A stretch of DNA of 64,000 bases from Dillenia suffruticosa (taxonomy: Eukaryota; Streptophyta; Magnoliopsida; Dilleniales; Dilleniaceae): NCBI GenBank assembly GCA_033439265.1, contig JAVTVX010000012.1:29830761-29894760 (forward strand), written 5' to 3'. The position numbers and the translations under genes were made by a program. A model generated the notes under the pieces. The model had not been told where the DNA came from and ran no database searches. It was given only the letters and a program-made list of their open reading frames with translations. Position 1 is the first letter of the stretch. The number at the start of each line of letters is the position of its first letter. This document shows positions 1 to 64,000 of the stretch, piece by piece.

Positions 1-934
1 AGTTTCTTTTTTTATTGTATAAAAATTTGAATTTAGAATTATCAGGTTGGAGATGGTGTTTGTATTATTTAACTGTCCCTTTGGGGACATAATATTTATA
101 AGTTTCTTATGTGTTTAGATCGCATACTTATGGTGGAACGGTATTCAGAAGGTTCGAAATTTACTTATATGTAACAACAAGTGGACGGTAGGAAACAGAA
201 GGTTTATCCGCTTCTAGGAAGACATTTGGGTGGGTTCAAATCTGCTATCTCAGAGAATACATGGTGATGTTCCACCTGATTCGACAGGTATGTATGTTAG
301 TAATTTTATCACGATGAGTAGAGTCTGAGATGTATCCAAATTGAAACGATTCTCCCAACGTACATCGTTGAGAAGATTAGAGTGATTCCTACTCCTTGAG
401 ACCATAACTCCGATGAAGGCTTATAGGAGGTCCTCTATGACCCCCTTTGCCAGGAATTGTCGAAAACTTTGCTTTATCTCTTCAGAGACTGTAGGGTACT
501 CAGCAAGTATGGTCTAAAACTATTGGATCTCTTTATATGGCTAACCTTGTGTTTAGTAGGAGACCGATGAAGGGAAACTCCCTTGGACTATGATATTTTT
601 ATATACCTTATGGTCGATTTGGAAGGAGAGGTATGGTGTGGTCTTTAAGAGAGGACCCTTCTCTATTGATCATATAATTCTTATGGCCAAGTAGTACGCA
701 TGGGATGGTTGGAAGGTGTTCTCCCCGCTGATTGGGAAATGGATTAGGTGGATTCCTCCCCCACGGGGATGTTCAAACCAAACATGGATGGATCGGTGAA
801 TTCAAACTCTGGATTGGTTGGGGCGAGAGAACTAATTAGAGATGAATATGGTTTGTGGGTTTGAGACTTCAACCGTAAGTTGGGTATCATTGACCCATTC
901 ACAACAAAATTATAGGAAGTTAGAGAAGCGCTTC
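1..934 (+). mobile_element. L1-type LINE, 3' part of ORF2 (segment 1)
   Basis: This is decayed coding sequence of a plant non-LTR retrotransposon. Near 170-240 the + strand reads a post-RT segment (WTVGNRRFIRF then EDIWVGSNLL), matching the 'W.VGNG..I.FW.D.W.G' block of plant LINEs. Near 600-700 comes the linker WSIWKERYGVVF, and at 735-830 the start of an RNase H domain (RWIPPPRG, then KPNMDGSVNSNSG in another frame, then LIRDEYGLW). Several stops and at least one frameshift (near 770-780) show it is dead. The 5' part lies outside the window. The RNase H domain is cut at 934 by an LTR element and resumes at about 9091, so the two segments were once one LINE. Confidence 0.8.
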
Positions 935-2306
935 TGATAGGGTCTAAATGATTATAATATTTGTAATTGATTTTGTTTTATTTTTTAATAAATATTACAC
1001 TAATATTTTCTTAAGAGGCAATGCAAGATTTTGAACATTTAATGCAATAAAAATTTTTTTTCTCAATTGCACATTCAAGATGAAATTAGGATGGAATTGG
1101 AGATATTGAAAATTTTGAATATTTTTATTCCATTCCTAATATTTAGAAAAAAAATTTGAAAATGTAAATTTTTTAGAATATTATCTTTTAGGAAGTTTAT
1201 TTTTTACTTTTTTTTATTTATTTAGTAGTTATCTTGGGTTAGAAATATTTACCTTTGACAAATAGGAAAATTTTTATCTTGTTTAGGGTTACACTCCTAT
1301 ATATATAAGACTGTTACATATTGTTTAGGGCACTTTTGAAGGTGTGCAGCCTCCAAAAGGGTTGCAGTCGGCAGCACTTTTGGAGATGTACATTTTCTTT
1401 ATTCCTCAAATTGAGAATGCGCACAATTGTGGAGAACAGCAACAGTCGACAACACCTTTTTCTCTTGTAGTTTAGCATATTCTTTGGAGTATTAATAAAA
1501 TCAAATTGTGAGTTTTTCTTTATCTCCATACTTTATTTGTAATTTAATTTTTCTAGTCGAAAATTATTGAAATCTTGATTTTCAATAATTGTAAAATCTA
1601 ATTAGGTATATTAATTCAACATATTATAGATATTTATTTAATTCATGCACTTCACGAATTATGATTTTTTAGAATTTATTGAATAGTGACCGATATTTAA
1701 TAGTTATAAAATAATCTACATTCATTTAAAAACAATAACATTTGTTTGTTTTTAATAAAGTGGTGAATGACATTCTATCATGAAATTTAATAATCTAATC
1801 TCAGCAATCCCGATGTGTATTTGTCACTTACAATTAGATCTTTTTAAATCTTAATACTGTCTAAACATTAAATCCAATGAGCGTTTCTTGGGTTGTCTTT
1901 CGATTAAGAAAATAATTAACGATGATATCTTAATTACCGAAAAAGTAATGTGAGATTGGTCATTTTGTGGTATTTAAAAACTATAACCAATTTATTTATG
2001 GTTATTAAAATCTTTAGATAGATTAATGATTAATCGCATGAAATCAAGGTGGAAATAATTATTTTGACTAGATTTCATTATTTTTTATATTTGTTTTTTT
2101 TAGTTGCCGTTATTTAACTATTTTGCTCTAATTAATTTTATAGATTTATTTATTTCATTAAATTTAGATAATTGTTCAAACCCCTATATTTTCATTTTAC
2201 TTGAAAATGATAAATTTGTCGTTCCTTGTAAATACGACGCTACTCACTCTAGACTCATCTTTAGTGAAATAGGCATTTTTATTTTTGATTGGATTGACAC
2301 CCATCA
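935..2306 (+). repeat. 5' LTR of the Tat/Athila-type element
   Basis: It begins TGATAG and ends CCATCA just before the primer site. It aligns through most of its length with 5637-7143, for example GTTACACTCCTATATATA against GTTACACTCATATATATA. A TATA-like stretch lies near 1299. It is about 1.37 kb; the 3' copy carries roughly 140 bp near 5730-5870 that is absent here. Confidence 0.82.
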
Positions 2307-2311
2307 AATTT

Positions 2312-2335
2312 TGGCACCGTTGTTGGGGAACGGTG
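2312..2335 (+). other. Primer binding site, tRNA-Asp type
   Basis: TGGCACCGTTGTTGGGGA lies five bases after the LTR end. It is a slightly altered version of the TGGCGCCGTTGCCGGGGA site known from Athila-like elements. It fixes the orientation of the element and its lineage. Confidence 0.8.
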
Positions 2336-2479
2336 TTAAGTGATTTATTTTTTTTAAGTTTTGTTTTCTCCTCTTTTCAAGACTAACCCTTTGCAGGGAA
2401 CTTGCCGGAAGTTGTCAATGGCACAAAAGAGAAGGACATCAACCACGAAAATATGGCTATCCAAAAGACTTTAAGCGAG

Positions 2480-3330
2480 TTATTATTATATGATTTTAAT
2501 GAAAATTCTCTTTGCAGTGATTTTTTTTAATGTGACAGCAGATATACCTCAATTTGGGGGACAACATGATATTTCAAAAAGTATTAACAAGATAAGTATT
2601 TCTCCCCTTGAACATAAGTTAGATTCTCTAAATTCTATGGTACAAAAATTGGTTGTAAGACAAGTACAACAAGTTAATGTATGCGGAATTTGCTCTAATA
2701 TGAGTCACTCAATTAACATGTGTCATATCTTTCAAGAGAACTTTAACGAACAATTGAATGTTGTAGGTGGATTTTCAGGACAGTCTCAAAAAAATATGAT
2801 CCTTATTCAAACACCTACAACCAAAGTTGGAGAGATTATTCGAATCTGAGTTACGAGACTAGACCTCAATGTTTCCTATAATAATCTTATGGAGAATCAT
2901 CTTTTCAACCATAGCAACCTCTTCAAAATTGAGTATTAGACCTTAAAAATCATATAAAGAATTTTATGCAGGAACCAAGAGCAAGCATTCAAAGTCTTGG
3001 TATCCAAATGTCACAATTGGAGACAACAATAAGCAAAATCGAAACTAATCATGGAAAACTACCGTCTCAAGTTGAGGTTCATCCAAGGGAGAATGAAAGT
3101 GCTATACTGTTCATAAGTGAAAAAGAAGTTCAAAATTCTTTATCAAAAGAGGCACACAAAGAAAAGAAAAACAAAAAGAAAACAATGTCTCTTGATATCA
3201 CATCAGAAAAGGTAAGTGGGGTACCAAATTATTCGGATTCAAAATTAATTGTTTTTCCTCCTTTTCATTGCAAGTTGGCACATTTTAAGAAGCAAGATGA
3301 CGTGTATATGCTAACTTTGTGAAAAATGAA
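2480..3330 (+). pseudogene. gag remnant of the Tat/Athila-type element
   Basis: The first part shows a zinc-knuckle-like CGICSNMSHSINMC followed by VNVCGI and VVGGFSGQ segments, the layout of Athila/Tat gag proteins (C.IC...H....C then NAVGGF). The second part reads RASIQSLGIQMSQLETTIS and KLPSQVEVHPRENESA, matching the 'TRASI..LE.QMGQLA..I' and 'LPSQTE.NPRE' blocks of that gag. The gene is broken. What follows is the 3' non-coding region, not protease or reverse transcriptase, so this copy could only have moved with help from a relative. Confidence 0.75.
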
Positions 3331-5636
3331 TTGGATCTTGTACTTAAAGAGAATTTGATAAATCATGTTGCACAATGGAGCATGTTTTTCCGATATAAAC
3401 TCCCACATCGAAAGTAATTCATGGTAAGCCAAAAAGTCATTTATTTTAATTCAAAATTGAAATTCATGCCAAGCAATTTAAAGTCAAAATGGACTAGATC
3501 GATGTTTGAACAAGGTTGAAGCGAGGAGATTATGTTGAGCTAAAGACACTAAACGAAGGCGCTTATTGGGAGGCAATCCAATATTTTCTTTTATGATTTA
3601 TTTATTTATTATTTATTATTTTCATTTATATTATTTTGATTTAAATTTTATTTTGATTTATTTTTTAGTAATAGAAGTAGTCTCTTGTTAAAGCGTGCCC
3701 ACGCCTTAACAGACCTTCATTTCTGCCACCCTAGGAATACATGGACAACTTTACTCTCTGTTTAGGACATGCCCATGTCCTAAACTAAGTTCATTTCTAA
3801 AAAAAAAAAGGGTTTCATGGATGGGTAGAAACATTCTTCGTTTAAATACACTACACTTCTGAAAAAATAAATAAATAAATAAAAAACCCAGATGTGCTCC
3901 ATGCTTAAGGCGTGCTAAATTCATTTTTGCCCCAAAAAAAAGAGAGAAAGAGAGAGAAATAATTGAACTTAACTTCTTACATTTTGCCTTTCATTTTTTA
4001 AGGGTTTCTCTCTCCACAATTAAGTCTCAGGAATGGATGTAAGTGCTTGATATTTATGGCGTTCCCACGTCATAACTCTTTCTACGATTTCATTGGAATT
4101 GATTCTCCATTCTTCACTCCACCTTAGGGGAGTATTATTCTCACATTCATCTTTTATTTCTTTATTTTTTTTCTTTTATTTTGTTTGACCGATTTTATGC
4201 ATTCGTTTTATTTGTCAACTTGAGCATATATTTGGGACAATGTATGATTTAGGTGTGGGGGATGTTAGGTATTTTCGTCTTTATTTTTGACACTATATTT
4301 GTTTTCTTTACTATATTAATTTAGATTTTGTTTTTTCAAAAATTAAAAAACATAAATAAATTTGAGCTTTCTAAGTTGATGTATACTATTTTGTTGACCG
4401 GAGATATATGAAAAATAACTTGTATCAATAATTTTTTGTACTTAAAATACCTATTCATGTCTTTAATAGTTTTTTTTAATGATAAATATACAATATTTGA
4501 CATAAAACTTACTTAAAAAGTGAGATTTTGAGTCAAAAATGAACAATGTTATTCTTTGTACTCGAGATAATTTTTCTTGATGAGTGATTATCACACTTGA
4601 ATTGTACATTTTAGAACTTACTTTATTATACATTTCAAAATCACAGAATTTCATGCATTGAAATGATAAAGACACTTATGTTTTACCCACTTTGGTTTTT
4701 TGAAAAAAATCCATACCCTGATTTCATAAACCCATAGTTAACCCAATTTGAGCATTTACCCTTTAACACAAATTTTTTATTTTAGCTTTTATTTCAAACC
4801 CTTGTACCAAAAATATATATAGTTAATCGCATGATTTTGATTATATATTTGTCTCAATAGGAAGATGATGATTGAAAGTTTAACGTTGACATTTTCATAG
4901 AGATGATGTATGTTCGAAAAAAAAAAAAGAGAAAAATGATGAAACAAAAGGAAAAAAAGAAAAAAAAAGAAAAAAAAAAGAGATGAGAAAGAGAAATGTT
5001 GTATCTTGATTGAAAATTCATTTATTTACACTTCAATTATAAAAAGTGAGGTATCGATTGACATTCTTGTATGTTGTTGGCCATTAGTTACTCATTTACT
5101 TTTGAACAATAAGTCACTTTTGTCTATTATTTGTTTGGGGCAAAGATGGATCAATGTTATGAAGATTGTGTGGTTAGTTATATATGGCATTTGGTACGTT
5201 TTTAACCCTCAAATATCTCTTTTGTCCTACCCTTAACACTAACCTTGTTACATTCAAATAAAAGATCTTTTGATTGGTACATGAAATTCTAATTTTTAAG
5301 TGATGGAGATTTGATATATTTGCAAATATATGGTAATATCATTCCATATTATCGATTTGAGTGATATATACAGTTTACATCCTTTCAAGTGCATTTGAAT
5401 GAATCATTGGAGAGAATTGTCGAATCTTATTGTTTGAATTTCATAAGGAGTAGTTAGGATATGTAGTGGTTGTTTTAGTGCAGAATGCTGTAAAATATTT
5501 ACTATTTCGATTATATTTTCGGTTTAACTCTTATGGCATATATTGAGTTAGGAGCTTGAAAAAAAAAGGTTGGTTAGTTTAATTTTATTTGAGTTAGGGA
5601 TGCTTGAGAACAAACACATCTAGGTGTGGGAGAATT

Positions 5637-7143
5637 TGATAGTGTTTAAATGAATATAATATTTATGATTGATTTTACTTTATTTTTGAATAAATATTAT
5701 GTTAATGTTCATATTTTATGACACTTTACATAGTATAATTAATAGAGAAGATTTATTAAGAATAGTGAAGAAAAATGAACTAAATTGGAACATTTATGCA
5801 AAATATAGAAAATTGAACAGCAATACTCTTTCATTAGTACGTGGACATGTGGATCTCAAGAGACAATGTAAAATTTTAAAAATTTACTGTAGTAAAAATT
5901 TCCTTTCTCAATTACACATTCAAGAGAAAATTGGGATGGAATTGGAAATATTGAAAATTTTGAAAATTTTTATTTCATTCCTAATATTTAAGAAAAGAAA
6001 ATTTTGAAAATGTAAATGTTTTAGAATATTATTTTTTAGGAAATTTACTTTTTACTTTTTTTTTTATTTATTTACTAGTTATCTAGAGTTAGAAATATTT
6101 AGCTTTTATAAATAGGAAAAATTCTATCTTGTTTAGGGTTACACTCATATATATATATATATATATGAATGTTACATACTGTTTAGGGTACTTTTGGAGG
6201 TGTGCAACCCTTAAAAGGGCTACAGTCGACAGCACCTATGGAGATGTACATTTTCTTTATTCCTCAACTTGAGAATGCACACAATTGTGGAGAATAGCAA
6301 CAGTCGACAACACCTTTTTCTCTTGTAGTTTAGCATATTCTTTGGAGTATTAATAAAATCAAATTGTGAGTTTTTCTTTATCTCCATGCTTTATTTTTAA
6401 TTTAATTTTTCTAGTCGAAAAATTATTAAAATCTTGATTTTCAATAATTGTAAAATCTAATTGGGCATATTAATTCAACATATTTTAGGTATTTATTTAA
6501 TTCCTACATTTCATGGATAATGATTTTTTAAAATTTATTGAATAGTGATCAATATTTAATAATTTTAAAATAATTTATAATCATTTAAAAATAGCAAAAT
6601 TTGTTTACTTTTAATAAAGTGGTTAATGATATCATATCATGAAATTGAATAATCTAATTTCAGCAATTTCGGTGTGTGTTTACAACTTAGAATTGAGTTT
6701 TTCTAAATTTTAATGTTGTCAAAACATTAAATCTAATGAAAGTCTCTTGAGTTGTTTTTCGATTAGAGAAATAATTAACGATGACATCTTAATTAGTGAA
6801 GAAGTAAGAAGAGATTGATCGTTTCGTAATATTTAATGACTATAACCAATTTATTTATAATTGTTGAAATTTTTAAATAGATCAATGATCAATAGCATGA
6901 AATCAAGGTAGAAATAATTCTTTTGGCTAGGGTTCATTATTTTTTATATTTGTTTCTTTAGTTGCCGTTATTTAATTATTTTGTTCTAGTTAACTTTATA
7001 AATTTATTTATTTCATTAAATTTAGATAATTGATCAAACCCCCATATTTTTATTTTTCTTGAAAAAGATAAGTTTGCTATTTCTTGTGGATACGACCATA
7101 CTCACTCTAAACTCATATTTAGTGAAATAGGTATTTTTGTTTT
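5637..7143 (+). repeat. 3' LTR of the Tat/Athila-type element (main part)
   Basis: The direct repeat of 935-2306 starts TGATAG immediately after the polypurine tract. It is interrupted at 7143/7144 by the MULE and continues for about 21 bp at 9065-9085 (TTGTTGGATTGACACCCACTA), where the LTR ends. Confidence 0.8.
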
Positions 7144-7520
7144 GAGATAATTACATGTCAAGTCCCTGAACTTTATCCCAAATTCACAAATTGATCCTTA
7201 AACTTCAAAATGTAACGGTTAAGGACCTAAATTTTAAAAACCGCAACTTGTTAGTCCTTTTGTTAGCAATGGCGTCTAACTGACTGTTATGTGCTAATCT
7301 CGCTCAAGATGACAGATTATGTGGATACCATATGTTAAGAATTGCTGACATGTCACGTGACACAACAATATCACCACACACAATATTGTCACGTAAGCAC
7401 TAATACTGATGTGGCAGTGCCACATCATCATCCTAAATTAATAAAATTTAATTTTTTAATTAATAAAAATTAATAAATAATTTATTTTCTTCCTCCCCTC
7501 CCCTCCCCTCCCCTCCCCTT
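7144..7520 (+). repeat. Left TIR of the MULE
   Basis: It matches the reverse complement of about 8720-9055. Clear paired blocks are GACAACTTGAAGGG-type ends (CAAGTCCCTGAACTTT against the right end), ATGTGGATACCATATG, CACACACAATATTGTCACG and CCTAAATTAATAAAATTTAA. The left arm has a short extra stretch near 7395-7420. Confidence 0.82.
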
Positions 7521-7689
7521 TTTCTGACTCTACACATTCCTTTTTTTGACATCGTTCATTGGCTTCTTCTTCTTCTTCTTCTTCTCCATCGCTACTTTAT
7601 CTTTATCTTTCTCTCTCACCCTTTCTCTCTCTTTCTCTTTCTCTTTCTCTTCCTTTGGTTGTTGCTGCTATTCTTGAGTTTTCTTCTAC

Positions 7690-8432
7690 TTCAAAGCTTC
7701 GAGTTTTGGAGAGAACGAAGACTAGAACTTGTCGAGTTCCACAAAGAAGATCTACCTTTTCTTTTACTTCTGTAGAGAAGATCTTTTAGAAAAATCCACT
7801 TCTTTGAGTTCCGACAGGACAATGAAGATCAAGATGACGAAGTAGACTCGTTAGATGGTGTCGTTTCCGTCACTTCAGTGATCTGTTTTTGTTCTCTTAA
7901 AACGACATCGTTTCGAAACTGAAACGATTCGCTTCAAAGCAGAGACATAGATCTGATCTTTCTATGCATAGATCTACTTCGTAATCTGAGATCTCTTCCT
8001 CTCATCACGATCTCTTCCTCTTCTTCTTCGTCTTCCACTTCCACATCTAACAATGGAGCCAAGATCTGAGGCATTTGAAGATGAGAGAAGAGCTTCATCA
8101 AACGGATCTAACCATTCAAAAACAATTCATCGGCAGAGATCATAGATCCAGATCCTGAACAAGCGGTATTGGAAAATTGAGAGGAGAATTCAAACTCAAA
8201 TGAACCAGTTTTGGAAGTACAATGATTCAAATCAGTTGGTGAAGAAAGAAAGCAAGTTGGGGCCATTGAGGATAGAAGAACAAAGTGCATTGGGACTTGC
8301 AGGTGTACTGAAATAGTAACCACTATGTGACCGGCTTGGACTCAACGGTGTGCTAATGTATGGCGTTGAACAAGTGTTGTCGATTTCTTCAAAGACGGAT
8401 TGCGTGAAGGTCTTGTTTGGTTTCGTTGCCAT
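7690..8432 (-). pseudogene. Captured DUF1645-family gene copy inside the MULE
   Basis: Read on the minus strand from an ATG at 8432, this segment gives the conserved parts of plant DUF1645 proteins in the right order: MATKPNKTFTQSVFEEID, CSTPYISTPLSPSRS, YYFSTPASP, then (after a frame change near 8260-8290) MHFVLLSSM, GSFEFEFSSQFS and SADELFLNG. Beyond a stop at 8105-8107 the same frame continues as IRLMKLFSHLQMPQILAPLL, an acidic run, RGRDLRLRSRS, and near 7790 KKWIFLKDLLYRSKRKGR. The family is plant-specific and of poorly defined function. It covers nearly the whole coding region with no obvious intron. At least one frameshift and three stops make it a pseudogene. It lies antisense relative to the surrounding LTR element. 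Confidence 0.75.
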
Positions 8433-8719
8433 TGTTAGGGTTTTCAAGAACCATCATGCGTGTGCGTGAGAGAGAGCGAGTGACTTGCTCTGGCTTCTGC
8501 CAACAGGGATGCCTGAACCAAAGTTGGAAGGACCATTTTTGCAAGAGAGAGAGAGAGAGAGGAGAGGAGAGAAAGGGGAAGAGGAGGAGAGAGAGAAAGA
8601 GAGAATAATGTTACTTTTTTCTAGTGAGAGAGAGAGAGGAGAGAAGAGAGAGAAAGGGGAGGGAAGGAGAGAGAAAGTGTGTTTTTCTTTTTTTCGGTAA
8701 GAGAGAGGACAGAGAGAAA

Positions 8720-9055
8720 GGGGAGGGGAGGAGAGAGAGAAAATAAATTTTTTGTTGATTTTTATTAATTAAAAAATTAAATTTTATTAATTTAGAATGA
8801 TGACGTGACACAATATTGTGTGTGGTGGTGCTGATGTGTTACCTGACATGTCATCAATTCTTGACATATGGTATCTACATAATCTGCCATCTCGAGCGAG
8901 CTCAGCACATTACAGTTAGCTAGACGCCATTACTAACAAAATGACTAATAAGTTACGGTTTTTAAAGTTTAGATTCTTAACCGTCGCATTTTGCAGTTCA
9001 GGGACCAATTTATGAATTTGGGGTAAAGTTTGGGGACATGATATGTAATTATCTC
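8720..9055 (-). repeat. Right TIR of the MULE
   Basis: This is the inverted partner of 7144-7520, ending TGTAATTATCTC. Inversion symmetry extends inward through the AT-rich block TTAATTAAAAAATTAAAT into the GA-rich tract near 8720-8740. Confidence 0.8.
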
Positions 9056-9086
9056 TTTTATTTTTTGTTGGATTGACACCCACTAA

Positions 9087-9455
9087 CTTCTATTTTTTAT
9101 TTGTGTTAAACTCTCTTCGGTAGTCCTTGAATTGGATTCCATGGAGCTGGTGTTGGCTCTTAATGAGAATATTGACAATTATCATCCGACTTATAACATC
9201 TTTCGAGAATGCTACAGCCTAATGTAGCTTGCAAGAGTTGCTTTAGTGCAGTTCATTCCTAGAAAAGAAAATACTTGTGGGAATACTTTAAATTACCTTG
9301 GACACTTGATTTTTCATGGGTTCCATGATTTGTTGTCCCCCCTTGGGAATTATATCCGATGTTATCGTATGACATTCAGAGCTTAGCTTCTTTTAGAGGC
9401 AAGTGATCTCGCCCCATTTGTTCTAAGAAAAAAAAAAAAAAAAAAAAAAAAAAAA
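9087..9455 (+). mobile_element. L1-type LINE, 3' end with poly(A) (segment 2)
   Basis: This continues the LINE at 1-934 on the far side of the LTR element. The + strand reads LELDSMELVLALNENIDN, the RNase H 'D.. .V..L.N' block, and further on ARVALVQFIPRKENTCGN followed by LNYLGHLIF, matching the 'H.PRE.N..AD.LA.LG' block at the end of plant LINE RNase H domains. It ends in an A-run of 28 bases at 9428-9455, the expected 3' tail. Stops are present, so it is inactive. Together with segment 1 it shows that the LINE was resident before the LTR element arrived. Confidence 0.78.
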
Positions 9456-9724
9456 GATAGCATACTTATCAATTTGCAAGAGACGTTCATAAGGGTAATG
9501 CAATTTTTATAGATCTTTCCTCTTGAAAAACATAAGAAAAAAATTAAAAATAATACTTATCAGAGATAGTTAAGAAAGGTTTTCAAATGTCAAGAGACTT
9601 TTTAGATTTTCTTTCAATGTTTTGCGATTCTTTTTGGCATTGGAAAAAAGGACCGGCTGTTAAATTATGACTAAAGAGCACTTTGTTTTTTCTCTTTTCT
9701 CCCTTTTTTTTGCTCTACATGGGA

Positions 9725-9915
9725 CACTTCCCCTATCACTGATCAATATCTAGTGCTTTTACCCTGATTAATCTGAATCAATCCATTTGGAGATCTCCAT
9801 TCGGAGGATGGAAGTCTCCCAACATAGTTTGTTCTGTTTCAAATCTTGAACTTGAGTTCGTGATTAAGGGATCGAACGACCTTATCCACTTGACTGACTC
9901 GCGCTTGGTGACTAA
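9725..9915 (-). mobile_element. tRNA-derived SINE, probable fragment
   Basis: On the minus strand this segment reads CACCAAGCGCGAGTCAGTCA, GTGGATAAGG and GTTCGATCC, an arrangement of A-box-like and B-box-like promoter sequences. The rest (ACATAGTTTG, GATTAATCTGAATC on the + strand) loosely resembles the body of the SINE family at 11205, 16870, 30425 and 31405, but it seems a different subfamily. Ends were not resolved. Confidence 0.45.
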
Positions 9916-11204
9916 AGAGTACTTGGTGACAAGATCACATGACAATATATTTATACATTATGTAATATATATCGAGTGAACTCATGAATTAAATGAGCTG
10001 AAAACCCGTATTCATATTTTATATAAGCTACTCATGAGTTAGCTCAATTCATATTCACCCTTATTTACATCGATAGCACAAAATCCTAATTTAAAGGGTA
10101 TATCGACTCTCATTTGATTCTTGAATTTATCTAACAGAGTCTATCGAATAGTTTTATGACTATTATCTAAATAGTTTTATGCATTATGTGCGAAAAAAAG
10201 TCATATTCGAACATAGCATTGATGTTGTCAGTCAAATTCTTTTGATCAGAAATACTTTAATGCAAACCCAAATTAAGTATTAATTATGTTTTAACTCTAA
10301 AATTAGCATTTTGCCGATAATTTAGTTTATAAATATTCAGATTTTTAGACACAATACAAGATATAAATCTCTCTTTAATTAATTGTGATTCAAATTTATC
10401 TTTCAAATACATGCTTTTAATATTTACTATCATAGTAAATAGTCTTTTGCTTAAATGATTACTTGAATAAATTTTGGTAAATTAAATGAAAGAGTTCAGA
10501 TGTAAGCCAAATATTGTATACCAAAGGTTATTTTTCTAAAGTTTTTCGATCAAACAATACTCATTTCGACTTAATTTAACTAAACCCTTTTCTCTATCGA
10601 AATTAGTGGGTTCACTCTGATTTTTCTTAAATAAAATTTTAGTTTAGATTTTTATTTATAGTAAAAATAAATATCGGGAAAATTTTATCCTCTTAAGAAT
10701 TTAATTTGATTCAAACTGAATTTAGTCTGATTTAATATGATTATCAAATATCGATAATTTATAAAAAAATATTTCTCTCTTTTTTATTCCCCTTCTCTTT
10801 GTTAGGCAGCAAACCGAAAACTCAGTATGCAAAAGACCAATTTACGTGTAAAAGATTTTCACATCCAAAAACTAAGTTTCAAATAAAATAAACTCTTCAC
10901 TCACGTCAAGCGTTCATGGAGCATTACATTAAACATATCAAATCTGGAAAATTCTCAATCTTCAAAAGTTGAAGTGACAGTTCTTACATTTTGAGAAAAA
11001 GAACAAAAAATCCTTGGACAAACTCACATTGAATGTTCCTGAAATAAGGGAGAAGTGATTTCCTTATTTTTGTCTTGAAGAAATGCTAACGTTCTTCTAT
11101 TATTAATTTGTTATTCCAAGTGAAAAAGCTCACTAGGGTATGTTTTTCTTTTGTGTGACATATCACATCTGATTTCATCTGTATTGTTTAAAGCTCTTTT
11201 TTTT

Positions 11205-11405
11205 TTATATACTGTACCGATCAGTATTTGAAATCATATTTTGATTAATCCGATTCAAAATTTACAGTGATCCATTTAAGAGAATTACTCTCCTAATATA
11301 GTTTTTTTCATACCCAAACCGCGAGTTGAATTTAGGAATTTGATTAAAAAAGTTAATAATATATTCTATTAAACCAACTGTCTATTGGTGTATTGCTTAA
11401 AGCTT
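11205..11405 (-). mobile_element. SINE, family with copies at 16870, 30425 and 31405
   Basis: The + strand reads TACTGTACCGATCAGTATTT, GATTAATCCGATTCAAAATT, CAGTGATCCATTTAAG, CATACCCAAACCGCGAGTTG and AACCAACTGTCTATTGGTG. The same order of blocks is found at 31405-31576 in the same orientation and at 16870 and 30425 in reverse. On the minus strand the head has tRNA-like A and B box sequence (TTCAACTCGCGGTTTGGGTA), typical of tRNA-derived SINEs. Confidence 0.65.
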
Positions 11406-12747
11406 TGAGCTTTGTAGCATCAAAAGAGTGAATTCCATGTAATGTGTTGAATCAAAGAGGGAAAGTCGTTTGGGTCCTTCTCTAAAGGTAAAAGTTATAC
11501 AACAGATGCGGAAAGCATACATTTGTTGCATTTTTTACCATGCTTTTGTGAATTCTTTTCCATGCATTTTAACAATGACAACATAATATTATATCACCAG
11601 TAATTCCCATCGTCACCTTTTATCGAAATGTCGTCCAGAAGATTTCATTCACGTATAAGTTGAGAGACATATTGCTCAAATTCAATCCGATAAACATATT
11701 GCCTAGTATAAGTTGAGAGACATTTAAGGGATTTTGTCTACAACTCGAAATGAGTCGTGTTAAGTTGAATTATGAGTCGAGTAAAATTTAATTCAGTTCA
11801 GTTTTTTTTTTTAATAAGTTATTATTATTATTTTGCTCAAATTAAGTTCAAAGAGCTCACCGGGGGCTTGATTCGACTCATGAGTGCATATATACCGGTC
11901 TAATTAAAATTTTAAATTAGATATCCGAATTAAAAAATTGATAAAAATTCAAAGATAATAATAAAATTTATCATATAAAATAAAGTCAAAATAACTTTAT
12001 CAATATAAAAAAAATAAATATAACCAAACAATTAAAATCTATAAATTATTCAATAATATATGAAACTTCTAAAATAAAATAAATCTAATTTATTAATGAG
12101 TCACGGTATTTAGTTTTTTATTCATATTTTTAATACATGATAAACTCTAAAATGAAAAATAAGTAATTTTAATAAATATGAAATATTAAATTATTCTGTT
12201 TATAAACCATTTGTTTTATAATTATTTTTAAATTAATGACAAAAAAATTTTTGGAACTTAACCATATGACTAAAAAATAATCAAAACTGCAATGCAAAAA
12301 AATTAAAAAATATATATATATTTGTATCATAAAATTAAAAAGAAGAATTCAAAGATAGGAAAAGGGGACCCCATGGGCATGATCATCATTTTAGTAAAAA
12401 CATTCTTTCCAGGTAAGCAAGCGTGTCGACCATCATCATTCCACTTCATACCGTCTCGTGGATTTCACTCATCTTTATTTTTATTAATCAGAACGTTATC
12501 GGCACCAAACTTCGATACTCCGATTGAAATATCCTTTATAATAAAAATAGTTATCATAAAATTTTATATTTTAAAATTTTAATTCGATTCGAATCAAATT
12601 TAATTTATTTAAAATAATTATTATATATAAAAAATAAATATATCTAAAGATTAACCGGAACAATTAAATTGTATTATATTAATTCTAATCTCAAAAATTC
12701 AGGGGAAAAGAAAAGTTTTCCAAAACAGCAACTTTTCCTCAAACTTG

Positions 12748-12756
12748 TATATAAAT
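12748..12756 (+). promoter_or_regulatory. Probable TATA box of the J-domain gene
   Basis: TATATAAAT lies about 95 bases upstream of the start codon at 12851. A start site about 30 bases downstream would leave a 5' leader of about 70 bases, reasonable for a plant gene. It is inferred from position and sequence only. Confidence 0.55.
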
Positions 12757-12850
12757 GAAATGAGAAGAACATCAAAACAGCAACCACCAACGCACGAAAG
12801 TATAGCAGTGTAGATCAGTTATTTTCCGGAGGCGTAACTCTCCGGCGGAA

Positions 12851-15800
12851 ATGGACGAGTCGTGGAGAATGCGAATGGGACTGACGAGTTATCCTCGAAG
12901 ACGATCGACTGAGGAGACTTCATCGATAAGACGCCAATCGTACGGACTGAATACCTCCGATTCCGGCAATCTCACTCCCGACGATTTCTCCGACGTCTTC
13001 GGTGGACCTCCGAGGACGGTTCTCTGTCGTCGATTCTCCGGTGACTTGGCAAATTCGTCGGAAAAATGGAGAAACTTCTACGACGAGGTTTTCCGTCGGA
13101 GCAACTCCACTTCCGGCGTTGGGAGTCCGTTTAGAGGCGGTCGTAGTTTGCCCGTGTTCACGATTCCCTCGAGAAATGGAGGAGGAGTCGGGTTTTATGA
13201 TGATATGTTTGGATCGGAGGACGATCGGAGATCGAGATCGCGATCGATATCAAAGTCGAAATCGAAGTCGAAGTCAAAGTCGACTTCGTCGTCGGTGTTG
13301 AGTTCGGAGGAACTGAGTCCGATTCAGGCGGCGATCGGAGAAGACATCGGCTTTGTTTCTGATGCTTCCAAGCTCAGGTACTTTTGGGATCTAATCTAAC
13401 GAACCGTTACTTTTCTCCTTTGTAATATTATATTTTCTTTTTTGATTAAAGCCTTTTATTTTAAGAAAATAATAATAATAATATTTTATTAAGACCATAA
13501 CTACAAGTACCAAATACTAACCACATGTCATTGATCCAATAACACTCACTTCTTTTTCGTTATACAAATGTCACATACCCACATTCTTGTAGGGTACTTA
13601 AATAATAATAATAATAATAAAAAATTATTTAAATTTAATTTAAAAATTTTTTTAAATATATATATTTTTATAATTTTTAGGATTGTTATATAAAAAAAAA
13701 ATACTATCTTGCCAGCTAAACTATAATCACGTGGCTCTTAAATACAGCCGAGCAGATTTTCCCTTTTTTTTGTTTTTTGGTTAAGCTATGGGAAATCTAT
13801 CACCTGCTGATTAGGTGGCATGTTTCATGTTTGTAGGAGCGTAAAGAGATCATTGGAGTTCCATTGTTGGTCATTTATGCCCTTGTTTTTTTTGGCTTTT
13901 CCTTGTTTGTTTGTGGTGGAATGTTGCTCTTCGCAGGGGTAACATGGTCATAGATGATTTTCTTTTCCTAAAGCTAGAAAGAGCCCCTTGGGTAAATGCC
14001 AAGTGACCATTTTGTCCCGTTACAACACTTTTGGGGAAATGATCGGCTGCTGTAGGACCGCTTTCAGTCTCATGTACATAGAAAAGTGAATCTAGAGATG
14101 ACACAGTGTATCAACAAGGGGAAATTATCATCTTTTTACCATCACCCATTTGAATCATGTGGCCTCCCTTCTTATTAGCCTTTACTTTCCTGTCAATATC
14201 TTTTCTTCTTTTGTAAACCGTCTATCAATATAGTAAAATTAAAATCACAATATATTTAATTTAAAATTCTTTTAAAAATTTAAATTAATAAAAACATGTA
14301 TTATTAATTAATTTGTATTTTAACAATATTAGAATCGGATATTTGATAAAATATGATATTGCAGCAATTAGTTTGTCTTTTCACTCTTCTAATTAGCAAA
14401 AGAAAAAAAAAATCTAGTTGTATGATAAAGGAGAAAGAGTTCTCACTTGTGAATCAAACCTACAAATTCAAAAGAAAAATAATTAAATAAATTTATCGAC
14501 TAAACTAAATGGCATCCACCTTTTATGTGAATCAAACCATAACTATAGAATTATTCTAATACTTATCTGTTTAATGTTTAATGCAGACCGATCAATGCCC
14601 CAAGTAGATGGAACTCGTCAATTGCCATGCCAGGGGAGCACAGAACCAAACTATCCATGTCAGCTTATTCGTGCAATCGTCCTTCTTTCAATGAAGACAT
14701 GTTCCACGAGAAAGAACATGGTGAGAGCTTGAAGAGTTTCCGCTATGGATTCTCAAGACAGGTTTCATCACCAGAGACCTTAAGCATAGACCCCAATTCA
14801 TTTTCGAGTTTTAAGGTATCCACAGATGATGTGGAATTCAAGTCTTCTTCATCTGCGGTTTCCTCCCTCTGCCAAGATCTAGAGACCAAGCCTATAGATT
14901 TTGATGAAGTTGAGTTTCACAAACAAGACGTTGTTGAAGATGAAGATGATGGTGATGAAATCATGAGCTCTTATGTTATTGAAATAAACTCTGACCACAG
15001 GGAAGGATCTGGTGAATCAATGGACATTAATGAAGCCATTGCTTGGGCTAAGGAGAGGCTGGTGACAAACAGTAGTAGCAATTGGAACCGGTGCAAACAA
15101 GAAGAATTTGTGGAAACAGAAGGTGATGTATAAAACCTCTTGGATTTTGGCCTGTTTGAGGGGTTTCATAAGCTGATAAGCAACTAAAATGAATGAAAAA
15201 TTTTGCAGGGAGGCACCATATGGCTGATGAGACCACACTTGAACAAGTAAATGGGGATGATCACCCCACAAATTCTCAAGTGGTAAAGCAACTGGCAACT
15301 ACCTAGATTTGTATGCTTGTTATGTTTAAGACAGAGAGACTCATAGATTTTGATGATCACCTCCCCACATCTTTTGCAGGAAAAAGAAACAATAATCTCA
15401 ACAACCATAGAACAGAAACAGCAGTTGTTTAAAGATGTGAGCTTCTAATAACTTCATACCTAGGTTTTACTGCAGTCACTGAAATATTGACCCAGGGATT
15501 AGCAAAATTAGGACTACAATAATATTTTTCATTCGCAAAATGTGCAGATGGACATGGAACGACTAGATGAAGAGTTAAAGATGTGGTCAGCAAGAAAGGA
15601 AGCTAATATTCGATTGCTGCTTTCGACGTTGCATTATGTGAGTCCTAAATTTTGTGAAACAATCATCCACTCCAAAAATTCAAATTTGTGGAAAGAGGTG
15701 TTTGTATTGTTTTATATCTTTTCATTTCCTTTTACATGTTGGGTAACTCATTCAGTCACATGAAATTTCTTAAAAGGAGTGGAAAAGGCCTTTAGGTCTC

Positions 15801-16285
15801 CCACTCGAACACTATTAATTTTAAAAATATATAATCATCCACTCTAAAAGCTTAACCTTATTGAAAGATGCATATATATTATTTTATATCTTAATAGGAA
15901 CATCACTTGCATTCTATTGGCTTTGCAAACTATGTCCTACAGTTAGATCACATTCCTGTTGGCATGATGTCCAGGTTTTATGGCCTACAAGCGGCTGGTG
16001 TGCTATTCCACTTTCAAACCTGATAGAAGCATCCCATGTAAAGAAGGCATATCAGAAAGCTACGCTCTGTCTTCATCCTGACAAACTGCAACAGAGAAGT
16101 GCTACTCCTTCTCAAAAATACATTGCAGAGAAGGCTTTTGCTATACTCCAGGTATATTTTTGTCTCAGATAAACCATCCTTTGTCAAACAGATCAGTCGA
16201 TTATTGCATATGATGGTGACACATTTGCCTTGTTTGACAGGAAGCATGGGCTGCATTTATCTCTCAAGATGTTTTCTCTGGTTGA
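12851..16285 (+). CDS. Auxilin/JAC1-like J-domain protein
   Basis: Seven coding exons with GT/AG borders and consistent phase: 12851-13377, 14587-15122, 15209-15282, 15380-15436, 15548-15637, 15975-16151, 16241-16285 (stop included). They give 501 aa. The N-terminal half is disordered and carries DFSDVFGGPPR (residues 45-55), a motif shared with plant JAC1 and its paralogues, and a Ser/Arg/Lys tract near residues 125-145 encoded by repeated TCG/AAG units. An acidic middle follows. The C-terminal J domain (about 399-501) has LLSTLHY, VLWPTSGW, KKAYQKATLCLHPDKLQQR with the HPD triad at 462-464, and EAWAAF at the end. Auxilin-type J proteins recruit Hsc70, classically to uncoat clathrin vesicles; Arabidopsis JAC1 acts in chloroplast photorelocation. 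Which paralogue this is, and its exact role, are open. All exons look intact. Confidence 0.9.
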
Positions 16286-16865
16286 TGGGCATTATAAAGA
16301 GATTTGAGATGGGTTTGGCAGGCTCAAATTTTGATTTATACATGGAAGGAAGTTGATGAAGCTTAAAGAATTAAGTGTTGGGACCTTATGGTTTGAAGCT
16401 GCACTCAGTTCGTGTGTGTCCATATTTTGAATCACCCCCAAATGTAATTTATAGCTTCTACATCTCCCTGAAAATTCAGATGAAAGCCGAGCAATAGAAT
16501 TGTGATGTAAATGCCGAAAAAAAAATGCCTGTCCCCTTAGTATTTGACTTGTATAATATGAGAGTGTTTGGCAAAAAGAAGACGATGATTAATTAGCAAC
16601 TTGCATCTCTCCTCTCTATATTAGTTAATTCTTCCTGTTTGTCCTCCCTGCTTTCCATTCCCCAAAATTGACCCAGAAACGCATCCCTCCCAGCTCTACA
16701 TTTTGTAAATTTATTCACTATGAGGAAAGCCACACCTCTATCCTCAATGCAGCCATTAAGTTTATGCAATGTGGTATACAAAATTATTATCAAGATTTTG
16801 CAAGATAATACTATTTCTCCATTTCAAAGGAGCTCTACCGGAGATTATCAATTACACCCACAGAA
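16286..16865 (+). other. 3' UTR of the J-domain gene and short spacer
   Basis: This follows the stop at 16283-16285. The first 200-300 bases look like a plant 3' UTR (T-rich, GTAATTTATAG, then AATAGAATTGTGATGTAAAT near 16492). No exact cleavage site can be assigned. The remainder up to the SINE shows no coding motif. Confidence 0.5.
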
Positions 16866-16869
16866 ATTA

Positions 16870-17040
16870 ATCGACAGTTAACCTAATGGAATGTGATATT
16901 ATTTCTGACTTCGATTTGCAGAGTGGATATGAAAAAAACTATGTTGTAAGGGTAACTCTCTTAAATGAGTCACTACACATTAATCAAAATATGAGTTCAT
17001 ATACCAATTAATATAATATTCAAAAAAAATATTACACCCG
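16870..17040 (+). mobile_element. SINE, same family as 11205/30425/31405
   Basis: It contains the family's blocks in + orientation: ACCTAATGGAATGTGATATT, GATATGAAAAAAACTATGTT, AAATGAGTCACTACACATTA, ATACCAATTAATATAATATT. It abuts the LINE segment that starts near 17041. Confidence 0.6.
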
Positions 17041-17190
17041 GAGAAACAGTCTAAATGGAATCACGGCGCTTTGGTTTAGAAAAGACCAATGATCGGATTG
17101 AATTTTTTGAACAAGACAAATTGATTTCGGATTTCTTGTCCATCATGATTTCGGATTTATTGTCCATCATATCTTGTTTTGTGTGTCAAG
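17041..17190 (+). mobile_element. L1-type LINE, reverse transcriptase (segment 1)
   Basis: The + strand reads FGLEKTNDRIEFFEQ, equivalent to the 'DLEKAYDRLEW.FIE' block of plant LINE reverse transcriptases, then ISDLLSIISCFVC, equivalent to 'L..IIMSCV'. A 24-base unit (GATTTCGGATTTCTTGTCCA...) is tandemly duplicated at about 17125-17172. The reading continues on the other side of the copia element at 25012 (SIFWNAEILLSFNP), so one LINE was split. The 5' side is truncated next to a SINE. Confidence 0.72.
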
Positions 17191-17708
17191 TGTTAGGAAA
17201 TTTTTTAATTTTAATTCAAATTTCATGGGTAAATACATTTAAAATAAAATTAATGATAAAAATATAATAAAAAATATTAAATATGATAAAAAATAAAAAG
17301 AATTTAAATTAAAATACATTTGGTCAGATTTTGGTATCACATTCAAATCTCTACATAATTAATCTTATTTTTTTATTTTGAAATATTTAATTAAATTCTC
17401 ATAATATCTAACAATAATTTATTATGATAATTATTCGGTTTTAATGATTGTTTGATAGTTGAGAGTCTATATAAACCTCCTCCTAATGTATTGTGTCCTT
17501 AGATCCAAATTTCTAGACTTCATATTATTTATTGAGTGAAATTGAGGGTTTAAAATAATTGTGCACGTCTCAGTGATCATTTAGTGCTATCACAATTACC
17601 GGAACCCGTTGGAATCTCGAATAGCAAGAGTATATTCAATCCCCTATCTCAGGTTATTTTTAATTGAATTCAATTATTATTGCATTTGGTATGCAATATA
17701 ATATTACA
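17191..17708 (+). repeat. 5' LTR of copia element A
   Basis: It starts TGTTAGGAAA and ends TATTACA just before the primer site. TATA sequence CTATATAAACC lies near 17468. It is a direct repeat of 24481-25011. Confidence 0.8.
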
Positions 17709-20700
17709 TTTGATATCAGAGTAATTGTCTTCTGCCTTCAAGATTCTGACGAATTTGAAAATTTTTCAAAAATTATGATTTTTAGATTTTTGAATATTTG
17801 GCCCAAAAAATCTTAACTTTAAAAAAAAAAAAATTGAACTCAAAATTGAAATATTTGCATTATTACGCTCAAAACCATGTTTTCAAAAATAATTTTGGAA
17901 CATTCATATATTTTCTGATAGAGCTCCAGTTGCCGGAGATTTTTCAGGTGGGTTCGGATATTCTCAATATGTTAAGATAGCCGATACGTGTGAACAATTG
18001 AAAGCCTATGGGTTGTTATTGAATGATCAAATATTCACCACGTGAATTATATTTTGAATGTCTTGTGATTAAAGAATTAATGCCTTCTCATTGAATGCAT
18101 TTTGGTATACATTTTTTAAAAAATTATGGCTTTGTTCTAAAATTTTCAATAATCTCATGATTTCCAAATTTTTATTAACTGTTGTAATCAAATATCTACA
18201 ACATTTTTTGGGTTGAAAATTTCGAAAAAGTTTTTAACAAATTCTCAAAATTCTCAAACTATTTTCTAAATCCAAATTTTAGAAAATCGTACATAAAATT
18301 AATTTTAGGCATGTTTTATATATAAGTGGAGATATAAAATTAATAAAATATATTAAATAATTTAATTGTATTTTTATTAAAAATTTATACACTTTGTATG
18401 ATAAAATTAATTAATGTTATTATTCTTGAGATCAATAAAATTTTTAAAATTAATTAGGGTTTAGTCACAGCAGTCATAATTAAGTAAGAAATTATATATA
18501 AAGATATGATCATATTAAAAAAAGAAAAAATTTGTCATGAAAATTATTTTTATGTAATGAATTTTATCTCACAAAAATTTTTGTTGTATGAAAATAATAA
18601 AACGGGAGATAAAATATTAAAATAGTTACTTTCAATAACAATCTATTTTGTTAAAATCTTTTTTCTATATAATACTATAAGTATGGTTGATCTAATACAT
18701 GTTTAGAAGATGGAGATAAATCTAAGACTGGCTGACTGTTAATCGGTCTCATGTTACCGACCATCTATTTGGAAATCTACCTGATACACTAGAAAAGTCA
18801 ACTTATAGAATTAAATAGAAAAGAATAAAGTAATCAAGAAAAGACTAATTATGGGTAGTTTTTCAATTTGCCCACAACCATTGAGAATGATCTATTTTTG
18901 ATAGATTTTAACATAAAATCAAATAAATTTAATAAAATTAGAAATTTTGCCCACAATCAATTTCTATATCATAGATTTATTTTCATATATTTGTATTGAT
19001 AGACATATTGTAAATGTCTTATATATAATTAGTAAACATATTTATTTATTTTGTAATATTTCAAACCATATATTTGAAATCCGATTTTCTCGGTTTGAAT
19101 AGAGAGAATTAAAAGGAATGGAGGGAAATAGTACTTCTTTATTTAGATTGCTTGGATATTGACTATACTATATGGAAAGACAAGCCACCTCCGGTGACCG
19201 ATACCGACTTTATAAACTAAAAGACTTTTTCTGAAAAATAAGAGCGATCTAATCGTCTAAATATTATATTCATAATGAGAAAATTTTTCGCTAGTATTCG
19301 TGACTCAGTTAACTAGTATATCAATATTTGTGCTCTTCTTAAGGTTATAGACGAGTAATTTGCAGTATTGTAGAAATTTTTTATCAGTATTCTCATTATA
19401 GAATTCTCTTCCATGAGATTCACTACTATTCATGGTGTACGCGAACATATCATGCAGATGCAGGACATTGCGACTCAACTAAAAAATCTAGAAGTTGAGA
19501 TGTTTGAGTTCTTCCTCGTGCACTTTATTTTGAACTCTCTCCCTCAACCCTACAATCATTTTAAGATCTCCTACAACATATATAAGGAGAAATGGTCTAT
19601 CAATAAATTGATACCTATATGTGTGCAGTAGGAAGGAACGCTGATGATGGAGATGAAGTAAAATTCTACTAGTGCACATGTGACAATATAAGGAAAGAAA
19701 AAGGACAAATCCAAACCAAACCAAAAGGATAAAAAATTAAAAGCAGATATAATAAAAGAGTCTAAATGTTTTTTCTATAAAAAAAAAGACACATGAAACA
19801 AGATTATGCCAAGTACAAATGGTGACTTAAGAATAAAGGTATGGAAATCTCATTAATTTGTTATAAATTTTACATGACAAAAATTTCTTATAACACATGG
19901 TGGATTAACTCTGATTGTACTATCCATATTACGAATTTGTTGTAGGGCTTGCAAGACCTAAAGACGTCAGTGGATCATGAAAAACTCATTTATTCAAGCA
20001 ATAAAATGAGCTCACGAATAAAAGTTATTGGAGATTGCGAACTCATATTGGTTTGAAATTGGAGAGAATATTTTATGTACCAAAGTTTTCTATGAAATTA
20101 ATTTTTTTTTTCAAAACTTATACAATTCAATTATTTTTTCCAATTTAGTAATAAAATAATATTATTTTTTGATTCATACGTCATTGGTTATGATCCATTA
20201 TTATATGGATTATATATTATTACTTTACAAAATAATACTTGCAGAAATGAAACACATACAAGGGTTAAAAGAAGTGTCATTAAGGAAAATTTTTCCATGT
20301 GACACTAGAGATTAGGACACGTTTCTATAAAGAGAATAAAAAAGTTAGTAAATGATAAAATACTTGATATCCTAGAATTTAGTGAATTTGAGACTTGTGT
20401 GGACCGCTTTAAGGGAAAGTAGACCAACAAAACTTAAAATATATCAGGAAAAATTTAGAATTATTTGAAATCAAACATACGGATATTTATAGACATTTAT
20501 ACTCCAGGTACCGACTCATATGATCATTGTTATTTTATTTCATTTCTAGATGATTATTCACAATATATATATATCCATATATCCTTCACCACAAGAACGT
20601 AACATTGGATGGTTTTAAAATTTTTAGGATAGAAGTAGAGAAACATTGCAATAAACAAATAAAGATCGTGATATTAGATAGAGGTAGTGAATACTATGGA

Positions 20701-22654
20701 CAGTCTATAGAAGATAGACAAGTACCAGTTTCATTTGCAAAATTCCTTCAGGAAAATGAGATTGTTGCGCAATATATCATGTCTGATTCACTTGACAGAA
20801 TGGGGTAACTGAAAGAAGAAATATGATCTTGCTTGACATGGTTAGAAGCATGATAGTTAACTCCAAATTGTCTAAGTTCTTGTAGACTGAAACTCTTAAA
20901 AATGTAGTGTACATGCTAAACATGGTTCCAACTAATGCAGTAGCTAAAACTCCTATCGAGTTATTTAAGAATTGGAAACTTAGTTTGAGGCATATATGCA
21001 TTTGGGGCTGTTCTGCAAAAATAAGAGTTTACAATCCACGAGAAAAGAAACTGAATTCAAAAGTCGTGAGTGGATATTTTGTTAGTTATGTCAAAAAGTC
21101 CAAAACATACTGGTTTAATTATCTATCCTACCATCCTATGCTTGTGGAATCTATAACTATTAGATTTTTAGAGAATGACTTGATCAGTGGGAGTGATAAC
21201 TTTCAAGAGTTAACTCTTGAAAGGGACCCATTAAGTATCCTATCAATTTCAAGTACCAATTTAGTTATTGTCCAAAATTACTCTCAAGTGTCCATGGACA
21301 CAGATCAGGATATGGGTGACAACCAAGAAATTTCACAAATAGTTGAGTAAGATCAAGTTGATCAATCTTCTCCTACGAAAAATGTTGAACTTATATTAAG
21401 GAAATCTACTTGAAAAAGAATGTCAACTATATCTGATAATTATGTGGTATACTTTCAAGAATCTAGCTATAACGTCGGAGGATCTAGAAATGTTTTCACA
21501 AGTTATGAGTTTTAAGAACTCAAACTTATAGCTGAACGTCATGAAAGATAAGATGGACTTCATGAGGAGTAACGGAGTCTGTAATCTTGTAAAGTTGTCA
21601 AATAGGGTAAAAGCCATCAAATGTAATTGAGTCTTCAAAACTAAAACAGACTCATTAGGGAATATCGAGAAATACAATGTCAGACTCATTGCTAAAGCAT
21701 TCACCCCAATGGAAGGAATCGTGTATTCAGAGATATTTTCTCCGATATCTAAGAAAGATTCCCTCCGTATTATTTTGGTAGTTGTTACATATTTCGACAT
21801 AGAATTACAATAAATGGATGTAAAAACAGTTTTTTTTAATGGAGAACTAGAGGAATAGGTTTATATGTGTTAACCTAAAAAATTCTTCTCTAGTGGTAGT
21901 GAGCATTTGGTGTGCAATCTCAAGAAATCTATATATGAACTAAAACAAATCTCCCGCTAATGGTATTTGAAATTCCATAATATAGTAATTTCATTCGATT
22001 TTGAAAAGAATATTGTGGATCAATGCATATATCTCAAGGTCAGCGGGAGTAAATTTTGTTTCCTTATCTTATATGTGAATGATATATTACTTGTCACAAA
22101 TGTTAAGGGGATGCTGTATGAAATGAAATATTTAATCTCTAAAAATTTTGAGATGAAAGATTTATGTGATACATTTTATGTTATCGGCATAAAGATATAT
22201 CAAAATAAATTGCATAAAGTTCTGAAATTATCTAAAGAGATCTATATCAACAAAGTACTTAAAAGATACATAATAGAGAACTGTTCACCAAATATAGTTC
22301 CGATTGTCAAAGAAGATAATTTCAATTTGAACCAATCCTCTAAAACAGATTTGAAAAAAGAACAGATAGCTAATATCTCATATGTTTTCTTTATTGAAAG
22401 TCTCATATATGCATAGGTCTGTATAAGACTTGATATAGCGCATGCTGTAGGGATATTAGGTAGATATCAAAGTAACACATGTTTGGAACGTTGGAAGGTT
22501 GCAAAGAAGGTATTGAGATATTTACAAGATACCAAGAAACACATGTTCAGATATAGAAGAATTGACAGTCTGGAAATAGTCAAGTACTCAGATTTAGATA
22601 TTGTCGGCTGTGTTGATTTCCAGAAATCAATATCAGGTTATATGTTTATGATGG

Positions 22655-23829
22655 ACAGAAATTTTTATCGTTAATTCTGTTACTAAAAACGTTCTTGCTA
22701 CATATTACCGACGGATTAGCGACGGAATTCCGTTGCTAAAAAATCTATTGCTGATTGCAGCTAGTATGTCAAACTATCTGCGACAGAAATTTTCCATCTC
22801 TGATTCTTGGTGCTTGGTTGCACGCACACAGGCCCGCGCTCTCGCACATGCATGCCTGAGAACCTGCCCTTACGCGCCCCCCACCTACCTTTGCCCCTGC
22901 CCCTGTGCACACCCTGCCTGCTGCCTTCTTTTTTTTTGGAAAATTGTCTTCATCTGGAATTGAACCCGAGCATAGGCGACAATGTTTGAGTATTACAACC
23001 AACGGACCATAATGCCTTTTGTGAGTATTTTGTTATTATTATTATTATTTAACTCTCACTTTTTTAATAAAATTTTTCACATTCTCACATAAAAAATAAA
23101 AAATAATAAATAATAAAGAAAAGAAAAAATAAAATAAAATAATAAAAAAGAATTATAAAATAATAAAAGAAAAGAAAAATTAAAAAATAAAAATAAAAAT
23201 AAAAATAAAAATAAAAATAAAATAAGAACTATAAGAGATGAATTAGTGACAAAAAATTTTCATCGCTGATAGTTCTTTTATTTAATTTTTTTTATTTTTG
23301 AATACTATCAACAATGAAAAATTTTCGTCATTAATCAATCGCCAATAGTTTTTATCTTTTTTTTTAAAAAAAAAATTTACCTTGATCCACTATCAGCGAT
23401 TTCGTCGCTAATCCGTTGTTAATAGTGGACAAATATAAAAATTAAAAATTAAAAAAATATATCAGTAACGAATTTTTTCCATCGCTAATACGTCATTGAT
23501 AATTTTTTTTAATTTTTATTTTTTATTATCGTCCATTATCAGCGATGGATTAGTAACGGATTTTTCCATCGTTAAAAAATCCATCACTAATCCATCGCGG
23601 ATAGTTTTTCTTTTTTTATTATTTTTTATTTTTTACCTTGATCCACTATCAGTGACGGATTTAGTTACGAAAATTTTCTATCACTAATTCATCGCTAATC
23701 CGTCATTCATAATTTTACTTTTTTTTTTAATTTTTATTTTTTACCTTGATTTACTATCAGCGACGGATTTTTTTCATCGCTAAAAAATCTGTCTTTAATC
23801 CGTCACTGATATCTTGTTTTCTAATAGTG
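22655..23829. mobile_element. Non-autonomous CACTA-type DNA transposon
   Basis: This segment interrupts the RNase H region of the copia element: copia-like SISGYMFMM ends at about 22651 and WRSVKKTFTTISTMEAE resumes at 23830. The right end is CTAATAGTG, the reverse complement of a CACTATTAG terminus. The sub-terminal regions are packed with variants of ATCAGCGACGGA and CATCGCTAATCCGTC in both orientations, a hallmark of CACTA elements. A possible 3-bp duplication TGG lies at 22652-22654 and 23830-23832. The left terminus is not a good CACTA match, so the left border is approximate. The GC-rich centre (about 22830-22925) shows no recognizable transposase. Confidence 0.65.
23240..23829. repeat. 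Sub-terminal repeat array of the CACTA-type element
   Basis: There are at least seven degenerate copies of a palindromic unit of the type 'TATCAGCGACGGATTT...AAATCCGTCGCTGATA', at roughly 23255, 23310, 23390, 23465, 23540, 23650 and 23760, separated by T-rich or A-rich spacers. Such sub-terminal repeats are known transposase binding regions in this superfamily. A shorter set lies at the left end (22705-22740). Confidence 0.65.
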
Positions 23830-24480
23830 TGGAGGAGTGTTAAGAAAACATTTACTACGATCTCCACTATGGAAGCTGAGTTCGTGGTGTATTTTGAAGT
23901 TACGCCACACGTATTGTGGCTTAAGAGTTTCATATTCGGGTATAACGTTTTAGATTCTGTATCTAGACTATTGTATATATTTTGTGATAATTCAATTGAT
24001 ATATTTTTTGCTAAGAATAATAAGAGTGCTAGTTGAAATAAACACATTAACAAAGTATTTAGTCATTAGGAAAAAAATATTGGAAAATAAAGTTATAGTC
24101 CAACACATCTGTACTAATTGTATATTAGCCGATCCTTTAACCAAAAGTATGTCACCAAGTAAGTTCATGGATCATGTTATAAATATGAGTTTACAGTTTT
24201 ATTTAAATAAAAGTCAGAGTTAAATTTTCTCAATAAAACTGTACACTTGTTGTTATCTTGAGATAAATTTATGAAATTTGGATTTCGAATAAATGTAGAG
24301 TTTATTTATAAAGTAAATATTACCGTAAGATTAGAAAATAGAATGTTTTAGTACACAGAAAATAATACTCACTTTTGAAGAACTTATTGCCGTGATTCAT
24401 GTACTTTACTTTTATGCAAAATTGACTTGATTTTGATTTCAAGTCGATTTGTTAAGTCAAATGGGAGAATATTTTAATTT

Positions 24481-25011
24481 TTTTTTTAAATTCAAATCGC
24501 ATGAGTTAATGTATTTAAAACGAAATTAATAAGAACAATATAACCGAAAAAAGATTAAATGTAATAAATAATAAAAGAAATTTGAATTTGGATGCATTTG
24601 ATCAGATTTTGATATTTCATTCAAATCTCTACACAATTAATTTTGTTTTTCCATTTTGAATATTTAATTGAATTCTCATAATATTCAGCAATAATTTAGG
24701 ATGATAATTATAAAATTTTAATAGTTATTTGATGGTTGAGGGGTTATATAAACCTCTATCTAGTGTATTGGGTCTCTAATTCTAGATTTCTAAATTTCAC
24801 ACTATTTATTGAGTGAAATTAAAAGTTTATAAAACTTGTATACATTCCAAGGATCATCTTGATGTCATTACAATTGTTGGATTTCGTTAAAATCGTGAAT
24901 AGTCAAAGATACATTCGATCTACTTTCTTGAATTATTTTTAATTATATTTGATTATTATTACATTTGGTAGGTAATATAATATTACATTTGATACGCAAT
25001 ATAATATTACG
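24481..25011 (+). repeat. 3' LTR of copia element A
   Basis: A direct repeat of 17191-17708. The first few bases are altered, so the exact start is uncertain by a few bases. The end near 24972-25011 contains a short internal duplication of the TAATATAATATTAC stretch, which makes this copy slightly longer than the other. Confidence 0.75.
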
Positions 25012-26160
25012 TCAAGTACATCGCTCTCAATCTTTTGGAATGCCGAGATATTACTAAGTTTTAATCCATGTCGCAGCTTCACCATGGGGATCCTCTTTCT
25101 CCTGATGTCTATGAAGAAGAAGCTTTCCCTACCCATTAATGAGAGAGTTCAGAATGGGAAGCCGAAGTTGGTTCTTTGCTCAAACAATGGTCCTGCGATG
25201 TCACATCTTGTGTTTGCAGATGATGTTTTGTCATTTTCTAATGCAGAGAATTATTTGGGAAACCTGACAGGTCATTTCGCTTCATGGGTATGAAACTCAA
25301 TGATCATAACTCCCGCATGTTTGCTTCCCCTGCCCGATGGTATCTCCAGCAATTAGTGGGCTGAATATTACCGCTGATTTGGACAGGTACCAGGGCTGTG
25401 CCTTTCCTACGTTCTTGGGTTTCGAAGAAGACTTTTGGGTATTAGGTTGATCAGTTCCATTCTTTCATTTTTTTTTTTTTTTGGGAAAAATTTTAGCATG
25501 GAGAGCAAAAGTGTTAAATTTTGTAGGTTGGGTGACTCGCGAAATCTACTCTCGCGACAATCCATTTGTATTCAATGCAAACTTTATGGCTTCTACAAGC
25601 TACTTATGTAGGACATCTAGAAGCAGGATGATGGCCTGGGTATTCGAAGGGCTAGAGAGCTAAACTTCACGTCTTAAGATCAGATAATTTTTGGGTCTCT
25701 CCTCAAGACTAAATATCTCCCCCAAGGCTGACCTATTTGCCTATACCCCACCTACTTCCTCTTCTTATGTGTGGAAGTCCATCCATCCTAGTTTCTCTTC
25801 TTAAAAAAATGAGGAAGTTACAAATGGGAGGAATATTATTATTATTATTTTTTTATCAAGAAGCTTTTTCCTTCATGAGTCTTTTGGCTTTGTGTAATTT
25901 GGCTTTTCCTAATTTACTTACCTTGGATCCGACTAGTGGAGATGATACACATTTGCAAAGGTAGTCGACATATTATTCTGGAATCTAGTTCGCTTGAGGC
26001 CATTAATTTATTCGAAATATATGTTCCTCTTATGACCTCTCATAGTTAATATTAGACATTGATTGTGGTGTGAAAAAGTGGTTCTTGTCTTTTGAGAGAG
26101 AAATCAGCATGTAGATCCTTTGGTCAAGCTTGGGGTAAATCGACATGATTCAACTATTAT
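25012..26160 (+). mobile_element. L1-type LINE, RT to RNase H (segment 2)
   Basis: Immediately after the copia element comes SIFWNAEILLSFNP (the 'WNGE....F.P.RG' block), then MSHLVFADDVLSFSNA with the FADD catalytic motif of non-LTR reverse transcriptase near 25205, LAWRAKVLNFVGWVT near 25490 ('RA...LAGR.TL'), SSSYVWKSIH near 25760, LESSSLEAINLFE near 25980 (RNase H) and REINQHVDPLVKLG near 26100 ('RE.N..AD.LAKLG'). Domain order is right, but spacing is shortened and frames change repeatedly, so it is dead. The 3' end is not marked by a clear poly(A). Confidence 0.72.
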
Positions 26161-26911
26161 ATAGAAGAACCTCCAAGGGTAAAGAATATCCTTTTTTTTT
26201 TTTCGTGAGTTAGTGAAAAACGTGAAAATTTATACGTCCAAGAAGTTTCGAACACACTTCAACAAGAGTTCTTTATCACTCGGGTGTTCTTACCGGGAGG
26301 GACGTGTGAAGAATGCTTTACTATCTGATTGCATGAGCATCCTTTAAGCTTTAAGCCTAACTCCTCTCCTATGCCCAAAAACAAAAAGGGAAAAACCGCA
26401 AAGCAGCTGAAAATATACTGCTCTTCACTGTTGATGACCGCAACAGTTCAATGCTTTTTACTGCATGATATATATACATTCATATATATATATATTTTGA
26501 AAACTCTAAGTTGTGAATATTAAGATAGTAGCAGTGAGATTTTTCTTTTGCAGAATGAAAACAAATCTCATAGGAAATGCGCTGTTGAGACATGGTACTC
26601 CGTAAATTCTTTTGTTCCAACTTTAACTCTCCTATTTAATTAACATGTTATCTATATCCACATTTATTATTATTTCATATATAATTTTTGACATCATAAA
26701 TAATAGAATGTTAGGAAGCACATTATAATATTTCTCTCGCCTCTCCTTCTCCCCCCCCCCCCAAAACCCAAAAAAATGGGAAGTCTACCCTTTTCTCTTC
26801 ATTATTTTGTTTTTATATTTTTCATTTTTCATTTTTTTATATTTTGTTTTTGGCCCATTAGCTTTGATTGCAATAATCGATCTTTGGAGCCCATTTTAAA
26901 GTACTTTTGGT
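26161..26911. other. Spacer without recognizable gene
   Basis: It contains poly(T), a TA-rich microsatellite near 26466-26495 and a run of C near 26750-26761. No coding motif was recognized. A short stretch near 26554-26600 after TTTTGCAG could be read as an exon, but nothing supports it. Confidence 0.4.
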
Positions 26912-27190
26912 GGGGATTACATATCCAATTCTTGAACTATGGGTCGAATTTTTAAATTAGTCTCAACTTTAAAATGCTACAGAGGAGTTCTCGGATTTTC
27001 CAAAAGTGCCACTAACGGATCCATTCTCTGTTGATTATAGATGTGAAATGACATGGCAAATAATCTGAATATACGGATGTTGATGTCGCAATATCGAGTC
27101 ATCACCCAAAACACCTTACACTGTCACGTCTGATGCATGCTTATGTGGCAGTGCCGCATAACCAACGTGCTAACATGGCATTGCCAGACC
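26912..27190 (+). repeat. Single MULE-like terminal repeat
   Basis: It begins GGGGATTACATATCCAATTC and keeps the block order of the left TIR at 7144-7440: 'ccaattcttgaacta', 'aattagtctcaacttt', 'gccactaacgg', 'ACACTGTCACGTCTGATGC' and 'CTTATGTGGCAGTGCCGCAT'. No inverted partner was found downstream. It therefore looks like one end of a truncated MULE, directly followed by CT-rich sequence and a gene-like scrap, as in the Pack-MULE at 7144. Confidence 0.5.
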
Positions 27191-27283
27191 AGCAAGTGGG
27201 GGGGGGGGACTTTCTGGTGTTTTGACTTGCATGTCAGACGGACTTTACTTTTCTTCTCTATTATATATGCCTTCTTCTTGATA

Positions 27284-27328
<45 letters not shown>

Positions 27329-27344
27329 AAACTTCAGGATTTTG

Positions 27345-27790
27345 AAATGGAAAAAGTTTCTGATGTGCAGATACGAGCTTGATGCCATGCTGGTGATTTC
27401 TTGGACCACTTGAAATCCATCATGAAGGTTCCATGATTGCCCAAAGCTCTAGATAAGTTGACAGATTTTTTCTCTTTTTTAATTTTTGTAAAACGTAATT
27501 TTTTTTTTTTCTTTTTTATAGGACGATAACGCTTGTGATTTTTTGTAATGGTATAATCAACCATTATATGATCAAGCTATTGACGCAGAAAGAGGATTGA
27601 GAAGCAAAAGACAATATGTAGTTCTGTTGTTGCGGATTGAAACTTGATGATGGAAGCAAAAAGCAACATGAACGAGAGGTTAAAGGAGGAAAATCAATGT
27701 CTGACACTGCAGAAGATAGAGATGGAGGAAATTTGTTCAAAACTGAAGATAGAGATTCTGAGTCTGCAAAAGAAGGATCAATAACAACAA
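27345..27790 (+). pseudogene. Possible captured GRF-zinc-finger gene scrap
   Basis: This lies after a CT-rich stretch typical of a plant 5' UTR. The + strand reads MEKVSDVQIRA, then FLDHLKSIM, then after a T-rich, intron-like gap DDNACDFL, WYNQPLYDQAIDAERGLRS (compare the 'C..F.W.D.....A' end of plant GRF zinc-finger proteins), and near 27655-27780 a heptad-like coiled coil NERLKEENQCLTLQ and EEICSKLKIEILSLQKKD, which such proteins often have at their C-terminus. Stops interrupt it. The link to the GRF family rests on few residues and may be wrong. Its position behind a MULE end suggests transposon capture. Confidence 0.35.
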
Positions 27791-27799
27791 CCATGAACT

Positions 27800-29560
27800 G
27801 AGATTTGATATGTCCGAGGAATTATCACAATAATAATTTTGATAATTGATCTCATGTTTAATTTAAAACTGTAAAATGACTTAAGAATGTCTTAATGGAA
27901 AATATCCTCTGTTGAATCTGTGAAGGAACGACTTTTCTTTCAGACATGTAAAACGAAGAAGCTATCTCTGACTTTTGTATTCAAACAATCTCTATACAAA
28001 TCTGTTTAAACTCTAAATGGAAGAAACTTCTGACATATTTTTGTATTCAAATTGCCTATATTTAAACTGTACAGGTTTCTGCAACTCAAAATCAGCAGCT
28101 TACATAAGGGTTTCAGAAAATATCTAAATCTTAATACAGAGAGCTTACATAACATTTGAAATTTGAAACTTAAAATCAGCAACTTCAAGAAAGTACAGAG
28201 GAAAAACATAAGAAATTGTTCAAAAAAAAAAAAAAAAAAAAAATCTGAATGATATTAAACACCTGCAGAAAGCTCACATAACACCCTTTAGGGTTCCAAT
28301 GCAATAAACATATCTATAGGCAGAGTACAAATGCTTTTGCAAGTTAACAACATCATGGTTTGATTACCTCTTAGTTTCTCAATATCACAATTGATTAGAT
28401 CTAAAATTTTCAACATCACATTTTCATTACAGAGACAAGTATATCTTGTAATAAGTGTTAGATTAACTACTTGGGACTGATTTTGAATAAGTATGAACCA
28501 CCTTGCCCCTACAACAAATGAATGGTTTAGTGATTGATATAAACTAAGTACAATGATAATCAGAATAGTTAAAATAAATAAATAAATAAAACTTAAACCT
28601 TTTCAATTTATTAATGGCACAGTTTCTAAACCTCAAGACTTCACCAACTGGTTTCCCAAAACCTTAGTAAAGGCAACACAACCTTATTCAACATTTGTGT
28701 ATTCTTAGTCTTCAATTGTATTTAACATAAGTAAAGCTACTCTCCAGGAGATAAACAGAGGCTTTCTGTGAGAAAAAAATAATTGTTCCGAGAGCAATAA
28801 AAAATCGCAACCCATGCAACTAAACCAATTAAGTTTTATCAGCTGAACGTTTATAGATAAAGATTAGTAGCAATCAATTGCACAGCAGCTCAACGGAGCA
28901 GAAATGAAAAACCTAAAAATCACAAAGAAATCCTACAAACAAACCTCAAAATCTTAATCACATTGGACTACTTTATGTCAAACTAGTTGAAACAACAAAA
29001 AATGAAAATGCATCCAATGAAAGCAGAAATGAATAGCTTCTAAACAGAACATACCAGAGCAAGCTACGAAATCTTCAGAACCCCAAAGACAAACTAGAAA
29101 TAAGCCTGAAAAGTGGAGGTAACAGTGTGGACACAGGAACAAAATCTCAGACTTGCAAATATAAGTTAATCCCAAGTACCAAAACACGTTAAATTTTTGT
29201 CAAACGAAAACTAATCAGTCAAAATTCAGAAAATTGTGCGTTCGTAAAAATTGGGTACAAGTTTTTCAAAATATATAACATAAAAAAATCCAAGATTACA
29301 GGCAGAAAATTAAAGAGGACCCATGATTGCTTTTCTTGACAAAAACAAGTTTCAATCTTCCCCAAAAGAAAAAATATTGATATTTCAATAAATTCAACAT
29401 TGGATCTAAAGCCTTTAAAAACAACCAAATCTCCAAAAGAAAGAAAAAAAAAAGAAAAGAAAAACATCAAAGAAAATATAGACATATTAAAAATGTGAAA
29501 TTTTGATTTTTTTGGGGGGGGGGGGGTTGAGCCCGCTAAAGCCATCACCGCCACCCAAAG
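27800..29560. other. Spacer without recognizable gene
   Basis: This AT-rich sequence contains A-runs (28219-28242, 29445-29460) and a G-run at about 29514-29526. Several short open frames exist on the minus strand, but none shows a protein motif, and base composition is not that of coding DNA. No terminal repeats were seen. Confidence 0.4.
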
Positions 29561-29562
29561 AT

Positions 29563-29718
29563 GAAATCTATTGGGGGCTCCGAGCGCAGGCAGTCTTCAT
29601 CGCAGGGAAAGACCAGAGGAGACGACGGAGGAGAGTTGAGTAACTCCCAAGGCCCTAAAAAATCGAAGCATCTCTCGCCGGAGAAAGTGGCGGAGCCTCC
29701 ATCACACCGAGGTGGGTG
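29563..29718 (+). other. Exon-like open segment of unknown identity
   Basis: From an ATG at 29563 the frame reads MKSIGGSERRQSSSQGK, TRGDDGGELSNSQGPKKSK and HLSPEKVAEPPSHRG, then meets a good splice donor (CACCGAG then GTGGGT). The segment is GC-richer than its surroundings, and the following CT-rich tract and AATTAGGGTTAGGG resemble sequence near a plant gene's 5' end. I do not recognize the protein, and no matching downstream exon was seen in the repeat-filled next 3 kb. It may be a first exon of a lost gene, a captured fragment, or chance. Confidence 0.3.
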
Positions 29719-30420
29719 ACTCCTATCTCACTCTCTCTCTCTCCAATAGAGATGTCTTCGGCTAATTAGGGTTAGGGTTGTTCCTCGTTCCGTCGCCGCT
29801 CTAGGGCTTTTTGCTCAGATAAGATCAAGTAGCGTTACCCCAGTTCTCTCTCCTGATGTATTTATAGTGCTCTTCTCGGGTTTTTCATTTTTTTTTTCTT
29901 TTTTAATGTTTTGAACCCCGAAATTAAAATCATCCTAAATAGTGGACCCAAACTCGGTCCTCCAAAACGGGCCGAGCTCGGGCCTAACTCGGATCAGCTC
30001 AACCTAATTACCAGTCCTACGCCCAATTTGATCTCCCGTTAAAAAAAGAAAAAGAAAATCATCATTTTTAATTTTAAAATGTCAAATAAAAAAAAAAGGC
30101 TTTATCATGGCAAAGATTGATGCACTCATTGATGTTAACTTTGCTCAAACTTGCTACAAAAATTCATGAGAAATGATTACAAGGTAAACCATGTCGAGTT
30201 GTAATATTTTTTTAAAAAAAATATAATTTCTTTTTAATATTTTTTAAATATAATTTATTTCACAAGGAGCTTATAATTTAACGTTAGTATTTCATCATAG
30301 ACAATTATATTATCAAAGTAATTTAAAAAAAAATGAAGAAAAAGAAACAATTAACACTAATTGGCTCTTGGATGCCAAAGACTTTTAAGCCTAATTATGA
30401 TAAAAAGAAATACATATAAC
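29719..30420. other. Spacer, nothing recognized
   Basis: CT-rich and then AT-rich sequence. It contains GGACCCAAACTCGGTCCTCC and GGGCCGAGCTCGGGCC short palindromes near 29944-29985 but no coding motif or complete transposon. Confidence 0.35.
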
Positions 30421-30424
30421 AATG

Positions 30425-30605
30425 GATAGTTGATCTAATGATATGTGATGTTAGCTCCCTTAATCAAGTTTCTGAATTCGACTCGCGGTTTGGGTATGAA
30501 AAAAACTATATCGGGATGGTAACCCCCTTAATGAGCCACTGCAAGTTCTAAACCGAATTATTTAGAGTATAATTTTGGATATCAATCGGTATAGTATAAA
30601 AAAAA
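30425..30605 (+). mobile_element. SINE, same family as 11205/16870/31405
   Basis: The best-preserved + copy: TAGTTGATCTAATGATATGT (A-box side), GAATTCGACTCGCGGTTTGG (B-box side), TATGAAAAAAACTATATCGG, TTAATGAGCCACTGCAAGTT and CAATCGGTATAGTATAAAAA at the 3' end. It matches the reverse complement of 31405-31576 block by block. Confidence 0.68.
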
Positions 30606-31404
30606 ATTAAAAGGATTCAATTTCACAAATATTTTAGAATTATCCTAAATATCACCTTGGGGTGTTGTCTCATCATAGAATTAGAATTCATTTTTGTTTA
30701 CCTAAAATTTCCATTAGATAAATGAAACAATCATTAACAAAGAAACATGTCCTGTAAAGAACTATAAATTGTCATATGTTGCAACAAGGTGAATACTACT
30801 TTTAACCTATCTTCACAACTAGAGACAACAGTAACTTGGATGCCCTAACATGGTGAATCTTTGCAATGACTTTATGTCTGATTCTCATTTTATGAGAGAG
30901 AGAGTCCTTAAATAGATATACAATAAAGTAATGCCCTTGATAGTAAAATTCTCCAATATATTCTGCAAGGAATTATATGCTCCTACATCCTTTAATGCCT
31001 CTAAGATGCAACCATAGCAAAATGCAACCATAGCAAAATAGTGAAGGAAAGAGTTCTTAAGTTCAGTTTCCAACCAAGATAAGCTTCAAAAATCTTTGCT
31101 TTTAGCTTCTTTCATGTCATACAGTTTGGATGACACAACTTGGCATATCATTATGCTCCCAACTCCTAGTCATTTCAGTTTCTTATCAAGTGTTAACTAC
31201 ATCCCCATAAAAAGGGAAGTTTCAAATTGCATTATGCTAGGTAATTCATATGATCATTTTACTTGAAACTTAGGGAGAAAAGCTAAAGTTCTCCACAGAC
31301 TTAAGATTTCATGTTAATTAGTTTAGCACATTATATGCCCTCATGGTTTGTGTCTCCCCAAATTGCTACGGAATTGTTTAAATATTTGCAAAATGTTTTT
31401 TTCT

Positions 31405-31576
31405 TTTGTATTATACCAATCGGTATCTGTTTCTATATTCTGATTAATCCGGTTTAAAATTTGCAGTGACCCATTTAAGGGGCTGCCCTCCCAACATAGT
31501 TTTTCTATATCCAAACCGCGAGTCGAATTCAAAAACTTGATTAAAAGATTTAACATCACATCTCACTAAACCAATT
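31405..31576 (-). mobile_element. SINE, interrupted at its head by an RTE insertion
   Basis: A minus-strand copy of the family: TATTATACCAATCGGTATCT, GATTAATCCGGTTTAAAATT, CAGTGACCCATTTAAGGGGC, AACCGCGAGTCGAATTC and CTCACTAAACCAATTATCCG on the + strand. Its head region reaches the 20-bp target duplication of the RTE LINE at 31577-31596. The two minus copies (11205, 31405) and two plus copies (16870, 30425) define the family. Confidence 0.65.
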
Positions 31577-31596
31577 ATCCGTTAGTATTTGCAAAC

Positions 31597-32234
31597 AACA
31601 ACAACAACAATAACAAATCGAATCTTAATCCCAATATTTGGGTTCAGCCATTTGATATACAAATTTGAAAAAGATAGAGAAAAGAAAAATGAAATAAAAA
31701 ATATATATATAATAAAATTAAAAATAAAAATAAAAGTAAATAAATAAATCAATAGATAAATATCTGAAATATATTTGTTTAATTTGTGTGGATTCTTCTA
31801 CGCTATGTATTCATATATGAGACTATTTTCTCTTCTAAATCCTTAATTTCCATATTTTTACAAAGAATTTACATACAAACTTTCAACGGTCTATCTATAT
31901 GTTTTATTAAATTTTCTATATTTAACATATCGATTCTCCTAATCAATACATATTTGAACCTTCTTTACACATGTTGAACCACCTCAGATGGCACCACCAC
32001 ATCTTATCCACAATTGAACTAATTTTCAACTTGTTACGAATCTCTTCGTTTTTAATTTTATCTCTTCTAGTTTTTTCACACATTCATATAAATATTCTCA
32101 TTTCTATTACAACCATCTTTTATTCATATTATTATTTAATAATTCAACACTCAGTACCATAAAATAAAGTAAGTCTAATCATGATTCCATATAACTTTTC
32201 TTTCAAATGTAATGATATCGTGCGATTGCAAAGA
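31597..32234 (-). mobile_element. RTE-type LINE, 5'-truncated, with 20-bp target duplication
   Basis: On the minus strand it reads RLTLFYGTEC, MVVIEMRIFI, TRRDKIKNEEIRNKLKISS and IVDKMWWCHLRWFN, matching the C-terminal block of plant RTE reverse transcriptases (LYG.ECW, VAEMRMLRW, RRDKIRNE.IR..L, IEDKMRE.RLRWFGHV). The 3' end is a (TTG)n tail (AACAACAACAACAATAAC on the + strand) as usual for plant RTEs. The flanks ATCCGTTAGTATTTGCAAAC (31577-31596) and ATCCGTTGATATTTGCAAAC (32235-32254) differ at two positions and mark the insertion. Stops and an A-rich microsatellite near 31690-31750 show decay. Confidence 0.78.
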
Positions 32235-32254
32235 ATCCGTTGATATTTGCAAAC

Positions 32255-32647
32255 CGCTCTAAAATTGAATTGATTATCCTTACAGAAGTTTATTTTTGAA
32301 ATAGGACCTAAACATTAAAAAACTATGGCATAGATTCCCCTTATAACATGGAAACTACGTAGGAGTACAACTTTTGACAACAAATCCTCACACCGTAACA
32401 AAAATGGGATATGCCATTCGTGATCCTGAATGCTATGTTACAGATGAAAATATTGTTCTCTTTTTCAGAATTCTTTCTGACAAGGAAAGAAAAAAGGAAG
32501 GGAAACAAAAATGTAAACTGAATAAATATTGGTGAAAATAAATAAGTGGAGATTGCTCCCCTCATTAGAGATACATTGATGGCAAAATCAATAGAAGAAT
32601 TGGCACAAAATGCTCGACAAAGGTGGGAAACAATATAAGGGCTGAAA
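32255..32647 (-). other. 3' flank of the prenyltransferase gene
   Basis: This is downstream of the stop codon on the minus strand. It should include the 3' UTR, and no other gene is visible. A poly(A) signal cannot be assigned with confidence. Confidence 0.4.
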
Positions 32648-35600
32648 TCACTTTGTTCTTGTAATGACTCTTCCGGTGAGGTCTACAAGTGCACGCCTGC
32701 TTCTTCTAACATCTTCATCATCGCTGTCTGGCAGTGAACCGATTGCTGCCGCTGCAAGATTTGCATGTTTTTTGGCTAATTCCTTTGTCCTCTGAATTCC
32801 ACGACTCTTTCCAAGGTACTCTAAAGCCTGAGTTAGTCGATACAGATTAGTGTCCGAGTATATGATCTTCAAAAAGTAATAGGAGATGAATATGGAGACA
32901 ACTAGCCATGGTCTTACTTCCAACATATGGCACTTATACAAGGACCCATAGTAATACAGCAGAGCCTTAACCATTCCATCTTTATACTTGATGCAATCAT
33001 CACACAAGAATAAATATTCACAAAAATTAACGACAAAAGAAGAAAAAGTTAATTTGAAGACTACCTTGGCAAGCAAAATAAAAGTGTCATATTTAAAAAA
33101 TTCCACTATATACACGGGGTCCATGGTGGAAAATACCAAACAAAATGTCAAACTTCACATCAAAGAAGAGAGTGCTAATTCTCTTTACAGTTTTAATTCC
33201 CGTTCTTATGCTGATCCCACTGCTTTAATTCCGGTAAATACAATGACAGAAGAGGAGGAAAAAAACCAACGCTACCATGTCTTCAACACAGCTTCCCCAG
33301 ACCAGTAGTAAAGGGAATCATAAGCACAATCCGGCCCTTCATTCTACTTCATGGACACATTTGTAGATACTGAAAAACCTAATAACACTACCAAATCCCC
33401 TAAAATTTGTTTCATTCAACATTGAAAAGTAATAGGACTATAGATAAATAATAAAAATATTAAAGTTTTTTGAGAAATGACAGTATAAAAGAAAAAAAAA
33501 AGTACATCAAGCACTAAAGAAAGGTCTGAGAGAACTGTAGGAAAAGCAGAAAAAAGAGGTACATCAAATAAGCGAAGTGGAAAAAGTGGATATATATCAC
33601 CATTACGAACTACTTTGGGACCTAAAGCCAAGTTGAATTGACTATAGAGATTTTCCAGGAATTCAAATTTTAAAAACTTGAATGACAACTTAAAGACTCT
33701 AGAAACAAATGAATGCAATTGCAGAAAAGGTTTCAGATAAACATATGCTCGACTTCTGAAAATCATTCTATTTGGTAGCAAATGGAAATGAAGTTTAAGA
33801 ATTTCTTAAATGCCGTTCTTTTCCACTTCTTTCTCCCAGATCTCACTTAGTATTAAGATATCAGGAACCAGAAAATGACTCTCCAAGCTAAGAAGAAACA
33901 TCAAAATCACAAAATATTTGCTAGTTGGAATCTTCTGCATCACAAAATATTGAACACGATATGTGGATGAATAATGCACATGAAACGAAAAGAATGCAAA
34001 CCCGTAAATTAGCAATTAACTTCACAACACCTTTCAAGCAGCTTGACATTAAAGATAAATGAGACGAGATAATAAAACTTACAAGCTCCACATCTGCAGG
34101 ATTATCAAATCCTCGATCTACCACTGCACGCAGTTGAGGGAATTCTTCTATTGCAAATAATATTGGAGCAGTTACGATGCCCTACAAAATTTTTAGGGTC
34201 ATGTCATGTTAAAAAAAAATAATAATAAAAAATAAATAAAAAGCCATTTGTCAGACCTGATAGGATCTAGCACACCCTTCTAAAGATTTATTCATCCCCA
34301 AATATGATAGATTGGCGCATCACGTGTGAAATTTATTGCACAAATTATTACATTAAAGTTCCTCTGAATGCTACCAGTGCCATATCCAAAGAAATATGGC
34401 CCTGAAAGTATGAATAAGTAGCCTTCTGCTTGTTCGCTTAAATAGTATTCATGATTTAAGCAGATCAATAGTTGGAATAAACTATTGGAAAGAATCTGAA
34501 TGAGGCATTACTTCATCGATGAGAGTTAGGCTATGATGCATAATCAATTTCATCGCACACACATCTATACTGGACACATTAGTGGACACAATACTTCTAA
34601 AAATCATTTTAGAGGTGTTTGACACAACCAGTATTTATATCATAATACAGGCTACACAATAATCACCTTTTACCACATGAACACTTCGTCAACACTCCCT
34701 GACACAAGATCAACACATTGATTGATAGATTAATAAGAATATTTTTAAATAGATATATGACAAGCAAAGTTGAAAAGGCATAAATATATTACCTAAACTG
34801 AAGACATTTTGTACATAACATGCACAACATAAGTTGGTGCAATGGACACTGATCTTTTTTTTTTCTTGGGATAAGAGAAAACATTAATCTTGTATTAGTT
34901 TATGGGCCAAGCTTCATTTTAGTGTTTGAGTTTTAATAAAATTTAAATCTAGTTTTTTTTTTTTTTTTTTTTTTTTTTCATATGACAAAACTCTAGGAGA
35001 AATAGTAAAATACATTTGTTAACTTTTTAGTTGAAGACTAATATGACCTTTTTTTCATTAAAGAACTTGTATTAGAAATATTAAAAAGCACAGACCTCTA
35101 AGGATGAGAAATCCTTTGAAGCAAGAGAAACAAATGAGCAAAACAAAAACTTGTAGAGGATTGGACTGCTCTTCATTTCCTCTATTGTCTCAATGGGCAT
35201 CAGAAGCATAAGCCTAAAGGGAGACATAAAAAACAATAGTCTAAAAGGATAGAAGGACTAATGCTCTCATTTCAAATATGCCAAAGAAGAGCTGCAAAAT
35301 CACATCTCCAAAGTGAAGAAGCATTTTCTGCCTTCCAAAGCCTCTAAACTTTGTAAAACACAAATTAGGGAGGCTTCTAGAACAAACGCACTCATTATTA
35401 CGCAAAGAAAACAGGCAATTCCTTATCTCCCGCTCAATAGAACAATGTGAAAACATGGAGTCACTAGTTTTAGAGCTCTTGTAACACGTAATACAAACAT
35501 TTAGAGAGATAGCTTTAAAATGTCTCCCTTTTGTAATATATCATTTACATTGATCTTGTCATGTAGCATAGACGAAGTACAAGCCTTAACTTTGGTAGGA

Positions 35601-38600
35601 ATCTTTGCCTTCTAAATGAAATTGGTTAGGGAAAAAAGAATTGTGTGGAAGGCAATGACAATGAAAGAAAACTTTGCAAGAGAAAGTACCAGAAACATCA
35701 AGGCTCCAAAGTCTAGTATGAGGAGCATCAAGAGAATGTTATTTTCTTGTAGAAAGGAAATTCGGTAGGCAAACTCTATAATTTCCCTACCATTAGGATT
35801 TTCTTTGGAAAAAAAAATCCAAGATACCAAATGAGTCTTAGTAATAGAAATCTTTAGCAGCTTAATAAAGTGTAGACAGCAAATAGAGTCAAGGAAAACA
35901 GATGGAAAGGAGAGAATCTCTGATCTGAATGTCCTCCTGAATGAGAACATAGAACCATCTCCAACTTGAACAATACTATAGGAAGAAAAATCCAATAGAA
36001 CTAATAGATGAACCTCTGAGGGATACAATGAGACAAATTTCAGCTTGGCCTTGCATCCCTTCCATTGTGCGGAAGACTGTTCCTGTTATTGAAAACCTTA
36101 TTTTATATAGAACTGGTTTCTAAGGAAAAACATAGCCACTTGCAGGAATTATTTTTGGACACCAAGTTCCTGAGATGCAAACTACCCTCAGATTTAGATT
36201 TAGAAATGTACCCTTAACTCACCAAGTGATTCTCCTATCTAAACCACTCTCCAACCATAGGAAATCCTTCAACTTTTCAATCTTTTAGGCCACCTCTACA
36301 GAAATCTTAGAAAGGGAAAGAAAAAAAGGGGCTTCCTAGAGATACACAGAAGGATAAGAGTAACAAGCTCACCTAATGACAGAAGAGTACCCTTCCACCC
36401 ATCTAACCTTTTACTAGTCCTAGCAACAACAGGATTCCCAAAAAATGCAGACTCCTAAAATTGTCCCTCAAAAGGACTCCTGAGTTGAATGGAAGTAAAT
36501 GGAAAATGTAGATTTATATAGTTGCTAAAACTAAGTTGAGACTGACTTAGTTTAGTTGAGTTCTATTTTTTTCTTTTTTTTTTAAACGAAAATAATTTTA
36601 AAAAGAGCACCAACAGGGAGCTCTTAAACAAGGACTACAGAGAAAGATCCATTTAGAAGCACAAAAGCCTAAGGAAAACCTGAAGTGGAGGACTTTCAAC
36701 TAGCTCCCTATAAAATATTTCTCTACTCGTGACCTTCAATGGTAACAATTAAGTTCTTAATGTAATTCTAGCCAGGACCTTCAGTAGTAACAATTAAGTT
36801 CTTTGTGTATTAAATTTGCATCAAGTTCAATTGCTAACATGTGCAGGAATACCCAACGTTGTTAAGACCATGACTTGACAAAAAAGGGGCTAATGTGCCA
36901 ATGATAAAGGCCAAAAAAACCAATTGAAGATCATGAAGCATTTCTCTTCTATTAATTTGTCTTATATCTTCATGGAAGAAAATTATGTTGAGATTACTAC
37001 ATTTTTGTTTTCAATACTAGATTATTGCCCACTGTATTGCTACATTGACAAGCAATTGTCAAGTGACTATCTTACTAGAATCACATGAAGCATCTTCTTT
37101 CTTGCATGGTCACATTGTTGAAATGAAGATAAATTAGGAATCCTATTTGTAAGATTTCAAAGGGACAGTTTTTTCCCTGTCTTTGTTCAGTCTTTCCAGC
37201 CCATTTAGGGACCCAAATTAGGCCCTAAATGAGCTCTTCCTGTATGCATCTGCTGGGCCCTTTAGGGCCCAGATTTGCCCCTCTCAAAGGGGCCCAAAAA
37301 GAGGCCCCAACTGCTCCTTCAAATAGCCGTTGGATTTGCCCCAACGACTAGAAAAAAACTAGCCGTTGGGGACAGCCCCAATGGCTAGAAAAAAACTAGC
37401 CGTTGGGGACAGCCCCAACGGCCAGAAGAGGAGAGGGCAGTGCCCTCTCCTCTCTGTTTTCCCTCTTTTTCTCTCTCTTTAGCTCTCTTCTCTCTTTCTC
37501 TATAAATAGAGGCTCTAGTTGCTCTTTGAAGGCATGAAAATATGTCTTCAATTCTTGTACATTTCGTTTGAAAGATCAATAAAACTCTTGAAGTTTTTCA
37601 TTCCTTACTCATTGCTTGCTACTCTAAATCTTCAATACACATGAGTCTACAAATTTAACCTTATTATCACAAAATCTAGTACATTAGGCACCAGAACTGT
37701 TAACATTGAAAGGTGAGAAATGAAGCTGAAATTTCTTCAAACATTAAGGAATGGAAAAGAAAATTAGCGTTGTTGGTATTATAGGCTTTAACAACACTTT
37801 TTTCATGAATTTTTATACAAATAGCTTTATGTTTTCCTTTTTCTGTATCACCTATTGTTTCATGTCCAGTGTCACTTTGGTGGGCAGGTAAAGAAAGCCT
37901 TTCGGTTGACTTATTATCTAAATAATGTTATCTACAACTAAAAAGTCTACTCATGTTGTCGAACCATCCTCACGTAAAGGTCAACATAAGTATTGATATC
38001 CCAACTCTATCAAAAACAGCTTACATGGCGAATGTCAGATAAGGATCCTTTTCCGAGGGATGCTGATGTGCCTGTGAAATCCAAAACATCATCTATAAGT
38101 TGATATGCTAGTCCCTGGAAAAGAATTTAGAGCTGTATTAGTGATCCTTAAATACAGAGATTAACACAAACTCAAAAGGAGAAGGTGAAGTGTAGTTTTC
38201 TTTCATTGTAAATATTAACAAGCATTTGTGAGAAGGCTGAATGATAGAACTATAAGAGCAGGAGCATTGCACTCATCCATTGAGGACAAAATTTAAAGAG
38301 TTGAATGACCTAACTCATATATTCAAGTGAAGTGTAGTTTTCTTTCATTGTAAATATTAACTAGCAATTTGCCCCTGTTTTGTGAGAAGGCTGAAATGAT
38401 AAAACTGCAAAAGCAGGAGCATTGCACTCATCCATTGAGGACAAAATTTAAAGAGTTGAATGACCTAACTCACATATTCTTATGCTAAGAGAACATTTTA
38501 TGGGGATCACAGCAACTAGTCTTAAGGTAAGAGAGGCAATAGTATTGTGTTTTAAAAGAACATTCTGTACCCTGATTGAGCATATACAGCAGATTCAACT

Positions 38601-41600
38601 TACAAACCATCAAGTTTCCTGGCAAAAGCATTATATGTTTTCTTTTAGAATAAGCTTCCCTTAGACATAGGAACAAAAGCAAGAGAATTTCAAGAGAAAG
38701 ACAGACCAGATTCTTTCCATACTCATATGCAAGCATTGATACTTCTGCAGTTTGCCCAGCTAGTAGGGCGATTGCCTTGCAGCTGTTTGATATCAATGAT
38801 GCCGTTTTGTAGTATGTCTTCTGCAAATAATATTCCATGCTGCAACCATAAAAAAATGGAATTCACTTAGTTAAAACGAAAAGCTCAACACAGCAGGACA
38901 AACAACATGAGTATGCATGCTTAGAAGTATCTAATGCAACAGTATCAAAAACTTGTGGAGTAGGCAATGCTCTATGTTTCAGGTTTTCACATTCATAAGA
39001 TAAGGGCTAATCACCTGCACAAATGAGGTTCTGTGAGATCTTTTAACAATCTCACAGGGTGTCACAACATATGGCAAGGCTAGTAAGAACTGAATAAATG
39101 GTCTTCTTTTCTTTACTTACCCATCTTTCTTTAATGTAAATTTTAACACCAAAATTAGGACCTTTGATAATATAGGATTTGATTCCTCTTTACAAAACAC
39201 AGTTTCTAAAGAAATATAATAGAGGTTCTCTCTTTTTATTTTCATTATTTTTTTTCCACCTACGCACTTACCCATCCAGAAATTAATACCAGAAGTGACA
39301 GCTATCAAGCTTTGTTTTGCCAAATTTATCTACTGAATAGGCAATTGGAATCTTATCGGTTTTGCAGCCTAATCTGATGACAAAAAGGAATAATATGTAC
39401 AGAATTAATTGCTACAGATTAATTGGTACAGGCATCGCTTGTTTCTAGTCTACAATTTCGCCTCCTAAAAAAATGCATGTGTTGTCATTCAGACATACAA
39501 GGTACACATAATTAGCGACCAATATAATCAAATAGACATTTAATGCTAAGTAGGTGAACTGGCAAAAGTGGTGAAAAGATGTAGAAACAATAAGTTAAGA
39601 CTGAAGAGCTACCATCGGTCACAGAATGGTTACCATGCAAAAGAGAATGACATGTGAAAACAATAAGTCATACTTCAATGAACTACAGCCATAGCCCTAT
39701 TTAGTATCAAAGAAGAAAATTTTGTTCAATCCTTGAGAGTAGTGATACTTAATAGGCCTTAGCTATCTCAATTCTCGACTGTCCAAAATTTTTACCAATT
39801 TAAATGAAATAAATTGCTTACAATTCAACCAAGTACTTGGGGCTATGGAAAAGTGTAGACGACAAAGGTTTAACACGACAGTACCACTATCAGCATAATT
39901 ACAACTATGTTGATAAGTTAATTTGAATTGTGCAAGAAACAAAATTCAGAACCAATGGCCTTATTATCTTAGATGTATGAAAATACCACTGTCAGTGTAA
40001 TTATAACTATGTTGATAAGTTCATTTGAATTGTGCAAGAAACAAAATTCAGAAACAATTGCCTTATTATCTTAGATGTCAAAACTAAGTAAAAATATATT
40101 GATTGGCAACCTCATAAATCAGAATACAAAAGGATGCATGGAGGAGATTTAGCATCAGAATGTGGAAGAGAAAATAATAGTACATAATGACATCCCACAT
40201 TGAAATTGAAGGATATAGTCATCTGTTTCACTGGAATACATGCATAATCGATTAAGGAGGACAGAAACACTAAAAGAGGAACAGCATACCTACAGCGCTC
40301 ATCAGATGTAGTTGTCATTTGCATAGTTTCACCTGTAACAAGGTTCTCCAGAACTGTAGCAAGTAATGAGACAACCTGCACAATTAGACGCAGCCAGCAC
40401 ATTATATCAATGAATTTATACATAACTGTCTCACACTCATTTACCTACAAACACTCAATATTAAATTTATTTTAATTTTTTCCAAAAAACAAAAGAGAGA
40501 CGAACCCATGTAACAGTTTAGAGAGTTCAAAAGAGTAATTTCTGGAGCAGGGGGCAATTGCCAACCCGCTTAGCTCCGCTACTTGAAGATAATTGTATCA
40601 TGATTTGTAAGTGATAAAGGTATCATAAGATCAACTTTTCTCCATGGTGAAAATGTGCAAACTAGTGATCAGGCTCAAATGGAGTAGCTTGTTTATCCAG
40701 AAGGATGATGCTTGAACTTCACTCATTAAGTTGACCTTGGCTCAGAAAGTTGAAAGACCCTGGCTTAAGTTAAGATGAATTACTAGCTCTTCACAATCCG
40801 TGTTCCATTGGCCAAGCAAGTGGAGCGGTTTATGGGAGCTTTCTACTGTCTGAGGCAGATTTATTGTTTGAGATGCTGTCCACAAACTTAAACCGAGGGA
40901 AGGGGATCTTGGTTATGTAGTGCCCAAGAACACTGCCATACTGAGTAAGTTGTCAAAAAGACTTACCCTATATACTAATTCCTTACGACATATTTTTTGG
41001 GTATGTTTGGCATAAAAAAAAAAGAGGGCGAATATTGACCCCACGGTTGAGTTACTCATTTGGTAACCTCGAGATCACAGGTTCGAGGTGTGGAAACAGC
41101 CTCTTTGCAAAAATGCAAGAGACAGGCTGCGTATATATACATCCACTCTCCCCCTACCCCCCGCACTAAGCCGGGGAGCACTTACATCGGGTGAGCCCTT
41201 TTTTTTTTGGCATCCCCAAAAAAAAAATGTTGGATGCAAAAGACATATGAGCCCCTTTCACGGAAGCTCTAAAAATTCATTTTCAAGTTTATCCATTTTT
41301 CCATCTTATAAAATTCAAAGTGGCAAAGACTTTCATGTCTATTTCTAGTAATGCAATGTATATGGGTTGATGGCACTCCTAGCTTTTTCCCAGATCATTT
41401 CACATCTCATTTCTCCATATCACTCCTCTTACACCTTCTAGTGTAGCAACGACATCAATGGTTCTTGGAACCATAACCTATCAAAAAGAGAAACAAATTG
41501 GCGGCTTGGGAATTATTGATGTATTTTCTTGACTCATTTCACCTTTCTTAGCACCCTGATTCGTTTCATACTAAAGGTATTATCTTCTAATTACTTCATC

Positions 41601-42334
41601 ATATTATCACCAAATATACAATGACCCTCATTTTCTCTGTGTGTAGCACATAAGGAAGATCAAAGATTCCTCCAATATTAAGGCTTTTATTTGGTTGATG
41701 GTTTCTGATTGAACAAACAGTAAACATGTCACCAATTCAGAGACCAGCAACGGGTTTATCTTTGATATCTATGTCATGTACCATCATACTAGTGAAGTGA
41801 ATTACAAGTATTAATCCCTAATTTCCACCACTTCTCATCCTCATGGGGTTTAAATTATGTTCTATTTACCTTTGGAGAAATTTTCATCATACAGTGAGCG
41901 TGCATGATTTATTATCCACTTATGTGACAGTTTTGGTTCCAATAATGATGCTAAATTCCTACCAGATTGCGACAGAATATCTTTCTCCTTGCACATTTAG
42001 TTGAAAAGGAAGGCTCAAACTTCAGAGAGCAATGCCTTCCTACATTCCTATGCCATAATTTTTTCCCCATTTTAGCATCCTTCAAGTTTTGATGTCATCG
42101 AGAGGATAATTTGTTTTGTTCTATTTGTAATTTTTCTATTTATCTAATACGACAACAACAAACCAAGCTTTAAACACAATAATTTGGGGTCGGCCATTTG
42201 ATAAACAAATTTAAAAATGATTTAAAAATAAATAAATAAACAAATAAGTAAATAATAAATAAAATAAATAAAAAAACACACTAAAAGTAGAAATAAAAAA
42301 TAACAATAATAATAAAAATAAGAAAAAAAGGGAA

Positions 42335-42365
<31 letters not shown>

Positions 42366-45300
42366 AATATATATATATACCTAAAATATGTTAAATTAAT
42401 TTGTGCGAATTTTTCTACGCCACTCATTTCTATCCAATATCATCTTCTCGTCTACATTCTTAACTATCACATCTTTACGAATAACTCGCATCCAAGTTTT
42501 CAACGGTTTACCTCTGTGTTTTTCTAATTCTCTTATATTTAAGTTTTCGGTTCTCCTAACCGGTGTGTCATTAGGTCTTCTTTGCGATTGATCTTTTTTA
42601 TCTAATACAGAAGAGAAAAGGATCATTTCTTGCAGCTCTTAACCCATCTCAGTGAGGATTCTGAAGAGTATTCTCTGGAACATACAAAATTGAATTGTAT
42701 GACTTCAACCATTTAAAATGTTTTGCTAATCCTCCCGGTCTCCTTTTAATTATTCTCTGAAGCCAAAGGATAACTCATCCTCATCATTTTTTTTTCCTCC
42801 TCATCTTTTTTCCTTTTTCTATCAAAAGAAAAATAAGGATTCTCTATCATCCCCTCCACATAACCTACTCAACCCCAACCATACTAGCAGTTCATAGATT
42901 TATTGCTCCACCCAGGCATGTAGATTTGAATTTAAGAACAGGTGTTTTAATGAAATTTGGAATTTAAAAGCACTAATTACGTAGTTGTCTATGCTTGATG
43001 TACTTCCAGAGCATTATTCAAACAACTAATTCTCTTTCACAGAAATCTGCACGCACAACACTTACTCAGAGATAGAGTGGAAAAGTTCATCTTTCCAATT
43101 ACATGCGACATTCAAAACTAAACATGATTACATGTACCATCAGAATAAGCAACAATAAATAAAAAGGAAAAGAGAAAGGTAGTAAGCAAAGCAACTTTCA
43201 CTTACAAATAACTCGTACACTTCTATTCCTGCATTAGATGTTTGAATAAAAGAAATGTTACACATTCAACAATGAATTTGGAAAGCAAAACATGTACCTC
43301 TGTGTTTTTCAAAGAGGCCAGTGCAACACAAGCTCTGGAAAGCAGAAAATCTCCAGCTAAGACTGCCAACTGTGCCAACATGTAAAAAAAGAAATTACAT
43401 TAGACTATAAATTCTACAGAAATGATTGTTGACTATTGGTATGCACCTAGATATCATCAGAAAGAACTATTCTAAAAAGTGCATATTTTAGAAAGAGATC
43501 TTCTACAAGAAAATTTAGAAACAAGTAAAAGGAAATATTTAAAAAAATAGTAATTTTCTTATTTTACTTGATAACTATCTTTTTAAAAATAATAGTTACC
43601 TAAGTTTTAGAATTCTTCATATTGAGAATGATTTTAGGAGCTTATTTTTAGTAAGAATTCTATTTTGTTGTAAACTCTAGTTTTTCCTATTTAAAGGGAG
43701 TATGATCAATAAAGAAGTAAATCTAATTCTCATAAAAGTAGGGTGGTAGGAAACTTGTTATAGAAAAAATTCCCGGTCGCCAAATCTAGGGTCTAAGAGA
43801 GGAAAAACTTTAGCAAGGGAATAACGGAATTTCCTATAGAGTGTCCATTGAATAGATCCTGTACTAGGGCTCACGTCAATTAGATATTAAAGCCAGCCAT
43901 CATGGAAAACTCCACAAAATGGTTAAATTGGATGGAGAGATTCATGAGGGAATATGAGCGGCAAATGGAGCAACAACTGGCTAGGGTCGAGGAACTCCAG
44001 CAGTCCAACATCAAGTTGCTGCAACGACAGCAGACAGCACTGATCTGATAGATGGAAGGGCTTCTACGAGAGCTGCAGGGGGCAGCAAGGTCCAAGAGGT
44101 GAGGAGCAACAGCTACACTCTTGCAGACCAAGGAAAGGAAATGAGTAGTCCATTGGAAGGAGGGACTGCCATCCCCAGAAAGTACCCTGACCTCAGGGGC
44201 ACAGCAAAACCACTCAATATGGCATCAGATAGTGTGCCTCAGACCTCTTTGGCTATTGGTCATCCTTCCCCTCCTAAAGTATCTTCCATTACTACCACAA
44301 ATGAAAATAAGGGAGTTAGTATTACCAAATCTCATGAGGTTCCTGGAAAATATAGTACAGATGGGTCTACTTCAGCTACTGGCAAAAGTGGAAGCCTATC
44401 TCTTGATGCTTTAGCAAAAGCCCAAAAAAAAAGAAATCTTTACAAATGCAGAAGGAATTGGCAGAGAAGCTGAAGAAAATTCCTTTGTTGAATAAGGGTG
44501 CTAGTACATGTTCAGATGGCAGCCTCTCTGTAGGACCCGGGGGGGGGGAACAAAACCCCTTCCCTGTGTACCAGCAAATTACCTCTGCATGTTTCATCTG
44601 TTGTTATTGTTACTGCTTCTATGAAGGTGGAACCAAGTGCAACTACTTTGCCTACTGTGGCTTCTGTGAACCCATCTATGGGCAGCATAGCTGGTCTGGC
44701 TGGTCTTAAAAATATTCCCAACATTGAAGCTGTAGAACACACAAAGGAGCTAGCTTCGAAGATGTGATTTCGCCAGGATCCTGAATTTGCCCCTCTTATA
44801 AATATGTTTCCAGGTCAGTTAACAACTGACCTAGCAATCTAGCAGGAAGCCATTCAAGGCCCCCCTTCATCTGGATGCTCTTGTCTGGGAAGTAGATGAG
44901 CATGGAAATGTCATAAATGTGCCTATTGCATATGCTTTTGTTTTCAATTGCCAGATGGGCAGGGGAAGGACAACCATTCTCAAAGCAGGGACAACTTCAT
45001 TTAAAGAGTAAGTGGAGGCTCAGGCAAAGGATCTCTTGCAAAGGAAGCTGCGTACAGAGGAATTTGAAGAAAAGGAAAGAGTGGCAATTGAAAGAGTTGG
45101 AAGGACTTATGTTGGACATTGCTGCTGTCAGAGAAAAAATTACAAGATTGAAAGTAGCTAAGGCTGCAATGGGTAGAGCTGTTGAGCAAGAATTTCTAGG
45201 ACAGTGGGCAGCTCTCTGCCAGGAAATTGAAGGCGCTAAGCAGGGTATGTTAAAGTCCAAAGAAGAGGATAAGGGTGGAGGCTTATTGGGAGCTCTTGAA

Positions 45301-48300
45301 AACTTAAGAAAGCCCATCCTGAATTTGAGCTTGAGGACAGGCTCTTTGTCCTCGAGGAGAGTAATGATAAGCACTTGGATATCATCAGAAAGAATTATTT
45401 TAGAAAGTGTATATCATTAGAAAGAGTTTTTTTACTAGAATATTTAAAAACAGAAAATATTTTCAAAAAAATAGTGGTTTTCTTATTTAGTTAATAGCTA
45501 AATAGTAGTTATATTAGTTTTCAAATTTTTCATATTAAAAATGATTTTAGGAGTTTATTTTTAGTAAAAAAATTTATTTTATTGTAAACTCTAATTTCCT
45601 CATGGAGTATGATCGATAAAGAAATAAATTTAATTCTCATAAAAGTAGTATGGTATGAAACTTGTTAGGGAATAAATTCCTAACCGTAGCAAGGGAAGCA
45701 AGAAATTCCCTGCAGAATATCCATGGACTAAATCTTGTACTAAGCCTCATATCAATTTTGTACTACAAGGAGAGAACAGCCACAATTATTTCATTTCTAT
45801 AGCATGTAATGGATATCAGGACTTCCAATAGACACTGCCAAACAGCTGATGGTTAATGAATTTGGCTTTAAGTTTGAACTTCTTTTATGACCACTGGTCA
45901 AAAGGCCAGGGCCTTATTGTTCTTTAACTTTCTTTTTTTCTCAAGCAATAAAGTATTGTAACAACATGCTCTCAGTACATCTACTTGAGGAACAAAAGCA
46001 ATGTATATCTCCTTTAGCTGGTCAACCAAAAGGCCTCCTTAATGCACCAACTCATCTAGAAGAAGTGGAGATCAAAAATCTAAAAGTGGGCAGAACAAAT
46101 GTTAGAACCGAAATCCCAATGTCTAACTTATAGCATCATATATCAAATAGTGATCAACAATAGGAGCACCATTGAGCATACATAGCAACAGAAATCATGA
46201 GCATCCTTCTCAAAGCGTGCTCACCTAATGCAAATCAGACTCTGTTTTACCTCATTTTAGAGGAAGACGGCAATTACAAGAGAAACATAACAATTCTCTA
46301 CATTGAGAGAGCAAAAATAGAGAGAGCAAAAAACTAAGTTACTCTACAAGAAACATAATAAAACAACAATAACTACATAGTAGTAAATACCTTGTTTCCC
46401 ATCACAAAATTTAAGGAGCCGACGCCTCGTCTTGTTTCTGCATCATCCAAGACGTCATCATGCATAAGGCTTGCCACCTAGAAAATAAATGATATTAAAT
46501 TGAAGATGTGAGAGATTTGAAACAGATTATAACAAAAAATGCCAATATGATATTACACGCCAGTTTTTCCCAAGCGAAAGACAAGGCATAAGTTTCTGTA
46601 ATTTCAAATGCCCAAATTCTCAAATATTCTATCTTATGTTTGCACAAGTTTAAGTGTTGACCTGATATAATAGCAGAAAATGATATATGATAGCTATTCT
46701 GTGCAATGAAAAACATGATTGTACAATGCAGAGACAATGTTGATTTGATAATTAACAACTCCTCAAGATAATTTCACCCCAATTGTCAGGAGCAGTGAGC
46801 TCACTATAGATTATTCACAATGATTTTAAACTTCTAAAAAACTACTTGGGAAAAAAAAATCAACCTCAGCAAAAAATTTGACTCAACCTCACAGTTGTCT
46901 TGCAATAATGAAACAGAACATCTCTTAATAAGAGATACCTTCTCCTTTTAATTAAATTTTGCAGAAAAAAGCCATAAACAAGATTTTTATCATCCACCCA
47001 TTACATGCAAATTTTAGGCAAATAAAGGACTCGCCACGAAAGAGCTGAAAGAAGGGTAATGCCCAGCACTGAAGAACTGCTTTTAAAGAATTTATTAAGC
47101 ATTCAAAACAAGGATGCTCCAGCATCAGCGTGTCGACCTCAAGTTCCAAAAATCCCTCTCTTTGGTAAAGCTCAACTCAAACTCGGTAGTCAAACTAAGC
47201 CTTTATCCCAACTTAGTTGGGGCTGGCTATATGAACCTGTTACACATAGTTTGAAGCAGCATTTGGTGTGGGATGTGTGATAACAAATAGCAAATACACC
47301 AGTCAGACAGATTTTCCAGCAACAGACATAAAGAACTCAAAACAAGCCAAGAAACTAACATGGATCATCTCCGTGACCTCAGCTATGCATTGTTGTCTTG
47401 TCCGGAGTTCCATTGATAAGGTATCAACCACCTCATGTGAAGCGGATCCAGGTATTGAAATGTTCACAGCTGTTGCCATCAACAACAGAATCTGCACAGA
47501 ACATATGCAGAGATGCCCAATAAGAAAGCAGAGGAAATGGTAACAAAAACAGAGAAAAGAGTCAATATCATATCAATCAATAAACTAGATCTTTCTGCAC
47601 TAAGCAACCAATTTAGCATGTATATCTACATGTCAAAGACTTTGAAAATTTTGTAGAATCTGTGCACTTCACCCATAGGTTTGCAAGAAAGAGGTTGGGT
47701 GAGCAAGAGCAATCAATAATCAGTTTCTGAAATATTGAAATCTCAGGTCCACTAACATAGTGAAAATCAGCAAACAAGATCAAACAAATCCTAGTACCAG
47801 ATCCACAATATGGTTGCTATCTTGTTTTATTGAAGTTCATGCAATCAAAAATCTCAAGGCCCATATTTGCATGCTATGCAAGCTTTATGTTGGTACAACC
47901 CATCATAACCCTCCTTTGTTGCTTCTTTTACCCCGAACTCCTGGAAGAAATTTGGGTACGTAACAGCCAGGACAGCAGTTCTGCAACATTAAATCCTCAT
48001 CACCCTGTTTCCCTTGCAACAACCCTAGAATTTTTTTTATAGGCTATAATTGCTACAAACTAATAGGAATTCTATACAAATAAAATTACTAAATAAACTT
48101 CTTGTCATAATCCTGCAGTATGCTAAATATTTCCTCATTTGTGATGCATGATTATGAGTAGAGACAATAATGGAGAATGGCTAATACTTACAGTGGGACG
48201 GAACCTCTTTCCTTCAACCCCCATCTTGAAAAAGTACTCAGCGGCTGAAGCAAGCTTGGGTACCTAGATGACATTTAAACCACACGTAGTCACATTATTG

Positions 48301-50739
48301 TTGAACCTCATCTTAATGGCAGAAAACAGAATGAAAAAATAAAACACACACACACACACACGAAAATCCACTAAGTCCAGAGGTAGAAAGAGCTATCTGA
48401 TACCTCAGCAACTACCATTGATCGTAGCCTATTAGCAAGAATTGACAATTCATCCGCCACAATGGAAAATGGATCTGTTTGGTCCTGAAAAGCTTTTATG
48501 TATTTCAGTAAGATTCGAAAAGAAGCAACAACTCAAACAACAAGGAGTAAAAAAATATATATATATAGTGCAATTAGAGATCACCTCCAAAGCTTAGTTC
48601 TTACCAAACATTGACATGTTTGTGCATGTAGGGAACAAGAATCAATAAGCTGGGTAAGAAGTTCAACTAATAACATGTATCACACACTTGCACTCAGAAG
48701 ATCAAAAAACTGGGGAATACATCTGTTAATAAAACATAAAGTAGAATTTTGTAACATAGAATCAAAAGAAATTTAATAGTCTAACCTCCACCAAGGAGCT
48801 ATTTTCATGATGCATCTGTTGTCGAAAGCCACCACTAACACCCCAAGAATGGAGTTCTCTGCAGCCCAAAATCTACTAATCACCAGAAATAAAAGAACAA
48901 CACAGAAATAAGTCTGATCTCTAGAAAAACTCCAGCAAATATGAACCATCTAGTAAATACAGCAAACATAGATATAAACTGGCATATGTACAACTTGAAT
49001 TTTTTTTTTATCTTCGCTCCTCATGGAGGGACGAGGGAGGGATTTTTTTAATGATCATCCACAAGACACAACTTTTAATGCAGTGGCCTATTTATCATAA
49101 CTTATTATTCATTCTACTGTCAAGAATAGGTTAATACAGATTCAGGACACACAAATTCATCCCTTGGTCCAACAATTTTAGGAGTCTCAGCGCTCAACAA
49201 CCATTTATCAAAGATGAAGACAAACCCAAATCATTTAGTTATCTGAACCAAGCACCAATTAGCAACAAAATGAGTACTTCAGCCTTGGAAAATCTGATGA
49301 TATATCAGATATTTTTCTAGTATCGCAAGTCAAAATCTAAAACAAGCAAAAAATCTAGTATTGCAAGTAAGAAAATAGAACATCTTTGTGACACTACAGT
49401 GCATTTCAAATATACATGATGCTCTAGTTAATCAGGATGAGAACTTATCCTTTTGCTGCAACTTATGCCAGTTGTCCCAGTCTCTCATTTTCTGCTAATG
49501 CTTAGTGGTGGGTTGACTAAATTAATCACAATCTTCATTAGAGGAATAAAAAACCTCTACTAACAAGCATGTAGATACACACTCAAAAACAATCTTTCTT
49601 TTTTTAATTTACACTATTAATACATCAAGATGTGAACTTTAAATTTACCCAAAACAAAATTAACAAAAAATTAGAAAAATCTAAAATTAACATAACAGGT
49701 CAAGCATCCTCACAAGACTGCTAGTCATAACAAAAAATTCATTCTTTTTTCTTTAACAATGATAGTTCATGTATGAATAACAACAATATCTGGCGGAGGG
49801 AGGTGGGTGCCCAGCGGAGGAGTGCACTCAGAAATTTATTTTTTAAAAATTTTAATGTATAAAATTCTAAAAATTGTAACCCACCCCCCCCCAAAAAAAA
49901 TGATCCACCCCCTAGATATTATATTTATGTCCTGAAATTTCAAGAAGTTTTCCAAATCGTTACTTTTCAAAGAAACAATAATCAAAATCGCCAAATTTGA
50001 AAGATCACAAGGCATGTTACTAGACAATGCATTGTCACATAAAGTGTGGAGATGCGATGACAAACCAAAAGGGCTTTCAACATATTTCAAGCGCTTGTAC
50101 TGTGCCCGCTAAAAAAAAATTTCTAACCCCTCCCGGAGGCTACTATCACTACGAAAAATACACAAAACGTTTACCTAAAACTCAACATAATGCCCTCTCA
50201 GCCTTTATTTATACCATGCAATCCCTTTGGAACAAACTAGCTCAAAGGCAAGAGGAAAAATTACTTATTGAAATACTATAGTCTATGTTGCATGGCCTTA
50301 ATCATTGGCGTTATAATGGGTTGCTGGCTTGTTCATGCAATTCCAATACCACATTCATCGACAACTAAAACGAGTCCAAGCGAAGTTCCTTTGGAGGCTA
50401 CATGCGAAATACTTACGACTCATGAAAAAATTAATCAAAATTGATTAGCTTTTACCCGACCAATTTTCAAATCCACTAACTTGAGCCTAACAAAAACAAA
50501 AAGGAATTCAAATTGATTCACCTCAGCTGTCTAAGTAGCGAAAACCAGGAGACAGAGAGAGATACCTTGACAGTGGATTCAGGAGGAGAGTGGAGGTTAG
50601 AGAAGTTGGGAGTGAGAAGCTGACGCTGACATTGAGAGGTTGATGAAGAAGAAGAAGAAGAAGAGGGAAGGAACCGCCATCGGCAGCGATTGAAGCTGCT
50701 TCTCTGCAGAATCCTAGAAATTCCTCTCCCAATTACCAT
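32648..50739 (-). CDS. SPS3: Mitochondrial long-chain (solanesyl-type) prenyl diphosphate synthase
   Basis: Twelve exons on the minus strand, all with GT/AG borders and matching phase: 50739-50522, 48858-48786, 48484-48404, 48263-48192, 47491-47360, 46477-46391, 43369-43298, 40375-40290, 38839-38707, 38114-38025, 34181-34083, 32827-32648 (stop included). They give 440 aa. Residues 1-58 are Arg/Ser-rich and poor in acids, as in a mitochondrial presequence. The catalytic aspartate motifs are DDVLD at 199-203 and DDVLD at 326-330; Ala194, five residues before the first, fits long-chain synthases. The ends SLSDIRH, GSLPDSDDEDVRRSRRALVD and RVITRTK closely match Arabidopsis At2g34630, first named GPS1 and later assigned as SPS3. 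The enzyme condenses isopentenyl diphosphate onto an allylic primer to make the ubiquinone side chain. The frame is open upstream to an ATG at 50916, so a longer N-terminus is possible. Product chain length is inferred. Confidence 0.93.
34953..36520 (-). mobile_element. L1-type LINE, 5'-truncated, in intron 10 of the prenyltransferase gene
   Basis: The minus strand reads, in order from 36500 downward, TSKRLDGWKGTLLSLGELV ('KRL.GWK...LS.GGR.TL'), LSLSKISVEVA and KIEKLKDFLW ('IPVSVA..IEKLQRDFLW'), VQVGDGSMFSFRRTF ('VGDG..I.FW.D'), WSLDVSGTFSCKVFF ('W.L..SG.FSVKSF') and FSHCSIE plus GRQKMLLHFGDVILQLFFGI (zf-RVT end). The 24-base T-run at 34955-34978 is the poly(A) tail of the minus-strand element. 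Frames change and stops occur, so it is dead. It has the same orientation as the host gene and lies between exons 10 and 11. Confidence 0.75.
37116..37637 (+). repeat. Solo LTR in intron 10, with 5-bp target duplication
   Basis: A 522-bp segment starting TGTTGA and ending TCAATA, flanked by the 5-bp direct repeat CACAT (37111-37115 and 37638-37642). It carries a TATA box (TCTATAAATAGAGGC near 37500) and a poly(A) signal AATAAA (37578-37583) in + orientation, as expected of an LTR, antisense to the host gene. No internal element sequence remains on either side, so it is a solo LTR left by recombination between two LTRs. Near 37325-37430 it contains three tandem 36-37-bp units, each with the inverted pair CCGTTGGGG/CCCCAACGG. 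The superfamily cannot be fixed from the LTR alone. Confidence 0.75.
38185..38482. repeat. Tandem duplication (about 150 bp x 2) in intron 9
   Basis: Two head-to-tail copies: 38185-38336 and 38337-38482. Both start GTGAAGTGTAGTTTTCTTTC and both contain GCAGGAGCATTGCACTCATC and GAGTTGAATGACCTAACTCA. Differences are few (one short insertion, some substitutions), so the duplication is fairly recent. It lies between exons 9 and 10 and does not touch a splice site. Confidence 0.85.
39882..40080. repeat. Tandem duplication (about 102 bp x 2) in intron 8
   Basis: Copies at 39882-39983 and 39984-40080 share TACCACT, AACTATGTTGATAAGTT, TTTGAATTGTGCAAGAAACA, AAAATTCAGAA and CCTTATTATCTTAGATGT. Only a handful of substitutions separate them. 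Confidence 0.85.
41025..41215 (+). mobile_element. Au-type SINE in intron 7
   Basis: It contains GGTTCGAGG (B box), GGAAACAGCCTCTTTGCAAA, AATGCAAGAGACAGGCTGCG, then CCCCCTACCCCCCGCACTAA and GGGAGCACTTACATCGGGTG before a T-run. This is the block order of the plant Au SINE (GGTTCGA...GGAAACAGCCTCT.GCA...AGGCTGCGTA...GGGAGC...CACCGGG). It is antisense to the host gene. Confidence 0.75.
41340..42100 (+). mobile_element. Probable LINE fragment in intron 7
   Basis: The + strand shows QIGGLGIIDVF near 41498 (compare 'GGLGI' in plant LINE ORF2) and KIKDSSNIKAFIWLMVSD near 41655 (compare 'KVKAF.WL......NT.D' of the zf-RVT region), in the right order. The rest is too decayed to place. No tail was found. 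Confidence 0.4.
42151..42596 (-). mobile_element. RTE-type LINE 3' end in intron 7, with 12-bp target duplication
   Basis: The minus strand reads RRPNDTPVRRTENLNIRELE, KHRGKPLKTWMRVIRKDVIV and KMILDRNEWRRKIRTN, matching the C-terminus of plant RTE proteins (RP..APVRR.E.I.......RGRPK..W..VI..D......D..LDR..WR..I). The tail side shows AACAACAAACC and ATAATTTGGGGTCGGCCATT, the common plant RTE 3' end. TTTATCTAATAC occurs on both sides (42139-42150 and 42597-42608). Long AATA/AT microsatellites (about 42220-42380) have grown inside. It is in the same orientation as the host gene. Confidence 0.78.
43437..45761 (+). mobile_element. Small non-autonomous LTR element with captured PRP3-like sequence, in intron 6
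   Basis: Direct repeats at 43437 to about 43880 and 45365 to about 45760 share ordered blocks (GATATCATCAGAAAGAA, ATGATTTTAGGAG, GGAGTATGATC, AATTCTCATAAAAGTAG). TATA-like and AATAAA-like sequences lie in + orientation, and a purine tract (GAGGAGAG) precedes the right repeat. The 1.5-kb interior has coiled-coil-like segments at both ends (MENSTKWLNWMERFMREYE; EQEFLGQWAALCQEIEGAK) and a middle part resembling the host splicing protein PRP3. No protease, RT or integrase is present. LTR divergence of roughly one in five suggests an old insertion. The element is broken in several places. The ends are uncertain by about 10 bp; the flanks ACTAT/ACTAC could be the target repeat. It is antisense to the host gene. 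Confidence 0.7.
44210..44925 (+). pseudogene. Captured fragment resembling U4/U6 snRNP protein PRP3 (RDM16)
   Basis: This is the central part of the LTR element. Separate segments read SLSLDALAKAQKK, MQKELAEKLKKIPLLNKGA, LKNIPNIEAVEHTKELASKM, FRQDPEFAPLINMFPGQL and LHLDALVWEVDEHGNVINV. The order and wording match the middle of plant PRP3, a core U4/U6 snRNP component of the spliceosome (RDM16 in Arabidopsis). The conserved PRP3 core that follows 'DEHGNV' is absent; different, coiled-coil sequence begins there. No introns are visible, which would fit capture from RNA. The copy is broken and cannot make PRP3. It is sense relative to the element. Identification is from memory of the family, without a search. 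Confidence 0.65.
47185..47240 (+). repeat. Short RTE 3'-end remnant in intron 5
   Basis: AAGCCTTTATCCCAACTTAG, TTGGGGCTGGCTATATGAAC is the conserved tail motif of plant RTE LINEs and their derived SINEs (GCCTTATCCCAACTAAGTGGGGTCGGCTACATGAA). Only this piece remains. Confidence 0.5.
48859..50521. other. Intron 1 of the prenyltransferase gene, no identified insert
   Basis: The distal part (about 49790-50150) is GC-richer, with C-runs (49884-49893) and CTCCCGGAGG near 50130, and looks like inserted sequence, but I could not assign a family on either strand. Confidence 0.35.
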
Positions 50740-51614
50740 CTCTCTCTCGCTTACAAATATTCTCAAATCAACAACGATCTCGTTTGAGTCGATGAAGAGC
50801 CCTAAAGTGAATTGAGGGACGTCGGCTTCACCGTTTGTATGGGGATACTTTCTTATTAACGACCCACTTTTCAAAACCGCAAGACGAAGCCTAACCTCGA
50901 CCACACGTGCCCCCAAATTTCACACCCCCGCGCCGGCAGCGCATGCCCCCTCAAAACCCCTTTCCAATCCCCTTTTTGGGGCTTACCCTTTTTAAAACGA
51001 AAATGGTTTTTTTTCTTTTTGGGGGATAAAATGAGAATATTAATCAGAACATGTGTAACAAAGCATTCTTGCAAATGCATATTTGCAATTGCCGTATTGT
51101 TATTAAATTTTAATCAAATATGTTATTTGGAATGGTCAAATTCATTTTTGCAAAGAGCATCTTCAATGATCGAGGTGTCTAAATCATATGATTATCATGG
51201 AGGGACCCTCCAAATAACACTCTTTGCACTTCTCTCATGACCTTTTTCAAAATTGATCGTCAAATGATTTTATTTGTCTTTCACTTATACTCTAACGATT
51301 GAATATTATATCATAATCAAACTAAAAGTTTCCATAAGCATTACCTTAAAGCGAGTCTTTCAATCCAATATGCAAGAGTAGGTCGACAAGGCAAGGATCC
51401 ATCTTATTTTCAAACAATTGCTTTCCCTCGCAAGGATATAAAAGGATAAAATAACTTTTATTGATGAGATTCGTACCAATCCACACCCCAGAAAAGATTT
51501 ATGTTGAAAAAATCGGAAATGGTATTGAGAAAATGAATAAAAAGTTATCATTTTGGGAGATATGAAAATTGAATTCTAAAAAATTTTGAAAACTATATTA
51601 TTTTGTTTTTAGAG
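50740..51614 (-). promoter_or_regulatory. Upstream region of the prenyltransferase gene
   Basis: This sequence lies between the start codon (50739) and the nearest LTR end (51615). The proximal 200 bases are relatively GC-rich (GCGCCGGCAGCGCATGCCCC at about 50930-50950) and no clear TATA box is visible, as in many housekeeping genes. The promoter and 5' leader should lie here. The reading frame stays open up to an ATG at 50916, so the leader and a longer presequence cannot be told apart by eye. Confidence 0.45.
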
Positions 51615-51769
51615 TGTTAGGCGCCTATGAAAGCAACTTAAAAGGGGATTAATAGATTTCTACAATAATTTTTTGTACTAATTTTGGATTTAAACAGTTT
51701 TTAATGGTTTTACGTATAAATAGAACAAGGTGAAGGTAGAAAAAATTTGAACCAAGGCACAAAAGGTTT

Positions 51770-52204
51770 TGATGGAATTAATGTTTACATGGAGCATTTT
51801 TTCATGTATGGAAAATGAGAATTATCCCACTTTCCATATCCAAAAAATGGTAATGGAAATAATTTGAATTTCCTTCCTTTTGTGGTTACAAAGGAATAAG
51901 GAAACTAGGGCAAAAATCCTAAGGAACCCACTATTGTGGGTGATGACACAAGAGAGGAAAAAATATCTCCTTGAGAGTGAGAGTTACAGAAAAAATTTTT
52001 GCGTAGAGAATTTTTGTCGTGGTGCTGTGGTGATAGTTCGATTTTCGTAGCTATCATCCCGATGATGAGGTCATTCCATCAAGACTCATGGCTCCATGGA
52101 TTTTCTATGATCTACTCATTGGGGTATACCCGAAAAATCTAGAGTTTTATGATTCCGAAAATTTTATCGCGCTTCCGCATGTGTATGTGCATATAAATCC
52201 AATA
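51770..52204 (+). repeat. 5' LTR of copia element B
   Basis: Direct repeat of 58563-59019; shared blocks include TACTTTCCATATCCAAAAAA (with CACTTTCC here), TTGTGGTTACAAAGGAATAA and TTATCGCGCTTCCGCATGTG against TTGTCACGCTTCCGCATGTG. Confidence 0.88.
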
Positions 52205-52639
52205 TTGATATCAAAACGAGTGGTTGGATTTATTAAATAATTTTTTTGGAATATTTTTCGGGTATAAAAATATGAGGTTGAAAATTTGGGGTTCATATCA
52301 TAAATGAGTTCCGTGAATCTGAATATATCGTGACGTTACCCATGTCACGTAGATCATGAATATATTTTTTTCGGAATTTTTGGAGTACGTTTTGACCATT
52401 AAAATTGATACCAAAGTTTTCGGTCCAAAAGATGTCCAAAACTTAAAACCCTAGATATGTTTGTGTAGATCGATTTTTGATCTAAATAAATGGTATATTT
52501 GTGTTCCATGTGCATTGATCTGCGTTTTGATATGCATTTTGTGATGAGTCGTTATCGAAAAGTTGATTTTCTGACGAGACTGCGGAAGGCAAAAATTTTG
52601 GATATTTATTTCACCAAGATTAGGGCGTAAATATCCTAA

Positions 52640-53230
52640 AATACGAGTCAAGAATGTTTTTGGGAATTCCAAATAAATTTTTCGATCAAAATCGTCTTAA
52701 AAAAAAGGCAAAAATGGGTTTTCGGAGAACTGGGTTGAAAAACCTGGTTGCAAGCCTGTTGGGTGAGAAAGAAGGCATCCACACCCGCGGGCACGTGAAA
52801 AGCACGGGCGGAGAGGCACATCACACTACAGCAAACAGGCGCGAGCAATCACGCGTAAGTCAGGGACCTAGATCGGGTCGGAGCCAGACCTGCTTCGACC
52901 CGCTTATCGACACGGTCGGGTCAGGGGTCAAACCCGTTGACCGACAAGTCATGTCAGACCCTAACCCATTGATCGACCCATGCCTGACCAGATCTATGAC
53001 CTGGCTGACATGGCTCGAGCGTGAAGGAGCGTAAGCCTCGCGCCGTAAGTGGGCGCATGTGGGCTGAGCCGCGCACCACTAGTGGGCGCTTGTGGGCTGA
53101 GCCGCGCCAAGCGCGTGTAAGTTGCGTGACGTGTTTGGCACGTGAGCCAAGCTCCTACTGGCGTGTGGAGGGGCATGGCAGGGCTTGCAGACGCACTGGC
53201 AGAGCGTAGCGGCGCGTGGGGACCTTGACG
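52640..53230 (+). repeat. GC-rich leader of copia element B with internal tandem repeat
   Basis: This untranslated region between primer site and gag is much GC-richer than the rest of the window. Near 53043-53110 a unit of about 33 bp (AGTGGGCGCATGTGGGCTGA then GCCGCGC) occurs twice in tandem with small changes. Several GGGTCGG/CGACCC palindromic pieces lie at 52875-52990, suggesting a structured RNA leader. Confidence 0.55.
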
Positions 53231-56200
53231 GCGCGTCAGGTCGTCCAAAATTGAATTTTTTTTAATTTTCTGAGGGTCATATGTCAATATTTGTGACTAT
53301 TTATGGGATTTTGTGAGTCGAATCCAAGTTCGGATGGTGAGATGAGATCCCGGGTTGTGGTGTGTGGTATCCGTTGACCCATACGCTCGTTTTGGGGTCA
53401 ATACTTGAATTATTTTGGATTTGTTGATTCATAGGGTGCACGAAATTGTGAGAATAAATATTATTAGTAACTAACGTCTCTTTTTCTGCGTAACAGAGAC
53501 TATAGCTGCGACGAGAAGTAGCGTACTTGATCTCGTTAATGGAGACAAACTGAACGGTGATAACTATAAGATTTGGTACCGTAAAGTTCAGTTTGTCTCC
53601 AAGGAATAGGACTTAGCGGAGGTCCTACTTCACGAGATGACAAACCTGGGGTGGGTGATACGCCTCAGGCGAAACTGGATGAGGAGGCGTATTGTGTATG
53701 AAAAAGGAAGAACGGCTAAGTTAAGGCAATCCTCTTTAACAGCATACACGATGATCTGATTCCAGTGTATGAGTAATATCCTTCTGCGATGTCGGTTTGG
53801 AATGCTCTTAGAAAGTACCTTGGCTCCCGGTTAGCTCTTAAGCTGAGTATGCTGAACTATAGGTTTATCTCCTATAAGAAGAAGTCTGATCATACTATGA
53901 ACAGTATCTAATGCATATGTTGAGTGTGATCGCTTCTCTAAAGAACATAGAGAGCCGATATCTGATGAGTTTCAGGTGCTGAGGGTGATCTAGTCATTGC
54001 TTGACTCCTGCGATGTGGTAAAGACTTATCTCACGCACATTGAGAGTATTTGTACTTTCATGGACGTGTGTAGGTATTATGACCTCAAGGAGGAGTGCCA
54101 AGAGGTGACTAGGTCTATTTCTGGTCATGCCTATGTGGCGGAGTCAAGTAAAGGCTCCAAGGGCGTAAGCGTAAATGGAGCAGGCATGATAGGAAACCTA
54201 GCCAAGCTAAGAAGAAGCTATCAGTGAAAACCAAGGATAGAGGACAGAAACAGAAGAAGAAGGAGCTCGACAAGAGCAAAGTCCGATGCTACGTTTGTGG
54301 CAAATCTGGGTATTTCGCTCACGAGTGTGGTGAGCAAAAGACTCAGGAGCGACCGACCATGTAGTTCGGAATATGAGCATATATGCAGAGTTTCGTTGAT
54401 TGAGTCCCCAAGCGAGAAGGCTGTATGTGGGGAATGGAGCATTAGTAGTTCTAAAAGGGATTGGTACATACAAACTGATTCTACGAAATAAGCAAATCCT
54501 GTACATACATGATGTATTGTATGCACCCGAGATTTGGCGGAATCTCGTTTCTGTCATTTGTTTAGATCGCTTAGGATATTCTATTCAGTTTAAAAACTTG
54601 ATTGTTTTGATTTTGTACGATAATTCTTTGATATGTACTGGTTTGATCTATGATAGACTTTATGCGTTGGATATGGTTTTCTGTAATAATATTTCTGATT
54701 TATCTTATATTGTCTATACATCTGATAGCGTAGTTGATGATGTTTCTGTTTGGCATAGTAGACTTGGCCACATAGGGTAAAAGAAAATGAACCGATTAGC
54801 TACGAGTGGCCTGTTGGACCCGCTAACTCGGGTTGAGTTGCTCTATGTGAATTTTGTCTAACTAGTAAAGCGATGAGGAAACCATTTGGAAAGGCAATGA
54901 GGGCTGGGATCCCATTGCAGCTAATCCACTCTGATATTTGTGGGCCTATGAATGTGAGAGCCTGAAACAGAACCATGTATTTTATTATGTTCATAGATAA
55001 TTACACGCGTTTCAGTTACGTATACCTAATCTCGCACAAGTCTGAGACATTAGATTGCTTTAAGAGGTTTATCAGCGAAGTTCAAAATCAGTTAAACTTG
55101 AGAGTCAAGACTTTCAAAACTGATCAAGGACGCGAGTATTTATTTGAGGAGTTTAAAGAGATCTATTTCAAGAAGGGTATTACGAGACAGTTGACTGTTC
55201 TTGCTATTTCCTAGTAAAATGGGGTAGCCGAGAGGAGGAACATAACTTTGTTTGAAATGGTGAGATCGATGATGGCGTAGGCCAATTTAGCTATCTCTCA
55301 TTGAGGAGATGCATTGTTGACTGCTGCCTACGTTCTCAACCGTATTCTAACGAAATCCGTAGTCAGTACCCCATACGAGTTTTGGATAGAGAGCCAGCTT
55401 GACCTTGGCCATTTGAGGCCATAAGGTAGTGCCGCATACGTTCACAATTCTTCGTACCCACACGGCAAGTTAGGCCTGCAAGAAAAAAAGTATATCATCA
55501 TAAGGTACTCCGAATATTCTAAGGGACATGTGTTCTTAGGAGAAAGTACGGATGGCACGATCTCTATGATCGAATTTCGTAATACTATTTTCCTAGAAAA
55601 TGATTTCCCTAAAAGATGCGAAATCGATCAGGACTTCACCTTTTATGAGATGGGTGAGCCTAACGGCCCAATTGAGCCCAGCGGTGGGACCCAAGAGCCT
55701 GTAACGGATCTTGTTCCTATGGGAGTGGTCCAGCTAGAGGTAAGGAGGTTCCATCTCCTCGTAGGAGTAGTCGGGGACATATACCCCGACGTCGTTTTCC
55801 AATTAAATGAGATCCTTATCGTAACTCTCGAGAATGATGAGGAATCTCGAACCTTTCAGGAGGCTCTCGAGAGTCCTATGAAGGACCAATGGCTAGAGGC
55901 CATGAAGGAGGAGATAAAATCTATGAGAATCAATGGGGTTTGGGATCTAGTTGACCAATCTGAGGATAAAAAGGCGATTGAGAACAAATGATTTCTCAAA
56001 ATCAAAAGAAAGATCGACGGATCGGTAGACAGATACAAGACCCGTCTAGTAGCCAAGGGTTACATCATATAAGGGGCATTGACTACGATGAGACTTTCTT
56101 CCCGGTAGTCAAATTCACATCGATCTGTTTACTCTTGGCAATTGTCGCAAGTATGGATCTAGAATTGTATTATATGGATGTAAAAACCGCTTTTCTTAAT

Positions 56201-58562
56201 GGGAATCTGAATGAGGAAATCTAAATGGAGCAACCCTGAGGGTTTTTTTTAGTGGGTCATGAGGATAAGGTTTGTCGACTTCGAAAGTCGATATATGGAC
56301 TAAAACAATCATCTAAGCAGGGTACCTAAGATTTCACGAGGAGGTAATGTCTTATGGTTTTACTATAATTGAAGAGAATCATTGTATCTATCTAATACGA
56401 TCTGATGACTCTTTTATGATCTTATCCCTATATGTGGACGATATAATATTGGTCGGGAACAATATTGAGTATTTGATGACAATCAAGACATGGTTGTCAT
56501 TGAGTTTCGACACGAAAGATATAGGTGAAGTTGAGTTCAACCTTAAAGTTAAGATCTAGAGGGATTGCTCGAGACGAATGTTGGCTCTTTCATAAGAGAC
56601 CTACATTAGGAAGATACTCGAGCGCTTGGAGATAAGTGATTATAATCCCATAGATACTCCAATCGCCAAGTGTGATGGCCTGAATTTTGAGATGTACCCG
56701 AAATCTCATGAAAAAATAAGGGAGATGAGTAAAATCCATTATTTCAGTGTAGTGGGAAGTCTGATGTACGCGATATTGTGTACACAACCAGACATATGTT
56801 ATGTAGTCGGTCTGGTGAGTAGATATCAATCAAATTTTAGAAGGGGTTATTGAAGAGTAGTGAAAAGAATTTGTAGATATATCAAGGGAACTGCGAGCTA
56901 TTTCTTGTGCTATGGGGGAGGTGAGTTGCCTCTTGTGGGATATTCAGATGCCGATTAGGGCGGTGATCTGGATAAACGCAAATCAACGTCAGGTTTTGTC
57001 TTCTTGCTCAATGGTGGTGTCATTTCTAAGAGCAGCAAGAAGCAAACCTTTGTAACTCTATTTACGATGGACGCTAAGTTCGTGGTTTGCTCAGTCGCAG
57101 TTTAGGAGAGTGTTTGACTCCAAAAACTATTAAATGACTTAGGCGTTGTGGCTGATAGTTGGAGACTGTTGATAATCTACTGTGATAATCAGACCGCTAT
57201 CGCCTACATTCGAGACTCTAAGTATCATAGTAGAATCAAACACATTGACACCAGATATAATTTTGTTAGAGACATCATCGAGAAGAGTGAAATGACCGTC
57301 AAGTACATTTCGACACACAGCATGATGGCTGACCCTTTCACCAAATCTATCGCTAGAAACTTATTTGTAACACATAGAAAGTCATTGGATTTGGAGATAT
57401 TTTGATATTTCTCATCTTGTATTGAATTGATGATGTGATATTTATTACATTTATATATGATTTTGTGCATTATTCAGTCACACTTGTGTTATTATTTTAT
57501 TTCTTAAATAATGCATATGTTTTTAGATCAGATATGCTTTGATGTGATAAAAGATACGTCAGGCAGACGAGATCGACTCTCTCACATGAGTGACCACCTC
57601 CGGCTTTGACTGAGCGGAGATGAGACGGTTTCTAATTGTAAGAGACATTGAGAGTGGCTCTATTAGAACATAAATCACTATGATATGTGTTCAGGATGAG
57701 ATTATTAGGGATATGACCGACATGGAAATACCCACATTCATATTGCCTGTGAGTAATCAGATTTGAGATCTCGGATATCACATGCGATAGTGATATTGTC
57801 TCTGAGACACTCTCTCTAAGATTTCTGAGTAAAATCTTATGTGTAGACCGAGTCTCGTATCTATACAGTGTTAGAGAAATCTGACATATGCCCTTTTGAG
57901 GAATGATGGATTAACACTGTGACACGCGTTTCATACCGTGTGTGATAGACGATTAAGTATAGTAGGAGCTATTATATAAGACGATGATCTAATCATGATC
58001 CCCGTTCCCACTATGTGAGATCTGAGATCCATTGGGTGGGATCTCTGGTACCTTTATTTTACTTTCGGCTGTCTCTAGAAGTCTCGATTCAGTATTTGTT
58101 ATTTTAGTCTGTTTACCTATGGTCTGAAAGATAAATTGAGGTCTAAGGGGTAGGTTTAGGAAAGCAGTTGAGTTAAGACCGATAGATTCTAGTTTGGGAA
58201 AGGAAGATCAATCTACATTAAATCATTATGTTGTCTTCACCAATCGGTTTGTTACGTTTGTCCACGTTGGGATACGAGCGTAATAGTGAATACACTTTTG
58301 AGCAAATATTGGGGATCACTTTCGATGAGAAAAGTGGCTTGATGGATGTAATTGTGGTGAGTTTGGAGTATAGCGAGACTTTTTCACACTAACGGTGACT
58401 CCTCAATCGTCCTAACATGTGTATCGAGAAGTTTTTGCTTGCAGGTGTACTCGTTAGTCACACGATACCAATCCTGTATGAAAATCTAGCAGGGTGATAT
58501 AGGATATCGCATGAGTTATGATCTCATGACGGACAAAAATACTCTCGTGTGTAAGTAGGAGA

Positions 58563-59019
58563 TGATGGAATTAATGCCCACGTAGGGCATTTTTCTATGT
58601 ATGGAAAATGGAAATTATCCTACTTTCCATATCCAAAAAATGGTAACTGAAGTAATTTGAATTTTCTTCCTTTTGTGGTTACAAAGGAATAAGGAAAATA
58701 GGGCAAAAACCCTAGGGAACACACGTGACAGCACAAGAGAGGAAAAAATATATCCTTGAGAGTGAGGGCTAGAGAAAAAATTCTGTGTAGAGAATTTTAG
58801 CTATCTTCGTCACCGGATTTCGATTACGGTGTCGTGGTGTTGTGGTGATAGTTCGATTTTCGTGGCTATCATCTCGACGGTGAGATCGTTCCATCAAAAC
58901 TCGTGATTCTTCAAATTTTCTATGATTTGCTCATTGAGGTATGCCCGAAAAACCTAAAATTTTATGATTTCGAAAATTTTGTCACGCTTCCGCATGTGTA
59001 TATGCATATAAATCCAACA
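58563..59019 (+). repeat. 3' LTR of copia element B
   Basis: It begins TGATGGAATTAATG after the purine-rich GTAAGTAGGAGA and ends AATCCAACA, followed by the GGTTT target repeat. It is slightly longer than the 5' copy through small indels. Confidence 0.88.
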
Positions 59020-59024
59020 GGTTT

Positions 59025-60306
59025 TATAGTAGTTCCACCAAGCATGATGTATGTACACCCTTAGATCTATTTAGATTTTCAACTATTTTCAAAATAGTTT
59101 ACAATTAACTTGCTTATTGAGTGCAAGTTAGAGCTATACAAGTATTTTTCTTAAACATTTCATACAACTCTAAGTTATGTAACTTTCTCTTACTGCAACC
59201 CCAGATCGAGCTACCACACTTGGATCTTTGTATAATTAATACTGTGTAAAGAGAATGCTACAATGATGAGACTTTTACTTTCAGATGTAACAAAATTAAA
59301 ATACGACAGAAGAAATTACAATTAAACAATAAAACAGAGTGTAATATTTTAAGAATAGAGTATTGAATGTGTTCGTGAAGGTCCGATCCTTTTTTACTAT
59401 CTGATCATGTATTTGTCAAATGCTTATTCTTCTTCGATACTTGTATTTATAAACAAAGGGAATCCAACTGTTGTGATAGGTGGTAACACAAATTTTGAAT
59501 ATTAATCTGCAATAAATATCTTCACCAACCGATTAGTTTTTGAATTAATACACACAACTTTTATTCAAAAATAGCCATTAAAGTTTTCGTGTCGATGTTA
59601 CTACTTCCATATGTCAACATGGCTAACAAAAATAAACACTTATATATTCAATAAATTCAATTTGCTATTCGACACGTTAAAGTTAAAAGAATTTCTATTG
59701 CCCATGTCGACATCTAAATATTCTTATGTCAAGGTCAACATCACATTACGTGTTGAATATTTTAAGTCAGATGTCAGACATATTTCTTTTTAAACTCTAG
59801 GACATGTGTCAACATCCTACTTTGCTTGTGTCGACATGGACCTTTATGTGTTTTGCATCTATTCTAATTCGCGTGTCGACATCATAGTTTTTTGTGTTGA
59901 CATCTAGTAATGTGTTGAATGTTCTAATTCATGTGATAGATACAATTTTAAGGGACATGTCGACGTTCTAATGTCTTGTGTCAACATCTAATGGCGTATT
60001 TGGTATTCTAAGTCATGTATCGATATGTTTATAAGGTGGTGTCGATATGTTTCTTTATGTATACTGCTTCCTTTGAAAATTCTCTAAGTATTGGATGTGA
60101 CAATTGGGTTAGAGATTTTATTCAACATTGCTATTCAAATTGACAAGTTAAAAAGGTGATGTCGACATGTTTCTATGCTTATCCTCATAAGGGTTTTGGG
60201 TTTAATTTTTTTTTTTTTGGTTATCTTAAACTCTTCCAAATTTTCATAATTGTAATTAACATTTAGTATGCTAATTAGTTCATCATTAAAACACTTAATG
60301 TCAACA
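59025..60306 (-). repeat. 3' LTR (main part) of the minus-strand LTR element
   Basis: On the minus strand this starts TGTTGACATTAAG after the purine tract. It holds a cluster of TGTCGACAT-like motifs (about 60170-59590), a TATA-like site near 59450, and U5-like sequence down to the copia insertion at 59024. The last 155 bp lie at 51615-51769. Confidence 0.6.
59590..60170. repeat. Cluster of TGTCGACAT-like palindromic motifs (inside LTR)
   Basis: Roughly fifteen variants of the palindrome ATGTCGACAT (such as CATGTCGACATC, GTGTCGACATGG, GTGTCAACATC, TGTATCGATATG) are spaced by about 20-60 bp of AT-rich sequence. They lie in the U3-like part of the LTR, between its start and the TATA-like site, where transcription or replication signals would be expected. 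Confidence 0.6.
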
Positions 60307-60978
60307 ATCTCCCACTTTTTGATAATGACAAAACCCTTCAAAAATTTGGAAGTTGTCACTATTTGTAATTATTTCTCAGAATTCTTATGAGTCTCCCCTT
60401 TACTTTAAACACTATTTTCTTAGGGTTTTCTCCCACTATTTCATGTGCGATTAGTATGCAAAAAAATTTCTTAGGTTTCTAGATTCATGCTAAGGGTCAT
60501 ATCATATTATTAGTATTTCTTCCTCTTTTTGTCATAGACAAAAAAGGTACGTGACACTGGGTAAACTATGTAGGCAAAAATATAGTCTAAGTTTAAGATC
60601 ATTGAACTATTTTCAAGGAACAAAACTCTCTTTGAAAATGTGCCTACGAGCCCTAGGTATATGAAGAAGTTATACATATAATAAAACTCTTTAGAAAAGA
60701 TGAGTCTAGCTATGACCAATTCACCAATATCTCAAGTGCAGAGATTAACAAAAGTCAAAAACACAAACAAAAAGTAAGTACAGAAAGCCACCAACAAGAG
60801 TATGAACATATAATTGAGTAATACATTACCATCTATCATCAATCAAGACATGAACTAAGGTTCATAACCATCACAAGTCATCAAAAAAAAAAAAAAAGTA
60901 AAGAGAGACAAATATTACAAAAAAAAGGGACATAAATGTAATTAGAAGTCAAAAGTTCAATCACAATCATTACAAAAA

Positions 60979-62525
60979 TCAGGTGGAGTCATAATTATAG
61001 AAAAGATAGAGCAATATATCATTTACTTTTGACTTAACTTTGCTTTTAGCCTTCTTACTGGTGGTTGATGGAGTAACACTTGATTGAGTGGGAGGTGTAG
61101 TTTGAGGCATATGCTGAGATGTGGAAGCATGAGTAGTGGCAAGAATAGTAGATGTAGTAGCTCTCGTACTAAAGGGATTAGGAGAGGAGGCTCGAATGGA
61201 GAACTGATTATAAGTAAGAGTAAGAGTGAGAGCTTGAGTTGAGAAAATAAATGAGGAAAGTTTAGGATCTATAGGTCTCGAAGCATTCACCCTCTGAATA
61301 AAGTTTATGATGACTTCACTTCCCATGTCATGCAGTTAAACATTATATCCTTATGATAATCGGCCATCTTTTGCCTTATATCATCTATATTCTTCTCCGC
61401 CTCTTTTAGGCTATGATCTAAATTCTCATAGTTCTCCCTTACTTTTGTTTCCAAACAATCAAACCTCTCAACGATCTTTGCTTGCATAATTTTCATCTTC
61501 TTCAGCATTTCATTCAATTTAAACTCAGAAGGAAGAGATTCTTGTGTTACTATCATCTATAGAGACTCTAATAAAACCCTCTCGTTCTCACACTTTGCCT
61601 CCTCATTTACTCTATTGGACTCTCCATCACCTCTTTTCCTTTTTTTGATATTGGTGTTTAATTCTTCTTTTCTTATCCAAAACTTACCTTCAACTTTGTA
61701 CACCCACTTGATTTTACCAAGAGTGGAAGAATTAATCTCATGTTTCTTTTGGAGTATAGTGCAGTCATATTCTACATTAACCCCATACCAATTTAAAATG
61801 TGAGTAATGAGGGATGCATAAAACAACTGAAACTTCTTTTTACTTATTACTATCCTCATGAAGTAAGGAAGTAGAAAATACATCTCTGGATTCTTTCCCT
61901 CCATAAAATATCACATAAACCAAAAATCCTCAATGAAAATAGTGGTATTGTTTCTTGCCCTAGATTTGAATATATAGGTCATGATTAGATGTAGGATTCT
62001 CTCATGTATATGGAACTCACTAATACTTACATTCATAGTAACTAAACTAGGGTTTTTGAACACTTTCCTATAGTTTTCCAGAGTGAGAGTTCTTTAATAT
62101 GTTCTACATTTTCTATAGGAAACCTACTCCATGTTGTGTATCTCCATAATTTTTCTAGGAGTTAGTTCAATCATTTTCCCTTTCACATAGGTTTTAAAGG
62201 CACAACATACTCTCTTATTATCTATGCTACTATATAGTTCAGAATCTTTCCTGTTATGAAACATTTCCATTTCCCTCATATTGTTGTAAAATGACTTAAC
62301 TAAATGCTTATAAATGTTAATATCAGGATTCACAAAAAAATGAGGCATTACCTTTCGTATATTGGAACCGTATGGGAATCTAGTTCTTTTTAAGAATTCC
62401 CAATCCACCGTCCTCAAATTTACTACCTTTTTTGAAAACTCCTTAAATTGAGTTTCCTTAGCAGCTGATATGAAATCCTCATGATTGTAGTTCACATTCA
62501 CATTCTTAGCTCTCGACATCTTCAT
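60979..62525 (-). pseudogene. gag-like region ('putative plant transposon protein' type) of the minus-strand element
   Basis: Four minus-strand open segments follow one another: 62525-62124 (EFSKKVVNLRTVDWEFLKRT; KTYVKGKMIELTPRKI), 61904-61557 (FYASLITHILNWYGVNVEYD; INSSTLGKIKW; KVEGKFWIRKEE), 61556-61305 (heptad coiled coil, LKEAEKNIDDIRQKMADYHK) and 61326-60979 (Ser/Thr-rich tail with basic SKKAKSKVKSK). The pattern, a first block ending in 'G..I.LT...I', then 'YG..LT.I...GV', 'INESTL..MG', 'W.RK' and a coiled coil, is that of a gag-like protein commonly annotated in plants as a transposon protein and found in non-autonomous LTR elements. The gene is broken. No protease or polymerase follows. 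Confidence 0.55.
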
Positions 62526-62754
62526 AACTTGGGGCTTGGAAATCTAAGGATTTTGAAAGGAATTTTGATAGGCTTCTCTAGGGTTTAGGGTTTCAATGTA
62601 TGACAGAGTGATTTGTGTGGTCAATTTGAAGATTGAACAAGAGTTTTGATCGATTAACAGAGAGAATTTTAGGGTTAGGGTTTCAAATAAGAGAATTTGA
62701 AATTTTCTTTGACATATTTAAAGGTATGTCAAATCCCTTCCCTAGCTATTTGAA

Positions 62755-63130
62755 TGCCAGCTTGCATGTCGACACCATAGAATATGCATGTCGACATAAC
62801 TTGTTCGTGCATGTAATGTTGACACCATAAGACAGACATGTCAACATAAAATGTTCGTTCCACTCTATTCGACAAGTTCTTTGGGGCGTATCGATACAAT
62901 ATCTCATATGTGGACATTATGCTTCAAACATATATAGTACTCGACACATTGGCTTAATGTGTCGACACAAATACATACTCAAGCATTTAAAATGTTTGAC
63001 ATATCCATTCAGTATGTCAACATAAACACATGTATTTGACACATTCAGCTAATGCATTTATATATCATTCATCAAAACACTTGATATGTTGAAAAACATA
63101 CTCAAAGTATTGACACTTGATTCGACACTA
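62755..63130. repeat. Second cluster of TGTCGACAT-like motifs, upstream of the gag-like ORFs
   Basis: It contains CATGTCGACACCATAGAATA, CATGTCGACATAAC, ATGTTGACACC, ATGTCAACATAA, GTATCGATACAA, ATGTGTCGACACAA and more, about a dozen variants in 375 bp. It lies on the 5' side of the minus-strand element, ahead of a TATA-like TTTAAATA (about 62715 on the minus strand) and the gag-like ORFs, mirroring its position in the 3' LTR. Confidence 0.55.
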
Positions 63131-64000
63131 CTCATTTGTTTTTCTGATACTCTATTTTTCATTCAATTTTATCTTTCTTATTTTTAAAACTTAATTTTCT
63201 ATTTTCATCATTCCTAATGTAACATCGATTTTCTGTGACTGTATATCATGTATTACTTCTCATAATTCTAAATATATATTAACATTCTTTTGAGATATTT
63301 AAAATATAATTTTAATTATCTATCTATTTATTTTAAAATTTCATCTCAAAATTGCTCAAACAAAAAATTTTATCAAAAATCCGAAAATCTTCTCGGTAAG
63401 CTCCGGCAAGGCCTAAAGAAGTCAAAAATGGCTAAAAAAATATCTACACACTTAAATAAAGATATTTAAAAGAAATTTCATATTTTTAAGAAATTTCAAA
63501 CAAAATTTTATAGAGACAAAAAATACAAATTGTTTAAAATCAAGGGTTTAAATACAATTAAGGAAAATTGAGGGACTTGGTTGCAAACTATTCAAGAATG
63601 GACAATTAGAGCCAAATGATTGGTCAAGAGGGTAGCAAGTTTGGTTAGTGGCCACATGTGATGATTCCATATTCAAGAAAACTCATTGGATGAGAATTTA
63701 TGCATAGAAGCTCATTAGATGGAAATTTTTGCTTGAAAGACTATTTGGATAGTTTGTACAATCTTCCCCATTGACATGGATGTACAACAAGACTCCTAAT
63801 GGAGTGCATAGAGTTTGCTTGAATCAACAAATACATGATTTAAGTACTAAGATAAGTGGATGGCTAAGATAATGCATGATCCAATGGTTAAAGAAACTTT
63901 GTTAGGTTTATAAAGAAACTTGTTTTGAGAAATTGGTTCATTTTTTTTCATCATTCTTTGGATGAAAATATGAAGACTTCATCTCTAAAATTAAGTTCAA
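63131..64000. other. AT-rich window end, nothing assigned
   Basis: The sequence from about 63530 onward (AAGGGTTTAAATACAATTAA, TTTATAAAGAAACTTG, repeated CTCATTGGATGAGA/CTCATTAGATGGA pieces) resembles an LTR or leader of a further plant retroelement, but the window ends before any diagnostic part. No coding exon is visible. Confidence 0.3.

Follow-up and report, generated by a model that had tools for sequence, protein, structure and literature searches.

Host gene fragments inside LTR elements have been described in maize, rice and sorghum, with at least 189 captures in maize (PMC2774510) and hundreds in rice and sorghum (PMC3726574). The Bs1 element of maize is an LTR element with host exons that, according to a recent account, brings together fragments of three host genes (PMC13317346). 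Among the gene-bearing TRIMs of soybean, which are small LTR elements present in several copies, GmaRetroS15 is reported to carry spliced fragments of three genes (PMC4717578). The initial annotation of the DNA analyzed here, a stretch of 64,000 nucleotides from Dillenia suffruticosa (hereafter the window), described host-gene capture by LTR elements as known but uncommon; Bs1 bears out the first part, but the second needs tempering given the numbers from the grasses.

The window contains an old, non-autonomous LTR element at 43437-45754, with an interior of 1486 bp (Table 1). Its two terminal repeats, which had been proposed to be an LTR pair, share 80.7% identity across 388 aligned columns (K2P 0.23), have TG..CA termini and align with a local score of 309, where 200 shuffles reached at most 32; other copies of the element show the same TG and CA termini. 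The end of the element, previously placed at 45761, is corrected to 45754. Downstream of the 5' LTR, a candidate primer site, ATTAGATATTAAAGCC, agrees in 9 of 13 letters, counted by eye, with the initiator-Met-tRNA motif, and a candidate purine tract, GAGGAGAGTAA, likewise read by eye, precedes the 3' LTR. Pfam detected no polymerase domain (reverse transcriptase, integrase) in the interior pieces scanned, in line with the initial annotation, and the element is classed as non-autonomous only, not as an autonomous Ty3/gypsy element. TRIMs have very short LTRs and interiors, of a few hundred bp, and the present element is too large for this class.

The initial annotation further suggested that the coiled-coil sequences flanking the capture may belong to the element itself. 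The 5' flank was found again in those layouts that were read at their 5' end and is therefore probably the element's own; the label "gag-like" is our interpretation, and Pfam yielded no retrotransposon match there. The 3' flank (segment III), in contrast, is missing from some layouts and, in type G (L070), does not lie between the EF-Ts piece and the start of the tail. Pfam scans of segment III and of parental PRP3 exon B yielded a single weak YwqH-like match, below the cutoff. The tail, presumably the 3' end of pol, is present in types A to F and H, with only its beginning seen in type G. A weak PP4R3 match that straddles the 3' LTR is below the Pfam cutoff and was taken as chance. The possible target duplication in the window is weak; in the further copies for which both ends could be defined, the two sides agree in 3 of 5 letters in L006 and in 4 of 5 in L016 and L024.

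Table 1. Positions of the element, its captured pieces and the surrounding intron in the window
Feature	Position	Strand	Remarks
Host intron, polyprenyl diphosphate synthase gene	43370..46390	-	3021 bp
Possible left target duplication, ACTAT	43432..43436	+	right side ATTTT, 3/5 letters, weak
5' LTR	43437..43878	+	442 bp, TG..CA
Primer-binding-site-like stretch ATTAGATATTAAAGCC	43879..43894	+	read by eye
Gag-like coiled-coil element start	43903..44196	+	seen in copies of types A, B, C, D, E, G and H whose 5' end was covered
Captured PRP3 exon A fragment	44205..44487	+	96.3% to C34 gene, 270 columns
Captured PRP3 exon B fragment	44488..44925	+	86.9% to C34 gene, 436 columns
Paladin (PTP-like phytase) stub	44920..44976	+	three joined pieces: 44920-44934, 44935-44954, 44955-44976
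Segment III, coiled-coil-like	44977..45252	+	lacking in L067 (type E) and L074 (type H), as far as read
Element tail, start approximate	45253..45364	+	..KSKEEDKGGG..LEDRLFVLEESND-like, purine-rich end GAGGAGAGTAA
3' LTR	45365..45754	+	390 bp

A DNA search of the plant's own genome identified two loci, one on C34 and one on C16, to which 44204/44208-44925 aligns as two blocks with the same split point. The C34 parent is proven to be an intron-bearing PRP3 gene, a further exon of which matches the Pfam domains PRP3 (2.3e-48) and Prp3_C (1.7e-43) and human Prp3 (3.9e-68); C16 is a putative PRP3 locus, assigned by similarity only. The two-block matches and the domains of the C34 gene show that the PRP3 reading is not due to chance. 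The three PRP3 peptides quoted at the outset, AEKLKKIPLLNKGA, FRQDPEFAPLINMFPGQL and VDEHGNVINV, are indeed present in this order, but in shifting frames, and their derivation from a retroelement protein is ruled out by the parental gene. The capture had been called intronless, and it is: exon A passes into exon B precisely where the parental splice sites lie, and the parental intron is gone. In the window copy, a perfect run of 67 nt spans this exon junction, and perfect 21-mers shared with the C34 exons number 168 of 701. Exon A differs from the parent by 3.7% and exon B by 13%, a greater disparity than a single clock predicts, and about 10 nt at the 5' junction of PRP3 are unexplained. PDB searches with the PRP3 pieces of the element gave unrelated matches in one case and none in another, and a search with parental exon B returned only unrelated matches.

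PRP3 is not the only host gene in the window copy. The initial annotation missed a stub of paladin (Pfam PF14566, 1.8e-6; parental locus L068) that lacks both the 124-nt parental intron and an exonic GT-AG piece of 69 nt; the paladin exon end GCTTTTGTTTTCAATTGCCAG matches at 21 of 21 positions and is followed directly by the next exon. The GT-AG piece is missing from 19 of the 20 aligned copies (L029, the twentieth, is unreadable at this site), and type D has a second internal GT-AG loss. Across the family, the captured sources are PRP3, paladin, a SAC3/GANP gene, EF-Ts, a MED15-like gene and a zinc-finger gene, MED15 and JMJ25 being names that we presume from motifs. Parental loci for all six are present in the same genome. 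Introns are missing from the pieces of five, including SAC3, the MED15-like gene and the zinc-finger gene, and no missing intron could be shown for the EF-Ts piece. The zinc-finger piece matches zf-4CXXC_R1 at 0.0021, below the Pfam cutoff. For segment X, Pfam gave nothing, and the SAC3 locus matches the stretch around it at only two short places, one of 87 bp (80%) and one of 43 bp (88%). A DNA-level capture, through the repair of a double-strand break, through gene conversion or through a processed pseudogene landing in a resident element that later spread, could account for intronless sequence, since a processed pseudogene likewise lacks introns, and for microhomology, which also marks end joining. 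This route nevertheless appears highly improbable in view of intron-free pieces of five genes in one slot, the GT-AG losses in paladin and in type D, and junctions common to dispersed copies, which together indicate RNA intermediates.

Sister copies, for which the initial annotation proposed a search, exist and are dispersed in the genome. Most of the PRP3 part is held by 11 loci, but other layouts contain other host genes instead, so that PRP3 is not a constant component of the family. There are at least eight layouts, differing in the middle; the size of the family is a lower bound, and loci L032 and L033 were left out of the analysis. A 5' stub of PRP3 is retained ahead of MED15 in the type C copy L016 and the type E copy L067. 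Microhomology was read by eye at the junctions of PRP3 and paladin (TGCCTA, 44920-44925, common to both), MED15 and EF-Ts (AGCAGGA), zinc finger and SAC3 (CTTATGA and GAAAAG around one mismatch) and MED15 and PRP3 (about 3 nt). The deletion in type B (approximately 44241-44787) was considered as a splice product and rejected, its borders, read by eye, being not GT-AG but sharing CCTC. Spliced host sequence is compatible with every RNA route, among them read-through transduction, whereby an element beside a host gene is co-transcribed with it and the transcript is spliced and reverse transcribed. This mechanism has been suggested for certain plant elements and is the one given for Bs1 in a 2026 review (PMC13317346). 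For the present family we consider transduction unlikely: the contributing genes reside on different contigs, several of them are represented by internal exon pieces only, some pieces are nested (zinc-finger within SAC3, MED15-like within PRP3), and the microhomology at the switch points fits template switching better.

The captured PRP3 sequence is now neutral and broken. Differences are nearly evenly distributed over the three codon positions (218:180:194 in the PRP3 part of 11 copies) and all 11 copies contain frameshift indels; selection on the captured PRP3 was rejected on this evidence. The same evidence makes it extremely improbable that a chimeric protein under selection is, or ever was, specified by this segment, in the manner of the Bs1 chimeric gene, even if some frame may have been open early in the life of the family. 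The tree of the 11 copies and the two parental loci is a star, which speaks for a burst; of its 10 forks only the pairing of the parental loci is starred (97/95, with a bootstrap that had not settled). At nine columns, most copies share a base that is found in neither parental locus, which speaks for a putative common master copy. LTR pairs were obtained from 15 of 26 loci (K2P 0.193-0.320), the other 11 yielding none.

Taken together, we consider it very likely that a non-autonomous LTR element captured spliced host mRNA by template switching, followed by a burst and neutral decay. Inside a single particle, reverse transcriptase would have switched between element RNA and spliced PRP3 mRNA and then returned to the element at the earlier captured paladin piece; the PRP3 chimera would then have spread in a short burst, and the window copy would have landed in an intron in antisense orientation, its sequence drifting neutrally thereafter. 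Other lineages have pieces of the MED15-like, EF-Ts, SAC3 and zinc-finger genes in this slot. The LTRs, the spliced captures, the parental loci, the copies with their layouts and junctions and the neutral decay are seen in the sequences; co-packaging, the template switching itself and the order of captures are inferred. The element is probably Ty3/gypsy-related; because neither a reverse transcriptase nor a complete gag was found, we infer both this affiliation and a partner element that would supply the enzymes. We count against this explanation as a whole the lack of a reverse transcriptase or complete gag, the 3/5 target duplication in the window, junctions with only 3 nt of microhomology, the roughly 10 unexplained nt at the 5' junction of PRP3, the divergence gap between exons A and B, the 11 of 26 loci without an LTR pair and the EF-Ts piece without a missing intron.

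The antisense position in an intron of a ubiquinone-pathway gene, as initially described, stands. The host exons match Pfam polyprenyl_synt (2.3e-7, with further matches at 0.011 and 8.8e-5, both below the cutoff), and the gene presumably encodes a solanesyl-type polyprenyl diphosphate synthase. The element occupies 2318 bp of the intron and lies 67 bp from the acceptor. The intron RNA, being complementary to spliced PRP3 mRNA, could link the two genes: if it persisted or were made into small RNAs, a core splicing factor would be tuned by the ubiquinone-pathway gene together with the remaining copies of the family. In a wider sense, the family may be a specialised gene collector with a slot repeatedly overwritten by spliced host mRNAs. 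We regard this scenario as a long shot.

The family offers a readable stepwise record of host-exon gathering: a single genome displays the splice joints and the switch points along with the parental loci, so that the template-switch model of plant exon shuffling becomes testable by comparison. Copies with and without PRP3 are natural controls for asking whether captured pieces give rise to small RNAs directed against the parent genes. The family resembles the LTR gene captures of maize, rice and sorghum in carrying host gene fragments (PMC2774510, PMC3726574), and the soybean TRIMs in its spliced pieces and several copies (PMC4717578); the TRIMs have 5-bp duplications, for which the candidate in the window copy is weak. 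It differs from these TRIMs in its larger LTRs (442 and 390 bp) and interior (1486 bp) and in layouts that vary between copies by the swapping of host pieces. Unlike Bs1, it draws on at least six host genes and is represented by many copies scattered through the genome, in whose shared slot later captures appear to have replaced earlier ones; no chimeric protein is seen. The capture of spliced exons by LTR elements is already known from Bs1 and GmaRetroS15; what is unusual is that six host genes were swapped serially in a single slot.

A search of the genome of the window (596 Mb, 37 contigs) with 44210-44925 as the query yielded 41 matches out of 36 candidates. The two parental PRP3 loci, on contigs C34 and C16, each match in two blocks with the same split point; the C16 locus was read over its matching blocks only. 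At C34, the order is exon, GT-AG intron, exon, and the element contains both exons fused at 44487/44488. Because this intron is absent from the element and the C34 gene encodes PRP3 domains further downstream (Pfam PRP3, 2.3e-48; Prp3_C, 1.7e-43; human Prp3, 3.9e-68), the captured piece is intronless PRP3, as the initial annotation had proposed. The window copy differs from the C34 gene by 3.7% in exon A (the part up to 44487) vs 13% in exon B, the greatest contrast among 11 copies, which could reflect chance or gene conversion.

The LTR pair and the antisense intronic position claimed for this element both hold. Across 388 aligned columns, identity between the repeats is 80.7% (K2P 0.23), and the local score is 309, compared with at most 32 in 200 shuffles; each repeat has TG at its start and CA at its end. 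In the interior, a putative primer-site-like stretch directly follows the 5' LTR, and a putative purine-rich stretch is located ahead of the 3' LTR. The target duplication of the window copy is weak (ACTAT/ATTTT, 3 of 5 letters); in the other copies with both ends resolved, the agreement is 3/5 (L006), 4/5 (L016) and 4/5 (L024). The element is located 67 bp from the acceptor of a 3021-bp intron (43370-46390) of a polyprenyl diphosphate synthase gene, presumably of the solanesyl type, the upstream exon of which matches Pfam polyprenyl_synt (2.3e-7), with two further exons below the cutoff (0.011 and 8.8e-5). It makes up 77% of this intron, where the acceptor is still AG and the donor still GT. 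By eye, host-gene introns also contain direct repeats in pairs of similar copies, about 100 bp long (38220-38490 and 39900-40110), and recurring CCGTTGGGG/CCCCAACGG words at 37040-37660 look like part of another retroelement.

Directly 3' of PRP3, the window element carries a piece of paladin, a PTP-like phytase; Pfam PF14566 matches the window ORF at 1.8e-6 and a parental exon at 2.6e-28. The parent, on C17, is represented by three exon blocks among 17 matches; an exon ending GCTTTTGTTTTCAATTGCCAG is separated from the next by a GT-AG intron of 124 nt, and these two exons are fused in the window. A 69-nt stretch of exon (starting GTAAAG, ending ACACAG) is missing from the window piece as well, and likewise from 19 of the 20 other copies aligned over the joint, L029 being too diverged to read there. 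The type D copy L064 (see table) lacks another paladin stretch, running from GTGAGT to the normal acceptor, a loss that looks like an alternative splice.

Copies of the element differ in the middle slot, which holds pieces of several other host genes. The SAC3/GANP parent on C1 was recovered as four exon blocks in one search and six in another, with Pfam matches of 1.8e-20 and 6.7e-16 on its exons. The EF-Ts piece (1.9e-21 against EF-Ts structures) has parental loci on C12 (89%; the one read) and C27 (88%). For the MED15-like piece (a putative name), there are three parental loci of two blocks each; the one on C21 was read, and the other two are on C8. The zinc-finger parent on C37, putatively JMJ25-like, comprises two blocks (Pfam 0.0021, below the cutoff). 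One type G copy, L070 (C12:29947200-29949150), lies about 54 kb past the window end on the same contig, and L028 and C26:9358580-9360506 are two adjoining element bodies in the same orientation, as if with one LTR in common.

The window element and layouts of its copies. Segment III is coiled-coil-like; segment X is another middle piece. Locus counts are lower bounds, the matches scored being the best 40 of 151, 40 of 74 and 40 of 87 in three of the searches.
Feature	Position	Strand	Structure	Loci
LTR element	43437-45754	+	two direct LTRs, 442 and 390 bp	
Type A			PRP3 + paladin stub + segment III	11 (L001-L011, window included)
Type B			as type A minus about 44241-44787, lost at CCTC repeat	9; both junction sides seen in 8
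Type C			MED15-like piece in place of 44235-44688	6; L016 read, 3 more aligned over the bulk of the piece, L018 over 66 bp and L019 over 127 bp only
Type D			longer paladin, SAC3/GANP and zinc-finger pieces, PRP3 absent	8, seen from tail side; longer sequence for L064 and L065, the latter without part
Type E			PRP3 stub, MED15-like, EF-Ts	14 with MED15-like and EF-Ts <=20 bp apart by coordinates; L067 read
Type F			MED15-like piece adjoining segment III	3, by coordinates only
Type G			segment X, then EF-Ts	10 by abutting coordinates; L070 read as far as tail start
Type H			segment X, then tail	L074 read

The absence of parental introns from captured pieces shows that their capture went through an RNA intermediate; the EF-Ts piece shows no missing intron, its match to the parent being unbroken. 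By eye and with no chance control, the switch points share short words, namely TGCCTA (PRP3/paladin), AGCAGGA (MED15/EF-Ts) and CTTATGA-n-GAAAAG (zinc-finger/SAC3), with about 3 nt at the MED15/PRP3 borders. SAC3 sequence encloses the zinc-finger piece of L064, and the MED15-like piece of L016 is likewise embedded in PRP3; such nesting would correspond to a template switch out and back. Missing introns, switch words and nested pieces fit a model in which reverse transcriptase would switch templates when element RNA and spliced host mRNA are packaged together. PRP3 appears to have preceded MED15 in L016 and L067 because a PRP3 remnant sits ahead of MED15 there. The paladin capture is probably older still than that of PRP3, given that a paladin stub persists in those type A, B and C copies that can be read at the joint and that type D lacks PRP3 but holds a longer piece of paladin.

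The tree of 11 PRP3 copies is a star, in which the sole starred fork of 10 joins the two parental loci (97/95, bootstrap not settled); the capture therefore probably predates the duplication of the C34 and C16 loci. In nine columns, most copies share a base missing from both parental loci, as would be expected from a single master copy. K2P between LTRs ranges from 0.193 to 0.320 in the 15 of 26 loci that give a pair and, at assumed rates of 2.5e-9 to 6.5e-9 substitutions per site per year, the value of 0.23 for the window copy corresponds to roughly 18-46 million years. The captured PRP3 is in neutral decay, as indicated by nearly even differences from the parents across codon positions (218:180:194 in 11 copies), frameshift indels in all 11 copies and in-frame stops in 8. 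Of 701 21-mers, the window copy has 168 in common with the C34 exons, the highest number among the 11 copies, and it matches these exons in a perfect 67-nt run spanning the exon joint; the host-intron RNA is the strand complementary to the captured PRP3. These shared 21-mers and the complementary intron RNA may allow an effect of the window copy on PRP3.

Among the papers listed in literature searches, none was recognised as an account of the Dillenia element family or of LTR capture of PRP3. Gene capture by LTR elements is known on a large scale, with 672 genes in rice and 1,343 in sorghum (PMC3726574). Bs1 (PMC13317346) and GmaRetroS15 (PMC4717578) each hold fragments of three host genes, whereas the Dillenia family carries, across copies and in the same slot, pieces of at least six. 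What differs from the known captures is that one slot holds different host genes in different copies, with signs that later captures overwrote earlier ones in it.
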